This document shows, one piece after another, positions 1 through 64,000 of a stretch of 64,000 bases of DNA (within the stretch, counting starts at the first letter, position 1; each line of letters begins with the position of its first letter). Location of the stretch: positions 1 to 64,000 of the forward strand of contig NZ_JZTW01000004.1 of NCBI RefSeq assembly GCF_000962805.1, read 5' to 3'. The notes beneath the pieces are model-generated. The model searched no databases. It saw only the letters and a program-made list of their open reading frames with translations, and was not told the DNA's origin. A program made the position numbers and the translations under genes. This stretch comes from Pseudarthrobacter chlorophenolicus (lineage in GTDB: Bacteria > Actinomycetota > Actinomycetes > Actinomycetales > Micrococcaceae).

Positions 1-240
1 GGCTGCACAAAATTTGAAACCAGCTGTAAAAACCATGCCATCCACGGGATGGACAACACAGCAAATTCAACCAATCACATTACATAATCGGTATCAACAA
101 ACTTGGCACACTATTGAGTTCTCAAACAACAGACACATTCGAATATTCCCGAAACAATTCATTTAGCAATGAATATCTATTTCGTATTTCTTCGCTGCGA
201 TGTTTCAATCTTATTTCATTCAGTTTCACTTTTGCAAATC
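1..240 (-). promoter_or_regulatory. rRNA operon promoter and leader (16S gene lies beyond the left edge)
   Basis: Read on the minus strand this AT-rich stretch holds a sigma-70-like promoter, TTGCAA (237-232), an 18-nt spacer and TAAGAT (213-208). It is followed by a small hairpin, ATTCATT-GCTA-AATGAAT (174-157), and then the motif TGTTTGAGAACTCAATAGTG (about 128-109), which is the conserved element of actinobacterial rrn leaders (box A antitermination and processing region). A box B-like hairpin before box A is the usual arrangement. The direction means the 16S gene should begin a short way left of base 1. That the rRNA gene is there is inference; the leader motif itself is plain in the sequence. 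Open reading frames crossing this region are not genes. Confidence 0.8.
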
Positions 241-394
241 CGGCTGTTTTCCCGAGAATTCACTCTGCAGAACTGAATCCGCCCAGCGAAAAGTGAAGCA
301 TTTCTTCGTTCCATGCACCGCATGGCCAAGAATCGCTTCTCAATATCGGTTGGGGGTTTGTCACCACTCAGCGGCGGCGACTCAGAAAACAATA

Positions 395-437
395 CACGCC
401 CCTCCGTGGCCGCGCAAATCGGCCGCAGAGGGGCGTG
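395..437 (-). terminator. tyrS intrinsic terminator
   Basis: A perfect 10-bp stem (CACGCCCCTC at 395-404 with GAGGGGCGTG at 428-437) encloses a second GGCCG/CGGCC stem. On the minus strand it is followed by a T-rich run (TATTGTTTTCTG). It lies just after the tyrS stop codon and separates tyrS from the rrn promoter. Confidence 0.85.
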
Positions 438-461
438 CAGGTGGTAGGTTTCGCTCCCCCG

Positions 462-1775
462 TTACGGGACCAGGACTTCCACCGTTGCCAGGTTCTTTTT
501 GCCCCGGCGGAGCAGCAGGTACTGGCCGTGGAGGAGTTCTGATTCAGCAATAACCGCTTCCGGGTCCAGCACCTTTTCGTTGTTGACGTAGGCGCCGCCC
601 TCACCAACAGTGCGCCGGGCCGCCGACTTGCTTTCCGACAGGCCGGACGCCACCAGCAGGTCCACAATTCCCAGCGCGTCCACCTGCACTGTGGCGGTGG
701 GGAGCTCGGAGGTGGCCGCCTGCAGCGTCGGCTTGTCCAGCGCGGCAAGGTCACCGTTGCCAAAAAGGGCAGCGGACGCGGCGATAACTTTCTCGGTGGC
801 GTCAACGCCATGAACCAGCGACGTCACTTCGAAGGCGAGCTTCCGCTGGCCTTCACGGGCGAAGGGGCGCTCGGCTACGGACGTGGCAATCTCCTCGATC
901 TCCGCGCGGCTGAGGAAGGTGAAAACCTTGAGCCGGTCCACAACATCGGCATCTGCCGTGTTGAGCCAGAACTGGTAGAAGGCGTAGGGGCTGCACATGG
1001 CGGCATCGAGCCAGATGGCGTTTCCTTCGCTCTTGCCGAATTTGGTTCCGTCGGAGTTGGTGATCAACGGCGTTCCCAAGGCGTGGACGCTCTTACCTTC
1101 CACCTTGCGGATGAGCTCAGTGCCGCTGGTCAGGTTGCCCCACTGGTCCGAACCGCCGGTTTGCAGCATGCACGCGTAATCACGGTAGAGCTGCAGGTAG
1201 TCCATGCCCTGGAGGATCTGGTAGCTGAACTCCGTGTAGCTGATGCCCTCGTCCGAGCTGAGGCGGGACGCAACGGCGTCCTTGCGCAGCATGGTGCCTA
1301 CGCGGAAGTGCTTGCCCACTTCGCGCAGGAAGTCGATGGCACTCAGCGGCGCAGTCCAGTCCAGGTTGTTCACCATCCGGGCGGCGTTGTCACCCTCGAA
1401 GCTGAGGAAACGGCGTACCTGGGCCTGGAGGTACCCCACCCACTCCGCGACGGTGTCCTTGGTGTTCAGGGTGCGTTCCGCCGTCGGCCGCGGGTCACCG
1501 ATCATGCCGGTGGAACCGCCCACGAGGCCCAGGGGCTTGTGCCCGGCGAGCTGCAGCCGCCGCATGACCAGCAACTGGACCAGGTTGCCCAGGTGCAGGC
1601 TGGGTGCGGTGGGGTCGAAGCCGCAATAGTACGTGACCGGTCCGCCGGCGAGAAGCTTCTCAAGCTCGGCTTCGTCGGTGGAGACGTGGACGAGGCCACG
1701 CCACTTCAGCTCCTGCCAAACGTTGGCGAAGGTGGGGTCGTTCTGTTGCGTTTCGAGGCTGTTGATGTCTGGCAC
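462..1775 (-). CDS. tyrS: Tyrosyl-tRNA synthetase
   Basis: Charges tRNA-Tyr with tyrosine in the cytoplasm. The 437-residue product has the normal length of bacterial TyrRS. The class I signature appears as HLGN (61-64) and the second ATP-binding motif as KFGKS (245-249). The tyrosine pocket is seen around YYCGFDPTAPSLH (49-61), and the C-terminal 70 residues form an S4-type RNA-binding domain. The start is a GTG. A possible -10 box, TAACTT, ends 7 nt before it, so the mRNA may be leaderless, although AGAAGG immediately upstream could also be a weak ribosome site. The HelD-like gene ends 33 nt upstream. A strong terminator follows, then the rrn promoter. No T-box leader is seen. Confidence 0.97.
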   Translation of the reverse strand: MPDINSLETQQNDPTFANVWQELKWRGLVHVSTDEAELEKLLAGGPVTYYCGFDPTAPSLHLGNLVQLLVMRRLQLAGHKPLGLVGGSTGMIGDPRPTAERTLNTKDTVAEWVGYLQAQVRRFLSFEGDNAARMVNNLDWTAPLSAIDFLREVGKHFRVGTMLRKDAVASRLSSDEGISYTEFSYQILQGMDYLQLYRDYACMLQTGGSDQWGNLTSGTELIRKVEGKSVHALGTPLITNSDGTKFGKSEGNAIWLDAAMCSPYAFYQFWLNTADADVVDRLKVFTFLSRAEIEEIATSVAERPFAREGQRKLAFEVTSLVHGVDATEKVIAASAALFGNGDLAALDKPTLQAATSELPTATVQVDALGIVDLLVASGLSESKSAARRTVGEGGAYVNNEKVLDPEAVIAESELLHGQYLLLRRGKKNLATVEVLVP

Positions 1776-1808
1776 GCCTTCTAAGTTAGCAGTATCGAAG
1801 GCCCTGGA

Positions 1809-4037
1809 TCAGCGGACGATGCCGGCCGGGACAGGCTGCGCCGCGATCAGCCGCAGGCGCTGCGTGGCGCGGGTCATCGCCACGTACAGGTCGCCCACCT
1901 TGCCGTGCTCGTGGTTCAGCATGGTGGACGGCTCCAGTACCACCACGCCGTCGAACTCCAGGCCCTTCGCTTCGCGGGGGCTGATGACCACGATGTCCTG
2001 CTCGTAGCTGCCGGCACCGGTACCGATGCGGCGCCCGTACGCCGAACACAACGCGGACGTGGCGGCGGGCAGCAGCTCACCGTCGGCAATCACGGCGAGC
2101 AGCCCGCCGTCGAGAGCTTCCAGTTCCTCGGGCAGGACCTCGACGAGGCGGCTGACCACCTGTCCCGCGTCCACTTCGTCAACGATGGGTGACCAGCGGC
2201 CCTCGCGGACGGCCTTGGGCGCGGACACCACCAGGCCGGCGGCGTTTGCCATCCGGACCGCGGCCTCCGCGATCTGGGACGGCGTGCGGTAGTTGACGGT
2301 CAGCTCCTCAAGCTGCCAGCGTTCACCGAACATCGGGGCCAGGGCGCCCTGCCAGGAGTTGGCGCCGGCCACGGAACTGGTCTGGGCAATGTCCCCAACA
2401 ATGGTGAAGGACTTCAGCGGGCAGCGCCGGACGAGGAGCCGCCACTGCATGGGCGAGAGTTCCTGGGCTTCGTCCACCACGATGTGCCCGAAGGCCCAGG
2501 TGCGGTCGCTGGTGGCGCGCTCCGCAGCGGTTTGCCGGGCTTCCTGCTCCCGGTTCTGCTCGGCCAGCTCCTCCGCCGACATCAGCGGGTCCACGCCCGC
2601 CATCTGCATGTTTTCGAGGGTCTGCTTGGCGTTGGCGAGGTCCCGGGCGCGGTCGTGTTCCTGCTGGGCAAGCCCACGCCCCGCGGCGGGGTCCAGTTCG
2701 CCAAGCAGTTCCGCTGCCTCGTCCAGCAGCGGCACGTCCGCTTCGGTCCACGGCGCGTCCGCGGGCCGCCGCAGCAGCTCCCGCTCCGCCGGGGAGAGCA
2801 GCGGGGTGCAGAACTCCAGGATGGCGGGCTTGCTGAACAGCTCTGAGATCAGCTTTTCCGGCGTCATGGGCATCCAGCACAGATTCAGTGCGATCCGCAC
2901 GTCCCGGGCGGTGCGGACGTCTTCGGCAAGGTAGGAGCGGTCGGCGTTGTTGCCGATGTTGTCCGCTTCGATCATGTCGGTGAGCTGTTCGGTCAGTTCA
3001 CGCAGCAGGATCTTGACGAACGTCACGCGTGCCTCGTTGTGGGGCTTCCCGGTGGAACGCGCCCGCTCGCGTGCGCGGCGGACCTGCCGCGGCGTCAGGG
3101 TCAGCTTGCGGCCGTCCACCTCAAGGATGCGGTTGGCAGCAGGAGTCCGCTGGCGGTTGGAGACGGCGTTGGCCACGATCTTCGCCATGTCCAGGCGGCC
3201 CTTGATGGCGGCGACGTCGGGGTCGGCTTCGGGGACCGCGTGGATTCCGGGCATCAGGCGGCCCACGCTGGCCATGACGACGCCGGTCTCGCCCAGCGAG
3301 GGGAGCACGCGTTCGATGTACTTCATGAACGACGACGACGGGCCCACCAGCAGCACGCCTGCACTCTTGAGCCGGTCCCGGTGGGTGTACAGCAGGTAGG
3401 CGGCACGGTGCAGCGCCACGGCGGTCTTGCCCGTGCCGGGCCCGCCCTGCACCACCAGGGCGCCCGAGATGGAAGAACGGATGATCCGGTCCTGTTCAGA
3501 CTGGATGGTGCTGACGATGTCCGACATCCGGCCGGTCCGTTTGGAGTTCAGCGCGGCCAGCAGGGCGCCCTCGCCCTGCAGGGATTCATCATCCGAGAGC
3601 ATCGAGGCATCCAGCACATCGTCTTCAATGGCCTTGACTTCGCGGCCCTGCAGGATCAGGTGGCGGCGCCGGCGGACGCCCTGCCGGTCGAAGGCGGTGG
3701 CCTGGTAGAAATGCCCGGCCTCGGGGGCACGCCAGTCCACCATGAGCCGCTGCAGGTCCTCGGTGGTGAGGCCGATCCGGCCGATGTACTGTTCCTCGCC
3801 GGAGTCCAGGTCCAGGCGTCCGAAGACCAGGCGGTCGTCGACGGCGTCAAGTTGCGCCAGGCGGTCTTCGTACAGTGCCGCGAACGCGTCGCGCTCGGAG
3901 ACGTTCTGCATGGTGCCCACGGCACCGGACCGGCGCACCTGCGCCAACTGCCGGCGTTTCTCCTCACGGAGCTCTTCCAGCCGGGCATACAGGCCGGCTA
4001 CATACTCACGTTCGTGGGCCAAATCGGCGTCGAGCAT
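1809..4037 (-). CDS. HelD/HelR-family RNA polymerase recycling ATPase (UvrD-like superfamily 1)
   Basis: The 742-residue protein belongs to the superfamily 1 HelD group, ATPases that free stalled RNA polymerase from nucleic acid; HelR members in mycobacteria and streptomycetes also protect against rifampicin. An N-terminal coiled coil (about 8-70) fits the arm that enters the secondary channel. Walker A is GGPGTGKT (198-205), Walker B is VVDEAQELSPMQW, and motifs V and VI are SPREAKGLEFDG and YVAMTRATQRLRL. The start at ATG follows GGGGAA by a normal spacing. A -10-like TAGAAT lies at 4077-4072, so it may have its own promoter, although mpg ends only 52 nt upstream. I found no copy of the rifampicin-associated element. 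Family is sure; a drug-resistance role is inference. Confidence 0.88.
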   Translation of the reverse strand: MLDADLAHEREYVAGLYARLEELREEKRRQLAQVRRSGAVGTMQNVSERDAFAALYEDRLAQLDAVDDRLVFGRLDLDSGEEQYIGRIGLTTEDLQRLMVDWRAPEAGHFYQATAFDRQGVRRRRHLILQGREVKAIEDDVLDASMLSDDESLQGEGALLAALNSKRTGRMSDIVSTIQSEQDRIIRSSISGALVVQGGPGTGKTAVALHRAAYLLYTHRDRLKSAGVLLVGPSSSFMKYIERVLPSLGETGVVMASVGRLMPGIHAVPEADPDVAAIKGRLDMAKIVANAVSNRQRTPAANRILEVDGRKLTLTPRQVRRARERARSTGKPHNEARVTFVKILLRELTEQLTDMIEADNIGNNADRSYLAEDVRTARDVRIALNLCWMPMTPEKLISELFSKPAILEFCTPLLSPAERELLRRPADAPWTEADVPLLDEAAELLGELDPAAGRGLAQQEHDRARDLANAKQTLENMQMAGVDPLMSAEELAEQNREQEARQTAAERATSDRTWAFGHIVVDEAQELSPMQWRLLVRRCPLKSFTIVGDIAQTSSVAGANSWQGALAPMFGERWQLEELTVNYRTPSQIAEAAVRMANAAGLVVSAPKAVREGRWSPIVDEVDAGQVVSRLVEVLPEELEALDGGLLAVIADGELLPAATSALCSAYGRRIGTGAGSYEQDIVVISPREAKGLEFDGVVVLEPSTMLNHEHGKVGDLYVAMTRATQRLRLIAAQPVPAGIVR

Positions 4038-4089
4038 TTAACGTTCCCCTATCGCGCAAGACAGACCGTCCATTCTACAACCATTTCCG

Positions 4090-4782
4090 TTAACGCTGGT
4101 GAAACCCGGCGCTCCCGGACACGGGAGGCTTTCGCGGCCTGGACCGCGGCTGGGCCGCCTTGTAGGCGGACACTGTGGGGTCGCCGGTAAGCCAGAAACG
4201 CCAGGCGTACTCCTCGGAGCCGCCGGCGCCGGATACACCCACCCGGGGACCGGAACTGATGTCCGGCGCCGGCCCGGACGGAAGCACCAGCCGGAACGGC
4301 GGGGCCAGGGCATCCCGGCCGCTGTCCGCCGTCGTCAGTCCCAATGCCTTGGCGAGCCGGGCCGGGCCGCGGGCAAGGTCCGCGGGCGTCTTCGACGTGG
4401 ACCGCCTTAGCCGCGCAAGGCCAACGCCCTCCACGATTTCGCCGGCCCTCAGCAACAGTGCGGAGGCAACGCCTTCGGGCCCGCAGACGATGTTGGTGCA
4501 GTGGTGCATGCCGTAGGTGAAGTAGACGTACAGGTGCCCGGCCGGCCCGAACATGGGGGCATTCCGCGGGGTTTGGCCGCGGAAGGTATGCGATCCCGGA
4601 TCCGGGTGCAGGGAGTCCTCGGGGCCGAGGTAGGCCTCCACCTCGGTGAGCCGGACTGCTACTGGTCCCTCGCGTGATTCGTGGGTCAGCACGGCCCCCA
4701 GCAGGAGCGGGGCCAGCTCCCGCGCGTCTCCGGTGAGGACCTCCCGCAGCGGACGGCCCGCCGTCGAAGGATATTCAGTCAT
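4090..4782 (-). CDS. mpg: DNA-3-methyladenine glycosylase (AAG/MPG family)
   Basis: Removes alkylated purines such as 3-methyladenine and hypoxanthine from DNA, the first step of base excision repair. The 230-residue length and motifs match the AAG family: LTEVEAYLGPEDSLHPD holds the catalytic Glu, then TPRNAPMFGPAGHLYVYFTYGMHHC and a VCGPEG segment. The last 20 residues are basic and variable. A -10-like TAGGGT (4794-4789) ends 6 nt before the ATG, which suggests a leaderless mRNA. The gene is divergent from the Ada/AlkA fusion gene 115 nt away, forming an alkylation-repair pair. Confidence 0.93.
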   Translation of the reverse strand: MTEYPSTAGRPLREVLTGDARELAPLLLGAVLTHESREGPVAVRLTEVEAYLGPEDSLHPDPGSHTFRGQTPRNAPMFGPAGHLYVYFTYGMHHCTNIVCGPEGVASALLLRAGEIVEGVGLARLRRSTSKTPADLARGPARLAKALGLTTADSGRDALAPPFRLVLPSGPAPDISSGPRVGVSGAGGSEEYAWRFWLTGDPTVSAYKAAQPRSRPRKPPVSGSAGFHQR

Positions 4783-4897
4783 GGCCAGACCCTACCCATA
4801 TCCCCCGGAACTTACCGGAACACCACGGCCAACCGGGCTGCACGGAGGTGTCCGATTTCCGCTAGTGAAGGCCGCCCGGGGCTGGCAGGATGGAGGA

Positions 4898-6391
4898 ATG
4901 GACTTTTGGCAGCGCTACCGTGCCATCGATGCACGGGACACCCGGTTCGACGGGCAGTTCTTCACGGCTGTCCGGACCACCGGGATTTACTGCCGCCCGT
5001 CTTGCCCGGCGCGCACACCCAAGGCGTCGAACGTGACGTTCTACGAAACGTCTGCCGCGGCGCACGACGCCGGCTACCGGGCCTGCAAGCGTTGCCTCCC
5101 GGAGGCTGTGCCCGGCACGCCGGCCTGGAATATCCGCCAGGACGTCGCCGGCCGGGCCATGCGCCTGATCAACGACGGCGTGATCAACAGGGACGGCGTG
5201 GAGGGCCTCGCCGCCCGGTTGGGGTACTCGTCGCGGCAGCTGAACAGGATCCTGACCCAGGAACTGGGCGCGGGCCCCCTGTCCCTGGCCCGGGCGGCCC
5301 GTGCGCAGACCGCCCGGACGCTCCTGGTCTCGACGGGCATGAAGCTGGCCGACATCGCGTTTGCCGCAGGGTTCAGCAGCGTCCGGCAGTTCAATGAAAC
5401 GGTGGCTGAAGTCTTCGCCATGACTCCCTCCGCGCTCCGTGCCACCGCACGGCCAGGCGCCGCTGCCGGCGGAACCACGGCCCTGAGCCTCAGCCTTCCT
5501 TACCGGCGGCCCTTTGATCCGGGTATCTTCTCCTTCCTGGCCGTGCGCGCCATTCCCGGCATCGAGGTGGGAACGCCCACCTCCTACACACGCACGCTGC
5601 GCCTTCCCCATGGCGATGCCCGGTTTACGGTGGCGTACGACGACGGCGCCCGGGGGCGGCCGCTGACACTCACCGTCGGCGCGGTGGACCTGCGCGACCT
5701 GCCCGCACTGCTGAGCCGGGTCCGGCGGCTTTTCGACCTGGACGCCGACCCGGAGGCGATCGACGGCACCCTCGGCGTGGACCGGAGGCTCGCGGCGGCG
5801 GTGGCCGAAATACCGGGAATTCGGATGCCCGGCGCCCTCGATCCGCAGGAACTGCTGGTCCGCGCGATGGTGGGCCAGCAGATCACTGTGGCCGCGGCCC
5901 GCACGGCGCTGACCCAGCTTGCCGCCGCGGGCAGTCCCAGCAGTTCCCCCGCAGAAGGGCTGGACCGGATGTTTCCCACACCCGCGGAAACCGCGGCAGC
6001 AGGGCATCTGCTGCGCGGCCCCCGCCGGCGGACCGAGTCCCTCCTGCACGCTGCCTCAGCCATGGCTGACGGCAGGCTCCAGTTCGGCTACGGCGATGAC
6101 CTCGCAAGCCTCACCGCGGCACTGTTGCCGCTGCCCGGCGTCGGGCCCTGGACGGTAGGCTACGTGGCCATGCGCGTCCTGGGCGCCCCGGACATTTTCC
6201 TGGCCAACGACGCAGCCGTCCGCAATGGAATACGCGCCCTTGACCCCGGCGGAGGTGCCGCCGCCCCGGACTTCCGCGAGGTCAGCCCGTGGCGCTCCTA
6301 CGCCACCATGCACCTGTGGCGGGCGGCCGCTACGCCCAAGAAGCCAACACCCAAAAGTGACACAAATCCTCCCGTGAAAGTGATGCCATGA
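4898..6391 (+). CDS. alkA: Ada/AlkA fusion: alkylation-sensing regulator and DNA glycosylase
   Basis: A 497-residue fusion in three parts. The N-terminal Ada zinc domain (about 1-80) has the four Cys of YCRPSCPA and CKRC, one of which in Ada accepts methyl groups from phosphotriesters. An AraC-type helix-turn-helix (about 90-185) follows. The AlkA half (about 200-490) has the helix-hairpin-helix LPGVGPWTVGY and the catalytic Asp in LANDAAV, so it should excise alkylated bases. The longer reading frame upstream is rejected: the protein start MDFWQRYRAID fits the family, with GGAGGA directly before ATG. CAGGAT 6 nt before the ATG may be a -10 box. The stop overlaps the ogt start (ATGA), so the two are coupled. 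The C-terminal tail after LWRAA is a short basic, proline-rich extension. Confidence 0.93.
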   Translation: MDFWQRYRAIDARDTRFDGQFFTAVRTTGIYCRPSCPARTPKASNVTFYETSAAAHDAGYRACKRCLPEAVPGTPAWNIRQDVAGRAMRLINDGVINRDGVEGLAARLGYSSRQLNRILTQELGAGPLSLARAARAQTARTLLVSTGMKLADIAFAAGFSSVRQFNETVAEVFAMTPSALRATARPGAAAGGTTALSLSLPYRRPFDPGIFSFLAVRAIPGIEVGTPTSYTRTLRLPHGDARFTVAYDDGARGRPLTLTVGAVDLRDLPALLSRVRRLFDLDADPEAIDGTLGVDRRLAAAVAEIPGIRMPGALDPQELLVRAMVGQQITVAAARTALTQLAAAGSPSSSPAEGLDRMFPTPAETAAAGHLLRGPRRRTESLLHAASAMADGRLQFGYGDDLASLTAALLPLPGVGPWTVGYVAMRVLGAPDIFLANDAAVRNGIRALDPGGGAAAPDFREVSPWRSYATMHLWRAAATPKKPTPKSDTNPPVKVMP

Positions 6392-6882
6392 CAGCCCAAC
6401 TGCTGCAACTGTCCACCCCGGACGGACCGTTCACCATCCTCGCCCGCGACGGCGTGGTACTGGCGTCCGGGTGGACCGCCGGTCCCGGCGCATTGACCGG
6501 ACAGATCCACCCCGCGCTGCTCCCTGTCTCGTTTGAAGAGGTGACAACGCTGGGCGGCATATCGGACGCCGTGGAGGCTTTCTACAGCGGAGATCCGGCA
6601 CCCGCGATGGCCGTGCCCGTCCAGCAGCAGTCCGGGCCGTTCCGCTCCCATGCCTGGGATGTCCTGCGGCAGGTCAAGCCCGGGTTCCCGGTGACGTACA
6701 GCGAGTACGCGGCGCTGGCGGGCAACCCCAGGGCCGTCCGGGCCGCGGCCAGTGCCTGTGCGTTCAACGCGGCGGCCCTGTTTGTTCCGTGCCACCGGGT
6801 GATCCGGACGGACGGCAGCCTCGGCGGGTTCCGCTGGGGGCTGCAGGTCAAGGAAAGCCTGCTGGCGCGCGAGGCTGCCTGA
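6388..6882 (+). CDS. ogt: Methylated-DNA--[protein]-cysteine S-methyltransferase
   Basis: Suicide repair enzyme that moves the methyl group from O6-methylguanine to its own cysteine. The 164-residue protein has the active-site motif PCHRVI, the wing segment GGFRWGL and the N-terminal ribonuclease-H-like part of the Ogt family. VTYSEYAALAGNPRAVRAA is the typical DNA-recognition helix with its Arg finger. It overlaps the Ada/AlkA fusion by 4 nt (ATGA) and so is made from the same mRNA. A long inverted repeat follows the stop codon. Confidence 0.95.
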   Translation: MTAQLLQLSTPDGPFTILARDGVVLASGWTAGPGALTGQIHPALLPVSFEEVTTLGGISDAVEAFYSGDPAPAMAVPVQQQSGPFRSHAWDVLRQVKPGFPVTYSEYAALAGNPRAVRAAASACAFNAAALFVPCHRVIRTDGSLGGFRWGLQVKESLLAREAA

Positions 6883-6898
6883 CACAGCTTCCACGTCC

Positions 6899-6961
6899 CG
6901 TTGCGCCATCACTTTTGGTTCCTAAAACCCCGGTTTAGGGACCAAAAGTGATAGGGCAACG
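6899..6961. terminator. Long inverted repeat, probable bidirectional terminator
   Basis: A 12-bp perfect stem (6908-6919 with 6941-6952, sequence ATCACTTTTGGT) contains an inner CCTAAA/TTTAGG stem and is extended outside by CGTTGC/GCAACG. It sits between convergent genes, ogt and the DinB-type gene. There is no strong T run, so it may be a palindromic repeat element doing the work of a terminator. Confidence 0.6.
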
Positions 6962-6968
6962 AGGGGAT

Positions 6969-7739
6969 CTACTTGGTGGCCGGAGTGGCGGCGGGCCAGG
7001 GCAGCAGCTCCGGAAGGTCCGTGCCGTCGGCATTGGCCGATGCGCGGAGGCTGCCGAGGGTGGGTTCCCGGCCGGCCAGCCAGGCGGCGAGGTCGGTGAG
7101 CATGCCGTTGACCACGGTGGAGTGGTTCCCGCTGCCCAGGGAAACCGGCGGCAGTCCGAGGGGCTGCAGGAGGAGTTTGTCGCCGGGCTGCACCCTCGGT
7201 TCGAGGAATTCGAAGAGGTGGCCGCAGAAGTCCCTCCCCCAGGTTTCGGGTCCCCTGCCGGTGAGCAGGTCAGCGTTGTGGATGGTGAGTTCGCGCCACA
7301 GGGCCAGCCCGCCGTCGAGCACCACTCCCCCACGGTAGGCGATGGGAGCCCACCATCCATTGCGGTTGGCGGACGAATCCTTGACCCCGGGGAGTGCATC
7401 GAATGCCCGCAGCGCCCGGTCAAGGGCGGTGGACAGATCGGCCTGGTGGGTGGCGGCGTCGTGGCCCGACGCCATGTCGGTGGCCCGGTTCCTGCCGTCC
7501 ATGCCGCCGTCGTAAAGTTCTACCGTCTCTCCGCGGGCCGCGAACTCAAGCTGCCGGGCCATCGCGTTGGAGATTCCGGTGAGGTGCGCCAGGACGTGGC
7601 CGCGGGTCCACCCGGGAAGCGCGGACGGCGCCTTCACGTCCGCGTCCTTGAGTTTGGCGACGTCGGTGGTGAGGTGGCCGGCGGCCTTGTGGAGTGCGGG
7701 AAGCAGGTTATCCGGTGCTGGAGCTGTCATGGGGCTCAT
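6969..7739 (-). CDS. Maleylpyruvate isomerase-family (mycothiol-dependent, DinB-like) protein
   Basis: About 256 residues. The N-terminal MDMPI domain is clear in LPGWTRGHVLAHLTGISNAM, whose histidine belongs to the metal site of mycothiol-dependent maleylpyruvate isomerases. The later LWRELTIHNADLLTGRGPETW matches the C-terminal part of that family. Members use mycothiol as a thiol cofactor or carry out S-transfer on mycothiol conjugates. The substrate cannot be told from sequence, and there is no gentisate pathway nearby, so a detoxification or thiol-transfer role is as likely as maleylpyruvate isomerisation. The start could be ATG at 7739 or 7730. The first lies one base after the stop of the upstream PNPOx-like gene, so the two form an operon. 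Confidence 0.8.
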   Translation of the reverse strand: MSPMTAPAPDNLLPALHKAAGHLTTDVAKLKDADVKAPSALPGWTRGHVLAHLTGISNAMARQLEFAARGETVELYDGGMDGRNRATDMASGHDAATHQADLSTALDRALRAFDALPGVKDSSANRNGWWAPIAYRGGVVLDGGLALWRELTIHNADLLTGRGPETWGRDFCGHLFEFLEPRVQPGDKLLLQPLGLPPVSLGSGNHSTVVNGMLTDLAAWLAGREPTLGSLRASANADGTDLPELLPWPAATPATK

Positions 7740-7740
7740 C

Positions 7741-8289
7741 CTAGTCCGCGGGTGTGCCGTTGCTCCCCAGCCTGTGCCGCACATGCTGGCGGTCGTTGCT
7801 GGCCTGCCAAAACTCGTACTCCGTCGGCTGGACGGCGTACAGCTGCCAGCCCGGGTTACTGCTGCCATCGCTGTGCGGGCGCTCCGCCCAGTCCAGGGCG
7901 GATGCCTCAGCCGACAGTTCGGCCACCGGACCGGCCACCCGGACCTGCCGCCCCAGGGACGGCCAATAGAAGTTCATCGCCGCCTGCGGCTCGGCGGTAA
8001 GTTCCTTGCCTTTGCGGGAGGTGCGGGATGTGGCGAAGTGCCAGCCGTCGCCGTCGATGTTCTTCAGGATCAGCATGCGCGACGACGGCTGCTGCCTTCC
8101 GCCGGAATCCTCGCCGACTGTCGCGAGGCTGAAAGCGTGTGGCTGCGGTTCGCCCGCTGCGAGGGCCTCATCCAGCCACTGCCTGAACAGTTCGGCGGGG
8201 TCCCGCGGCGCTGTGGCGGGGTCGAACTCCGGAAGGTTGGCCGGGAAATCCGGGAGGGCTCGGAGGAACGTGCGGAAGGATTCGCTCAT
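7741..8289 (-). CDS. Pyridoxamine 5'-phosphate oxidase-family FMN protein
   Basis: 182 residues with a split-barrel FMN-binding fold. PSSRMLILKNIDGDGWHFAT followed by SRKGKEL and AAMNFYWPSLGRQVRVAGPV matches the FMN-binding strands of PdxH-like proteins. The C-terminal end, which in true PdxH carries a conserved RLxxR-like pyridoxal-phosphate contact, is replaced here by a short polar tail (HVRHRLGSNGTPAD). It is therefore either a diverged PdxH or an F420/FMN-dependent reductase of the same fold. It is co-directional with, and one base from, the MDMPI-like gene. Confidence 0.8.
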   Translation of the reverse strand: MSESFRTFLRALPDFPANLPEFDPATAPRDPAELFRQWLDEALAAGEPQPHAFSLATVGEDSGGRQQPSSRMLILKNIDGDGWHFATSRTSRKGKELTAEPQAAMNFYWPSLGRQVRVAGPVAELSAEASALDWAERPHSDGSSNPGWQLYAVQPTEYEFWQASNDRQHVRHRLGSNGTPAD

Positions 8290-8312
8290 GGCGCCATGCT
8301 AACCGGGGAGAG

Positions 8313-8357
8313 GTTTCGACAAGCTCAACCGGCGGTGGTGGTTGAGCTTGTCGAAAC
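8313..8357. repeat. Palindromic intergenic repeat (18-bp stem)
   Basis: GTTTCGACAAGCTCAACC (8313-8330) and its exact reverse complement (8340-8357) flank a 9-nt loop. It fills the gap between argH (ends 8364) and the PNPOx-like gene (starts 8289), both minus strand. From memory, similar TTTCGACA-GCTCAACC palindromes are scattered between genes in Micrococcales genomes, so this is probably a dispersed element rather than a plain terminator; it may still terminate the arg transcript. I found no second copy in this window. Confidence 0.75.
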
Positions 8358-8363
8358 GAAAGG

Positions 8364-11005
<2,642 letters not shown>

Positions 11006-11050
11006 TTCAGATGCTCCTTGTTGGGGTTGGTTGGTTGATTGTCTTCAAGC

Positions 11051-11580
11051 TTATTGCCCGGCGTCTTCGGCCAGCTGCAGGAAGCGGGCTGCGAGGTCCG
11101 GGCCGCCCAGCGGGTCGCGGGAGACCAGCAGGACAGTATCGTCACCGGCGATGGTGCCCAGGATGGACGGCATCACCGAGTGGTCAATGGCCAGGGCCAG
11201 GAAGTTCGCGGCGCCCGGCGGGGTGCGCAGGACCACCAGGTTGGCAGATGCTTCCGCCGTCACCAGCAGTTCGCTGCACAGCCGGGCGAGCCTGGCGTCC
11301 AGGATCTCCTGGCTCACGCCGCTTCGCGCCGACCGCTCGCCGCCCTCAGCCGGTACAGCGTAGACCAGGGCGCCTTCCTTGCCGCGGACGCGGACGGCCC
11401 CCAGTTCCACCAGGTCACGCGACAGCGTCGCCTGGGTGACCTGGACGCCGTCGTCCGCCAGCAGGGCCGCAAGCTCGGCCTGTGACCGCACCGACTGGCC
11501 CGTGAGGATGGCAGTGATGCGCGCCAGCCGGGCAGTTTTGGTGGCCGGGCTGGAGCCCGGAACCGACGGGTTGGTGGACA

Positions 11581-11581
<1 letters not shown>
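11051..11581 (-). CDS. argR: Arginine repressor
   Basis: Arginine-responsive regulator. The 176-residue protein has an N-terminal winged helix (SQAELAALLADDGVQVTQATLSRDL, whose TQATLSRDL is the family recognition helix) and a C-terminal hexamerisation domain with the arginine-binding GTIAGDDTVLLV. The GTG start shares a base with the argF stop. Being inside the operon it controls gives autoregulation; the tandem ARG-box operator before argC is its likely target. Confidence 0.96.
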
Positions 11582-13846
<2,265 letters not shown>

Positions 13847-13850
<4 letters not shown>

Positions 13851-14806
13851 GCGTTTGTCTCCTCGTCCGGGACCACCTGGGTGCCGATGCCCGCCGTCGT
13901 AAATGTTTCCAGAAGCATGGAGTGCGCCAGGCGCCCGTCGACGATGTGCGCACGTTCCACGCCTTCGTCGATGGCCTTCAGGCATGCAGCCATCTTGGGG
14001 ATCATCCCGGATTCAAGCCGGGGCAGCATGTCCCGCAACTCGGATGCGGTCAGGGATGAGATCAGGGAGGACTTGTCCGGCCAGTTGGCGTAGAGGCCTT
14101 CGACGTCGGTCAGGATCACCAGTTTCGAGGCACCCAGTGCGGACGCCACCGCGGCAGCTGCAGTGTCCGCGTTGACGTTCAGGACCTGGCCGGTGGGCTG
14201 GAAGCGGGCGGCGCCGGGAACGCCGTCACCGCCGTCGACGATTTCCGGAGCAACGGTGGAGATGACCGGGATGCGGCCGGCGTCGAGGATGTCCACGATG
14301 CCTGCGGGGTCGACGCCGACCACCTCGCCTACCAGCCCGAGGTCCACGTCTTCGCCGTCCACCACGGTCCCGGTGCGGACGGCGCGCAGCAGGCCGCCGT
14401 CCTCGCCGGACATGCCCACGGCGTAGGGGCCGTGGGAGTTGATGAGGCCCACAAGTTCCCTGCCCACCTGGCCGGTGAGGACCATGCGGACCACGTCCAT
14501 GGCCTCAGGGGTGGTGACGCGGAGGCCGCCCTTGAATTCGGATTCGATGCCCAGCCGGCCCAGCATGGAGTTGATCTGCGGGCCACCGCCATGGACCACC
14601 ACGGGGTGGATACCCACATGGTGCAGGAAGACAATGTCCTCGGCGAAGGCCCGGCGGAGTTCGTCGTTGACCATGGCGTTGCCGCCGTACTTGATCACCA
14701 TGGTGGTGCCGGCGAACCGCTGGATCCAGGGCAGGGCCTCGATGAGGGTTGCAGCCTTGTCCTGGGCGTCGGACATGCTGGTGGTCTCACGCGTCTGGGT
14801 GTTCAT
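13847..14806 (-). CDS. argB: Acetylglutamate kinase
   Basis: Phosphorylates N-acetylglutamate, usually the arginine-inhibited step. 319 residues with the amino-acid kinase motifs [24 protein letters not shown] and [11 protein letters not shown]. The N-terminal extension before ALPWIQRF resembles that of arginine-sensitive (hexameric) enzymes, so feedback inhibition is likely. It lies 48 nt after argJ and overlaps argD by 4 nt. Confidence 0.96.
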
Positions 14807-14854
14807 GCTGTCTCTTCCGCAAAAGTAGGCAAACGTGCTGGAAACGTGGAGCGC

Positions 14855-17100
<2,246 letters not shown>

Positions 17101-17197
17101 AGCTCCCGTAAGCGTTCGCAGACCTGGGAATGAAGGGAATCCCTAGGATGGTTGGAGCAGCCGGAGGCCGGAAACGCCGGCCCGGGAAGGGGAAGCA

Positions 17198-18163
17198 ATG
17201 ACGCACGCAATCGTCGCACGCCAGGCAGGCGGACCGGAAGTCCTGGAGTACACGGAGGTTGACCGCCCGGTCCCGGGCCCAGGACAGCTGCTGGTCAGGG
17301 TTGGGGCGGCCGGGGTCAACTTCATTGATACCTACAAGCGCGGCGGTGTCTACAAGGTCCAGTACCCTTTCATCCCCGGCTCCGAAGCCGCCGGCACGGT
17401 GGAAGCGGTGGGTGAGGGTGTGACCGCGTTCGCGGCAGGGGACCGCGTGGCCACGGCCGAGGGCGTCAACTGTTACGCCGAGTATGCGCTGGTAGATGAG
17501 GACGCCGCGCTCCCGGTTCCAGCCGGGCTGGATGACTTTACGGCCGCAGCCCTCCCCCTGCAGGGCATGACCGCGCACTACCTGATGAACTCCACTTTCA
17601 AGGTGGAACCCGGCCACACCGTCCTGCTGCATGCCGGCGCCGGCGGCGTGGGACTGCTCCTCATCCAACTGCTGAAGGCCCGCGGCGCTGAGGTCATCAC
17701 CACGGTTTCCACCGACGACAAGGAACAGCTGGCACGTGAAGCCGGTGCTGACCACGTGCTGCGGTATGACGGCTTCTCCGCCAGGGTCCGGGAAATCACC
17801 GGTGGCACCGGCGCGGATGTGGTGTATGACGGCGTCGGCAAGGACACGTTCGACGGCTCACTGGAGGCTCTCCGGATCCGCGGAACCCTGGTTCTCTTCG
17901 GCGCCGCGTCAGGCCCGGTCCCGCCGGTGGATCCGCAGCGCCTCAACGCCGGCGGCTCGCTGTTCCTGACCCGGCCCACCATGGGGCATTACCTCCAGGA
18001 TGCCGCCGAAAGGCGCTGGCGTTCCGGCGAAATCTTTGCGGCGGCGGCGGACGGCACCCTGAAGGTCCGCATCGGCGCACGCTATCCGCTGTCCCAGGCG
18101 GAGCAGGCGCACCGGGACCTCGAAGGCCGCCGCACCACCGGAAAGGTAGTCCTGGTTCCCTGA
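17198..18163 (+). CDS. NADPH:quinone oxidoreductase (zeta-crystallin type)
   Basis: 321-residue member of the zinc-free medium-chain reductases. GVNFIDTYKRGGVYKV and PFIPGSEAAGTV are typical of QorA, and the nucleotide site is LLHAGAGGVGLLLIQL. It should reduce quinones with one electron using NADPH in the cytoplasm. It has a good ribosome site (GGGGAAG) before ATG. TAGGAT at about 17144-17149 could be its -10 box. It is divergent from the arg block and 108 nt upstream of the NRPS gene. Confidence 0.92.
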   Translation: MTHAIVARQAGGPEVLEYTEVDRPVPGPGQLLVRVGAAGVNFIDTYKRGGVYKVQYPFIPGSEAAGTVEAVGEGVTAFAAGDRVATAEGVNCYAEYALVDEDAALPVPAGLDDFTAAALPLQGMTAHYLMNSTFKVEPGHTVLLHAGAGGVGLLLIQLLKARGAEVITTVSTDDKEQLAREAGADHVLRYDGFSARVREITGGTGADVVYDGVGKDTFDGSLEALRIRGTLVLFGAASGPVPPVDPQRLNAGGSLFLTRPTMGHYLQDAAERRWRSGEIFAAAADGTLKVRIGARYPLSQAEQAHRDLEGRRTTGKVVLVP

Positions 18164-18271
18164 GGCCGGGCCGCCACGGCTGAACGTGCGGTGAACAGCC
18201 AGTCCCGCCAGGCTGGCGGAACCCGGCGCGCCGGACACCTGTTGTTCACCTTGCCGGGGCAAAATGCCCGG

Positions 18272-21200
18272 GTGACTCAGCAGCAGGTCCCTCTGGGGGA
18301 TATCCATTCCGGCGCCGTGCCGGCCACGCCCCATCAGTCCGGCGGTTTCCAGCCCGCTGGGTCCCCGGAACCGGTGCCCGCGGGCGCCTCAACCCCGGGT
18401 ACGGCCCAGCCTCAGGGCGCGCACGCTCCGCAGTTTCCGGGTGCATCGGCCGCACCGCCCATCCGGACGCTGATTGATATCCTCCAGGACTCCGCCGCCC
18501 GCTTTCCCGACGCATCGGCGCTCGACGACGGCCGTGTGTCGCTCAGTTACGCGCAGCTTATGGACGAGGTACGGTCCGCCGGCCGCCGCCTCCACCGGGC
18601 GGGCCTGGGTGCCGGCGACCGCATCGGCGTGCGGATTCCTTCGGGCACCAACGAGCTGTATGTGTCGATCCTTGCCGTCCTGCTGGTGGGCGGGGCCTAC
18701 GTCCCGGTCGACGCGGACGATCCCGACGAACGGGCCCGGCTGGTTTTTAACGAAGCCAAGGTCGCCGCCGTGGTGGAAGGCGGGCAGGTGATCAGCCCCG
18801 GCACGGCTGGAGGCCGCCGCCCAGGGCCCTTTGCGGGCGCCCGCCCGCCTGTGCCGGACGACGATGCGTGGATCATCTTCACCTCCGGCTCCACCGGAAC
18901 ACCCAAGGGAGTGGCGGTCCGGCACCGCTCGGCCGCCGCGTTCGTGGACGCCGAGGCAAGGATCTTCCTTCAGGGCGAGCCGTTGGGTCCCCAGGACCGG
19001 GTGCTGGCCGGGCTCTCCGTGGCCTTCGACGCTTCCTGCGAAGAGATGTGGCTGGCCTGGCGGCATGGCGCCTGCCTGGTACCCGCACCCCGCGCGCTGG
19101 TCCGTACAGGCATGGACCTTGGCCCCTGGCTGATCAATCACGGCATCACCGCCGTTTCCACAGTCCCCACCCTCGCGGCGCTGTGGCCCGCTGAATCCCT
19201 GGAAAACGTCCGCCTGCTCATCTTCGGCGGCGAAGCCTGCCCACCCGAACTGGCGGAGCGCCTTGCAGTGGAGGGCCGCGAGGTCTGGAACACCTATGGT
19301 CCCACCGAAGCGACCGTGGTTGCCTGCGCCGCCCCCTTGGGCGGTTCCGGCCCCGTGCGGATTGGCCTGCCCCTGGACGGCTGGGACCTCGCCGTCGTCG
19401 ACGCCCTTGGCGTTCCGGTGCCCGAAGGCGGGACGGGTGAGCTGATCATTAGCGGCGTGGGGCTGGCCCGCTACCTCGACCCCGCCAAGGACGCCGAAAA
19501 ATACGCTCCCATGCCCAGCCTGGGCTGGGAGCGTGCGTACCGCTCCGGTGACCTCGTCCGCTTCGAGCAGGCAGGCCTCATCTTCCAGGGCCGCGCCGAC
19601 GAACAGGTCAAACTGGGCGGCCGCAGGATCGAGCTCGGCGAAATCGACTCCGCCATGCAGTCGCTGCCAGGGGTTGCCGGTGCGGCCGCCGCCGTACAGA
19701 CGACGGCGGCCGGCAACCAAATCCTGGTGGGCTACCTGGCTCCTGCTGCCGGAGCGGACCTGGACCTTGCTGAGGCACGCGGGCACCTTGCAGGAAGCCT
19801 GCCGGCTGCGCTGGTGCCCCTCCTGACGGTGGTGGATTCGCTGCCCACCAAGACCAGCGGCAAGGTGGACAGGCACGCCCTGCCCTGGCCACTCGCCGGT
19901 GCCGGCGCAGCGGAGGCGGACGCTGCACCCCTGAACCTGCCAGGGGACGCCGCCTGGATCGTGGAGCAATGGAGCAGCATCCTGGGCAGTCCGGTGACAT
20001 CGCTGGACGCGGACTTCTTTGCGTACGGCGGCGGATCCCTGTCCGCCGCGCAGCTGGTCTCCGCGCTCCGGGTCCGCTATCCCACCATTACGGTGGCCGA
20101 TATTTACGCCACACCCCGGGTGGGAGCACTGGTGGAGTTGGCACGGCAGTCGCAGCCCGATGGCTCCTTGGGCCCAGCCAGGGACCGCACCGTGCGGCCC
20201 ACTGCACGCAAATCCCAGGTGTTCCAGACGCTGATGGGCGTGCCGCTGCACATTTTGGTGGGCATGCGCTGGCTGACCTACCTGATGGCGGCCAACAACC
20301 TGCTGGCATCGCTGGCCGGGTTCACCGCAGCACCAACTGTTTCGTGGTGGTGGGTGGCGGCCTCCTGGCTGGTGTTTGTCAGCCCGGCAGGACGGATGCT
20401 GCTGGCGGTTGCCGCCGCACGGTTCCTGCTGCGCGGTGTTCGGCCCGGCACGTATCCGCGTTCCGGGCGGGTCCACCTCCGGCTGTGGCTGGCGGAGCAG
20501 ATCCAGGACCTTGCCGGAGCCATCAGCCTGGCCAGCGCACCATGGGTTCCCTATTACGCCCGCGCGCTGGGCGCGAAGATTGGCCGGGACGTCCAGCTGC
20601 ATTCGCTGCCGCCGGTTACCGGGCTGCTGACGCTGGGCCGGGGCGCCAACGTGGAGCCGGAGGTGGATCTGTCCGGGTGGTGGATCGACGGCGACCACGT
20701 CCACATCGGCGCCGTCCGCATCGGCGCCGGCGCGTCGGTGGGGGCCCGCAGCACGCTGATGCCTGGAACGTCCATCGGCGCCGGGGCGCAGGTGGAAACG
20801 GGCTCGGCGGTCTCCGGGAAGGTCAAGGCCGGGCAGCTGGTGGCGGGCTCGCCGGCCCGCCGGCAGGGAAAAGCCAAGCATTCCGCTCCGGAAGCGCCGG
20901 TCCTGGGCCCCGTGGCCGCGAAAGCCTGGTTCGGCGGCTTCGCGCTGGCCTCGGCAGTACTGTCCCTTATCCCTTTCGTGTCCGCAGCGGCGGCAGCCTG
21001 GGTGGCGTACCTGTTCATCCAGGGCGGGGCGTCCCTCAGCGGCTCACTGCCCCGGCTCCTGCCGGCCCTGGCACCGGCCGCGCTCACCTGGTTTGCCGCG
21101 AACGCCCTCCTCATCCTGGCCGCGACACGGCTCCTCAGCGTTGGCATCACCGAGGGCTACCACCGGGTCCGCAGCAGGGTGGGCTGGCAAATCTGGGCCA

Positions 21201-22324
21201 CCGAACGGGTCCTCGACCTTGCCAGGGACCTGCTGTTTCCCATCTACGCCAGCCTTTTCACACCGGTGTGGCTGCGCCTGCTGGGAGCCAAAATCGGCAG
21301 GAACGTGGAAGCCTCCACGGTGCTGCTGATCCCCACGATGACCACGGTGGGGGAAGGCGCCTTCCTTGCGGACGACACCATGGTGGCCTCCTACGAGCTG
21401 GATGGCGGGTGGCTGCGCGTTGCCCCGGCCAAGATCGGCAAACGGTCCTTCCTGGGCAACTCCGGCATGACCGCGGCGGGCCGGAACGTCCCCAAGAACT
21501 CGCTGGTGGCTGTCCTGTCCGCCACGCCGGCCAAGGCCAAGTCCGGCACCTCCTGGCTGGGCAGTCCGCCTGTCCGCCTCCGCCGCACAGCCATCGCCTC
21601 GGATGACACCCGGACCTTCCAGCCTCCGCTGAAGCTCAAGGTTGCCAGGACGCTGTGGGAGCTCTGCCGGTTCGTTCCCGTCATGCTCACGGTGGGCATC
21701 GCCGGCGGCGCCATGCTGGTCTTCGACTGGTTGGCCGCCACCTTCAGCTACGGAGTGGCAGCACTGCTCAGCGGGGTCGTCATGCTGCTGGCCGGTTTTG
21801 TCGCGGCGCTCTTCGCCGTCGCCGCCAAGTGGATCCTGGTGGGACGGATCCGGGCTGGCGAGCACCCCCTCTGGAGCTCGTTTATCTGGCGCAACGAAGT
21901 GGTGGACAGCTTCATCGAACTGGTCAGCGCACCGTGGTTCGCCCGGGCCGCGTCCGGTACCCCTGCGCTGGTCTGGTGGCTGCGTGCGCTCGGAGCGAAG
22001 ATCGGCACGGGCACCTGGTGCGAAAGCTACTGGCTGCCCGAGGCGGACCTGGTGACCCTCGGCCGGAACGCCACCGTGAACCGGGGCTGCGTGGTCCAGA
22101 CGCACCTGTTCCACGACAGGGTGATGAGCATTGACGCTGTTACCCTCGAAGACGGGGCCACCATGGGCCCGCACGGGGTCATCCTGCCCCAGGCCAGCGT
22201 GGGTGCCGGCGGAACGGTGGGTCCCGCGTCCCTGGTGATGCGCGGCGAGTCCGTCCCGGCCGCCACGTACTGGATGGGCAACCCGGTCAGCCCATGGAAC
22301 GGCCCTGCAACACCGTCTGCCTAG
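18272..22324 (+). CDS. Pls/PosA-family membrane-bound non-ribosomal peptide synthetase
   Basis: About 1350 residues from GTG at 18272 (an in-frame GTG at 18191 would add 27 unconserved residues). The adenylation domain (about 65-540) has IIFTSGSTGTPKG, NTYGPTEA, YRSGDLV and the lysine motif PTKTSGKVDR. A carrier domain follows with its attachment Ser in YGGGSLSAAQL (about 589). The C-terminal half has three repeats, each two membrane spans plus a left-handed beta-helix acyltransferase-like domain beginning LGAKIG (about 763, 1003 and 1238). This is the layout of epsilon-poly-lysine synthetase (Pls). The pocket reads FDASCEEM, with Glu where gramicidin synthetase has Trp239, which suggests a basic amino acid. 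The product is unknown. The M1 peptidase gene follows after 15 nt; a phosphopantetheinyl transferase gene is close by. Confidence 0.9.
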   Translation: MTQQQVPLGDIHSGAVPATPHQSGGFQPAGSPEPVPAGASTPGTAQPQGAHAPQFPGASAAPPIRTLIDILQDSAARFPDASALDDGRVSLSYAQLMDEVRSAGRRLHRAGLGAGDRIGVRIPSGTNELYVSILAVLLVGGAYVPVDADDPDERARLVFNEAKVAAVVEGGQVISPGTAGGRRPGPFAGARPPVPDDDAWIIFTSGSTGTPKGVAVRHRSAAAFVDAEARIFLQGEPLGPQDRVLAGLSVAFDASCEEMWLAWRHGACLVPAPRALVRTGMDLGPWLINHGITAVSTVPTLAALWPAESLENVRLLIFGGEACPPELAERLAVEGREVWNTYGPTEATVVACAAPLGGSGPVRIGLPLDGWDLAVVDALGVPVPEGGTGELIISGVGLARYLDPAKDAEKYAPMPSLGWERAYRSGDLVRFEQAGLIFQGRADEQVKLGGRRIELGEIDSAMQSLPGVAGAAAAVQTTAAGNQILVGYLAPAAGADLDLAEARGHLAGSLPAALVPLLTVVDSLPTKTSGKVDRHALPWPLAGAGAAEADAAPLNLPGDAAWIVEQWSSILGSPVTSLDADFFAYGGGSLSAAQLVSALRVRYPTITVADIYATPRVGALVELARQSQPDGSLGPARDRTVRPTARKSQVFQTLMGVPLHILVGMRWLTYLMAANNLLASLAGFTAAPTVSWWWVAASWLVFVSPAGRMLLAVAAARFLLRGVRPGTYPRSGRVHLRLWLAEQIQDLAGAISLASAPWVPYYARALGAKIGRDVQLHSLPPVTGLLTLGRGANVEPEVDLSGWWIDGDHVHIGAVRIGAGASVGARSTLMPGTSIGAGAQVETGSAVSGKVKAGQLVAGSPARRQGKAKHSAPEAPVLGPVAAKAWFGGFALASAVLSLIPFVSAAAAAWVAYLFIQGGASLSGSLPRLLPALAPAALTWFAANALLILAATRLLSVGITEGYHRVRSRVGWQIWATERVLDLARDLLFPIYASLFTPVWLRLLGAKIGRNVEASTVLLIPTMTTVGEGAFLADDTMVASYELDGGWLRVAPAKIGKRSFLGNSGMTAAGRNVPKNSLVAVLSATPAKAKSGTSWLGSPPVRLRRTAIASDDTRTFQPPLKLKVARTLWELCRFVPVMLTVGIAGGAMLVFDWLAATFSYGVAALLSGVVMLLAGFVAALFAVAAKWILVGRIRAGEHPLWSSFIWRNEVVDSFIELVSAPWFARAASGTPALVWWLRALGAKIGTGTWCESYWLPEADLVTLGRNATVNRGCVVQTHLFHDRVMSIDAVTLEDGATMGPHGVILPQASVGAGGTVGPASLVMRGESVPAATYWMGNPVSPWNGPATPSA

Positions 22325-22339
22325 CAACCGAAGGTCGCC

Positions 22340-23698
22340 ATGAGTTCTCCAGCATCAGCCGCCCGCGGCAGCGTGGCCGCGTCCAGCGGTGCTGCCCCCG
22401 ATCCTTACATGCCGGGTGCGGGCACCAACGCCTACACGGTGGAACGCTACGAACTGGACCTCGATTACCGCGTGGCCAGCAACCGCCTGAGCGGCAGGGC
22501 GGTGCTGCACGGCGTTGCCTGCCTGCCGACGTCGGCCATTGTCCTCGACCTGGTGGGCCTTCGCGCCACCAAGGTCCAGCTCAACGGGAGGCAAGCGCGG
22601 TTCAACCAGCGCGCCGAGCAGCTGGTGGTCTCAACCCCTGCTCCCCTCCAGGCGGACGAGCCCTTCACCCTCGACGTCCGCTACGGGGGCAGCCCGTCGC
22701 CGCGGCGGGGCCTGTGGGGCGAAGTGGGCTGGGAAGAACTGACCGACGGCGTGCTGGTGGCCGGGCAGCCCAACGGCGCACCATCCTGGTTTCCGTGCAA
22801 CGACCATCCCCGCGACAAGGCCAGCTACAGGTTCACGGTGACCACCGACGCGAACTACCGCGCCGTCTGCAACGGGGCCCTGCAGTCCAGGACCACCCGG
22901 TCCAGCCGCGAAACCTGGACCTACGAACAGGCTGAGCCGATGCCCGCATACCTGGCCACGGTGCAAATCGGCCGGTACGGGCTGCTGGAACTCGACGCCG
23001 GGCGGTCCGGAACTCAGGTGCCGCAGTCGGTTGCGGTCTCCCCCGCCCTCGCCGACCAGGCACGCGCCGGGCTGGCTCTGCAGCCGGCCATGATGCGGAC
23101 GTTCAGCAGCTGCTTCGGACCGTATCCCTTTACCGGCTATACGGTGGTGGTCACCGAGGACGAACTGGAAATTCCCCTGGAAGCCCAGGGGATGTCCATC
23201 CTGGGCCCAAACCATTTGAACGCCGACTGGGAATCGCAGCGGCTGATTGCCCATGAGCTCTCGCACCAGTGGTTCGGTAACTCCCTCACGGTGGCCAGCT
23301 GGCAGGACATCTGGCTCCACGAGGGCTTCGCCTGCTACGCCGAGTGGATCTGGTCCGAGGAAGCCGGCGTGATGTCCGTTGCCGCCCGCGCCGGCGCGGC
23401 GTGGCGGCGCCTCAAGGCCGAAGCGCAGGACCTCCTGGTGGGCGACCCCGGGCCAGAGCACATGTTTGATGACCGGGTTTACAAGCGGGGCGCCTTGGCC
23501 GTCCACGCGGTCCGCGTTGCGGTGGGTGACCTTGCCTTCTTCGCGCTGCTGCAGGAGTGGACATCCGCCCACCGGCACGGCTCGGTCAGCACCCACGACT
23601 TCATCATGGCCGTGGACCGTGCCACCGCCATCGACACGGAGGCGCTGCTCCACCCGTGGCTGTACGAGGAGCTGCTGCCGCCGCTGCCCGCCGGCTGA
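22340..23698 (+). CDS. M1-family zinc aminopeptidase (short form)
   Basis: 452 residues, with the gluzincin site HELSHQWFGN and, 18 residues later, the third ligand Glu in HEGFACYAEW. The N-terminal part is the beta-sandwich of M1 enzymes. QGMSILG replaces the usual GAMEN exopeptidase motif, as in other actinobacterial short M1 proteins, and the C-terminal helical domain is reduced. No signal peptide is seen. Ribosome site GAAGG is present. It is only 15 nt after the NRPS gene and likely shares its mRNA, so it may trim or degrade the NRPS product, although such pairing is also seen by chance in this family. Confidence 0.9.
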   Translation: MSSPASAARGSVAASSGAAPDPYMPGAGTNAYTVERYELDLDYRVASNRLSGRAVLHGVACLPTSAIVLDLVGLRATKVQLNGRQARFNQRAEQLVVSTPAPLQADEPFTLDVRYGGSPSPRRGLWGEVGWEELTDGVLVAGQPNGAPSWFPCNDHPRDKASYRFTVTTDANYRAVCNGALQSRTTRSSRETWTYEQAEPMPAYLATVQIGRYGLLELDAGRSGTQVPQSVAVSPALADQARAGLALQPAMMRTFSSCFGPYPFTGYTVVVTEDELEIPLEAQGMSILGPNHLNADWESQRLIAHELSHQWFGNSLTVASWQDIWLHEGFACYAEWIWSEEAGVMSVAARAGAAWRRLKAEAQDLLVGDPGPEHMFDDRVYKRGALAVHAVRVAVGDLAFFALLQEWTSAHRHGSVSTHDFIMAVDRATAIDTEALLHPWLYEELLPPLPAG

Positions 23699-23711
23699 CG
23701 TCGCTAAAGGA

Positions 23712-24404
23712 CTATCCGGACGGGGAAAGCGCGACGGCGGCCGCCAGGCGCGCGGGCAGCCCGGTTTCGGCAGGGGCCAGGTCCCTCAGGCCCGGCAATG
23801 TCCGGACGTCCAGGGAGGACGGGGCGGTGCGGAGTCCGGCTCCGGTCATCTTCAGCCAGGCTTCCTTCCGTGCCCACAGCCTCGCATGTTCCGCCGGCAG
23901 CGCCTTCGGCGCCACGTCCCTCATGGCTTCCCGCTCCGCCGGGGCCAGGGCAAGCTCGGTGAATCCTTTGAAATCAGTGCGGTCCGGGTCTTCGATGTCC
24001 ACCCCCAGCCGGACTTCCGGTCCGGCGTCCGGTACCGCGGCCAGCAAGGTCCAGCCGGCGGCCCGGGAGAGGCTCAGTGCCAGCGGCAGCCGGGTGCCCC
24101 GGCAAGAGTAACCGGGCCGGCCGTGGCTGACGTCCACGCCGGTTCCGCACTGCGGGCAGCTGGAGGAAGCACGGAGGCCGGCTTCCGGCAGCCCCAGCAG
24201 ACCGGCAGCGAACCTGCGCTGGGCCACTCGTGACACCAGGAAACGGAGGCCGGCAGCCGGCTCCATGGCGCGCCCGCGCTGCAGCTCGGCGTCGTCAAGG
24301 ATCCCTTCTGCCTCTGCCAGGAAGGCGCTTTCCATCTCCGCTGAACCGTCTTGCCCGGGCAGCAAAAAGGGCGGGACGGCACGAACCACGAGATGTGGAG
24401 TCAT
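23712..24404 (-). CDS. 4'-phosphopantetheinyl transferase superfamily protein (Sfp type)
   Basis: 230 residues. The magnesium site is LGVDIEDPDRT and the second signature is WARKEAWLKMTG, both diagnostic of Sfp-like enzymes. A CPQCG ... HGRP segment is typical of actinobacterial members. It attaches phosphopantetheine to carrier domains, so the convergent NRPS carrier is the obvious substrate. It ends 13 nt from the M1 gene stop and starts 37 nt after pheT, so it may be read from the pheST transcript. ATG at 24404 gives a standard N terminus; the longer frame overlaps pheT. Confidence 0.9.
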   Translation of the reverse strand: MTPHLVVRAVPPFLLPGQDGSAEMESAFLAEAEGILDDAELQRGRAMEPAAGLRFLVSRVAQRRFAAGLLGLPEAGLRASSSCPQCGTGVDVSHGRPGYSCRGTRLPLALSLSRAAGWTLLAAVPDAGPEVRLGVDIEDPDRTDFKGFTELALAPAEREAMRDVAPKALPAEHARLWARKEAWLKMTGAGLRTAPSSLDVRTLPGLRDLAPAETGLPARLAAAVALSPSG

Positions 24405-24441
24405 GCCGCCCCGCCCTTTGAATTGCCAGCCGGACCAGCGG

Positions 24442-26985
24442 CTAGCGCTGGAAAGCCCCGAAACGCTCCGCTGCCAGTGCCACGGCACCCTCGCGGGCGG
24501 CGGACGCCTCGTCAGCTGTCAGGGTGCGGTCCGCGGCGCGGAACCGCAGGCCGAACGCCAGCGACTTCTTGCCGTCCTCGATGCCCTTGCCGGCGTACAC
24601 ATCGAACAGGGCGACGTCCTCCAGCAGTTCGCCGGCGCCTTCGCGGAGTGCGTCGAGCACGTCGTCTGCCGGAACCTCGGCCGGGACCACCAGCGCCACG
24701 TCCTGGGTCGCCACCGGGAACGTGGAGATGTGGCGGGCCACGATCACGTCCGGTGCGGCCTCGAACAGGGCGTCGGCGTTGAGCTCCAGCGCTACCGAGC
24801 GGGCGGGCATATCAGACGCTGCCAGCAGCTTGGGGTGCAGTTCGCCGGCGTAGCCCACGGTCTCCCCGGTCCGGAGCGACAACTTCGCGGCCCGGCCCGG
24901 GTGGAATGCCTGGTGGGTTCCCTGGCTGGCAACCAGGTCCACGCCGAGGACGTCGCCGGCAAGGCGGGCGATGTCCAGGGCATCCGCCCAGTCCCACACC
25001 CTGGGGGCGTGCGCTGCAGCCGCCGGGGAGTCGTGCCCGGTCAGGACCGCGGCGACGTGGAACGGCTGGTCCGGGACGCCGTCGTACAGCGCGTCCAGCA
25101 CCTCATCGGCGGGCTTGGCGCCCAGCGGCGGGATCGACTCGGTTCCCATGGTCTCGCCGGGCAGGAACACCTGGCCGGATTCGAAGATGGCGAGGTCGCG
25201 GAAGCCGCGGGAGTGGTTGCGCTTGGCCACCTCGATCAGTCCCGGAAGGATGGACGTGCGCAGGAACCCCTGCTCTTCGCTGATCGGGTTGGCCAGCTTG
25301 AGTGCGGGGCGGTCGCCGCCTTGTTCGGCCACGCCGAACGTGTCATTGGCCGCCTTCGAGACGAAGGGGTAGGACAGGACTTCGGTCAGCCCGGCGTCTG
25401 CCAGCGACTGGATGAGCCGGCGGCGCTGCTGCTGGACGCGCGTCAGGCCACGTCCGGGAGGGGCAACCGGCAGCGTGGCGGGGATCTTGTCGTAGCCCAC
25501 CAGCCGGGCGATTTCCTCGGTCAGGTCTTCCTTGGTCTCCAGGTCGTGCCGCCAGCTGGGCGCCGTGACCGTCCAGCCGCCGTCGACCTTGTCTACCGCT
25601 GCACCGAGGTCCGCCAGCGACGTCACGATCTGCTCTTCGGTGAAGTCGATGCCGATGCGTGCGGCCGCGAAGCCTGCCGGCAGGTCAATGGTGACAGTTT
25701 CCGGGGCGGTTCCGACGTCGGTGCCCGCCTCGTCCGCGGTGCCGCCGGCCAGTTCCACGAGGAGGTCCACGACCCGCTGCGCGGCGATGCCGGCCACGTG
25801 CCAGTCGACGCCGCGTTCGAAGCGCTTGGACGCTTCGGACGGCAGCTTGTGCCGGCGCCGGGAACGGCCGATGGATACGTCATCGAAGTGGGCCGCTTCG
25901 ACCAGGATGTTCGACGTCGTGCCGCCCACCTCGGTAGCCGCGCCGCCCATGACGCCTGCGATGCCGATGGCACCGGAGTCGTCGGTGATGAGCAGGTCCT
26001 CGGGATCGAGGGTGCGTTCCTTGTCATCGAGGGTGGTGATCTTCTCGCCTGCGGCTGCACGGCGCACCACGATGTCGCCGGAGAGCTTGTCCAGGTCGTA
26101 GCAGTGCGTGGGCTGGCCCAGTTCGAGCATCACGTAGTTGGAGATGTCCACCGGCAGGGATATGGAGCGGATGCCGGCGAGGCGCAGGCGGGAAGCCATC
26201 CATGGCGGGGTGGGCCGGCTGGGGTCCACGCCGCGGACGGTGCGCGCCACGAAGCGGTCGCAGCCGGGCTTGCCGTAGATGGGGGTGTCGTCGTTGAGCT
26301 TGACGCCGTAGCCGCCGGACAGCACCTCAGGGGCCTGTACCTTGCTGGCAGGGTCCGTGAAGGTGGTTCCCGTGGCGTGCGCGTACTCGCGGGCCGCGCC
26401 ACGGATGGAGAAGGCGTAGCCGCGGTCCGGGGTGACGTTGATTTCGGCCGCCTGGTCGTAGAGGCCCAGCAGTTCCATCGCGTCCGTGCCGATTTCAGGA
26501 TCAAGGCCGATGCGGGAGAGGACCAGGATGCCGTCGTGGTCTTCTCCGATGCCAAGCTCACGGACGGAGGCGATCATGCCCGCGGAGAGGTGTCCGTAGG
26601 TCTTGCGGGCGGAGATGCGGAAATCGCCCGGCAGCACGGCGCCCGGCAGGGTGACCACTACCTTGTCGCCTTCCACGAAGTTGTGGGCGCCGCAGATGAT
26701 GCCCTGGACGCCGGAAGGATCGATGCCCTCGCCGGTGAGGGTCTGTTCCGCGCCTTCGGGGACAACGCGGACCTGGCACCAGTTGATGGTCTTGCCGTTG
26801 GTCTGCGGTTCCTTGACCAGGCTCAGGACCTGGCCCACCACAACCGGCCCCTGCAGGGCATCGGTGGGACGGTGGACGTCCTCTTCCTCGAAGCCGACCT
26901 TAACCAGCTCTTCCATGACATCTTCGGCCGTGGCGCCGGCCGGTACTTCTGCGAATTCACGCAGCCAGGAAAGTGGGATACGCAC
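24442..26985 (-). CDS. pheT: Phenylalanyl-tRNA synthetase beta subunit
   Basis: 847 residues, normal length. It starts MRIPLSWLREFAEVPA, then an EMAP/Arc1p-like tRNA-binding fold (about 40-150, GAHNFVEGDKVVV), the B3/B4 editing domain, the B5 domain and the C-terminal anticodon-binding FDX domain. It forms an alpha2-beta2 enzyme with PheS that charges tRNA-Phe. It begins 2 nt after the pheS stop. Confidence 0.97.
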   Translation of the reverse strand: MRIPLSWLREFAEVPAGATAEDVMEELVKVGFEEEDVHRPTDALQGPVVVGQVLSLVKEPQTNGKTINWCQVRVVPEGAEQTLTGEGIDPSGVQGIICGAHNFVEGDKVVVTLPGAVLPGDFRISARKTYGHLSAGMIASVRELGIGEDHDGILVLSRIGLDPEIGTDAMELLGLYDQAAEINVTPDRGYAFSIRGAAREYAHATGTTFTDPASKVQAPEVLSGGYGVKLNDDTPIYGKPGCDRFVARTVRGVDPSRPTPPWMASRLRLAGIRSISLPVDISNYVMLELGQPTHCYDLDKLSGDIVVRRAAAGEKITTLDDKERTLDPEDLLITDDSGAIGIAGVMGGAATEVGGTTSNILVEAAHFDDVSIGRSRRRHKLPSEASKRFERGVDWHVAGIAAQRVVDLLVELAGGTADEAGTDVGTAPETVTIDLPAGFAAARIGIDFTEEQIVTSLADLGAAVDKVDGGWTVTAPSWRHDLETKEDLTEEIARLVGYDKIPATLPVAPPGRGLTRVQQQRRRLIQSLADAGLTEVLSYPFVSKAANDTFGVAEQGGDRPALKLANPISEEQGFLRTSILPGLIEVAKRNHSRGFRDLAIFESGQVFLPGETMGTESIPPLGAKPADEVLDALYDGVPDQPFHVAAVLTGHDSPAAAAHAPRVWDWADALDIARLAGDVLGVDLVASQGTHQAFHPGRAAKLSLRTGETVGYAGELHPKLLAASDMPARSVALELNADALFEAAPDVIVARHISTFPVATQDVALVVPAEVPADDVLDALREGAGELLEDVALFDVYAGKGIEDGKKSLAFGLRFRAADRTLTADEASAAREGAVALAAERFGAFQR

Positions 26986-26987
26986 TG

Positions 26988-28049
26988 TTAGATCTCCATC
27001 CCGAAGTGCTCGCTGAAACGTACGTCGCCTTCGATCATGTCGCGCATGTCGCTGACTTCGTTGCGGAACATGAGGGCACGCTCAATGCCCATGCCGAAGG
27101 CAAAACCTGAATAGACATCCGGGTCGATGCCGGCCGCGCGGAGGACGTTGGGGTTGACCATGCCGCAGCCGCCCCACTCGATCCAGCGCGGACCGCCCTT
27201 GGCGCCCGGGTGGAAGATGTCCAACTCCGCGGACGGCTCGGTGAACGGGAAGTAGTTGGGCCGCAGCCGGACCTTCGCCTCGTCACCGAACATCTGCCGG
27301 GTGAAGTGCTCCAGGGTGCCGAGCAGGTCCGCCATGGACAGGCCCTTGTCGATGGCCAGGCCCTCGAACTGGTGGAATACCGGCGTGTGCGTGGCGTCGA
27401 GTTCATCGGTGCGGAACACCTTGCCCGGGCACAGGACGTAGATAGGCAGGTCCCGTTCCAGCATGGAGCGGACCTGGACCGGGGACGTGTGCGTGCGCAT
27501 GAGGAGGTGTGCCTCGGGCGGCTCCACGAAGAACGTGTCCTGCATTTCCCGTGCGGGGTGGTCCGGCTTGAAGTTCAGGGCGTCGAAGTTGAACCACTCC
27601 GATTCAACTTCCGGGCCTTCGGCGATTTCCCAGCCCATGCCGACGAAGATGTCCGCAACGCGGTCCTGCAGGGTGGACAGCGGGTGCCGGGCACCGGCAC
27701 GACGGCGGCGGGGCGCGGCGGTGACGTCCACGGTCTCTTCGAGGAGGATCCGTGCGTCGTTTTCGGCTTCCAGCACCGCGGTACGGTCGGCGAGCGCATT
27801 GTTGACCCGGCCGCGGGACGCGCCCATCAGCTTCCCGGCGAGCGCTTTCTGGTCCTTGGGGAGCCTGCCGATTTCACGGTTGGCCAGGCTGAGCGGGGAC
27901 TTCTCCCCCGTATGTGCCAGCCTCACCGCCTTCAGCTCGTCAAGGGTGGCCGCACCGGCGATGGCGGTGACGGCCTGGTCTACAGCGGCGTTGATGGCGG
28001 ATTCATCCGTGGGGTTCGGGATGGCATCGCCCGGCAAAGTTTCAGTCAT
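26988..28049 (-). CDS. pheS: Phenylalanyl-tRNA synthetase alpha subunit
   Basis: 353 residues. An N-terminal coiled coil is followed by the class II catalytic core: motif 1 around HPLSTLQDRVADIFVGMG, the phenylalanine site ending in FTEPSAELDIFHPG, and motif 3 near GFAFGMGIERALM. It forms the catalytic subunit with PheT. The start is ATG at 28049. The 200-nt leader has a GC-rich hairpin but no Phe-rich leader peptide and no T-box. Confidence 0.97.
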   Translation of the reverse strand: MTETLPGDAIPNPTDESAINAAVDQAVTAIAGAATLDELKAVRLAHTGEKSPLSLANREIGRLPKDQKALAGKLMGASRGRVNNALADRTAVLEAENDARILLEETVDVTAAPRRRRAGARHPLSTLQDRVADIFVGMGWEIAEGPEVESEWFNFDALNFKPDHPAREMQDTFFVEPPEAHLLMRTHTSPVQVRSMLERDLPIYVLCPGKVFRTDELDATHTPVFHQFEGLAIDKGLSMADLLGTLEHFTRQMFGDEAKVRLRPNYFPFTEPSAELDIFHPGAKGGPRWIEWGGCGMVNPNVLRAAGIDPDVYSGFAFGMGIERALMFRNEVSDMRDMIEGDVRFSEHFGMEI

Positions 28050-28188
28050 CTACTGTTCTTAGCTTCGAGTTCGTTGGCTGCCGGCGAACAGGGCAGCCTG
28101 CACGGTTTCCCGGCGGCGCGTCCGTCACTGGCAGGTCATGGATGAACGCCCGTGGATTCAGTTCAGTAATCCCGTGCATTCAATGACC

Positions 28189-28226
28189 AGGGCAGGGCCA
28201 GCCGGAAAACCGGCAGCCACTGCCCT
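28189..28226 (-). other. Hairpin in the pheST upstream region
   Basis: AGGGCAG (28189-28195) pairs with CTGCCCT (28220-28226) around an inner GCCGG-AAAA-CCGGC stem. It lies between the divergent starts of pheS and the HExxH gene. There is no T run, so it is not a standard terminator. It could be a leader structure of pheST. Function unknown. Confidence 0.5.
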
Positions 28227-28261
28227 CCAGTCTAGTAGAACGCTCCGGCTACCATGGCCTC

Positions 28262-28777
28262 ATGACATTGCGGCAGCGCCCCGGGCGCAAGCAGTACCTG
28301 CGCCTGCAACACTTACGCCACGTCCTCCTTCGCCGCTGCCGCCGGCGCCGGCGCTCCCTGACGGCCGGCCAACGGGTCAGGCAGGCCGCCAACCTGGCCA
28401 ACGGCAGCACTCTGCTGGGCCTGGCCGTGGCCCGCGCTGCCCGCACCCGCCTGCATCGCGGTCCGCGCGGGCTGTTCCTGGCCGCTGGTTATGGATGGCC
28501 GTTGCCGGTTGCCGGGGCATTCACCCTGGGCAACGTGGTGCTGTCCCGCTGCTCTGCGGAGGCCTTGCTGGACCGGCCGGAACTGTTGGGGCACGAGGAG
28601 AAGCACTGCTCCCAATACGCCTGGTGCCTGGGCCTTCCCTTCATCCCGCTGTACCTGCTGGCCGCGGGATGGTCGACGCTGCGGACCGGTAATCCGGGGA
28701 CGGGTAACGTCTTCGAGCGGCAGGCGGGCCTGCTGGCGGGTGGCTATCCGGCGCAGGGCAAGCGGGCCTGGGCATGA
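28262..28777 (+). CDS. Small conserved protein with an HExxH motif (putative zinc peptidase-like)
   Basis: 171 residues. The N terminus (1-40) is very basic (RRCRRRRR). Two weakly hydrophobic stretches follow. Residues around 110-115 read GHEEKHCSQY, an HExxHxxQ zinc-site pattern, and about 40 residues later NVFERQA could give a third ligand Glu. LPFIPLYLLAAGWS between them looks like a membrane helix. I know no function for this family, and activity is not shown by the motif alone. TACCAT ends 6 nt before the ATG, so the mRNA may be leaderless. The stop overlaps the SIMPL gene start (ATGA), so the two form an operon. Confidence 0.75.
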   Translation: MTLRQRPGRKQYLRLQHLRHVLLRRCRRRRRSLTAGQRVRQAANLANGSTLLGLAVARAARTRLHRGPRGLFLAAGYGWPLPVAGAFTLGNVVLSRCSAEALLDRPELLGHEEKHCSQYAWCLGLPFIPLYLLAAGWSTLRTGNPGTGNVFERQAGLLAGGYPAQGKRAWA

Positions 28778-29439
28778 CGCCGGCGGACACTCCGGTACCC
28801 GTGCACGAGGGCAGCGTTTCCGTCACCGGGTCTGGCTGGGCGGATGCTGCCCCGGACGTGGCGGTTGTTTCCATTGGAGTTGAATGCCGCCGCGAGTCTG
28901 TTGAGGCTGCCTACTCTGCTGCAGGGAGCGCACTGGCTGCCGTCACGGCAGCTTTCCGCGGTCACGGCGTTGCCGCTGCGGACCTGCGGACGGCCGGTCT
29001 GAACGTCAGGGCAGACCTCGTATGGCGCGAGGGCGAAGGCCAGCGGGTGGCGGGGTATGTCGCTGCCAGCACCCTTGCTGTGCAGTTGCGGGATGTTGCG
29101 GCGGCTTCGCGGATGATTTCCGACGCCACGGCGGCTGGCGGCAACGATGTCCGGCTGAACGGCCTGACCTTCTCAATTTCGGATCCTTCAGCGGTGAAAG
29201 AGCGTGCCCGCGCAGCAGCGTGGGAGGACGCCAGGGCCGCTGCCTCGCAGTACGCCGCCCTTGCCTCTGCCACGCTGGGCAGCGTCCTGTCAGTGGCCGA
29301 GGTCCCTGCGGCTCAGGGCCCCGTCCCCGTGGCGGGGATCCAACGCATGGCTGCCGCGGAAAGCGTGTCCGTGGAGCCGGGGGAAAGCCGGGTGGACGCG
29401 GCCGTCACCGTGGTGTGGGAGCTTAAGGCCGGACACTAG
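28774..29439 (+). CDS. SIMPL domain-containing protein (DUF541)
   Basis: 221 residues spanning one SIMPL/DUF541 domain. VSVTGSGWADAAPDVAVVSIGVE at the N terminus and the LRTAGLNVRADLVW and GYVAASTLAVQL strands are typical. Family members are periplasmic or surface proteins of uncertain function (Omp28, SIMPL), some linked to oxidative stress. No signal peptide is seen here, so it may be cytoplasmic. It is translationally coupled (4-nt overlap) to the HExxH gene. Confidence 0.85.
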   Translation: MTPADTPVPVHEGSVSVTGSGWADAAPDVAVVSIGVECRRESVEAAYSAAGSALAAVTAAFRGHGVAAADLRTAGLNVRADLVWREGEGQRVAGYVAASTLAVQLRDVAAASRMISDATAAGGNDVRLNGLTFSISDPSAVKERARAAAWEDARAAASQYAALASATLGSVLSVAEVPAAQGPVPVAGIQRMAAAESVSVEPGESRVDAAVTVVWELKAGH

Positions 29440-29453
29440 CGGGCTGCGCTGCC

Positions 29454-29483
29454 TTGACATTCATTCGAACATGTCTTCGAATA
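29454..29483 (+). promoter_or_regulatory. SOS (LexA) box over the promoter of the radical SAM gene
   Basis: TCGAACATGTCTTCGA (29465-29480) differs by one base from the consensus TCGAAC-N4-GTTCGA. It sits between TTGACA (29454-29459) and the -10 position (about 29478-29483), where LexA would block RNA polymerase. The start codon at 29489 lies about where transcription should begin, so the mRNA is leaderless. Confidence 0.85.
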
Positions 29484-29488
29484 AATGC

Positions 29489-30595
29489 ATGAGATGGGAC
29501 GCGCAGGCACTGCTGCAGGCACCCGGGGACGGTTCCGCTGCCGCTCCCGCACTTCTTCCCCTTGCCGGCTTGGTCCGTTCCGTCACCACACCGGAGTTTG
29601 CGGGCATCACCTTTCACGAGGTCACCGCAAAATCCGTGCTGAACAGGGTGCCGGCCGGTTCAAAAATGCCGTTTGAGTGGACCGTGAATCCCTACCGCGG
29701 CTGCAGCCACGCCTGCGTTTACTGTTTTGCCCGCAAGAGCCACACCTATCTCGATTTTGACGCCGGCCTGGACTTCGACAGCCAGGTGGTGGTCAAGGTC
29801 AACGCGGCGGAGGTCCTGCGCAAGGAGTTGGCCAAGCCGTCCTGGACACGGCCGCAGGTTGCGCTGGGAACCAACACCGACCCCTACCAGCGTGCGGAGG
29901 GCAGGTACCGGCTGATGCCCGGCATCATTTCTGCGCTGGCTGATTCCGGCACTCCCCTGTCCATCCTGACCAAGGGAACGCTGCTGGCGCGGGACATTCC
30001 GTTGCTGAAGAGCGCCGCAGCACAAGTCCCTGTTGGCCTGGGCATATCACTGGCCATGACGGACGAGGCCCTCTCCGAGGCCATAGAACCGGGAACGCCG
30101 GGTCCGCGGGCACGGCTCAAGCTCGTGTCCAGGCTCCGGGAGGCGGGCCTTCCGTGCGGGGTCATGGCGATGCCCATCCTGCCGTGGCTTTCGGACAGCG
30201 ACGAAGCCCTGGACGCACTTTTCGCTTCGCTGGCCGCAGCCGGAGCCACCGGCGTCAGCGCGGGCGCCCTATACCTCAAACCCGGCACCCGGGAATGGTT
30301 CATGAAGTGGATTGCCGCAAACCACCCCGGGCTGGCAGGCCGCTACCGCCGCCTCTACGGGTCAGGCTCCTACGCGTCCAAGGAGTACAGGACCTGGCTG
30401 GCGGGCAAGGTGCGCTATTTCAAGGCACGGCACGGCTTTGCCTTCTCGTCCGGGTTCAGCCACCGGGACCTTGATCCCCGTGATGAGGAAGCCGTGTACC
30501 CTGCAGGCATCATCCCCGAAGCCCGGACGGTGCGCGGTGCAGCCGGTTCCGCCCCACACGGTGGTGCTGCGGGCACTCAGCAGGCCCTCTTCTAG
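29489..30595 (+). CDS. Rv2578c-family radical SAM protein (SOS-controlled)
   Basis: 368 residues. The radical SAM cluster is CSHACVYC in NPYRGCSHACVYCFARKSH, followed by the family's ALGTNTDPYQRAEGRYRLMPG. These features match the Rv2578c family (spore photoproduct lyase-like superfamily). The product probably uses SAM and a 4Fe-4S cluster; the substrate is not known. The start MRWDAQALLQ at ATG 29489 fits the family and the SOS-box promoter; the longer frame is a shadow of the SIMPL gene. The SOS box suggests a role after DNA damage. The stop is one base from the stop of the convergent Nudix gene. Confidence 0.92.
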   Translation: MRWDAQALLQAPGDGSAAAPALLPLAGLVRSVTTPEFAGITFHEVTAKSVLNRVPAGSKMPFEWTVNPYRGCSHACVYCFARKSHTYLDFDAGLDFDSQVVVKVNAAEVLRKELAKPSWTRPQVALGTNTDPYQRAEGRYRLMPGIISALADSGTPLSILTKGTLLARDIPLLKSAAAQVPVGLGISLAMTDEALSEAIEPGTPGPRARLKLVSRLREAGLPCGVMAMPILPWLSDSDEALDALFASLAAAGATGVSAGALYLKPGTREWFMKWIAANHPGLAGRYRRLYGSGSYASKEYRTWLAGKVRYFKARHGFAFSSGFSHRDLDPRDEEAVYPAGIIPEARTVRGAAGSAPHGGAAGTQQALF

Positions 30596-30596
30596 G

Positions 30597-31040
30597 TCAG
30601 CGCCCCGCGGCCGGAACGGCCAGGGCAGCGAGCAATGCACGGACAATCGGGAAGTCCGCCGGTATCCACGGCAACGCCAGGACGGCATCCGGGTCGTTGA
30701 GGGGCAGCCAGCGCAACTGATCATGGTCCTCCAGCGGACTGGGGTCGCCGGAGACAACCTCTGCGGACCAGACGCGCATCGCGGCCCGGTCGTTCAGCGG
30801 CCAGCCGCCGGGTCCGTCGGCCGGAAGCTCCGCCCCCAGGCGGACAACAACGCCCAGTTCCTCCAGCAGTTCCCGCCGGAGTGCGGCCTCGGGTTCCTCT
30901 CCGGGTTCAACCTTGCCACCGGGGAACTCCCAAAGGCCGGCCAGTTTTTCGGGGGCATTCCGCCTTGCCACGAGCAGCAGCGTCGGCTGGGCCAGCCGGT
31001 CCACCACGGCTCCGCCCACCACCTGTATCAGTTCAGTCAC
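30597..31040 (-). CDS. Nudix hydrolase (MutT-like (d)NTP pyrophosphohydrolase)
   Basis: 147 residues with a complete Nudix box: GGKVEPGEEPEAALRR then ELLEELGV. GLWEFPGGK before it and the short single-domain form resemble MutT, which removes oxidised dGTP (8-oxo-dGTP) from the nucleotide pool. Substrate is inference. It is convergent with the radical SAM gene with no terminator between them. Confidence 0.9.
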   Translation of the reverse strand: MTELIQVVGGAVVDRLAQPTLLLVARRNAPEKLAGLWEFPGGKVEPGEEPEAALRRELLEELGVVVRLGAELPADGPGGWPLNDRAAMRVWSAEVVSGDPSPLEDHDQLRWLPLNDPDAVLALPWIPADFPIVRALLAALAVPAAGR

Positions 31041-31208
31041 AGCTTCAGTCTATGGGGGACAATGGGAACACCGGCCGGGCTTCCCGGGGAATATCCGTCC
31101 CCGGGAGGCAGTTGACCAAATCCGGGCCCGTGGTTCATCCGGGCCGTGCAGCCCCACCGTCGTGGCATGTGTTTCGTCCATCAGCAATCCACTTCGGAAA
31201 GCAGGCTT

Positions 31209-32417
31209 ATGAGCAGCGCCACCCAAACGTCCACGGCGGGTCCCCTGACCTCCCGCAACCTGGCCCTGGCGATCCTTTCGCTGGCCATGGGCGGCGTCGG
31301 CATCGGGGTAACCGAGTTCACCATGATGGGCCTGCTGAAAGAGGTGGAACAAGGGCTGGGCATCAGCACGCCGGAAGCTGGCCACCTGATTTCCGCCTAC
31401 GCCCTGGGCGTGGTGGTGGGAGCACCGCTGCTGGCGGCCGTCGGCGCGCGGCTGCCGCGCAAGCAGCTCGCCCTGGGCCTGCTGTTGTTCTTCACTGTGG
31501 CAAACCTGACGTCGTTCGTGGCTCCCGACTACGGCACCATGCTGGTGTCGCGCTTCGCCGCCGGCCTTCCGCACGGCGCGTTCTTCGGTGTTGCCGCGGT
31601 TATCGCCGCGTCCCTCGTTCCGCCCACCCGCCGCGGCTGGGCGATTTCGATGGTGATGGCCGGCCTGAGCATCTCCAACGTAGTGGGCGTACCGTTCGCC
31701 ACCTGGCTGGGGCAGACGTACGGCTGGCGGCTGCTGTTCGTCCTGGTCGGTTTCATCGGGCTGCTGACCCTGGTGATGGTCTGGCGCTTTGTGCCCTTCC
31801 AGGCTGCCCACCCCGACGCGAGCATCAGGCGTGAGCTCGGCGCCTTGAAGCGGCTGCAGGTGTGGCTGGCCATCCTCATCGGTGTGGTGGGTTTTGGCGG
31901 CTTCTTTGCCACATACACCTACATCGCCCACACCATGACCATGGTGGCCGGGATCCCGTCGTCGATGATTCCCCTGGTGGTGGCCCTGTACGGCCTGGGC
32001 ATGGTGGCAGGCAACTTCGTGGGCGGGAGGCTCGCCGACAAATCGGTGATGGGAACGCTGTACAAAGTCCTGCCCGCCATTGCGGTGGCCCTGGTGGTTT
32101 ACGCCGTGGCAGTGCATTGGCCGTGGTCGGCACTGGTCATGGTGTTCGTGGTGGGCGCCTCCGGGTCCATGCTGATCCCCTCGCTGCAGACCCGGCTACT
32201 GGATGCTTCCCGGGACGCCCCATCGCTGGCGTCCTCGCTGAACCACGCGGCGCTCAATGTCGCCAACGCGTTGGGCGCTTTCCTTGGTGGCCTCGTGATC
32301 GCCCTCGGGTGGGGCTATGTGGCGCCCGCGCTGGTAGGTGCCGTCCTGGCCATCCTTGGCTTCGGCGTCGCCGTCCTCAGCGGCGTGTTGGAGCGCCGGA
32401 AGCCGCTGGCGGCCTGA
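31209..32417 (+). CDS. MFS transporter (DHA1 / AraJ-YdhP-like efflux family)
   Basis: 402 residues with 12 predicted membrane spans. AILSLAMGGVGIGVTEFTMMGLL is the start of the family (TEF motif) and RFAAGLPHGAFFGVAAV the motif C-like region of exporters. Likely a proton-driven efflux pump for sugars or drugs; the substrate is unknown. ATG at 31209 with GGAAAG upstream gives the normal length; the longer frame adds 21 non-membrane residues. It is convergent with the CDF gene. Confidence 0.9.
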   Translation: MSSATQTSTAGPLTSRNLALAILSLAMGGVGIGVTEFTMMGLLKEVEQGLGISTPEAGHLISAYALGVVVGAPLLAAVGARLPRKQLALGLLLFFTVANLTSFVAPDYGTMLVSRFAAGLPHGAFFGVAAVIAASLVPPTRRGWAISMVMAGLSISNVVGVPFATWLGQTYGWRLLFVLVGFIGLLTLVMVWRFVPFQAAHPDASIRRELGALKRLQVWLAILIGVVGFGGFFATYTYIAHTMTMVAGIPSSMIPLVVALYGLGMVAGNFVGGRLADKSVMGTLYKVLPAIAVALVVYAVAVHWPWSALVMVFVVGASGSMLIPSLQTRLLDASRDAPSLASSLNHAALNVANALGAFLGGLVIALGWGYVAPALVGAVLAILGFGVAVLSGVLERRKPLAA

Positions 32418-32455
32418 ACTTCCGCTGGGGCGCGGCGGCCGGCGGAGTTCTTTGG

Positions 32456-33385
32456 CTATCGGTCTTCCAGCGCGGACGTCCGCTGCAGGTCAGGCTCGAG
32501 ATAGATCACACGCGCTATGGGGACAGCGGTGCGGATCCTTGCCTCCGTGGCGTCGATCTCCGTGGCGATCTGCTCTCCCGTGGAGGACCTGCTGATGGCT
32601 ATCTTGGCCGCTACCAGGAGTTCTTCCGGCCCAAGGTGCAGCGTCTTGAGGTGGATCAGCCGGCCGCCGTCGGACTCGATGGCGGCCGTGATCTTTTCGA
32701 CGTCCCGCCGTGTGGCGGACTCCCCCACGAGCAGTGACTTGGTTTCCAACGCAAGCACAACGGCGATGGCAACAAGCAGCAGTCCGATCATGGCCGTTCC
32801 CGCGGCGTCCCACAGTCCGTTGCCGGTCAGGAGGGTCATGCCGACCCCGATCAGGGCGAACGCCAGGCCCAGCAGGGCGCCGAAATCCTCGAGCAGGATC
32901 ACCGGGAGCTCCGGCTGTTTGGCGCTGCGGACGAACTTCACCCAGGACTGGGAGCCGCGGGAGCGGTTCGATTCGCGGATCGCCGTCCGGAAGGAAAAGC
33001 CCTCGGCGAGGATGGCGCCCACCAGGACAGCCAGCGGAACCCACCAGAATTCCCCTTCGATTGCGTGCGGATCGCGGAGCTTCTCCCAGGCTTCGAAGAG
33101 GGCGAAAAGGCCACCGAGGCTGAACAGCACGATGGAGACGATGAAGGCGTAGATATAGCGCTCCCGTACGTACCCGAAGGGGTGCTGGGGACTGGCGGCC
33201 CGCTGCGACTTCTTGCCGCCCACCAGAAGCAGGAGCTGGTTTCCGGAATCAGCTACAGAGTGGATCGCCTCGGCGAGCATTGACGATGACCTGGTCAGGA
33301 AATAGGCGATGAACTTCAATGCGGCGATGGACAGGTTTGCGGCCAGCGCCGCAATGATCGCTTTGTTTCCGCCATGTGCAGCCAC
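32456..33385 (-). CDS. Cation diffusion facilitator (CDF) family transporter
   Basis: 309 residues. The CDF fold is seen in AEAIHSVADSGNQ (metal-site HxxxD) and the six membrane segments. HPFGYVRERYIYAF and the cytoplasmic C-terminal domain (from about 210) are typical. It exports divalent metal (zinc, iron, manganese or cobalt) in exchange for protons; the metal cannot be told. It starts with GTG at 33385. Confidence 0.9.
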   Translation of the reverse strand: MAAHGGNKAIIAALAANLSIAALKFIAYFLTRSSSMLAEAIHSVADSGNQLLLLVGGKKSQRAASPQHPFGYVRERYIYAFIVSIVLFSLGGLFALFEAWEKLRDPHAIEGEFWWVPLAVLVGAILAEGFSFRTAIRESNRSRGSQSWVKFVRSAKQPELPVILLEDFGALLGLAFALIGVGMTLLTGNGLWDAAGTAMIGLLLVAIAVVLALETKSLLVGESATRRDVEKITAAIESDGGRLIHLKTLHLGPEELLVAAKIAISRSSTGEQIATEIDATEARIRTAVPIARVIYLEPDLQRTSALEDR

Positions 33386-33576
33386 GGTGGCCCCTCCAGG
33401 TTCGGGATTGTCGCATCACCGGTCCGGCTTCGTTTCCGGCCATGCATACCGTACCCACGGTGCGCCCCCGTATGCAGCAGGCGCAAGGCCCGCCCCCTGC
33501 TGACTTTGCGGGCCCGTTATGTTAGCTTGAGCCTCATCGGGACCATCACGTTCCCGTGAATATATGAGGAGGAAAC

Positions 33577-33852
33577 ATGGGTTTTCTTGCTTGGATTATT
33601 CTCGGCCTGATTGTTGGGGCCATTGTTAAAGCCGTCATGCCCGGCAGGGTCGGCGGCGGTTGGGTCACCAGCCTGGTTCTGGGTGTGGTGGGCGCCATCG
33701 TAGGCGGCTGGATTGGCAGCCTCCTGTTCAACCGGGGCGATCTTGGCTTCTTCGACCTCGGAACCTGGATTCTCGCTATTGTTGGCGGCCTGGTGGTTGC
33801 CGGCATCTACGGAGCAATCACTGGCCGCGGCAAGGCAACCCGCGCGCCCTAG
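33577..33852 (+). CDS. GlsB/YeaQ/YmgE-family stress-response membrane protein
   Basis: 91 residues, two to three membrane helices, with the glycine-rich GxxxG-type repeats of the transglycosylase-associated family (GLIVGAIVKAVMPG, VLGVVGAIVGGWIGS). Small proteins of this family are stress-induced. An excellent ribosome site (GGAGGAAAC) precedes ATG, and a strong terminator follows, so it is monocistronic. Confidence 0.92.
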   Translation: MGFLAWIILGLIVGAIVKAVMPGRVGGGWVTSLVLGVVGAIVGGWIGSLLFNRGDLGFFDLGTWILAIVGGLVVAGIYGAITGRGKATRAP

Positions 33853-33885
33853 AGGGCACCGTCAGCGGAATCTGCCGCTATCCAG

Positions 33886-33915
33886 GGCCCCGGATCTTCC
33901 GGGGCCTTTACTTTT
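33886..33915 (+). terminator. Rho-independent terminator of the GlsB-family gene
   Basis: GGCCCCGGA (33886-33894), loop TCT and TCCGGGGCC (33898-33906), followed by TTTACTTTT. Plus strand, 33 nt after the stop codon. Confidence 0.9.
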
Positions 33916-33964
33916 GTCCCGGCGCACTGAGCGGCAGATACTCTTTCCCCGGGGCAAGGAGATC

Positions 33965-34858
33965 TCAGTTGTGCTGCGACCTGGCACTCGCGTAAAGGCA
34001 GACGGTGGCCGCCGTTCCCAGGTTGAGGCTTTCGGCACCACCGTAGACCGGCACAGCTACCCGGTGGTCCGCCAGCTCCAGTTCTTCCGCGGACAGCCCC
34101 TGCGCCTCGTTGCCGAACAGCCAGGCAGTCGGGCCACCCAGGTCGTACGCCGATTCGGGACCCGCCCCGGTGAGCCTGCGCCGCGCGCTTTCATCCTGCA
34201 GGGCGTCCAGGTTCAAGGCTCCGTACCCGTCTGCTGCAAGGATACCGATTCCGCGTGCCTTGCATGCCGCCGCCAGATCAGCCGCTTCAGCGCCCAGGAC
34301 CACGGGAAGGTGGAACAGCGAGCCGGCAGTTGAGCGGACCGCCTTCGGATTATAGATATCGACGCTGGACCCGGTGAGCACCACGGCGTCGGCACCGGCC
34401 GAGTCGGCGGCGCGGAGGACAGTTCCGGCGTTGCCGGGGTCCCGCACCTGGCACAGGACGGCAATGAGGCGGGGCCCGGCGTCGAGCACGGCCTCAAGGG
34501 ACACGTCAACGAACCTGCAGACGGCAATGATCCCCTGGGGATTGACCGTATCCGCCATCGCTGCCAGGACTTCATCCGTGGCCAACCAGGCGTTGGTCCC
34601 CTCGGCAAGTTCCTCGAACTCCGGAAAGCGGTCCAGGCACGCCTCGCTGGCATATACGTCGGTGACTACGCCGGGGGAACCCGCTGCAAGCCGCTCCTGA
34701 TGGAGCCTCAGGGCCTCGCGCACCGACTGCGGACCTTCGGCCAGGAAGTGGCCGCGCTTTAAACGCGCCGGGCGCCCTGCAAGTTTCGCCACGTCACGGA
34801 CCCGATCGGCTCGGGGATTGGACAGTGGGGAATCTTGCGGGCGCCCGGTTTTGTTCAT
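33965..34858 (-). CDS. TrmH/SpoU-family RNA 2'-O-methyltransferase
   Basis: 297 residues. The SPOUT knot motifs are present: QVRDPGNAGTVLRAADSAGADAVVL (motif 1), GNEAQGLS (motif 2) and VPVYGGAESLNLGTAATVC (motif 3). An N-terminal substrate-binding domain (about 20-110) is typical of rRNA methylases such as TsnR-like enzymes. The target RNA is not known. It lies upstream of nothing in the rplT operon; rplT ends 61 nt downstream of its start, so it is transcribed before or apart from that operon. Confidence 0.88.
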   Translation of the reverse strand: MNKTGRPQDSPLSNPRADRVRDVAKLAGRPARLKRGHFLAEGPQSVREALRLHQERLAAGSPGVVTDVYASEACLDRFPEFEELAEGTNAWLATDEVLAAMADTVNPQGIIAVCRFVDVSLEAVLDAGPRLIAVLCQVRDPGNAGTVLRAADSAGADAVVLTGSSVDIYNPKAVRSTAGSLFHLPVVLGAEAADLAAACKARGIGILAADGYGALNLDALQDESARRRLTGAGPESAYDLGGPTAWLFGNEAQGLSAEELELADHRVAVPVYGGAESLNLGTAATVCLYASARSQHN

Positions 34859-34919
34859 ACAAGAACTCTAGTGGCTGGTGCCACCGGTTCCTGAACCGCC
34901 CCTGGGGGCAGCGGGGTGC

Positions 34920-35384
34920 TTACTCGGCAGCAGCCTCGGCAGCGACAGCCTTCTTGCGCGTAGCCGGCTTCTTCGCAGCCTTGGGGGCGGCGGCGGGGGC
35001 AGCCTGAACAGCGGGAGCGGAGGTGTCGGCAGGCAGGGAGTCCTTGGCAACCTTGACCAGTGCAGCGAAGGCGTTGGCGTCGGAGACGGCCAGTTCAGCC
35101 AGCATGCGGCGGTCAACCTCAACCTCAGCGGCCTTCAGGCCCTGGATCAGGCGGTTGTAGGTCAGGCCGTTGGCGCGGGAAGCCGCGTTGATGCGCTGGA
35201 TCCACAGGCGGCGGAAGTCGCCCTTCTTCTTCTTGCGGTCGCCGTAGCTGTACACAAACGAGTGCAGCAGCTGCTCTTTGGCCTTGCGGTACAGGCGTGA
35301 ACGCTGTCCACGGTAGCCCTTTGCGCGTTCAAGGATAACCCGGCGCTTCTTGTGGGCGTTGACCGCCCTCTTCACACGTGCCAC
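34920..35384 (-). CDS. rplT: Ribosomal protein bL20
   Basis: 154 residues. The first 117 are standard bL20 ([15 protein letters not shown] ... [16 protein letters not shown]). A C-terminal tail of about 35 residues, rich in Ala, Lys and Pro, is added. The start is GTG at 35384, with AAGGAG 8 nt upstream; the earlier in-frame start is rejected. Last gene of the infC-rpmI-rplT operon. Confidence 0.96.
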
Positions 35385-35503
35385 GTGCGTACTCCTTCGA
35401 AAATCTGATCCCAAGCATCTGTCACCGGATGTTCCGGTGGCCTGAGAAGGCTTTTTGGCAATTGACCGGCTGCCGGACGGCAGTCAGCCAGGAAACTTGG
35501 AAA

Positions 35504-35698
35504 TTAGATGCCGAGCATCTTCCGGATGACCTTGGCGTCGCCCTTGAAGACGATCTTGTCGCCGGCGAGGCGACGGGTCAGCCTGGAGGACTTGTGCTCG
35601 AGGTAGTGGCGGCGGTTGGCCTGCTGGCGGCGCAGCTTGCCGCTGCCGGTCAGCTTGAAGCGCTTCTTAGCACCGCTGTGGGTCTTCATCTTCGGCAT
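35504..35698 (-). CDS. rpmI: Ribosomal protein bL35
   Basis: 64 residues, normal size, beginning [22 protein letters not shown] and very basic throughout. Structural protein of the large subunit. It lies between infC (116 nt) and rplT (119 nt), the usual order. Confidence 0.96.
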
Positions 35699-35814
35699 GG
35701 GAACCGATCTCCTTACGTATCCGCAGGCTATGCCTGCAGCTCTATCGCGCAGCCGCCCCGGGGCGGCTTGCTGGTTGCTGTCTGCCGATGGCCGGAGCCG
35801 TCGGCAGCTGTGGA

Positions 35815-36819
35815 CTAAGTGGTCTTCTTACCCGAGGGCTTGGGTGCTGCCTTCGGAACAGGGCGTGCGGCCGGCTTCGGCGCAGCAGGCCGGGCCACCG
35901 GCTTCGGCGGCGCCGGGACAGCTGCAGGCTTGGGAGCCGCCACCGGCTTGGGCGCCGGGGCCGCAGCCTTCGGGGCTTCCTGCTTGGGCGCCGGGGCCGC
36001 AGCCTTCGGGGCTTCCTGCTTGGGAGCTTCCTGCTTCGGTGCCTCCTGCTTGGGAGCCACTTCAGCTGCCTTGGCCGGAGCCTCGGCAACGGCCGCTTCG
36101 GGAGCTTCCACAGCTGCCTGCTCAGCCTTGGCCGGAGCTTCAGCCTCAGTCGAGACCGTGAAGCCCTCCGGCAGCAGATCCGCCAGCGACTGGGTCATGG
36201 GAGCCTGGTCCTTGCCGGACGTGTCTAGCCTGCCCGCAGCCTTGGCTTCATTCTCGGCCTTGGCTTCGGCGCGCTGGGTGGCACGGCGTGCCTCCGCCTT
36301 CGCTTCTGCCTTGTTCTTCAGCGGACCAACCACCATGACCATGTTGCGGCCGTCGATGCGCGGGCTGGACTCAACCACGCCGACTTCAGCGACGTCGTCG
36401 GCGAAGCGCTGGAGGAGGCGGATGCCCATCTCCGGACGCTGCTGCTCACGGCCGCGGAACTGGATCATGGCCTTGACCTTGTCACCGGCACCGAGGAAGC
36501 GCAGTGCGTGCCCGCGCTTGGTTTCGTAGTCGTGGGTGTCGATCTTCAGGCGGAAGCGGATTTCTTTCAGAACGGTGTTCGTCTGGTTCTTCCGGGCTTC
36601 GCGTGCCTTGACCGCGGCTTCGTACTTGTACTTGCCGAAGTCCATCAGCTTGCACACCGGAGGCTTCGCCTGAGGTGCAACTTCAACGAGATCAAGGTCG
36701 GACTCGGCAGCCAGACGCAGGGCATCCTCAATACGGACGATTCCTACCTGTTCACCTGCAGGGCCGACCAGCCGCACCTCGGGGACGCGGATACGCTCAT
36801 TGATTCTTGGCTCGCTAAT
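35815..36819 (-). CDS. infC: Translation initiation factor IF-3 with a long C-terminal extension; AUU start
   Basis: Binds the 30S subunit and checks the start codon. The core (1-about 180) has [39 protein letters not shown] and the C-terminal domain ending [11 protein letters not shown]. No ATG/GTG/TTG lies in place; an ATT at 36819 follows AGGAGC by 6 nt and gives exactly the conserved N terminus, as in enterobacterial infC, where AUU lets IF-3 limit its own synthesis. Residues beyond 180 (about 150) are Ala/Pro/Lys/Glu-rich and contain PKQEA repeats. Total length 334 versus about 180 for the core. Confidence 0.95.
35948..36019. repeat. Two perfect 36-bp tandem repeats in the infC tail
   Basis: The unit starting TTGGGCGCCGGGGCCGCAGC is present twice (35948-35983, 35984-36019), then degenerates into 15-bp units. 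It encodes a 12-residue [12 protein letters not shown] period in the low-complexity tail of IF-3. Copy number may vary between strains. Confidence 0.85.
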
Positions 36820-36825
36820 GTTAAA

Positions 36826-37000
36826 GCTCCTGTTTTTGTTGTTGTATCCCGGCAAATAGAGAAGGCCCCCAATTGCCGGAGCAATCGAAGGCCTCAGATC
36901 GGGTTGGTGCTGCCGGCCCGGGACGGGCCTGCATGCATTGGTTCGGCGAACTGCCGGACCAATGCCCAACCGTGTACCCGGCAACCTTGCGTTCCACGGG
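36826..37000 (-). promoter_or_regulatory. Structured infC leader
   Basis: The 360-nt gap before infC holds two strong hairpins on the minus strand. One is CATTGGT-CCGGC...GCCG-ACCAATG type (36934-36963). The other pairs AGGCC and GGCCT around ATTGC/GCAAT (36863-36894), just upstream of the infC ribosome site. Two alternative-looking stems before an IF-3 gene suggest attenuation or translational control, but I recognise no named leader family. Further upstream TTGACA-N17-GTTATT (about 37163-37135) may be the promoter. Confidence 0.5.
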
Positions 37001-37179
37001 ATCCTGACGGAACCTCGGAACAACGGCTGACGCGGGTGGGAGAGAACTCCGCTTGCAAACTGCATGTCATTCTACAGAGAAAATTCCCGTCAGCGCGTAA
37101 TGGCACTGCTGGGAACCTGGCCTTTGAGGGCAATCTCTGAAATAACGACATTCAGTCGGTCTGTGTCAAGCTTACCAGT

Positions 37180-37578
37180 ATGAGCACCCCAGACAGTAAT
37201 TCGTACGTTTTCGAGCCTGCCCAGGACAGCGCCGGCAACTCCGCCGACGTTTCCCAGCAGGTCCGGGACATCTCCGAAGTTCCGGCCATCGAGGTCATCA
37301 CCACCGCCGCCGTCCACCTGATGTCCGCCGCCGCCGTCAAGCTCGGCCTGGCCGCGGAAGAGAACGCTGCCGACCTGAAGGACCTGGACGAGGCCCGTAA
37401 ACTCATCACCGCCCTGGCCGGGCTGGTGACGGCGGCAGCCCCGGAAATCGGATCGCAGCACGCAGGTCCCTTGCGCGACGGCCTCCGCTCCCTGCAGCTG
37501 GCCTTCCGTGAAGAGTCGCTGATCCCGGATGCTCCGGGCAAGGGACCGGGCGAAAAGTTCACGGGCGCAGTCAACTAG
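37180..37578 (+). CDS. DUF1844 domain-containing protein
   Basis: 132 residues; the region IEVITTAAVHLMSAAAVKLGLA ... DLDEARKLITALAGLVTAAAPEI is the DUF1844 helical domain. Function unknown; in actinobacteria the gene is often found beside infC, as here. Divergent from infC. Two large hairpins follow. Confidence 0.88.
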   Translation: MSTPDSNSYVFEPAQDSAGNSADVSQQVRDISEVPAIEVITTAAVHLMSAAAVKLGLAAEENAADLKDLDEARKLITALAGLVTAAAPEIGSQHAGPLRDGLRSLQLAFREESLIPDAPGKGPGEKFTGAVN

Positions 37579-37602
37579 CCCAGCACTCCCCCACGCAGCG
37601 TG

Positions 37603-37641
37603 CGACGGCGGGACGACCCTTAAGTGGTCGTCCCGCCGTCG
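37603..37641 (+). terminator. Terminator hairpin after the DUF1844 gene
   Basis: A 16-bp perfect stem (CGACGGCGGGACGACC at 37603-37618 with its complement at 37626-37641) and a 7-nt loop, 24 nt after the stop. Confidence 0.8.
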
Positions 37642-37660
37642 TGCGTTAACTCCCCGGCGC

Positions 37661-37725
37661 AGAGTTTTTGGGCAGATAACGGGATTTCACGGGCCCCGAA
37701 GTCCCCGTATCTGCCCAAAACTCTT
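37661..37725. terminator. Long inverted repeat between convergent genes
   Basis: AGAGTTTTTGGGCAGATA (37661-37678) pairs with TATCTGCCCAAAACTCT (37709-37725) with one bulged T and an inner ACGGG/CCCGT stem. It lies just past the MFS gene stop (37744, minus strand), serving as its terminator. It resembles the repeat at 6899-6961 in size and in the TTTTGGG core. Confidence 0.65.
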
Positions 37726-37743
37726 CAGGGAGGGGCGGTCCGG

Positions 37744-39036
37744 TCAGGCTTTGACCTGGCGCCGCCGGCGCTGCTGCAGGAGCATGCCCGCGAGGCACAG
37801 GAGGACGCCGGCCACCCCTACGGACACGAAGCCGCCGGAGGGGCCAATACCGTCTATGAAGACGCCCGCCAGTGGTGACCCCAGGGCCACCCCGGCGGTC
37901 AGCGCCGAACCGTACCAACCCATCGCTTCGCCGCGGCGCTCTTCGGACACAAGGTCGGCAACTTTCTCCGAGGCGGCGGACAGCACTGGTGCGCACAGGA
38001 GCCCGGGCAGGATGGACAGCAGTGCCAGCGTCCAGGTTCCGGAGGCGAAACCCATGGGAATGGTGAACGCGGCCATGCCCAGCAGCAGCAGTAAGGGCGG
38101 CACAGGCCTGTGCATGGCGCCGTAGACCAGGCCTCCCACCACGGATGCCGCACACCAGAAGAGGAACACAATTCCGATCTCGCCCTGGTGCCCGCCGATC
38201 TCCAGGGCCGCCACGATGCCCACGTCGCTGCCGCTGAGAACCATGCCGGCTCCCGCGGCGACGGCGAAGACCGCACCCACCGCAGGCGTAAACCAGGAGA
38301 AGCTGTGCGCCACTCTGCCCCTGACACCTGGGGAATGCTCCGCCCCGGCAGGCAGCAACTCCGCCGCGGCTTCCTGCAGGTGGGCGGGCGCAGCGGAGAC
38401 CACTGCTGCTTCAGCCGCGTGTTGCTCGTCCTCGAAGCATTCCGCGGTTTGGTCCGGGCTGCGGGTGGGCGGGTTGAACCAGATCAGGAACAGCCCCGCC
38501 AGGGAGGTGGAGAGGCCCACCACGGTGAGGCCCGCCGTCGTATGCCCGCTCGTTGCCACCACTGCGCCGGCGGCCGGGCCGATCATGAACACCATCTCGG
38601 TGCTGATGGCATCGAGGGCAAATGCGGTGCGCCGCTGCTTGCCGTCGGCCAGGACACCCAGGGACTGGCGTACAACACTGAAGATGGGCAGCGTCAACAG
38701 GCCACCGACGAATACCAGCGGCAGGAGCCACTGGTAGGACACGTGCGGGACGATGGACCAGATGACCGCTTCGGAAATCACGGACGGGACCAGCGCGCGG
38801 CGGAGGCCGACGGTGTCCACCCGGCGCCCGCGCCAAGGAGCTCCAACCGCGATACCGATCGTCATCACGGCGGCGGCAGCACCGGCAGCGGCGTACCCCT
38901 GCCCCAGGGTGAGGACGATGTGAAGGGTCAGAAGCACCCCCGCTGCAGAATGTGGAATGCGGGCAACCATGCCCACCAGCAAGAGCCTCCGGATCGGCCG
39001 GACGGCCAGCAATTCCCGGTACAGCGCGAAGTTCAC
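37744..39036 (-). CDS. MFS transporter
   Basis: 430 residues, 12 predicted spans, with a central hydrophilic loop (about 195-250, rich in Glu/Ala). The N half has IPHSAAGVLLTLHIVLTLGQG and the inter-helix motif WRGRRVDTVGLRRALVP. Resembles actinobacterial exporters of the set family of unknown substrate. It starts with ATG at 39036 and is 55 nt after the SseB gene. Confidence 0.88.
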   Translation of the reverse strand: MNFALYRELLAVRPIRRLLLVGMVARIPHSAAGVLLTLHIVLTLGQGYAAAGAAAAVMTIGIAVGAPWRGRRVDTVGLRRALVPSVISEAVIWSIVPHVSYQWLLPLVFVGGLLTLPIFSVVRQSLGVLADGKQRRTAFALDAISTEMVFMIGPAAGAVVATSGHTTAGLTVVGLSTSLAGLFLIWFNPPTRSPDQTAECFEDEQHAAEAAVVSAAPAHLQEAAAELLPAGAEHSPGVRGRVAHSFSWFTPAVGAVFAVAAGAGMVLSGSDVGIVAALEIGGHQGEIGIVFLFWCAASVVGGLVYGAMHRPVPPLLLLLGMAAFTIPMGFASGTWTLALLSILPGLLCAPVLSAASEKVADLVSEERRGEAMGWYGSALTAGVALGSPLAGVFIDGIGPSGGFVSVGVAGVLLCLAGMLLQQRRRRQVKA

Positions 39037-39091
39037 GAAAAAAGTTCCTTACGTATGCCTCAGGAACCCGGGGCAGCCCCGCTCCTGACAA

Positions 39092-39973
39092 CTAGCCGGT
39101 TGCGCGCCGCAGCTTGACCTCGAGCGAATCGACCCGCTCCCCAAACAATACATTCCGGGACCACTCTGCCTGCAGCGCGGCCACCAGGTGCTGCACGCCG
39201 GCGGCGTCCAGCCCGTCCTCAAGGTACAGCACCACTTGCAGTTCGGGTCCGGCACCGCCGCCCGGCAGTACGGTCCCGTCCGCTGCGCGGGCTGCCACTC
39301 CCCCGCCGGGCAGGAGCTCGATCCGGCGGACAGCAGGGAACGCAGCGGCGGCCGCACCCATCCCGGCTGCCAGTTCTTCGTCTGCGTAGGACGGCAGCCA
39401 GGTTTTCTGCTGGGCCAGCGCCCATACGGCCGGCCGGCGAACCACGAAAGTGACATCTGCGCCCGGGTCAAGGACAACGAGTTCTGCACCTTCCGCCACG
39501 GCGGACAGCGCAGCGCGTGCTGCGTAGACGGCCACGGGGCGGGCCTCGGGGTGCCAGGCGCTCAGGGCCTCCGTTGACGTGAAGGCCGGCAGCGCGGTCC
39601 TGCCGTCGGCGGCCTTGAGCGTCACCAGAGCCATGTCTGCCTGTTTGTCGCCGTGCAGGCCGTGGTCAGACTCCGCCTCTTCTGCCAGCTGGGCCACGAT
39701 CGGGATGAACACCCGCGCCGTGGCCAGCGAGGCCACGACGGCGGCTTCGTCGCCGGTTCCCCCACGCAACCCCGCCAGGGCAGCGCGGTAACCCGCATTG
39801 GCCGTGCCGTCGTCGTCCTCGAAATTGTGGATCTTCGCGTCGTCGCCGGCGAGGCTGCGGCCCGCCCAGGGCTGGCCTGCGGAGTCGGTCGCGCCACCGG
39901 CTCCTGCCAACGCCGCGGCGATGTGGCCGGGAAGGTGGCGGGGTGCGGGGGCGCCTGAATCGTTGCTGGCCAT
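39092..39973 (-). CDS. SseB-family protein
   Basis: 293 residues with an SseB N-terminal domain (about 85-190, ARVFIPIVAQLAEEAESDHGL ... GRTALPAFTSTEALSAW) and a second similar stretch at the C terminus (KLRRATG end). Members are cytoplasmic proteins of uncertain role; actinobacterial ones often lie inside his operons. ATG at 39973 has GGAAG 8 nt upstream and starts MASNDSGAPAPRH; the longer frame overlaps hisA. 19 nt after hisA. Confidence 0.85.
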   Translation of the reverse strand: MASNDSGAPAPRHLPGHIAAALAGAGGATDSAGQPWAGRSLAGDDAKIHNFEDDDGTANAGYRAALAGLRGGTGDEAAVVASLATARVFIPIVAQLAEEAESDHGLHGDKQADMALVTLKAADGRTALPAFTSTEALSAWHPEARPVAVYAARAALSAVAEGAELVVLDPGADVTFVVRRPAVWALAQQKTWLPSYADEELAAGMGAAAAAFPAVRRIELLPGGGVAARAADGTVLPGGGAGPELQVVLYLEDGLDAAGVQHLVAALQAEWSRNVLFGERVDSLEVKLRRATG

Positions 39974-39992
39974 CGCGTCGGCTTCCGGCAGC

Positions 39993-40739
39993 CTAGCGGC
40001 GGCCGGCCACGTCGAGGGCTTCGGGCAGGGTGAAGGCGCCGGCGTACAGGGCCTTCCCCACAATGGCACCTTCAACGCCCAGCGGGACCAGCGACCGCAG
40101 GACCTTGAGGTCATCGAGGCTGGAGATGCCGCCGGAGGCGATGACGGGCTTGCCGGTCTTTTCCACCATCTGGCGCAGCAGTTCAACGTTGGGTCCCTGC
40201 AAGGTGCCGTCCTTAGTCACATCGGTGACAACGTACCGGGAGCAGCCGGCATCCTCGAGGCGGGCCAGCACGTCCCAAAGGTCGCCGCCTTCCTTGGTCC
40301 AGCCGCGGCCGGCCAGGGTGGTTCCGCGCACATCGAGTCCGACGGCGATCTTGTCACCGAAGCGCTCAATGGCCCGGCGCGTCCACTCCGGGTTTTCCAG
40401 CGCGGCAGTGCCGAGGTTGACGCGGGCCACGCCGAGGCCAAGGGCGGCTTCGAGGGTTTCGTCGTCCCGGAGTCCGCCGGAGAGTTCCACCTTGATGTCC
40501 AGCTGCCCAACCACCTCGCGGAGGAGTTCGGCGTTGGAGCCGCGGCCGAAGGCTGCGTCCAGGTCCACGAGATGCACCCATTCGGCGCCCTGCTGCTGCC
40601 AGTTCAGCGCAGCCTCCAGCGGGGTTCCGTAACTGGTTTCGCTGCCGGCCTCACCCTGGACCAGCCGCACGGCCTGGCCGTTGACGACGTCGACGGCGGG
40701 CAGCAGTTCAAGTACCGGCAGATCGTTTGCGGTGGTCAT
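39993..40739 (-). CDS. priA: Phosphoribosyl isomerase A (HisA/TrpF bifunctional)
   Basis: Beta/alpha-barrel enzyme that isomerises ProFAR in histidine synthesis; in actinobacteria lacking trpF it also does the PRA isomerase step of tryptophan synthesis. 248 residues. The catalytic Asp is in [15 protein letters not shown] and the second in [11 protein letters not shown]; phosphate sites are GLDVRGTTL and ASGGISS. Dual use is a family expectation, not shown here. The start at 40739 has AAGGA 5 nt upstream; an ATG 6 nt earlier is too close to it. Confidence 0.93.
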
Positions 40740-40830
40740 CTTCATCCTTGGTGTTGTGGGGTGGGGTGTGTCGGGCTGCCGGCACGGTGCCGGGGCGCGT
40801 CAGTGGCCGGACTCGTTGGCCAGGCGCCGG

Positions 40831-40989
40831 TCAGCTGGCCGGGAGGGTCAGCAGGTAGGCGGCGAGCAGGGACATCGCTGCCAGGACGTAGAACGAAACC
40901 TGGGTCCACAGGGGCTTGTGCTGCTGCCGGAAGGAGAGGGCACCGCCCACCAGCAGGCCGGCCAGTCCCATCAGGACGATGGACCACAT
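40831..40989 (-). CDS. Small membrane protein inside the his operon
   Basis: A 52-residue frame that I read from the sequence itself. It begins ATG right after the hisH stop (TGAATG) and ends TGA at 40831. The protein MWSIVLMGLAGLLVGGALSF then RQQHKPLW then VSFYVLAAMSLLAAYLL has two membrane helices joined by a charged loop. Tight coupling to hisH, a codon bias like its neighbours and the clear two-helix pattern support it. Function unknown. Confidence 0.75.
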   Translation of the reverse strand: MWSIVLMGLAGLLVGGALSFRQQHKPLWTQVSFYVLAAMSLLAAYLLTLPAS

Positions 40990-41739
40990 TCAGGCGCCGC
41001 CAGCAGGGTCGCCGCTGCCGGTTTCAGCGGGCCGGCGCAACGCGTCCACCCAGTTGCGGAGCAGCCGCGCGCCGGCATCACCTGACTTCTCAGGGTGGAA
41101 CTGAGTGGCGCACAGCGGTCCGTTTTCAACGGCGGCAATGAAGGGTGCGCCGTGTTCGGACCAGGTCACCAGCGGAGGGGCCATCAGTGGCTGGATGACG
41201 TCGAAGTTCCATTCCTGCACGCCGTAGGAGTGGACGAAGTAGAACCGCTCGCCTTCCACACCGGCGAAGAGTTTTGAACCCTCCGGGACCTTGACGGTGT
41301 TCCAGCCCATGTGCGGAACAACGTCGGCCGGCAGCAGCTCCACTTTTCCTGGCCATTCGCCGATGCCCTCAGCCTCGGTGCCGTGCTCGACGCCGGCCTC
41401 GAAAAGTACCTGGAGGCCCACGCAGATCCCCAGGACGGGACGTCCGCCCGCCACCCGGCGGCCGATGAGCCTGATGCCATCCACGGCTTTGAGCTCGCGC
41501 ATGACCGTCTCGAAGGCTCCGACGCCGGGAACCACCAGGCCGTCCGCATTCAGGACATCCTCGGGCCTGGCGCTGAGGATGACCTCAGCGCCGGCCCGTT
41601 CGAGGGCGCGCACTGCCGAACGGACGTTACCTGAACCGTAGTCGAGCACCGTAACGGTGGGCTTCCCCTCCGGGGATGCGGGCTTGCGTGAAGCGGACGG
41701 GTCGGTGATGGCCCCGTCCTTCAGGATCTGGCCGCTCAC
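40990..41739 (-). CDS. hisH: Imidazole glycerol phosphate synthase, glutamine amidotransferase subunit
   Basis: 249 residues. Class I amidotransferase: nucleophile Cys in [12 protein letters not shown], triad His in [13 protein letters not shown]. It feeds ammonia to HisF, whose gene is not in this window. About 28 residues precede the usual start [14 protein letters not shown] and are unusual. The GTG start overlaps the hisB stop (GTGA). Confidence 0.95.
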
Positions 41740-42362
41740 AGGGCACCCTTGGTGGACGGGATGCCCTCAACCCGCGGATCGGGTTCGACGGCGGCACGCA
41801 GGGCACGGGCGAACGCCTTGAACTGGGCTTCCACGATGTGGTGGGGGTCCCGCCCCGCAATGACATTCATGTGCAGGCAGATGCCGGCGTGCAGGGTGAT
41901 GGCCTCGAAGACATGGCGGGTGAGGGAGCCGGTGAAGTGGCCGCCGATCAGGTGGTATTCCTGGCCGGCGGGCTCGCCGCCGTGCACCAGGTAGGGGCGT
42001 CCGGAGACGTCCACCACTGCGTTGGCCAGGGCCTCGTCCAGCGGCACGGTGGCTTCCCCGAACCGTCGGATGCCTGCCTTGTTGCCCAAGGCGGTCCGCA
42101 GCACCTCGCCGAAGGTGATGGCGACGTCCTCCACGGTGTGGTGGACGTCGATGTGGGTGTCCCCGGTGGCCTTGACCGTCATGTCGATCAGCGAGTGCTT
42201 GCACAGGGCCGTGAGCATGTGGTCGTAGAACGGCACGGAAGTGTCGATGTCCGAGACGCCGGTACCGTCGAGATTGATTTCCACGAGCACGGACGACTCG
42301 CTGGTGGCACGCTCCATGCGTGCGGTCCGGGCTGCGGCCGCGTTCGATCCGGTGGAAGTCAT
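41736..42362 (-). CDS. hisB: Imidazoleglycerol-phosphate dehydratase
   Basis: 208 residues, the monofunctional dehydratase of Gram-positive bacteria (no phosphatase domain). Metal ligands are in [13 protein letters not shown] and [15 protein letters not shown]. The start at 42362 has AAAGGA about 10 nt upstream; the longer frame is rejected. Overlaps hisH by 4 nt. Confidence 0.96.
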
Positions 42363-42423
42363 GGTCAGGTGTCCTTTGTGGCAGGAAGGGGTGGTCAGGG
42401 CGTCCAGCGCCGGTTCTTCAAGT

Positions 42424-43542
42424 CTAGGCGGGAAGGGCCGGCTGGCTGGCAAGGATGCTTTCCAGGGAGGTCAGGAAGGCTGTGGTTTCCGTCTCAGTGC
42501 CGGCAGTGACCCGCAGGTGGCCAGGAATGCCGACGTCGCGGATCAGCACACCCGCGTCCAGCAGCCCCTGCCAGACCTCGTGCGGGTTCTCCAGCCCACC
42601 GAAGAAGACGTAGTTTGAGTCTGACGCCGCCGGCTTGAGGCCCATGCGGGTCAGCTCGGCCACGATGCGGTCGCGCTGCTTCTTGATGTCCTCGACATCC
42701 GCCATGAGGGCTTCGCGGTGCTGCAGGGCCGCCAGGGCGGTTGCCTGGGTGATGGCGGACAGGTGGTATGGGAGCCGGACCAGGCGCAGCGCGTCGGTTA
42801 CTTCCGGCGCGGCTGCCATATAGCCCAGCCGGGCGCCTGCCAGCGCGAATGCCTTGCTCATGGTGCGGGAGACGATCAGCCGCTCCCGGCCGGGCAGCAG
42901 CGTCAGGGCGCTGGGTGTGCCGTCGTGGGCAAACTCATGGTAAGCCTCATCCACAATCACGATGGCCTGGCTTTCGGCGCCGGCTTCGTAGACCGCTTCC
43001 ACCACGTCCAGGCCGAGGCCGGTGCCGGTGGGATTGTTCGGTGAGCACAGGAAGACGATGTTGGGCTTCAGCTCCCGGACCTGGCGGGCGGCAGATTCGG
43101 CGCTGAGGCCGTACCCGTCCTCACGCTCGCCCTTGATGTATCCGGTGTCGGTGCCGCTGGCCAGCAGGGGGTACATGGAGTACGTGGGGGGAAAGCCCAG
43201 CGCAGTGCGGCCCGGACCGCCGAATGCCTGAAGGATCTGCTGCAGGACTTCGTTGGAGCCGTTGGCAGCCCACACGTTGGACTCATCCAGGCCGTGGCCC
43301 AGATACTCTGCAAGGGCCTTGCGGAGCTCGGTGAATTCCCGGTCGGGGTAGCGGTTCAGTCCGGCGGCAGCCTCGGCGACCGCCGCAGTGATGGCGGCCG
43401 TGACATCGGCAGGGACACCATGGGTGTTCTCGTTGACGTTGAGGAGGATGGGGACATCCAGCTGCGGGGCACCGTAGGGCGTGATGCCCCGGAGGTTGCT
43501 GCGGAGGGGAAGCCGGTTCAGGCGTTCAAGCTGGTCATTCAC
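42424..43542 (-). CDS. hisC: Histidinol-phosphate aminotransferase
   Basis: 372 residues, PLP fold type I. The PLP lysine is in [31 protein letters not shown] and the Asp in [11 protein letters not shown] are conserved. It starts with GTG ([12 protein letters not shown]). A -10 box, TAAACT (43554-43549), ends 6 nt before the GTG, so transcription of the his block probably starts here with a leaderless mRNA. hisD, usually upstream, is absent. Confidence 0.95.
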
Positions 43543-43580
43543 CTGAACAGTTTAGTGGGAGGGACTGTCGCCCGAAAATG
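43543..43580 (-). promoter_or_regulatory. hisC promoter
   Basis: Minus strand -10 box TAAACT (43554-43549), 6 nt before the GTG start of hisC; a weak -35, TTTTCG, lies 18 nt further up. No ribosome site with proper spacing exists, which supports a leaderless mRNA. Confidence 0.55.
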
Positions 43581-43676
43581 TGACGGTTCGCTCCGGCCCG
43601 CGCAAATCCGCTCCGGGCGGCACGCCTGCCCCACCCGGACGCTGTTTCAGCCGGAAAGGGCCGCTCCACGCCAGGT

Positions 43677-44126
43677 TTAGCGCGTGGGAATGTACAGCTG
43701 CTGCCCCGGGAGAATCTTCCCGGCGGACAGGTTGTTGAGCTGCACAATATCCGCCACAACGTCCCTGGCGTCCCGCTCCGGTGCGAGGTCGGCGGCGATC
43801 CCCCACAGTGACTCACCCGGCTGCACAGTCACCGTGACGGTGGGGGTCACGGTGAGGTCTGCTGCGGAGTCGGAGGCCTTGGCCGGAGAGTTGAAGAAGC
43901 CTGCCAGGGACAGCAGGAGCGCCGCCACCAGCACCAGGGGAATCCCGATCAGTACCACCTTGCCGCGCCGCGTGAGGCGCAGTGGTGGCAGCGGCGCCTG
44001 GCCGCTGTGCCCCTTGGCCGACTTCCGCTGGACAGGCACCCGGCCTTCCCGTGGCGCCTGCTTATCCCGGGCACCGTTGCCGTAAACGTCGAAACCGTGT
44101 GACCTGAAAGCGGATGTAGCTGACAT
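43677..44126 (-). CDS. LysM peptidoglycan-binding membrane protein divergent from lexA
   Basis: 149 residues: a basic cytoplasmic N terminus (about 1-55), one membrane helix (VVLIGIPLVLVAALLLSLAGF, about 57-77) and a C-terminal LysM domain (VTVQPGESLWGIAADLAPE ... NNLSAGKILPGQQLYIPT). The same layout and position next to lexA are seen in B. subtilis YneA, mycobacterial Rv2719c (ChiZ) and corynebacterial DivS, which stop division during the SOS response. This product lacks any enzyme domain, and equivalence is inferred from position and topology. ATG at 44126 has AGGAGG upstream. LexA boxes lie in the shared intergenic region. Confidence 0.88.
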   Translation of the reverse strand: MSATSAFRSHGFDVYGNGARDKQAPREGRVPVQRKSAKGHSGQAPLPPLRLTRRGKVVLIGIPLVLVAALLLSLAGFFNSPAKASDSAADLTVTPTVTVTVQPGESLWGIAADLAPERDARDVVADIVQLNNLSAGKILPGQQLYIPTR

Positions 44127-44231
44127 GACCTTAGCCCTCCTGGACCGTACTGCGTCTGTTGGTGTTGCCTGCTGGTGCCGCCCCAAGATGCTGCCTGACC
44201 GGCTCCGTGTTCGAAAGGCTACTCGCCTCGT

Positions 44232-44247
44232 TAGAACACATATTCGA
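44232..44247. promoter_or_regulatory. LexA (SOS) box 1 between the LysM gene and lexA
   Basis: TAGAACACATATTCGA fits TCGAAC-N4-GTTCGA in 10 of 12 fixed positions. It is 106 bp from the LysM start and could serve that gene. A half site, GTTCGAAA, lies nearer to it (about 44210). Confidence 0.75.
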
Positions 44248-44299
44248 ATAATGCTTGATTCAGTTTTAGCACCTATGGACGAACAATGTCGAGACTCGC

Positions 44300-44340
44300 T
44301 AGAACAAATGTTTGAAAAAGCAATGTGGCTGACCTACGTT
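44300..44340 (+). promoter_or_regulatory. lexA promoter with LexA box 2
   Basis: TAGAACAAATGTTTGA (44300-44315) fits the box in 10 of 12 positions. It overlaps the -35 TTGAAA (44312-44317) of a promoter with a 17-nt spacer and -10 TACGTT (44335-44340). LexA binding here would repress its own gene. The leader to lexA is about 110 nt, otherwise without features. Confidence 0.75.
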
Positions 44341-44454
44341 TGGAGGCAGGAACATCCACTCCTGAAGTTGATCAGCAGGGTCTGACATTGACGGCGGGAA
44401 CACTCAGTCCGGTGCAGTTGAAAGCCCGGTGGCAACCGAAAGGCAACGGCGAAC

Positions 44455-45204
44455 ATGGCAGCAGCAGCCACCGGGGGCAGGGCGACCTCGCAGCCGAAAA
44501 GAACAGCCAAAGGCTTGACGCCGCGGCAGAAGAAAATCCTCGAGACCATCCAGCGTTCGGTCAACGTCAACGGTTACCCGCCGTCCATGCGCGAGATCGG
44601 GGACACCGTAGGGCTGGCGAGCCTCTCGAGCGTCACCCACCAGCTCTCGCAGCTGGAAAAGCTGGGCTACCTCCGGCGTGATCCGAAGCGGCCCCGGGCC
44701 ATGGAAGTCCTGATGCCGCTGACCCTGGACGGCGGGGCAACCGGCAGGACGGCCAGTCAGGCAGCGGAACCCGCGGCGGCGGCCTCCCCGGGGATCACGG
44801 CCTCCGTCACGGAGTTGCCCACGGCTCTGGACACGGCCATGGTGCCCCTCGTCGGCCGCATCGCCGCCGGCGGCCCCATCCTTGCTGACCAGGTGGTGGA
44901 GGACGTTATGCCGCTCCCCCGCCAGCTGGTGGGCCAGGGCGAACTGTTTATGCTGAAGGTGGCCGGTGATTCCATGGTGGACGCCGCCATCTGCGACGGC
45001 GACTGGGTAGTGGTCCGGCGCCAGGCCGACGCCGCGAACGGAGACATCGTTGCTGCCCTCCTGGACGACGAAGCCACAGTCAAGACGTTTCGCCAGCGCG
45101 ACGGCCACACGTGGCTGCTGCCACAGAACACGCAGTACGAACCGATCCTCGGCGACCACGCCACCATTATGGGCAAGGTGGTTTCGGTCCTCCGGTCGCT
45201 GTAA
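44455..45204 (+). CDS. lexA: LexA repressor
   Basis: 249 residues. N-terminal winged helix ([29 protein letters not shown]) and C-terminal S24 peptidase domain. The self-cleavage Ala-Gly is in [10 protein letters not shown], the catalytic Ser in VAGDSMVDA and the Lys in DEATVKTF. RecA-triggered self-cleavage turns on the SOS genes. The linker (about 85-120) is Ala-rich and longer than in E. coli. A strong bidirectional terminator follows. Confidence 0.96.
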
Positions 45205-45240
45205 CGCGGCCGCCGGTCAACAACAGGCCACAGCAGTCCA

Positions 45241-45289
45241 GCCGATAAGGAAGGCGCCGTTCCCTTGGAACGGCGCCTTCCTTATCGGC
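45241..45289. terminator. Bidirectional terminator between lexA and dinG
   Basis: A perfect 23-bp stem (45241-45263 with 45267-45289) around the loop CTT; the arm starts GCCGATAAGGAAGGCGCCG. The genes are convergent. The A/T-containing distal part of the stem could serve both strands. Confidence 0.9.
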
Positions 45290-45304
45290 ATCTCCCCGTG
45301 GCGC

Positions 45305-47362
45305 CTACGGCGTTTCCCCGGCAAGCCTCTCCAAGGCCGCGATCGCCGTCGTACGGTCGGTCGTAGCCCAGAACGGCGGCAGGGCGCCGCGCAGGAACCC
45401 GGCATAGCGTTCCGTGGCCAGGCGGGAATCGAGGACCGCCACCACCCCTTTGTCGCCGGTGGAGCGGATCAGCCTGCCGGCGCCCTGGGCCAGCCGGATG
45501 GCGGCATGCGTCGCCGAGACGGACATGAACCCGTTGCCGCCAGCCTGCGCCACGGCCCGGGAGCGGGCCGTCATGAGGGGATCATCCGGGCGGGGAAAGG
45601 GGATGCGGTCGATGACGACCAGTCGGCAGGAAACTCCGGGGACGTCAACGCCCTGCCACAGCGACATGGTGCCGAACAGGCACGTGTCCGGTTCGTCGGC
45701 GAACTGCTTGACGAGTGCCGTCATGGTGGAATCGCCTTGGCAGAGGACCGTCATGCCCAGCTTGGGCCGGAGCGCTTCGGCTGCCTCTTCGGCTGCCCGC
45801 CGTGAGGAGAACAGGCACAGCGCCCCGCCGTTCGAGGCGCGGATGAGGGCCTCCAGCTCCGCCAGCGATTCCGGCGACGCGCCACGGCCTGGCTTGGGCA
45901 GGTGCCCGGCCACGTACAGGATGCCCTGCTTGGGGTAGTCGAACGGCGAGCCGACGTCGATCCCGGTCCAGGCAGGTGCCCCTTCGCCCACCAGGCCCAA
46001 TCCCCCGGCCGCGGGTTCGAAGGCAGAACCGATGGCCAGGGTTGCGGAGGTCAGGACTACTGTATGCCCGGCGAAGAGCCCCTCCCGCAGCCTTCCGGCC
46101 ACGGACAGCGGCGCGATGTTGACCAGCGCGGGAGCGTTGTCGTCCGGTTGGGAATAGCCCTGTCCCGGATCAAAGGTTCCGGCGCGCGAGATCCACACGA
46201 CCTCGCGGTTCTCCCTGGCAGCCAAAAGCCGCTCGGACAGTTCAAGGATGAGCATCAGGCGTGAACGCGCAAGCTGCCTGCCGCCGTCGGCAGCGTTGCT
46301 GCTGTCTCCCTTGGAATCGGACAGCGCCGCCCTGCAGGCTTCGCGAAGCTGGTCCACGCAGTCGAGCTGTTCGTCGTTCAGTCCGTTGGGGAGCAGCCCA
46401 CTCGGCACGCCGGCAAGGGCCAGCTCCAGGTTCGCCGCGGCGGCATTGAGCGCGTCCACGGTGATGGCCGTGTGTTTACGGGCGCCTGAGGCAGCGGCGT
46501 GGACCATGGCGACGGACAGCTGGCCGGACACGGCTCCGGTCACCCGGTCCTGCAGCTCGTGGGCCTCATCCACCACCACGACGTCGTACTCCGGCAGCAC
46601 CGCGAGTCCCTCGAACGCGCTGACCGCGAGCATGGCGTGGTTGGTCACTACGACGTCGGCTTCGGCAGCGTCCTGGCGGGCCAGCTCGCTGAAGCATTCC
46701 TCGGCCAGGGGGCATTTCTGGGAGCCCAGGCACTCCATGGACGTTACCGAAACCTGCTTCCAGGCCCGGTCCGTCACGCCGGGCAGGAGTTCGTCCCGGT
46801 CTCCTGTGGATGTCTTTTCCGCCCATTCCCGGAGCCGGACCACTTCCTTTCCGAGCTGGGACTGCGGCCCGCCGGCGGCTGCGGCGAAATGCGGCACGCT
46901 GGTGTCCTCACCGAGCGAGAAGAGCTGCCCTTCGGAGGGTTCCTCGGACGGGAACCCGCCTTCCAGCTTGTGCCTGCAGACGTAATTGGACCGGCCCTTG
47001 ACCAGCGCCACTTTGACCGGCCGGTCGAGGGCCGGGGTGATGGCTTTGAGGAGCCGGGGCAGGTCCCTGCCGACGATCTGTGTCTGCAGGGCGAGCGTAG
47101 CCGTGGACACCAGCGCCGGCTTGTTGCTTTCAAGAGCATGGGCGATCAGCGGGATCAGGTACGCCAGCGACTTTCCGGTACCGGTCCCGGCCTGCACCAG
47201 CAGGTGGTTGCCGGTTTCGATGGCCTGCGCCACCTGCCGCGCCATCTCATGCTGCCCGGAACGGCTCTGGCCGCCCATGGCGGAAACGGCCCGGTCGAGC
47301 AGCTCGATGACGAGCTGCCCGCCGGCCGTTTCCCTGGACTCAGTTGCCACAGCCTCAGGCAT
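45305..47362 (-). CDS. dinG: ATP-dependent DNA helicase DinG/XPD family
   Basis: 685 residues, superfamily 2. Walker A is QAGTGTGKSLAYLIP, Walker B VVVDEAHELQD, and motif VI LAQGAGRLIRS. Four Cys (YVCRHKL, then MECLGSQKCPLAEECFSE) form the 4Fe-4S site of the XPD/DinG group. It unwinds DNA, including structured DNA. ATG at 47362 overlaps the hflX stop by 8 nt; a TTG start 9 nt earlier is less likely. No LexA box was found before it, so it is not clearly SOS-controlled here. Confidence 0.93.
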   Translation of the reverse strand: MPEAVATESRETAGGQLVIELLDRAVSAMGGQSRSGQHEMARQVAQAIETGNHLLVQAGTGTGKSLAYLIPLIAHALESNKPALVSTATLALQTQIVGRDLPRLLKAITPALDRPVKVALVKGRSNYVCRHKLEGGFPSEEPSEGQLFSLGEDTSVPHFAAAAGGPQSQLGKEVVRLREWAEKTSTGDRDELLPGVTDRAWKQVSVTSMECLGSQKCPLAEECFSELARQDAAEADVVVTNHAMLAVSAFEGLAVLPEYDVVVVDEAHELQDRVTGAVSGQLSVAMVHAAASGARKHTAITVDALNAAAANLELALAGVPSGLLPNGLNDEQLDCVDQLREACRAALSDSKGDSSNAADGGRQLARSRLMLILELSERLLAARENREVVWISRAGTFDPGQGYSQPDDNAPALVNIAPLSVAGRLREGLFAGHTVVLTSATLAIGSAFEPAAGGLGLVGEGAPAWTGIDVGSPFDYPKQGILYVAGHLPKPGRGASPESLAELEALIRASNGGALCLFSSRRAAEEAAEALRPKLGMTVLCQGDSTMTALVKQFADEPDTCLFGTMSLWQGVDVPGVSCRLVVIDRIPFPRPDDPLMTARSRAVAQAGGNGFMSVSATHAAIRLAQGAGRLIRSTGDKGVVAVLDSRLATERYAGFLRGALPPFWATTDRTTAIAALERLAGETP

Positions 47363-49016
47363 TGTCGGCAAAGGATTCCAGTTCGGCGGCCAGGCCCTCG
47401 CGGACCTTCACCACCGCCCGGGTTCCGGCCTCGACATGGTCCATGCTGATGATCTCCGCGTCGGAGTCATGCAGCTTGCTGATCAGGTCGCCGCGGTTGT
47501 ACGGGATGAGCAGCTCAAGTTCGACGCCGGGGCGCGGAATCGAATCGCTGATGGTCCTGAGCAGTTCCGCGATTCCCTCGCCGGTGCGGGCAGAAACCAC
47601 CACATGGCGCGGTTCGCGCTGCTTCAGCCGCTCCACCACAAACGGATCTGCGGCGTCGGCCTTGTTCAGGACGATAATCTCCGGGATCTTGCGTGCATCA
47701 ACCTCGCCGAAGACCTTCCGCACGGCGGCGATCTGGCCTTCAGGATCCGGGTGGGACACGTCCACCACGTGCAGGATGAGGTCGGAGTCGGCTACTTCCT
47801 CCAGCGTGGACCGGAAGGCCTCCACCAGCTGGGTGGGGAGGGACCGGACGAAGCCCACGGTGTCGGCCAGGGTGTAGCCCAGGCCGTCTGAGGTCTCGGC
47901 CTTGCGGATAGTGGGGTCCAGTGTGGCGAACAGGGCGTTCTCCACCAGTACCCCGGCGTCCGTCAACCGGTTGAGCAGCGAAGACTTTCCGGCGTTTGTG
48001 TAGCCCGCGATCGCTACGGACGGCACTTCATTACGACGGCGGTTGGCGCGCTTGGTTTCCCGGGCAGGCTTCATCGCGGCGATTTCCCGCCGCAGCTTGG
48101 CCATCCGGGTGCGGATCCGGCGGCGGTCCAGTTCGATCTTCGTCTCACCGGGGCCGCGCGAACCCATGCCTGCGGCGGCACCGCCAACCTGGCCGCCGGC
48201 CTGGCGGGACATCGACTCGCCCCAGCCACGGAGGCGGGGAAGCAGGTACTCCAGCTGCGCCAGCTCAACCTGGGCCTTGCCCTCGCGGCTCTTCGCATGC
48301 TGCGCGAAAATGTCCAGGATGAGCCCGGTGCGGTCGATGACCTTGACCTTGACAATGTCTTCCAGCCCGCGCCGCTGGGAAGGCGCCAGTTCGGCGTCGA
48401 CCACCACTGTGTCCGCTCCCGTGGACATGACAATGTCCTTGAGCTCCTGCGCTTTGCCCGAGCCCAGGAACGTGCCGGGGTCCGGCTTAGCACGGCGCTG
48501 CACAAGGCCGTCCAGCACTTCCGAGCCGGCGGTCTCGGCCAGGGCTGCGAGTTCCCGCAAGGAGTTCTCGGCGTCGGCCAGGGTGCCTTCGGACCAAAGT
48601 CCGGCGAGGACCACGCGCTCCAGCCGCAGCTGGCGGTATTCGACTTCGGTGACGTCTTCGAGTTCGGTGGAAAGGCCTGCTGTGCGGCGCAGGGCGCGCC
48701 GCTCTTCGAGGTCCTGCTGGTCGCCGTCGTATTCGGAGTGCTCGGCTTCCAGTCGGGAGATGGCCTGGGCCTTGCCGAGGACCGCCTTCGCGTCGCCGGC
48801 GCCCTCGGACGTTCCGGAGCCGGCCGGTACGTCCTTGGCGAGGATCCTGTCGATCACAGCCTGGATTTCCGCTGGGCTCATATCCTGGGCTGCCGGATCG
48901 GATCCGGTGTTGGGCTGGCTGGTCATGGTCTCCTTCGAAGTTTCGGCAGTTCCAGAATAGTGCCGTTCGGTGGAATGTGGTGAAGTATTCGCGCTGGGCT
49001 GAGGGGCTGCGGTCAT
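47355..49016 (-). CDS. hflX: GTPase HflX
   Basis: Ribosome-splitting GTPase that rescues stalled ribosomes under stress. GTPase motifs: AGYTNAGKSSLLN, DTVGF, NKAD. The N-terminal HflX domain includes GSGKAQELKDIVMSTGADTVVVDAE and AELAPSQRRGLE. Two starts are possible: ATG 49016 (AGGAGA with 6-nt spacing, 553 residues) or ATG 48926 (AAGGAG only 3 nt away, 523 residues). I prefer the first by spacing, although its 30 extra residues are low-complexity. A perfect -35 TTGACA with GAGTAG after 17 nt lies at 49315-49287. Confidence 0.93.
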   Translation of the reverse strand: MTAAPQPSANTSPHSTERHYSGTAETSKETMTSQPNTGSDPAAQDMSPAEIQAVIDRILAKDVPAGSGTSEGAGDAKAVLGKAQAISRLEAEHSEYDGDQQDLEERRALRRTAGLSTELEDVTEVEYRQLRLERVVLAGLWSEGTLADAENSLRELAALAETAGSEVLDGLVQRRAKPDPGTFLGSGKAQELKDIVMSTGADTVVVDAELAPSQRRGLEDIVKVKVIDRTGLILDIFAQHAKSREGKAQVELAQLEYLLPRLRGWGESMSRQAGGQVGGAAAGMGSRGPGETKIELDRRRIRTRMAKLRREIAAMKPARETKRANRRRNEVPSVAIAGYTNAGKSSLLNRLTDAGVLVENALFATLDPTIRKAETSDGLGYTLADTVGFVRSLPTQLVEAFRSTLEEVADSDLILHVVDVSHPDPEGQIAAVRKVFGEVDARKIPEIIVLNKADAADPFVVERLKQREPRHVVVSARTGEGIAELLRTISDSIPRPGVELELLIPYNRGDLISKLHDSDAEIISMDHVEAGTRAVVKVREGLAAELESFADNA

Positions 49017-49379
49017 GCAGTGTCTCCTGTACTGGCAGCCGGGCAACAATGCCGCGGCAGTCTGGGCGCCGCAAGGGAAAAGGCGGCGGAACGGATGGGG
49101 ACCGGCGTCACGGCAGGAAGCATGAAAGGAATCAAGCTTCGAGTGTTGTCCGGCGTCCGCAGCAAACGGTGAAGTTTGCTCCGGTGCACAAGCGGAAGGC
49201 GGAGAGCCTGCGTCGCTGTGGGCAGAATCGCTGGCGGGAATGGACACCGCGGACAAGAGAGCGGGACGGGCAAGCGCCCGGGCCGGCTACTCGAAGATCA
49301 AGAACATGCTGTCAAGACTAGCAGAGGCGCCATGGCGCGGTTTCCCTTTACGCTGCGGGGGGAACTACTCTGGCCTGTT

Positions 49380-50003
49380 ATGGAGTCCGCACACTATTTC
49401 AGCGCATCGCCCGCCGGCCCCTTCACCCGGAAGCCGCTGACGGTGGAACTCGCCGGAGAAACGCGGACGCTGCAGACCTCGAGCGGCATCTTCAGCCCGG
49501 ACGGAATCGATAAGGGAACCGCGGTTCTTCTCGCGGAGGTTCCCGCCCCCGCAGCTACCGGCAACCTCTTGGATATTGGCTGCGGCTGGGGCCCCATCGC
49601 CCTGACGATGGCCCTGAAGGCACCCCATGCGCAGGTTTACGCCGTGGACGTGAACGAACGCTGCATTGCCCTGACCAACGGGAACGCCGCAGCACTCGGC
49701 CTGTCGAATGTTTCAGCGAGCACGCCGGAGGACGTGGATCCCACGGTCCGGTTCGACACCATCTGGTCTAACCCGCCCATCCGGATCGGCAAGGATGAGC
49801 TGCACTCCCTGCTGAAGCTGTGGCTGCCGCGGCTCACCCCCGGGGGCACTGCCTACCTGGTGGTCCAAAAAAACCTGGGGTCGGATTCGTTGCAGCGCTG
49901 GCTGGCGGCAGAGCTCGACGCGTCTTTCACGGTGACGCGGGAGTCGACGTCGAAATCGTTCCGCGTACTGAAAGTCAGGAAAGCGTCCCCGACGCCACAA
50001 TGA
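49380..50003 (+). CDS. RsmC-like class I SAM-dependent methyltransferase
   Basis: 207 residues. MESAHYFSASPAGPFTR is the usual start of this family. The SAM site is NLLDIGCGWGPIALTMA, and SNPPIRIG is the NPP[YF]-type catalytic motif of N-methyltransferases acting on nucleic acid bases. It corresponds to the C-terminal half of E. coli RsmC (16S rRNA G1207), so an rRNA target is likely. TACTCT ends 8 nt before the ATG; a longer frame reaches upstream. Its last 29 nt overlap the end of dapF on the other strand. Confidence 0.85.
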   Translation: MESAHYFSASPAGPFTRKPLTVELAGETRTLQTSSGIFSPDGIDKGTAVLLAEVPAPAATGNLLDIGCGWGPIALTMALKAPHAQVYAVDVNERCIALTNGNAAALGLSNVSASTPEDVDPTVRFDTIWSNPPIRIGKDELHSLLKLWLPRLTPGGTAYLVVQKNLGSDSLQRWLAAELDASFTVTRESTSKSFRVLKVRKASPTPQ

Positions 50004-50919
50004 CGGCAGGGCCGCTGAGCTCTACATGCTCGTGGCCGCCGGGGCCTGCGAAGAATTTAACCCCCACCACTCCGCCCGGAACGTTGACGCGCCAGGCGTC
50101 CGGGGCGCCGGCCCCGGCCCAGTGACGGATTGCGACGGCGGCGGCACAGGCTCCCGTACCGCAGGACTGCGTCTCCCCCACGCCTCGTTCGTGTACCCGC
50201 ATCGTGACGGAGCCGATGCCGTCAAGGACCAGCGGCTCGGACGGAACCACGAATTCCACGTTGGTGCCATTGGCGGGGAGCGGTTCCACGGCCGGGGCGG
50301 TGTAGAGGCGGGTTGCTTCGAGCTCCGCGAGTTCGGCGAGGGCCACCACGGTATGCGGGTTGCCCATACTGACTGACAGGGCCGGGCGCGGGACCTCCAG
50401 GCCTTCGGCGGTGACCAGCGAGTCCATGGCTTTGGCCGTGGCCTCGCCCGGGAAAATGAACTCCCACGGGCCCATGTCCACTGCATAGCCGTCGGCGGTG
50501 CGTACCACTGTCTTCAGGCCGCCGCGGGTTCCGATGGCAACGGCGCCGCCCACCGGGAGATCGATCAGCCCCTCAGCCCGGAGGAAGTGGACGAAGACAC
50601 GGACACCGTTGCCGCACATTTCGGACAGCGAACCATCGCCGTTGCGGTAATCCATGAACCACTCGGCGTCCGGGTTGGCGGCGAGGATCTCACGGCCCTC
50701 TGGAAGGAACCGTGACGGAACAGCCCGGATCAGGCCATCTCCGCCGATGCCGAGGTGCCGGTTGCACAGGGCAGCCACGTGGCCGGCTTCGATGGTGTGC
50801 GCGCCCTCCGGATCGGCCACCAGGACGAAGTCGTTGCCCGTTCCATGCCCCTTGGAGAACCTCAGCCCTGCCAGTGTTTGAAAGGCGGTTCCGGTGGTCT
50901 CTGTCAGGGTTGCATCCAT
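49975..50919 (-). CDS. dapF: Diaminopimelate epimerase
   Basis: Converts L,L- to meso-diaminopimelate for lysine and peptidoglycan. 314 residues with the two catalytic Cys in EMCGNGVRV and QSCGTGACAAA. HGTGNDFVLV is the typical N-terminal segment. It lies 46 nt downstream of miaA on the same strand and its 3' end overlaps the convergent methyltransferase gene. Confidence 0.95.
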   Translation of the reverse strand: MDATLTETTGTAFQTLAGLRFSKGHGTGNDFVLVADPEGAHTIEAGHVAALCNRHLGIGGDGLIRAVPSRFLPEGREILAANPDAEWFMDYRNGDGSLSEMCGNGVRVFVHFLRAEGLIDLPVGGAVAIGTRGGLKTVVRTADGYAVDMGPWEFIFPGEATAKAMDSLVTAEGLEVPRPALSVSMGNPHTVVALAELAELEATRLYTAPAVEPLPANGTNVEFVVPSEPLVLDGIGSVTMRVHERGVGETQSCGTGACAAAVAIRHWAGAGAPDAWRVNVPGGVVGVKFFAGPGGHEHVELSGPAVIVASGTLS

Positions 50920-50965
50920 GCCGTCAAGCCTACCGGCAGGCCCAATCACACCGGAAACCGTCAGG

Positions 50966-51865
50966 CTACCGGCCGCAAAGTCCTGCGGCCCGGACCAGTA
51001 GATCCTGGTCCTGCCAGTCGATCCACGTAATTCGAGGGTCGGCGCGGAACCAGGTCAGCTGGCGGCGGGCGAACTGCCGGGTGGCGACGATGGTGCTTTC
51101 AGCAGCCTCGGCCACCGACGCGGAGCCGTCAATAACCTGCAGGAACTGCGAATAGCCCAGGGCGCGGCACGCAGTCTTCCCGGTGCGCAGGCCCAGTGCG
51201 TCAAGCCGGCGGACTTCAGCCAGCAGGCCGGCGTCCACCATGGCATGCACCCGGGCGGCCAGACGTTCATGCAGCGCCGGGCGGTCCACGGACAAGCCAA
51301 TCTGGACAGCAGGCTGGAAGTACTCCCGCCGGGGCATGAAGGAACTGAAGGGACGCCCGGTAAGTTCATGGACTTCCAGGGCACGGATGATGCGCCGGTC
51401 ATCGTTCAACCGTTCGGCCGAGGCCGGGTCCACGTCCTGGAGGCGCGCCCGCAGGGATGCCGTTCCGTGCGCAGCCAGCTCGGCTTCCAGGCTGCGGCGC
51501 AGACCCGGATCGGTACCGGGAAACTCGAGTACGTCGAGGGCGGCGCGGACATAAAGCCCGGAGCCGCCCACCAGGATGGCCCGCTTTCCGCGGGTGTGGA
51601 TGTCCCTGATCAGCTGCCGTGCCTGCTGCTGGAAGTCCGAGACGCTGGCTTCCTGCGTGACATCAAGGACGTCCAGGAGGTGGTGCGGTATGCCCAGGCG
51701 CTCGGCAGGGGTGATCTTGGCGGTTCCGATGTCCATGCCGCGGTAGAACTGCATGGCGTCGGCGTTAATGACCTCGCCGTCCAGCTCGAGTGCCAGATTA
51801 ACGGCAAGATCGGATTTTCCGGACCCGGTGGGACCGACGACGGCGATGACGGGCGGGGTGCCCAC
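50966..51865 (-). CDS. miaA: tRNA dimethylallyltransferase
   Basis: Adds the isopentenyl group to A37 of tRNAs reading U-initial codons. 299 residues, P-loop [14 protein letters not shown], and the DSRQVYR-equivalent [17 protein letters not shown]. It makes the substrate for MiaB, whose gene ends 3 nt upstream. Confidence 0.95.
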
Positions 51866-51868
51866 GGA

Positions 51869-53422
51869 TCAGGAAGTGCGCACGGGCAGCGACGGCATGC
51901 CGAGCGAAACGCCCTTGCGGCCGTCGCCGGTGCCCGGTGCCGGGACGCCGCAGGACTCGGCCTGGGACCTGTCCCAGGCGTCGCCCGCGCGGGAGCGGCG
52001 CAGGCTGTACTCCCCCAGCGCGGGATCCGCGATGAGGTGGAAGGCGCCGGCGTCCGTGATGGTGACGGTGACCAGGTCGCCTGGCCGGGGTGCCGGCGCG
52101 CCCTCCGGGACGGAGAAGTGCACCAGCCGCTGGTCCCGTGAACGTCCGGACAGGCGGTGGGTTTCTTCAGCCTTCCGCCCGGACTGCGCGGTGACCATGA
52201 CCTCAACGCGGCGGCCCAGTTGTTTTTTGTTTTCTTCCGCGGCGATCCTGTCCTGCAGTGCGGTCAGTCGTTCAAAGCGTTCCTGGACCACTGCCTTGGG
52301 CAGCTGGTCCGGCAGGTCCGCGGCGGGTGTGCCGGGACGCTTGGAGTACTGGAAGGTGAAGGCGGTGGCGAAACGCGATTTTTCTACGACGTCCAGCGTG
52401 GCCTGGAAGTCCTCCTCGGTCTCACCCGGGAAGCCGACAATGATGTCGGTGGAGATCGCAGCGTGCGGGATCTTTTCCCGGACCTTGTCCAGGATGCCCA
52501 GGAACTTCGTGGACCGGTACGACCGCTTCATGGCCTTCAGGATGCCGTCCGACCCTGACTGCAGCGGCATGTGCAGCTGCGGCATGACGTTGGGGGTCTC
52601 CGCCATGGCGTCGATGACGTCGTCCGTGAAGGCTGCCGGATGCGGGCTGGTGAAGCGGACGCGCTCCAGGCCGTCGATATCGCCACAGGCGCGCAGGAGT
52701 TTGGAGAACGCCTGGCGGTCCCCGAATTCCACGCCGTACGAGTTCACGTTCTGGCCCAGGAGGGTGACCTCAATGGCGCCGTCGTCCACCAGAGCCTGGA
52801 TTTCTGCCAGGATGTCCCCCGGCCTGCGGTCCTTTTCCTTGCCACGCAGCGCCGGCACGATGCAGAAGGTACAGGTGTTGTTGCAGCCGACGGAAATGGA
52901 AACCCAGCCGGCGTAGACGGAGTCGCGCTTGGTGGGAAGAGTGGAGGGGAACACGTCCAGGGATTCCAGGATTTCCAGCTGTGCTTCGTCGTTGTGCCGG
53001 GCCCGTTCCAGCAGGGCAGGGAGTGCACCGACGTTGTGGGTGCCAAAAACGGCATCCACCCACGGGGCCTTCTTCAGGATGGTTTCGCGGTCCTTCTGTG
53101 CCAGGCAGCCGCCCACTGCGATCTGCATGCCCGGGTTGGCGGCCTTGACGGGCGCCAGGATGCCAAGGTTTCCATAGAGTTTGTTGTCCGCGTTTTCACG
53201 CACGGCGCACGTGTTAAACACAACGACGTCGGCCCGGTCACCCTCTGCGGGGACGTACCCGGCGTCCTCGAGCATTCCGGCCATCCGCTCGGAATCGTGG
53301 ACGTTCATCTGGCAGCCGAACGTGCGCACCTGGTAGGTACGCGCCGTGGCTTCACGTGGCAGGCCTGTCACCGGTTCTTCGGTGGGGGCGCCGGACAAGG
53401 GGGAAGGAATGGTCAAACTCAC
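51869..53422 (-). CDS. miaB: tRNA-2-methylthio-N6-dimethylallyladenosine synthase
   Basis: Radical SAM methylthiotransferase. 517 residues in order: MTTase domain with three Cys ([25 protein letters not shown]), the radical SAM cluster CNNTCTFC, and a TRAM domain near 400. The C-terminal 45 residues after GEYSLRRSR are a non-conserved tail. Works after MiaA on tRNA A37. Confidence 0.95.
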
Positions 53423-53539
53423 CTGTTAAGGGTACCGGCTGCGCAAGGTTGGGGCTGGTTCGTGGGTACCGCCTCGTGAATGGGTGGGCCGCTTGACCCT
53501 GCTATGCCGGATTGCCCAGCGTGTTGGCGGTACTGCCTG

Positions 53540-54169
53540 TCAGTCATCGAAGGATTGGCCGGCCCGGGAGTCAAGGACCTCGCCGACGATGCGGAAAGCC
53601 TGGGACGGCTGGTATCCCTTCCGGGCCAGCATCGATGCCAGCCGCCGGGTGGCCTTGTCCCGTTCTGCACGGTCCTCGAGGTCCGTGCCGGGGCGAAGCT
53701 TGCGTTCGACGAGGGCCCGGGCAGCATCCTCCTCATCCTGGTCAGAGAGCTGTTCCAGTGCCGCAGCAGCGGATTCCTCGTCGATGCCCTTCTCTGCCAG
53801 TTCCCGGCGCAGAGCACCCTTCGCCAGCTTGCGTGATTGCGAGCGGCTGCGGACCCACATATTGGCGAACTCGGCGTCATCGATCAGCCGGGCATCCTCG
53901 AATTTGTCCAGAACCGATTCGGCAACGTCCTCCGGGACATTCCGTTCGGCGAGCTTGCGGGCCAGCTGGAGCCGGCTCTTGGCCGACACCGTGAGCTGCC
54001 GGTAGACGATGGTCTGCGCCACCGTAACGGGGTCCGGTTCGCGGTCACCGAACCCCGGGGAGCCAGGATCAGCGGAAGGCTCCCTTTCCTCCGCGCCGGC
54101 CGAAGAGCCGCTGGTTCGCCGGCGGCGGGACCCTGCGGACCCGCCCCGGCGTTTTTCAAAGCCAGTCAA
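53540..54169 (-). CDS. recX: Recombination regulator RecX
   Basis: Binds and inhibits RecA filaments. 209 residues: a basic/acidic unstructured N terminus (about 1-45) and three RecX three-helix repeats (QLTVSAKSRLQLARKL, KGALRRELAEKGI, ATRRLASMLARKGY). It starts 3 nt after recA and is likely read through from it. Confidence 0.93.
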   Translation of the reverse strand: MTGFEKRRGGSAGSRRRRTSGSSAGAEEREPSADPGSPGFGDREPDPVTVAQTIVYRQLTVSAKSRLQLARKLAERNVPEDVAESVLDKFEDARLIDDAEFANMWVRSRSQSRKLAKGALRRELAEKGIDEESAAAALEQLSDQDEEDAARALVERKLRPGTDLEDRAERDKATRRLASMLARKGYQPSQAFRIVGEVLDSRAGQSFDD

Positions 54170-54172
54170 CTG

Positions 54173-55231
54173 CTAGAACCCGTCGACGGCCTTCAGCTTG
54201 GGTGAATCCTCTTTGGATTCCGCGTCGGCAGGTTTGACTCCGACGCCGAGCTTTTCCTTGATCAGCCGCTCCAGTTCGGCCGCAAGCTCGGGGTTGTCGC
54301 GCAGGAACCGGCGTGAGTTCTCCATGCCCTGGCCCAGCTGGTCACCGTCATAGGTAAACCAGGAACCGGACTTCTTGATGATGCCGTGCTCCACGCCCAT
54401 ATCGATGATTCCGCCCTCACGGGAGATGCCCTGGCCGTAGATGATGTCAAACTCGGCAATCTTGAAGGGCGGGGCCATCTTGTTCTTGACGATCTTCGCC
54501 TTGGTCCGGTTACCAACAGAATCGGCGCCCTCTTTGAGGGTCTGGATCCGACGGACGTCGATGCGGACCGACGCGTAGAACTTCAAGGCCTTACCGCCGG
54601 TGGTGGTTTCGGGCGAGCCGAAGAAGACGCCGATCTTTTCACGCAGCTGGTTGATGAAGATGGCAGTGGTTTTGGTCTGGCTCAGGCGGCCGGTGATCTT
54701 ACGCAGTGCCTGGCTCATCAGGCGGGCCTGCAGGCCGACGTGGCTGTCTCCCATGTCGCCTTCGATTTCCGCGCGGGGTACCAGGGCTGCCACGGAGTCG
54801 ATGACCACGATGTCCAGAGAGCCCGAACCGACCAGCATGTCCATGATCTCCAATGCCTGCTCACCGGTGTCCGGCTGCGAAACGAGGAGGGCGTCCGTGT
54901 CCACGCCCAGCTTGGCGGCGTAGTCCGGGTCCAGGGCGTGTTCGGCGTCGATGAAGGCAGCGATTCCGCCGGCACGCTGGGCGTTGGCCACAGCGTGCAG
55001 GGCAACGGTGGTCTTACCGGAGGATTCCGGACCGTAGATCTCGATGACCCTGCCGCGCGGAAGGCCGCCAATTCCCAGGGCGACGTCCAGGGCGATGGAG
55101 CCCGTGGGAATGACTTCGATGGGGGCACGGACTTCGTCGCCCAGGCGCATGACCGAGCCCTTGCCGAACTGCTTGTCAATCTGGGCCAGTGCTGCTTCCA
55201 GCGCTTTTGCACGATCCGGGGCTGCCGCCAT
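54173..55231 (-). CDS. recA: RecA recombinase
   Basis: 352 residues. Walker [10 protein letters not shown] (67-75), Walker [12 protein letters not shown], loop L2 [22 protein letters not shown]. ATPase that forms filaments on single-stranded DNA and triggers LexA cleavage. No intein. The ATG at 55231 is chosen for its GAGGTG ribosome site; a GTG 9 nt earlier is possible. The C-terminal tail is acidic, ending AVDGF. Confidence 0.97.
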
Positions 55232-55358
55232 GGTTGACACCTCTAATGCTTTCTCGATGGTGGCCTTCGCGGCCGTTTATTGGTCATCTCTGACGCTAAG
55301 GGGACCCACTGACATTCCGGCCGGATGACAACGGCTATGTGGATAACCCGCTGTAAAA

Positions 55359-55387
55359 ATCATAGTCATATCCGAACAGGTATTCGA
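55359..55387 (-). promoter_or_regulatory. recA promoter with LexA box
   Basis: CCGAACAGGTATTCGA (plus strand, 55372-55387) fits the box in 10 of 12 fixed positions. On the minus strand it lies between TTCGAA and a -10 box TATGAT (55364-55359) with an 18-nt spacer. The mRNA leader to recA is then about 120 nt. Confidence 0.8.
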
Positions 55388-55429
55388 ACAGCTGCCCGGC
55401 GTGTCAGCCGAAAAAGCCGGGTGGGGCTG

Positions 55430-55654
55430 CTAGTCGCGTCGCGGCTTGATATCCCTGCCCAGGCGCCGTTCCGCCGGCACATCCTGGACGTCGCACAGGG
55501 CAAGCCACACTTTGCGGGGCTCCACGCCGGCGGCCAGGGCCTGGTCTGCTGTCCTGCCGCCAACGCCGGACAGAACCAGGGTGCTGCTCAGGACCCGGGA
55601 ATAGCCCGCCCCGAACTCGTCATCCATCAGCCGCCAATAGTCGCTCAATCGCAT
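55430..55654 (-). CDS. DUF3046 family protein
   Basis: 74 residues, MRLSDYWRLMDDEFG ... KVWLALCDVQDVPAERRLG, the standard DUF3046 of actinobacteria, commonly located right before recA. Function unknown. GAGAAT 6-7 nt before ATG suggests a leaderless mRNA. Divergent from the MarR gene. Confidence 0.9.
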   Translation of the reverse strand: MRLSDYWRLMDDEFGAGYSRVLSSTLVLSGVGGRTADQALAAGVEPRKVWLALCDVQDVPAERRLGRDIKPRRD

Positions 55655-55694
55655 CGGAAGATTCTCTCATGCGCCGGACCCTAGAATTGTTGCC

Positions 55695-56219
55695 ATGAGC
55701 AACTCCCCCGACGCCCTGCCGGGCAGCACTCCGACCGAGGACACCGTGGACTCCGCGCTGCAGAACGTGGAACACCAGATCAGCCTGTTCTGGCGGCGGG
55801 CACGGGCAATCTCCAATCAATTGTCCCGCGAGGTGCATCCGGACATGGAACCGGCCGCCTACGGACTGCTTTCCGTCATACGGAAAGAGGGCACCATCCG
55901 GCTCACGGACCTCGCCATCAACATCGGCGTGGGCAAGCCGTCGGTCAGCCGGCAGATCGCCTTCCTGGAAGGCCTGGGCCTGGTGTCGAAGGAAGCCGAT
56001 CCGTTGGACGGCCGGGCGCAGGCCATCAGGCTGACCCCCAAGGGCGAGGAGAAGATGCACGAAGTGCAGGACGCCCGCCGGCAGGTATTCCGGGAACGGC
56101 TGGGCGAATGGCCGCTGGGCGACCTCCAGGAACTGGCGCGCTATATGGCGAAGCTCAATGCCACCTATGAACGCGATGGCTTCCCGCAGGACAGTGATTC
56201 CGAAGGCCCCCGGGCCTAG
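55695..56219 (+). CDS. MarR-family transcriptional regulator
   Basis: 174 residues with a winged helix: GTIRLTDLAINIGVGKPSVSRQIAFLEGLGLV followed by DPLDGRAQAIRLTPKG, the wing. The targets are not known; no divergent efflux gene is present. TAGAAT (55682-55687) ends 7 nt before the ATG, so the mRNA is leaderless. A strong terminator follows. Confidence 0.9.
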   Translation: MSNSPDALPGSTPTEDTVDSALQNVEHQISLFWRRARAISNQLSREVHPDMEPAAYGLLSVIRKEGTIRLTDLAINIGVGKPSVSRQIAFLEGLGLVSKEADPLDGRAQAIRLTPKGEEKMHEVQDARRQVFRERLGEWPLGDLQELARYMAKLNATYERDGFPQDSDSEGPRA

Positions 56220-56241
56220 GAGCCGCCCCAGGACTGAAACG

Positions 56242-56274
56242 ACGGAACCCCCGGCCGGTGGCCGGGGGTTCCGT
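56242..56274. terminator. Terminator between the convergent marR-type gene and clgR
   Basis: A 15-bp perfect stem (ACGGAACCCCCGGCC at 56242-56256 with 56260-56274) and loop GGT. Confidence 0.85.
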
Positions 56275-56308
56275 GTGTCCCTAGACCCGATACCGGGCGG
56301 GTGAACTG

Positions 56309-56656
56309 TTAGCGGGCGCCGGAGAGGAGGCCGGTGGACAGTTCGTCGTTGAGTTCTGTGTTCAGGTCGCGGCCGTAACGCTGGGAGAATTCCTGCGGAA
56401 CGGTGTCCGGTACGGCAACGCCTTCGGCGACTGCCACCCGGTCGCTGACCTCGCGGAGCATGCTGGACAACGGAACGTCCAGGGCCGAGCAGATCGAGGA
56501 CAGCAGTTCGGACGATGCTTCCTTTTGTCCGCGCTCAACTTCGCTGAGGTAGCCGAGGGAGACACGGGCGCTGTGCGAGACTTCACGGAGCGTACGCCCC
56601 TGACGCTGGCGGACATCGCGCAGGACATCACCAATTTCGTGACGAAGTACAACCAT
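56309..56656 (-). CDS. clgR: ClgR-type helix-turn-helix regulator
   Basis: 115 residues. The XRE helix-turn-helix is [46 protein letters not shown], matching ClgR, the activator of clp protease genes in actinobacteria. ATG at 56656 has AAGGAG 7 nt upstream and gives the family start [12 protein letters not shown]; a frame beginning at 56749 would add 31 residues. The C-terminal end, after [15 protein letters not shown], lacks the AA tail of streptomycete ClgR that ClpP reads. A ClgR-box-like palindrome lies upstream. Confidence 0.82.
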
Positions 56657-56777
56657 CTTGCGCTCCTTTTGTTCGCTCTTAGCCTGATCGGCGAGGCCCA
56701 CATCCTTCCAGCGGACAACGCCGTTTACGGATACGGGCTGCTTTACCATCTGTATCGCCTTGCTCCCTCATAAGTCA

Positions 56778-56797
56778 GGTCCGCCGCCAAGCGAACC
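56778..56797 (-). promoter_or_regulatory. Candidate ClgR operator
   Basis: GGTCCGCCGCCAAGCGAACC (plus strand), an imperfect palindrome with arms GGTyCGC and GCGrACC, matches the GTTCGC...GCG type of ClgR box. It lies 120 bp before the preferred clgR start. The match is by eye, and half-site spacing is 6 rather than the usual 5. No other feature is seen in the gap 56657-56937. Confidence 0.5.
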
Positions 56798-56937
56798 GTC
56801 GTGGTCATTTCATCCTAGGCGCCTCCGCTCTTCGGAAGCGACACAATGTAATAACTAATCGGTACCGGCTTTTGTTCCCGGCAACTTTACTCCCGGTAAC
56901 AAGCAGGTGCCGCCAGCCCGGCGCCTCCCGGCCCTGA

Positions 56938-57417
56938 TCAGGCCGAAAGTGCTTCGAGGAGCCGTTCCAGGGCCGCTCCGCAGGCCTGTCCCCTGATTTC
57001 GGGACGGGTTCCCTCGAAGTGGTATTCGTAGGCTGCCGCTCCGCTGGCGGTGGCAATGCCGATGTAGACAGTGCCAACGGGTTTGCCGTCATGTGGCTCG
57101 GGGCCGGCGACGCCGGTGGTACTGACGCCGATGTCGGCGCCCAGGGAGGTCCGGGCGCCGGAGGCCATGGCGCCTGCCACGCCCCCGTCCACGGATCCCA
57201 CCCGGTCGAGGAGATCACCGGCGACGTTCAGCACGGCTTCCTTGACCGAATTCTGGTAGGCCACCACACCGCCTTGAAGCATGCCCGATGCTCCCGGGGT
57301 ATCGGCCAGGACGGCTGAAACCATTCCCGCGGTCAGTGATTCTGCTGTGGCCACCGTCCGGCCGGCCTCCAGCGCCTGCCGGACTGCCTCGCCGGCTAAA
57401 TGGTGGAGGTTGGTCAT
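56938..57417 (-). CDS. pncC: Nicotinamide-nucleotide amidase (CinA C-terminal family)
   Basis: 159 residues containing only the CinA C-terminal domain: TAESLTAGMVSAVLADTPGASGMLQGGVVAYQN and GVAGPEPHDGKPVGTVYIG. This domain deamidates nicotinamide mononucleotide; the N-terminal MoaB-like domain of full CinA is absent, as usual in actinobacteria. It overlaps pgsA by 4 nt. Confidence 0.93.
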   Translation of the reverse strand: MTNLHHLAGEAVRQALEAGRTVATAESLTAGMVSAVLADTPGASGMLQGGVVAYQNSVKEAVLNVAGDLLDRVGSVDGGVAGAMASGARTSLGADIGVSTTGVAGPEPHDGKPVGTVYIGIATASGAAAYEYHFEGTRPEIRGQACGAALERLLEALSA

Positions 57418-58058
57418 GGCTGCTCCCGGCCCTGGTTGGCGCGCGCCTGCAGCTTGCCCTTGGCCCTGAGCCGCAACGCCTCGACGACGTACTCGACCCC
57501 GGTCCAGACGGTAATCAGCACCGCGGCGAGCATCACCGCGAACGCCACCCAGGTGAGCCAGGGCGCCACGGCCCCCAGGGGCAGGAGATAGAGGAAGATC
57601 GCGGCAGTCTGGACCACGGTTTTGAGCTTGCCGCCCCGCGAGGCCGGGATCACGCCGTAGCGGATAACGAAGAACCGCAGGCCGGTGATTCCCCATTCGC
57701 GGACCAGGATTACCAGCGTCATCCACCAGGGCAGTTCGCCCAGGACGGACAGCATCACCAAGGCGGAGCCGGTGAGCAGCTTGTCGGCAATGGGATCGGC
57801 GATCTTGCCGAAGTCCGTGACGAGGTTCCGGCTCCTGGCGATGTCCCCGTCGAGCTTGTCCGTGTAGATGGCGACGGCGAAGGCCACCACGGCCGCCCAG
57901 CGCCAGATTCCCGATTCGCTGTGCAGCCCGGGGGCGTCGGCGATCAGGAACCAGACAAAGAAGGGCACCAGCGCGATGCGGATCATGGTCAGGACGTTGG
58001 GTAGGTTCCAGACCCCGGCACGGCCCTTGCCGGCGGCGGTTGCATCAGTGCTAGTCAC
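57414..58058 (-). CDS. pgsA: CDP-diacylglycerol--glycerol-3-phosphate 3-phosphatidyltransferase
   Basis: Makes phosphatidylglycerol phosphate. 214 residues, about six membrane spans, and the CDP-alcohol signature DKLDGDIARSRNLVTDFGKI then ADPIADK. Membrane enzyme. It overlaps pncC and lies 23 nt after ftsK. Confidence 0.94.
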   Translation of the reverse strand: MTSTDATAAGKGRAGVWNLPNVLTMIRIALVPFFVWFLIADAPGLHSESGIWRWAAVVAFAVAIYTDKLDGDIARSRNLVTDFGKIADPIADKLLTGSALVMLSVLGELPWWMTLVILVREWGITGLRFFVIRYGVIPASRGGKLKTVVQTAAIFLYLLPLGAVAPWLTWVAFAVMLAAVLITVWTGVEYVVEALRLRAKGKLQARANQGREQP

Positions 58059-58081
58059 GTTTCTAGGCTACAGTCCCCGGG

Positions 58082-60970
58082 CTAGCGACCGGTCAGTGAC
58101 CAGGCGTCCTCGGACCCTTCGTCGTCGTCCCCGTAGCCGCCTGGCGCGGAATCGGAGCCGTCGTAATATTCGACGTTTTGCTTCCGCTGATCCAGGTCGG
58201 CCGCCACCAGGTCCTCGGCGTATCCCCCCTGGGCGATGTTGGCGTTGGCGTTATCGCTCAGGGCAGCAGTCTGCGCATCCGGCGCCGCCGGCGCGTCCTG
58301 GCCCTTCATGGCTGCCAGGACGGGCGCCAGGTCGTCAGGCTTGACCAGGACGTCGCGGGCCTTCGAGCCTTCGGACGGTCCCACCACTCCCCTGGACTCG
58401 AGGAGATCCATCAGGCGGCCGGCCTTGGCGAAGCCCACCCGCAGCTTGCGCTGCAGCATGGAGGTGGAGCCGAACTGGGTGGTGACTACCAGCTCGGTGG
58501 CCTGCAGCAGCACCTCGAGGTCGTCCCCGATGTCGTCGTCGATCTGCTTCTTTTCCGCTTCGGGGGCGACGTCGTCGCGGTAGACCGCCTGCAGCTGCCC
58601 CTTGACGTGTTCCACCACCTTGTGGATTTCGGACTCGGTGACCCAGGCACCCTGGACGCGCATGGCTTTCGAGGCGCCCATAGGCAGGAAGAGCGCGTCA
58701 CCCTGGCCGATCAGCTTCTCCGCACCGGGCTGGTCCAGGACAACACGGGAATCCGTGACGGAGGAGGTGGCAAAGGCCATGCGCGAGGGCACGTTGGCTT
58801 TGATCAGGCCGGTCACCACGTCCACGGAGGGCCGCTGGGTGGCCAGCACCAGGTGGATGCCGGCCGCACGGGCCAGCTGGGTGATGCGGACGATCGAGTC
58901 TTCGACGTCGCGCGGGGCCACCATCATGAGGTCGGCGAGCTCGTCCACGATCACCAGCAGGTACGGGTAGGGCCGAATGACGCGCTTGGAGTCCACCGGC
59001 GGCTGGACCTTGCCCGCCCGCACGGCCTTGTTGAAGTCGTCGATGTGCTTAAAGCCGTAGTTGGCGAGGTCGTCGTAGCGGGCGTCCATCTCACGGACCA
59101 CCCATTGGAGGGCTTCGGCGGCCTTCTTCGGGTTGGTGATGATGGGCGTGATGAGGTGCGGAACGCCTTCGTAGGCGGTCAGCTCCACGCGTTTGGGGTC
59201 CACCATCACCATGCGCACCTCGTCGGGGGTGGAACGCATGAGGATGGAAGTGATCATCGAGTTCACAAACGATGACTTACCGGCACCAGTGGCACCGGCC
59301 ACCAGGAGGTGGGGCATCTTGGCGAGGTTGGCTACCACGTAGCCGCCCTCGACGTCCTTGCCCACGCCCATCACCATGGGGTGGTCCGTCCTGCGGGCGT
59401 TCTGGCTGCGCAGCACGTCTCCCAGGGAGACGGTCTCACGGTCGGTGTTGGGGATCTCGATGCCGATGGCCGACTTGCCCGGGATGGGGCTGAGGATGCG
59501 GACGTCGCTTGAGGCAACGGCGTAGGAGATGTTCTTGGACAGCGCCGTAACGCGCTCCACCTTGGTGCCGGGTGAGAGTTCGATCTCGTAGCGGGTCACG
59601 GTGGGGCCGCGGCTGAAGCCCGTGACGGTGGCGTCGACGTTGAACTGCGTCAGGGTGTCGGTCAGGGCGGCGACGACGGCGTCGTTGGCCTCGGTGCGCT
59701 CCTTCGGGATGGAGCCCGGGGTGAGGAAGTCCGAGGCCGGAAGCGTGTACGTCACGTCCCCGGCAAGGGAGAGCTGCTCGGTCCGCTGTGGGATGGGCAC
59801 GGGCGGCGGCGCGGGCGCCACCGGGTTGGCGGGCACCGTGGGCGCAGCGGCCGGTTTCCCGGGTGCGGCCGCGCCGGGAATGACCAGCGGAATGGCTTCG
59901 GTGGCGTTCTCCGGCGGCGCTGCCTGGGCGCCGGCGCCAAGGCCCTGTGCCGCCTTGATCTTTTCGACGGCGATCTCCGCCTGGGTGGGCCGGCGGACGC
60001 CGGGAGCGGGCCGCGGAGGCTGTGGCTCGTCGTCGTCAATGACCGCGTGTTCAAAGGCTTCGTCGCCCACGTAGCCCTCAAGGCCGGCGTCCGGATCTTC
60101 GTCCTTACTGAAGAGGCTCCGCTTCTTCTTTTTGGGTGCGGCCGGCTTTGGCCGGTCCAGATAGCTGCGGTCGTGGACGTCGGCCTGCTCCTGGTCCATC
60201 AGGTCGATGCCCATGAGGTGTTCGTAGGCTCCACGCAGGCGGCGCGGAATGGCCGTGAACGGCGTGGCGGTGATGATGAGCAGGGAGACGAACGCCAGGA
60301 CTCCGTAGAGCACCGTCGGCACGGCTGGGTGGATGGCAGCCAGGGGTGTCGCCACAAGGAAGCCCAGCATGCCGCCTGCCTGGCGGAGGCCGTCGAAGCC
60401 GTCGGCCACAGTGGGCTGGCCGCCCAGGATATGCGCCAGGCCGGAGCCGGCGAACGTCATGACCAGGAATCCGATGCCTACCCGGTTGTTGCCGCGGCCG
60501 TCCGAGGGCACCCGGAAAAGCCGGAAGGCACACACAAAGAGCATGAGGGGCAGCAGCAGGGAGATCCAGCCGAAGGTGCCGTTCACCACCGCGTAGACGG
60601 CGTCCGGGAACCACCCGGTCAGGCCCCACCAGGCAAACGTGGCAATGAAGATGCCCAGGGCGAGGTTGAAGAGGGCGGCGCCGTCGCGGCGTTCCTCGGC
60701 TGGGATGTCGCTGACGTCGTGGCCGATGCGCCGGACTCCACCGCCAACCATGTGTCCCAGCCCCAGCCAGGCGCCGCCAACCACCCTTGCCAGCCACGGC
60801 TGGTGGTGTTCGACGGCGGGGAGCTGGCGGGTGCGCGCGGTGCTGGACGAGCCGCCGCGGGGGGTCTTTCCTGCTGATGAGCCGGTTCCGCGGCCTGTGG
60901 AGCTGCCGGCTTTGCTGCCGGAGCCGCCCCTGCCGGTACCTTTGGGCGCGGAAGTAGTACGTGTGGCCAT
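58082..60970 (-). CDS. ftsK: DNA translocase FtsK/SpoIIIE
   Basis: 962 residues. A basic Gly/Ser N terminus (1-45), four membrane spans (about 75-260), an Ala/Pro linker (about 330-420), the motor domain with VAGATGAGKSSFVNS and MVDPKRVELTAYE, and the gamma winged helix (QRKLRVGFAKAGRLMDLLESRG, VGPSEGSKARDVLV) that reads KOPS. It pumps chromosome ends across the division septum. ATG at 60970 is chosen; a GTG at 60979 is possible. Confidence 0.96.
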   Translation of the reverse strand: MATRTTSAPKGTGRGGSGSKAGSSTGRGTGSSAGKTPRGGSSSTARTRQLPAVEHHQPWLARVVGGAWLGLGHMVGGGVRRIGHDVSDIPAEERRDGAALFNLALGIFIATFAWWGLTGWFPDAVYAVVNGTFGWISLLLPLMLFVCAFRLFRVPSDGRGNNRVGIGFLVMTFAGSGLAHILGGQPTVADGFDGLRQAGGMLGFLVATPLAAIHPAVPTVLYGVLAFVSLLIITATPFTAIPRRLRGAYEHLMGIDLMDQEQADVHDRSYLDRPKPAAPKKKKRSLFSKDEDPDAGLEGYVGDEAFEHAVIDDDEPQPPRPAPGVRRPTQAEIAVEKIKAAQGLGAGAQAAPPENATEAIPLVIPGAAAPGKPAAAPTVPANPVAPAPPPVPIPQRTEQLSLAGDVTYTLPASDFLTPGSIPKERTEANDAVVAALTDTLTQFNVDATVTGFSRGPTVTRYEIELSPGTKVERVTALSKNISYAVASSDVRILSPIPGKSAIGIEIPNTDRETVSLGDVLRSQNARRTDHPMVMGVGKDVEGGYVVANLAKMPHLLVAGATGAGKSSFVNSMITSILMRSTPDEVRMVMVDPKRVELTAYEGVPHLITPIITNPKKAAEALQWVVREMDARYDDLANYGFKHIDDFNKAVRAGKVQPPVDSKRVIRPYPYLLVIVDELADLMMVAPRDVEDSIVRITQLARAAGIHLVLATQRPSVDVVTGLIKANVPSRMAFATSSVTDSRVVLDQPGAEKLIGQGDALFLPMGASKAMRVQGAWVTESEIHKVVEHVKGQLQAVYRDDVAPEAEKKQIDDDIGDDLEVLLQATELVVTTQFGSTSMLQRKLRVGFAKAGRLMDLLESRGVVGPSEGSKARDVLVKPDDLAPVLAAMKGQDAPAAPDAQTAALSDNANANIAQGGYAEDLVAADLDQRKQNVEYYDGSDSAPGGYGDDDEGSEDAWSLTGR

Positions 60971-61054
60971 GCTGTTCACGCTACCGGAACCAAGCCCTGA
61001 ATCCGGGGATATCGGACCGTCCGGCCCCTCGCAATATAGGTGGGCGCCGGATGG

Positions 61055-61091
61055 GCAAAGGGCCCGGTTCCGCCGGAACCGGGCCCTTTGC
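61055..61091 (-). terminator. Terminator between rnj and ftsK
   Basis: A 17-bp perfect stem (GCAAAGGGCCCGGTTCC at 61055-61071 with 61075-61091), loop GCC. It follows rnj on the minus strand by 34 nt and separates it from ftsK. Confidence 0.85.
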
Positions 61092-61124
61092 TTTCACCCG
61101 CTGGGGTTGGAACTGCTGTGGCGG

Positions 61125-62816
<1,692 letters not shown>

Positions 62817-62857
62817 ATTGCACTACTTTCCAGGCGGAAGGGTGCCGGTCTTCGTCC

Positions 62858-63766
62858 TCAGGAGTAGACCAGCCCCGCTTCCGCCAAATCCCCGCGGATG
62901 GTTTCGATCTCGGCTTCGTCCGGCTCCACGAGGGGCAAACGGACGATCGAGTTGGGCAGGACTCCCTGCCATTTAAGAATCTGCTTGGCGGCCACTGCGC
63001 CCTGGACCCTGGTCATGGTGGCGCGCACCACGGGCAGGAGTTCGAAGTTGATCTTGCGGGCGGTGCCGAGATCGTTGGCGTTAACGGCGTCAATGAGCTC
63101 ACGGAACCGGCGGGTGGCCACATGGGTGGTGACGCCCACGAGGCCGACAGCGCCCAGCGCCATCCAGGGCAGGGTCAGTCCGTCGTCACCGGAGTAGAAG
63201 AGGAGGTCCGTCTCGGCCATGACGCGGGCCGCGGCAACCATGTCCGCCTTCGCATCCTTGACGGCAACGATGTTGGGGTGCTGCGCCAGCCGGATCATGG
63301 TGTCCGGTTCGATGGCTATGGAGGACCGGCCGGGAATGTCGTAGAGCATGACGGGGACGTCCACTGCCGAGGCGATGGTCTCGAAATGCGCCTGGACGCC
63401 CGCCTGGCTGGGCTTGTTGTAGTAGGGCGTCACCAGCAGGAGGCCGTCGACGCCGAGGGCTGCAGCCTGCTGGGAAAGGTGGACTGAGTGCGCGGTGTCG
63501 TTGGTTCCGGTGCCGGCGATGATGGCGGCGCGGCCGCCCACGGCGTCCTTGACCGCGCGGAACATGCCGAGGTTCTCTTCATCCGTCAGGGTGGACGTTT
63601 CGCCGGTGGTGCCGGTGACCACAAGGCCGTCGCAGCCGTCGTCCACGAGCTTGCTGGCCAGGGCAGCTGCCTGGTCGTAATCCACGGCGCCGTCCTTGGT
63701 GAACGGCGTGACCATGGCGGTCAGGAGCGTACCGAGGGCAGGGATGTGCGCGGAAGAGTCAGCCAT
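62858..63766 (-). CDS. dapA: 4-hydroxy-tetrahydrodipicolinate synthase
   Basis: First step of the DAP/lysine branch: condenses pyruvate with aspartate semialdehyde. 302 residues, TIM barrel, Schiff-base lysine in IVAVKDAKADM, and TGTTGETSTLT near the N terminus. ATG at 63766 starts MADSSAHIPALGTLLTAMVTPF; TAACGT 7 nt upstream could be a -10 box. Upstream is a short partial gene. Confidence 0.95.
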   Translation of the reverse strand: MADSSAHIPALGTLLTAMVTPFTKDGAVDYDQAAALASKLVDDGCDGLVVTGTTGETSTLTDEENLGMFRAVKDAVGGRAAIIAGTGTNDTAHSVHLSQQAAALGVDGLLLVTPYYNKPSQAGVQAHFETIASAVDVPVMLYDIPGRSSIAIEPDTMIRLAQHPNIVAVKDAKADMVAAARVMAETDLLFYSGDDGLTLPWMALGAVGLVGVTTHVATRRFRELIDAVNANDLGTARKINFELLPVVRATMTRVQGAVAAKQILKWQGVLPNSIVRLPLVEPDEAEIETIRGDLAEAGLVYS

Positions 63767-63845
63767 GGGAAAAACGTTACCCTGTCCCCCGCTGGTTAGG
63801 ACAATGCCGGGAGCGTGATGAACGTCAAATTGGGGGTTCCCGGAG

Positions 63846-64000
63846 TCACGGTGTGCCGCAGTACCGGCCGACGGCGGCACGGCGAAGGTCCTCGGCCCAG
63901 TCCGAAAGGCGCTGCGCGGCCCGGACATAGTGGAACAGTTCCAGCGGCGTCAGGGCATCCAGGTCCGTTTCAGCCAGGCGGCGGGCAAGCTCGGCGCCTT
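63846..64000 (-). CDS. C-terminal part of an unidentified protein (runs off the right edge)
   Basis: At least 51 residues ending at TGA 63846-63848, with no start inside the window. The visible part, LETDLDALTPLELFHYV-like helix then RAAQRLSDWAEDLRR, is an amphipathic helical pair rich in Ala, Arg and Leu. It recalls the DUF222 N-terminal motif, but the protein stops straight afterwards, so I do not name it. The final Cys is near the end (RYCGTP). Confidence 0.45.
   Translation of the reverse strand, partial: GAELARRLAETDLDALTPLELFHYVRAAQRLSDWAEDLRRAAVGRYCGTP

Follow-up and report, generated by a model that had tools for sequence, protein, structure and literature searches.

The window, a stretch of 64,000 nucleotides from a contig of Pseudarthrobacter chlorophenolicus, carries three closely packed genes between a quinone oxidoreductase gene (QOR) and pheT (Table 1): pls, which encodes a predicted poly-amino-acid synthetase; a gene for an M1 peptidase, which starts 15 nt past the pls stop on the same strand; and a gene for a Sfp-like phosphopantetheinyl transferase (PPTase), which is convergent with the peptidase gene, 13 nt past its stop, and has its ATG 37 nt after the stop of pheT on the same strand as pheT. 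The coordinates agree with the two intergenic spacings claimed in a first-pass annotation of this DNA, which had begun pls at 18272, an internal in-frame GTG that is an alternative start of the gene. At the left end of the window, positions 1-2000 have a G+C content of 0.602, compared with 0.63-0.71 across the rest.

Table 1. Genes and domains of the pls locus and its flanks (positions in the window)
Feature	Coordinates	Strand	Basis and remarks
QOR, left flank of the insertion site	17198..18163	+	kept beside pheT in 26 Pls-less genomes
pls	18191..22324	+	GTG start, 1377 aa; TIGR02353 706 bits; A domain 647 bits to 7wew
Adenylation (A) domain	18482..19882	+	residues 98-564; PF00501 (AMP-binding) 212.7 bits
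Carrier (thiolation) domain	19955..20140	+	residues 589-650; PF00550 41.5 bits
Predicted membrane polymerising domain, three tandem beta-helix units	20219..22288	+	TIGR02353 full length, AlphaFold2 model, motifs
M1 peptidase, PldII-like, 452 aa	22340..23698	+	PF01433 92.6 bits, PF17900 65 bits
Sfp-like PPTase	23712..24404	-	from ATG, 230 aa; alternative GTG start at 24488; PF01648 45.3 bits
pheT, right flank of the insertion site	24442..26985	-	TIGR00472 602 bits; in 150/150 genomes

The synthetase and its predicted monomer

Pls joins an adenylation domain and a carrier domain to a terminal membrane domain, as is typical of the Pls/PosA family, and its TIGR02353 score of 706 bits stands against a cut-off of 423.1; no condensation or thioesterase domain was found in it among Pfam matches up to an E value of 0.001. 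The core motifs of the adenylation domain and the serine motif of the carrier (DFFAYGGGS) are intact. An AlphaFold2 model of residues 591-1375, made with 47 aligned sequences (mean pLDDT 84.4, pTM 0.87), folds the C-terminal part into three successive units, each with long helices and then short strands of beta-helix, and an exact LGAKIG motif occurs three times (residues 793, 1031, and 1267; nt 20567, 21281, and 21989). Model and motifs together thus place all three C-terminal domains characteristic of Pls in tandem between membrane helix pairs, and along with PF00501, PF00550, and TIGR02353 they bear out the architecture that the first-pass annotation had described: one adenylation domain, one carrier, and three repeats of membrane spans with an LGAKIG beta-helix. 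The first helix pair is weak by plain hydropathy (one stretch of at least 1.6, at residues 722-740), and a fold search of the model in the PDB led to hexapeptide acyltransferases (best E 2.1e-6) by small local matches (TM-scores normalised by target length are at most 0.5, and the rmsd is large); known folds thus support the model only locally. Judged by its domains, the enzyme is a synthetase of the Pls/PosA family.

The nearest solved relative of the adenylation domain is 7wew, from an epsilon-poly-L-lysine synthetase, with 66.5% identity across 477 aligned residues; the next solved relative scores 390 bits. The ten code positions, placed by motif on what we take to be the GrsA numbering, are D280, A281, E284, S323, I344, G346, T368, V376, V377, and K558 (DAESIGTVVK), and all ten are identical in 7wew. 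The FDASCEEM stretch and pocket Glu of the first-pass annotation are present, the Glu being Glu284 at the third code position. The order of positions agrees with the PosA code as printed in PMC10522769 (DMEHNGTVSK). According to that paper, Asp1 and Glu3 are kept across Pls, PosA, and the enzymes for diaminopropionate (Dap) and diaminobutyrate (Dab) polymers, while position 2, which is tied to chain length, is Ala in Pls, Met in PosA, and Phe in the Dap/Dab enzymes; the window enzyme has Ala there, together with Asp1 and Glu3. Since the pocket equals that of 7wew, lysine is the predicted monomer, in line with the cationic amino acid expected earlier. Pocket codes were also read in 49 of the 52 genus Pls in loci L027-L106 (three are incomplete), in 80 named loci, and in 20 further loci of the genus survey: DAESIGTVVK was found in all 49 readable Pls of L027-L106 and in 79 of the 80 named ones, the exception being DAESIGTVIK of Kocuria polaris (L153), downstream of which no peptidase was found.

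Second synthetases occur in the genus, with a second TIGR02353 match above the cut-off in at least 30 of the 150 genomes surveyed. Paralogues with the code DFECLSVVTK occur at L276:3193-10407 (G137), L277 (G082), L281 (G106), L007, and L008; their neighbours in L276 and L277 are genes for a Dab transaminase and an aspartate kinase (in L281 the matches are weaker), and they are likely poly-Dab synthetases. Divergent Pls with the code DAESIGTVIK occur at L270:2392-7460 (G018), L280 (G043), L271 (G094), and L288 (G072), in addition to L153, and adjoin the lysine-pathway gene dapA in L270 and L280 and not in L271. Read from such gene contexts, the position-2 rule is borne out within the genus. A further locus, L282:3044-13280 (G116), encodes a Pls/PosA terminal domain that has no adenylation domain of its own and is fused to three tandem carriers, with a gene for an SbnA-like diaminopropionate synthase on one side and, on the other, a separate adenylation-carrier protein, after which come genes for a TauD-type oxygenase and an SbnB-like protein; similar loci are L272 and L273 (G088), L274 (G140), and L275 (G045), the gene set being seen in part of these only. 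Loci of this kind are possibly a split, new poly-Dap-like system. Two genomes have a second pls-peptidase pair with no adjoining PPTase gene (L278 in G093, L279 in G020).

Joint presence, absence, and movement of three genes

We surveyed 150 genomes of the window's genus for Pls (TIGR02353 above its cut-off), the peptidase (E at most 1e-60), and the PPTase (E at most 1e-8). Each was found in 123 genomes, and the same 27 genomes were without all three (the last seven absentees for the peptidase and the PPTase were read from gaps in the presence lists). The order QOR, pls, M1 gene, PPTase gene (reversed), pheT (reversed) is kept in 100 of the 150 genomes. Where the three genes are missing the site is empty: QOR adjoins pheT in 26 of the 27 Pls-less genomes, at a spacing of 75-168 nt in 22 and 865-1647 nt in four (L027, L028, L035, and L046), and in the 27th the contig ends.

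Among the 123 Pls-bearing genomes, 112 have the three genes on one contig, the PPTase gene sometimes lying kilobases away (12.3 kb at most, in G046); the locus is split over contigs in G014, G080, and G129, and six genomes (G002, G091, G102, G128, G137, and G140) have Pls and the peptidase with no PPTase at the locus and a PPTase match elsewhere. Measured in 122 loci, the gap between pls and the M1 gene has a median of 77 nt and a range of -2 to 182 nt; between the M1 and PPTase genes the median is 48 nt, from 115 loci. By a crude integrity test 81 of 127 loci are clean in all three genes, and in the other 46 one of the three is short, split, or stop-bearing, a count that mixes contig and alignment ends with real breaks. 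Two genomes (G018 and G072) have the peptidase and PPTase genes without a local Pls, and a third (G094) has these two genes with no more than a remnant of Pls at the locus; each of the three carries elsewhere a divergent DAESIGTVIK Pls, about 50% identical to that of the window, so that in these genomes too the two partners are not seen without a Pls of lysine code.

When mapped on a DNA tree of pheT from all 150 genomes, the locus switches between present and absent 17 times on the best tree and no fewer than 13 times on starred branches, a number that rejects a single loss behind all 27 Pls-less genomes; the count is still 17 without the incomplete genomes G118 and G134. All 13 independent pairs show the three genes changing as one (sign test, p 0.00024), in a test that used one presence vector for all three genes, since their presence sets (123 and 27 genomes) are identical. 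The pheT tree alone does not separate gain from loss. A relocated form of the unit, in which the PPTase gene lies away from pheT and is co-directional with pls and the M1 gene, occurs in G009, G021, G122, G130, and G135 and on one contig of G061; in G021 the three open reading frames overlap. On the Pls tree the Pls of the first five make up a single group, together with that of L174, a named copy of the G135 locus; the pheT tree does not unite their hosts (three changes, p-AU 2.7e-35). One Pls group in scattered hosts points to transfer of the pls-M1-PPTase unit between lineages in the form in which the PPTase gene has been turned into the operon. A second moved group (G016, G048, and G061) keeps the convergent PPTase gene. 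No insertion site shared by the moved cassettes emerged, since the ten flanking open reading frames of three loci have no family in common.

The PPTase has the features of the Sfp type: an ACPS domain, GVDIE and WxxKEA motifs (here GVDIED and WARKEAWLK), and a length above 200 aa. Of the 27 Pls-less genomes, 25 have a single PF01648 match, G099 has two, and the incomplete G118 has none; all 21 Pls-bearing genomes tested have at least two. The single match of the 25 is probably AcpS-like, to judge from its span and score. In four genomes (G035, G003, G063, and G073), whose PPTases are AcpS and the linked enzyme only, no large protein other than Pls has a strong carrier match; the remaining matches are to short proteins and, weakly and in part, to a protein of 844-979 aa that is also present in Pls-less genomes. 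Another Sfp-like PPTase, the second in the genome of the window, is encoded near a multi-carrier NRPS of 3582 aa (G000:C34:181909-192169, outside the window), so the linked enzyme is not the only possible activator of Pls there. Outside the genus survey the link is rare: a PPTase gene lies near pls in 7 of the 80 named loci by the genus profile (L130, L138, L141, L147, L155, L174, and L178, from Arthrobacter, Pseudarthrobacter, Humibacillus, and Brachybacterium) and in 5 of the 80 by a motif search, and we rejected the idea that pls operons in general come with a PPTase. A PF01648 scan covered 48 of the named-locus genomes, with matches tied to loci by coordinates for L138 and L147 only.

The peptidase and the proposed roles of the partner genes

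The peptidase gene lies directly downstream of pls, as expected of a PldII-type enzyme, and the zinc ligands, the catalytic Glu and Tyr, and the Glu of a degenerate GAMEN motif (here IPLEA) are intact in its product and invariant in 53 genus loci and 69 named loci. An M1 peptidase gene follows pls in 69 of the 80 named loci, and at least three of the other 11 (L109, L148, and L159) stop at a contig end. We name the enzyme PldII-like, epsilon-poly-L-lysine hydrolysis being its putative activity. A twin-arginine-like leader (RR and a hydrophobic stretch) is found on the peptidase in eight named Streptomyces loci; no export leader was found in the other 61 of the 69 (the highest hydropathy upstream of the core is 1.21), and within the genus 120 loci from 119 genomes have no stretch of at least 1.4 in that region. 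This census is a hydropathy test with uncertain start codons, four genus loci were unreadable, and non-classical export would escape it. By the same simple test the window peptidase has no export leader and is probably cytosolic, in contrast to PldII of S. albulus, which is reported to lie outside the membrane (PMC9223678).

These observations bear on three other readings of the locus. The first-pass annotation had the peptidase trim the polymer, and its setting the length of exported chains outside the cell would accord with the location reported for S. albulus PldII and with the eight Streptomyces leaders; the lack of a leader in the genus and in most named loci speaks against such a role, as does a review according to which S. 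albulus gave the same yield and the same chain length when Pld and PldII were inactivated (PMC8506220). Trimming of exported polymer is thus unsupported and in our view unlikely, and we rejected it as the lead reading; for a peptidase without a leader outside the eight Streptomyces loci, clearing of polymer inside the cell fits better.

That the PPTase gene is a bystander of the pheST operon which happens to adjoin pls is suggested by its place behind pheT on the same strand, where it may be read from the pheST promoter. The gene is missing, however, from all 26 readable pheT-QOR empty sites, and in the relocated loci it is found away from pheT and turned into the direction of pls and the peptidase gene; we rejected this explanation, to which we give next to no credence. 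A synthetase that works by the same operon logic on another diamine (ornithine, Dab, or Dap) is conceivable for a family credited with several polymers (PMC10522769), but the Ala at position 2, the full identity of the code with 7wew, and the different code of the Dab-type paralogues in the genus make it very unlikely, and monomers other than lysine were rejected on the pocket.

The reading that we favour, with a probability of about 0.8, is that of a pls-pldII-ppt cassette whose predicted products make and handle epsilon-poly-L-lysine; it draws on the domains, the S. albulus-type pocket, the intact catalytic residues of the peptidase, the PPTase motifs, and the joint gain and loss of the genes. 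The PPTase would load phosphopantetheine onto the Pls carrier; the adenylation domain would adenylate L-lysine and load it on the carrier; the three membrane beta-helix units would extend the chain via the side-chain amine and pass it out; and the M1 peptidase may break down polymer left in, or returning into, the cell, as self-protection. Of the roles first proposed, making and activating thus find backing in a Pls/PosA-family synthetase with a lysine pocket and in a PPTase tied to it by co-occurrence. With moderate confidence we go further and regard epsilon-poly-lysine as a three-gene trait of the genus, in which the PPTase would be an obligate, dedicated partner of Pls and the peptidase a cytosolic antidote, the cassette having been repeatedly deleted and regained as a unit, once with the PPTase gene in the operon.

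Known systems and biological meaning

The pls-peptidase pair is of a published kind, a fact absent from the first-pass annotation: pls and pldII of S. albulus are reported to form one operon (PMC4361855), and a pls of the same context from C. variabile is reported to have made epsilon-poly-lysine when expressed in S. coelicolor, with no polymer detectable in culture of C. variabile itself (PMC8117764). The latter paper, of 2021, also names Arthrobacter, Glutamicibacter, and Micrococcus among the genera with Pls homologues, so the central part of the finding was already known; what is added here is the three-gene co-occurrence in 150 genomes, the empty sites, the joint change, and the moved form. 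In the literature that we searched, outside which many subscription papers lie, neither a pls-linked PPTase nor production of poly-lysine by Arthrobacter came up.

With S. albulus the window locus shares the architecture of Pls, the pocket at 10 of 10 positions, and an M1-type peptidase gene directly downstream; it differs in a gap of 15 nt where a 4-nt overlap is published (PMC4361855), in its linked PPTase, of which the Streptomyces loci examined have none by the genus profile, and in a peptidase without the leader found in eight of them. C. variabile has the same gene pair in a coryneform actinobacterium, with the product shown heterologously, and the main text of PMC8117764 has no occurrence of "phosphopantethein", whereas the window has a linked PPTase gene. 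PosA of Acinetobacter baumannii, which makes delta-poly-L-ornithine, is of the same family, with the same domain order and pocket Asp1 and Glu3, but is reported to have Met at position 2 and a single-gene operon (PMC10522769), while the Dab and Dap homopolymer synthetases share the architecture and are reported to have Phe at position 2 and monomer-making genes next door; the window enzyme has Ala. As read from these genomes, the locus is a canonical lysine-type Pls with a PldII-like partner, in a lineage where the PPTase became a third, jointly inherited part.

Since most of the genomes sampled from this common soil genus encode a lysine-code Pls, a polymer used as a food preservative may be produced widely in soil. 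The 27 genomes without Pls amount to natural deletion strains with clean flanks and close Pls-bearing relatives, as in the sister pair of G026 and the Pls-bearing G003, and offer a way to ask about the polymer's role in the cell. The linked PPTase and leaderless peptidase bear on activation of the synthetase and on self-protection of the cell.
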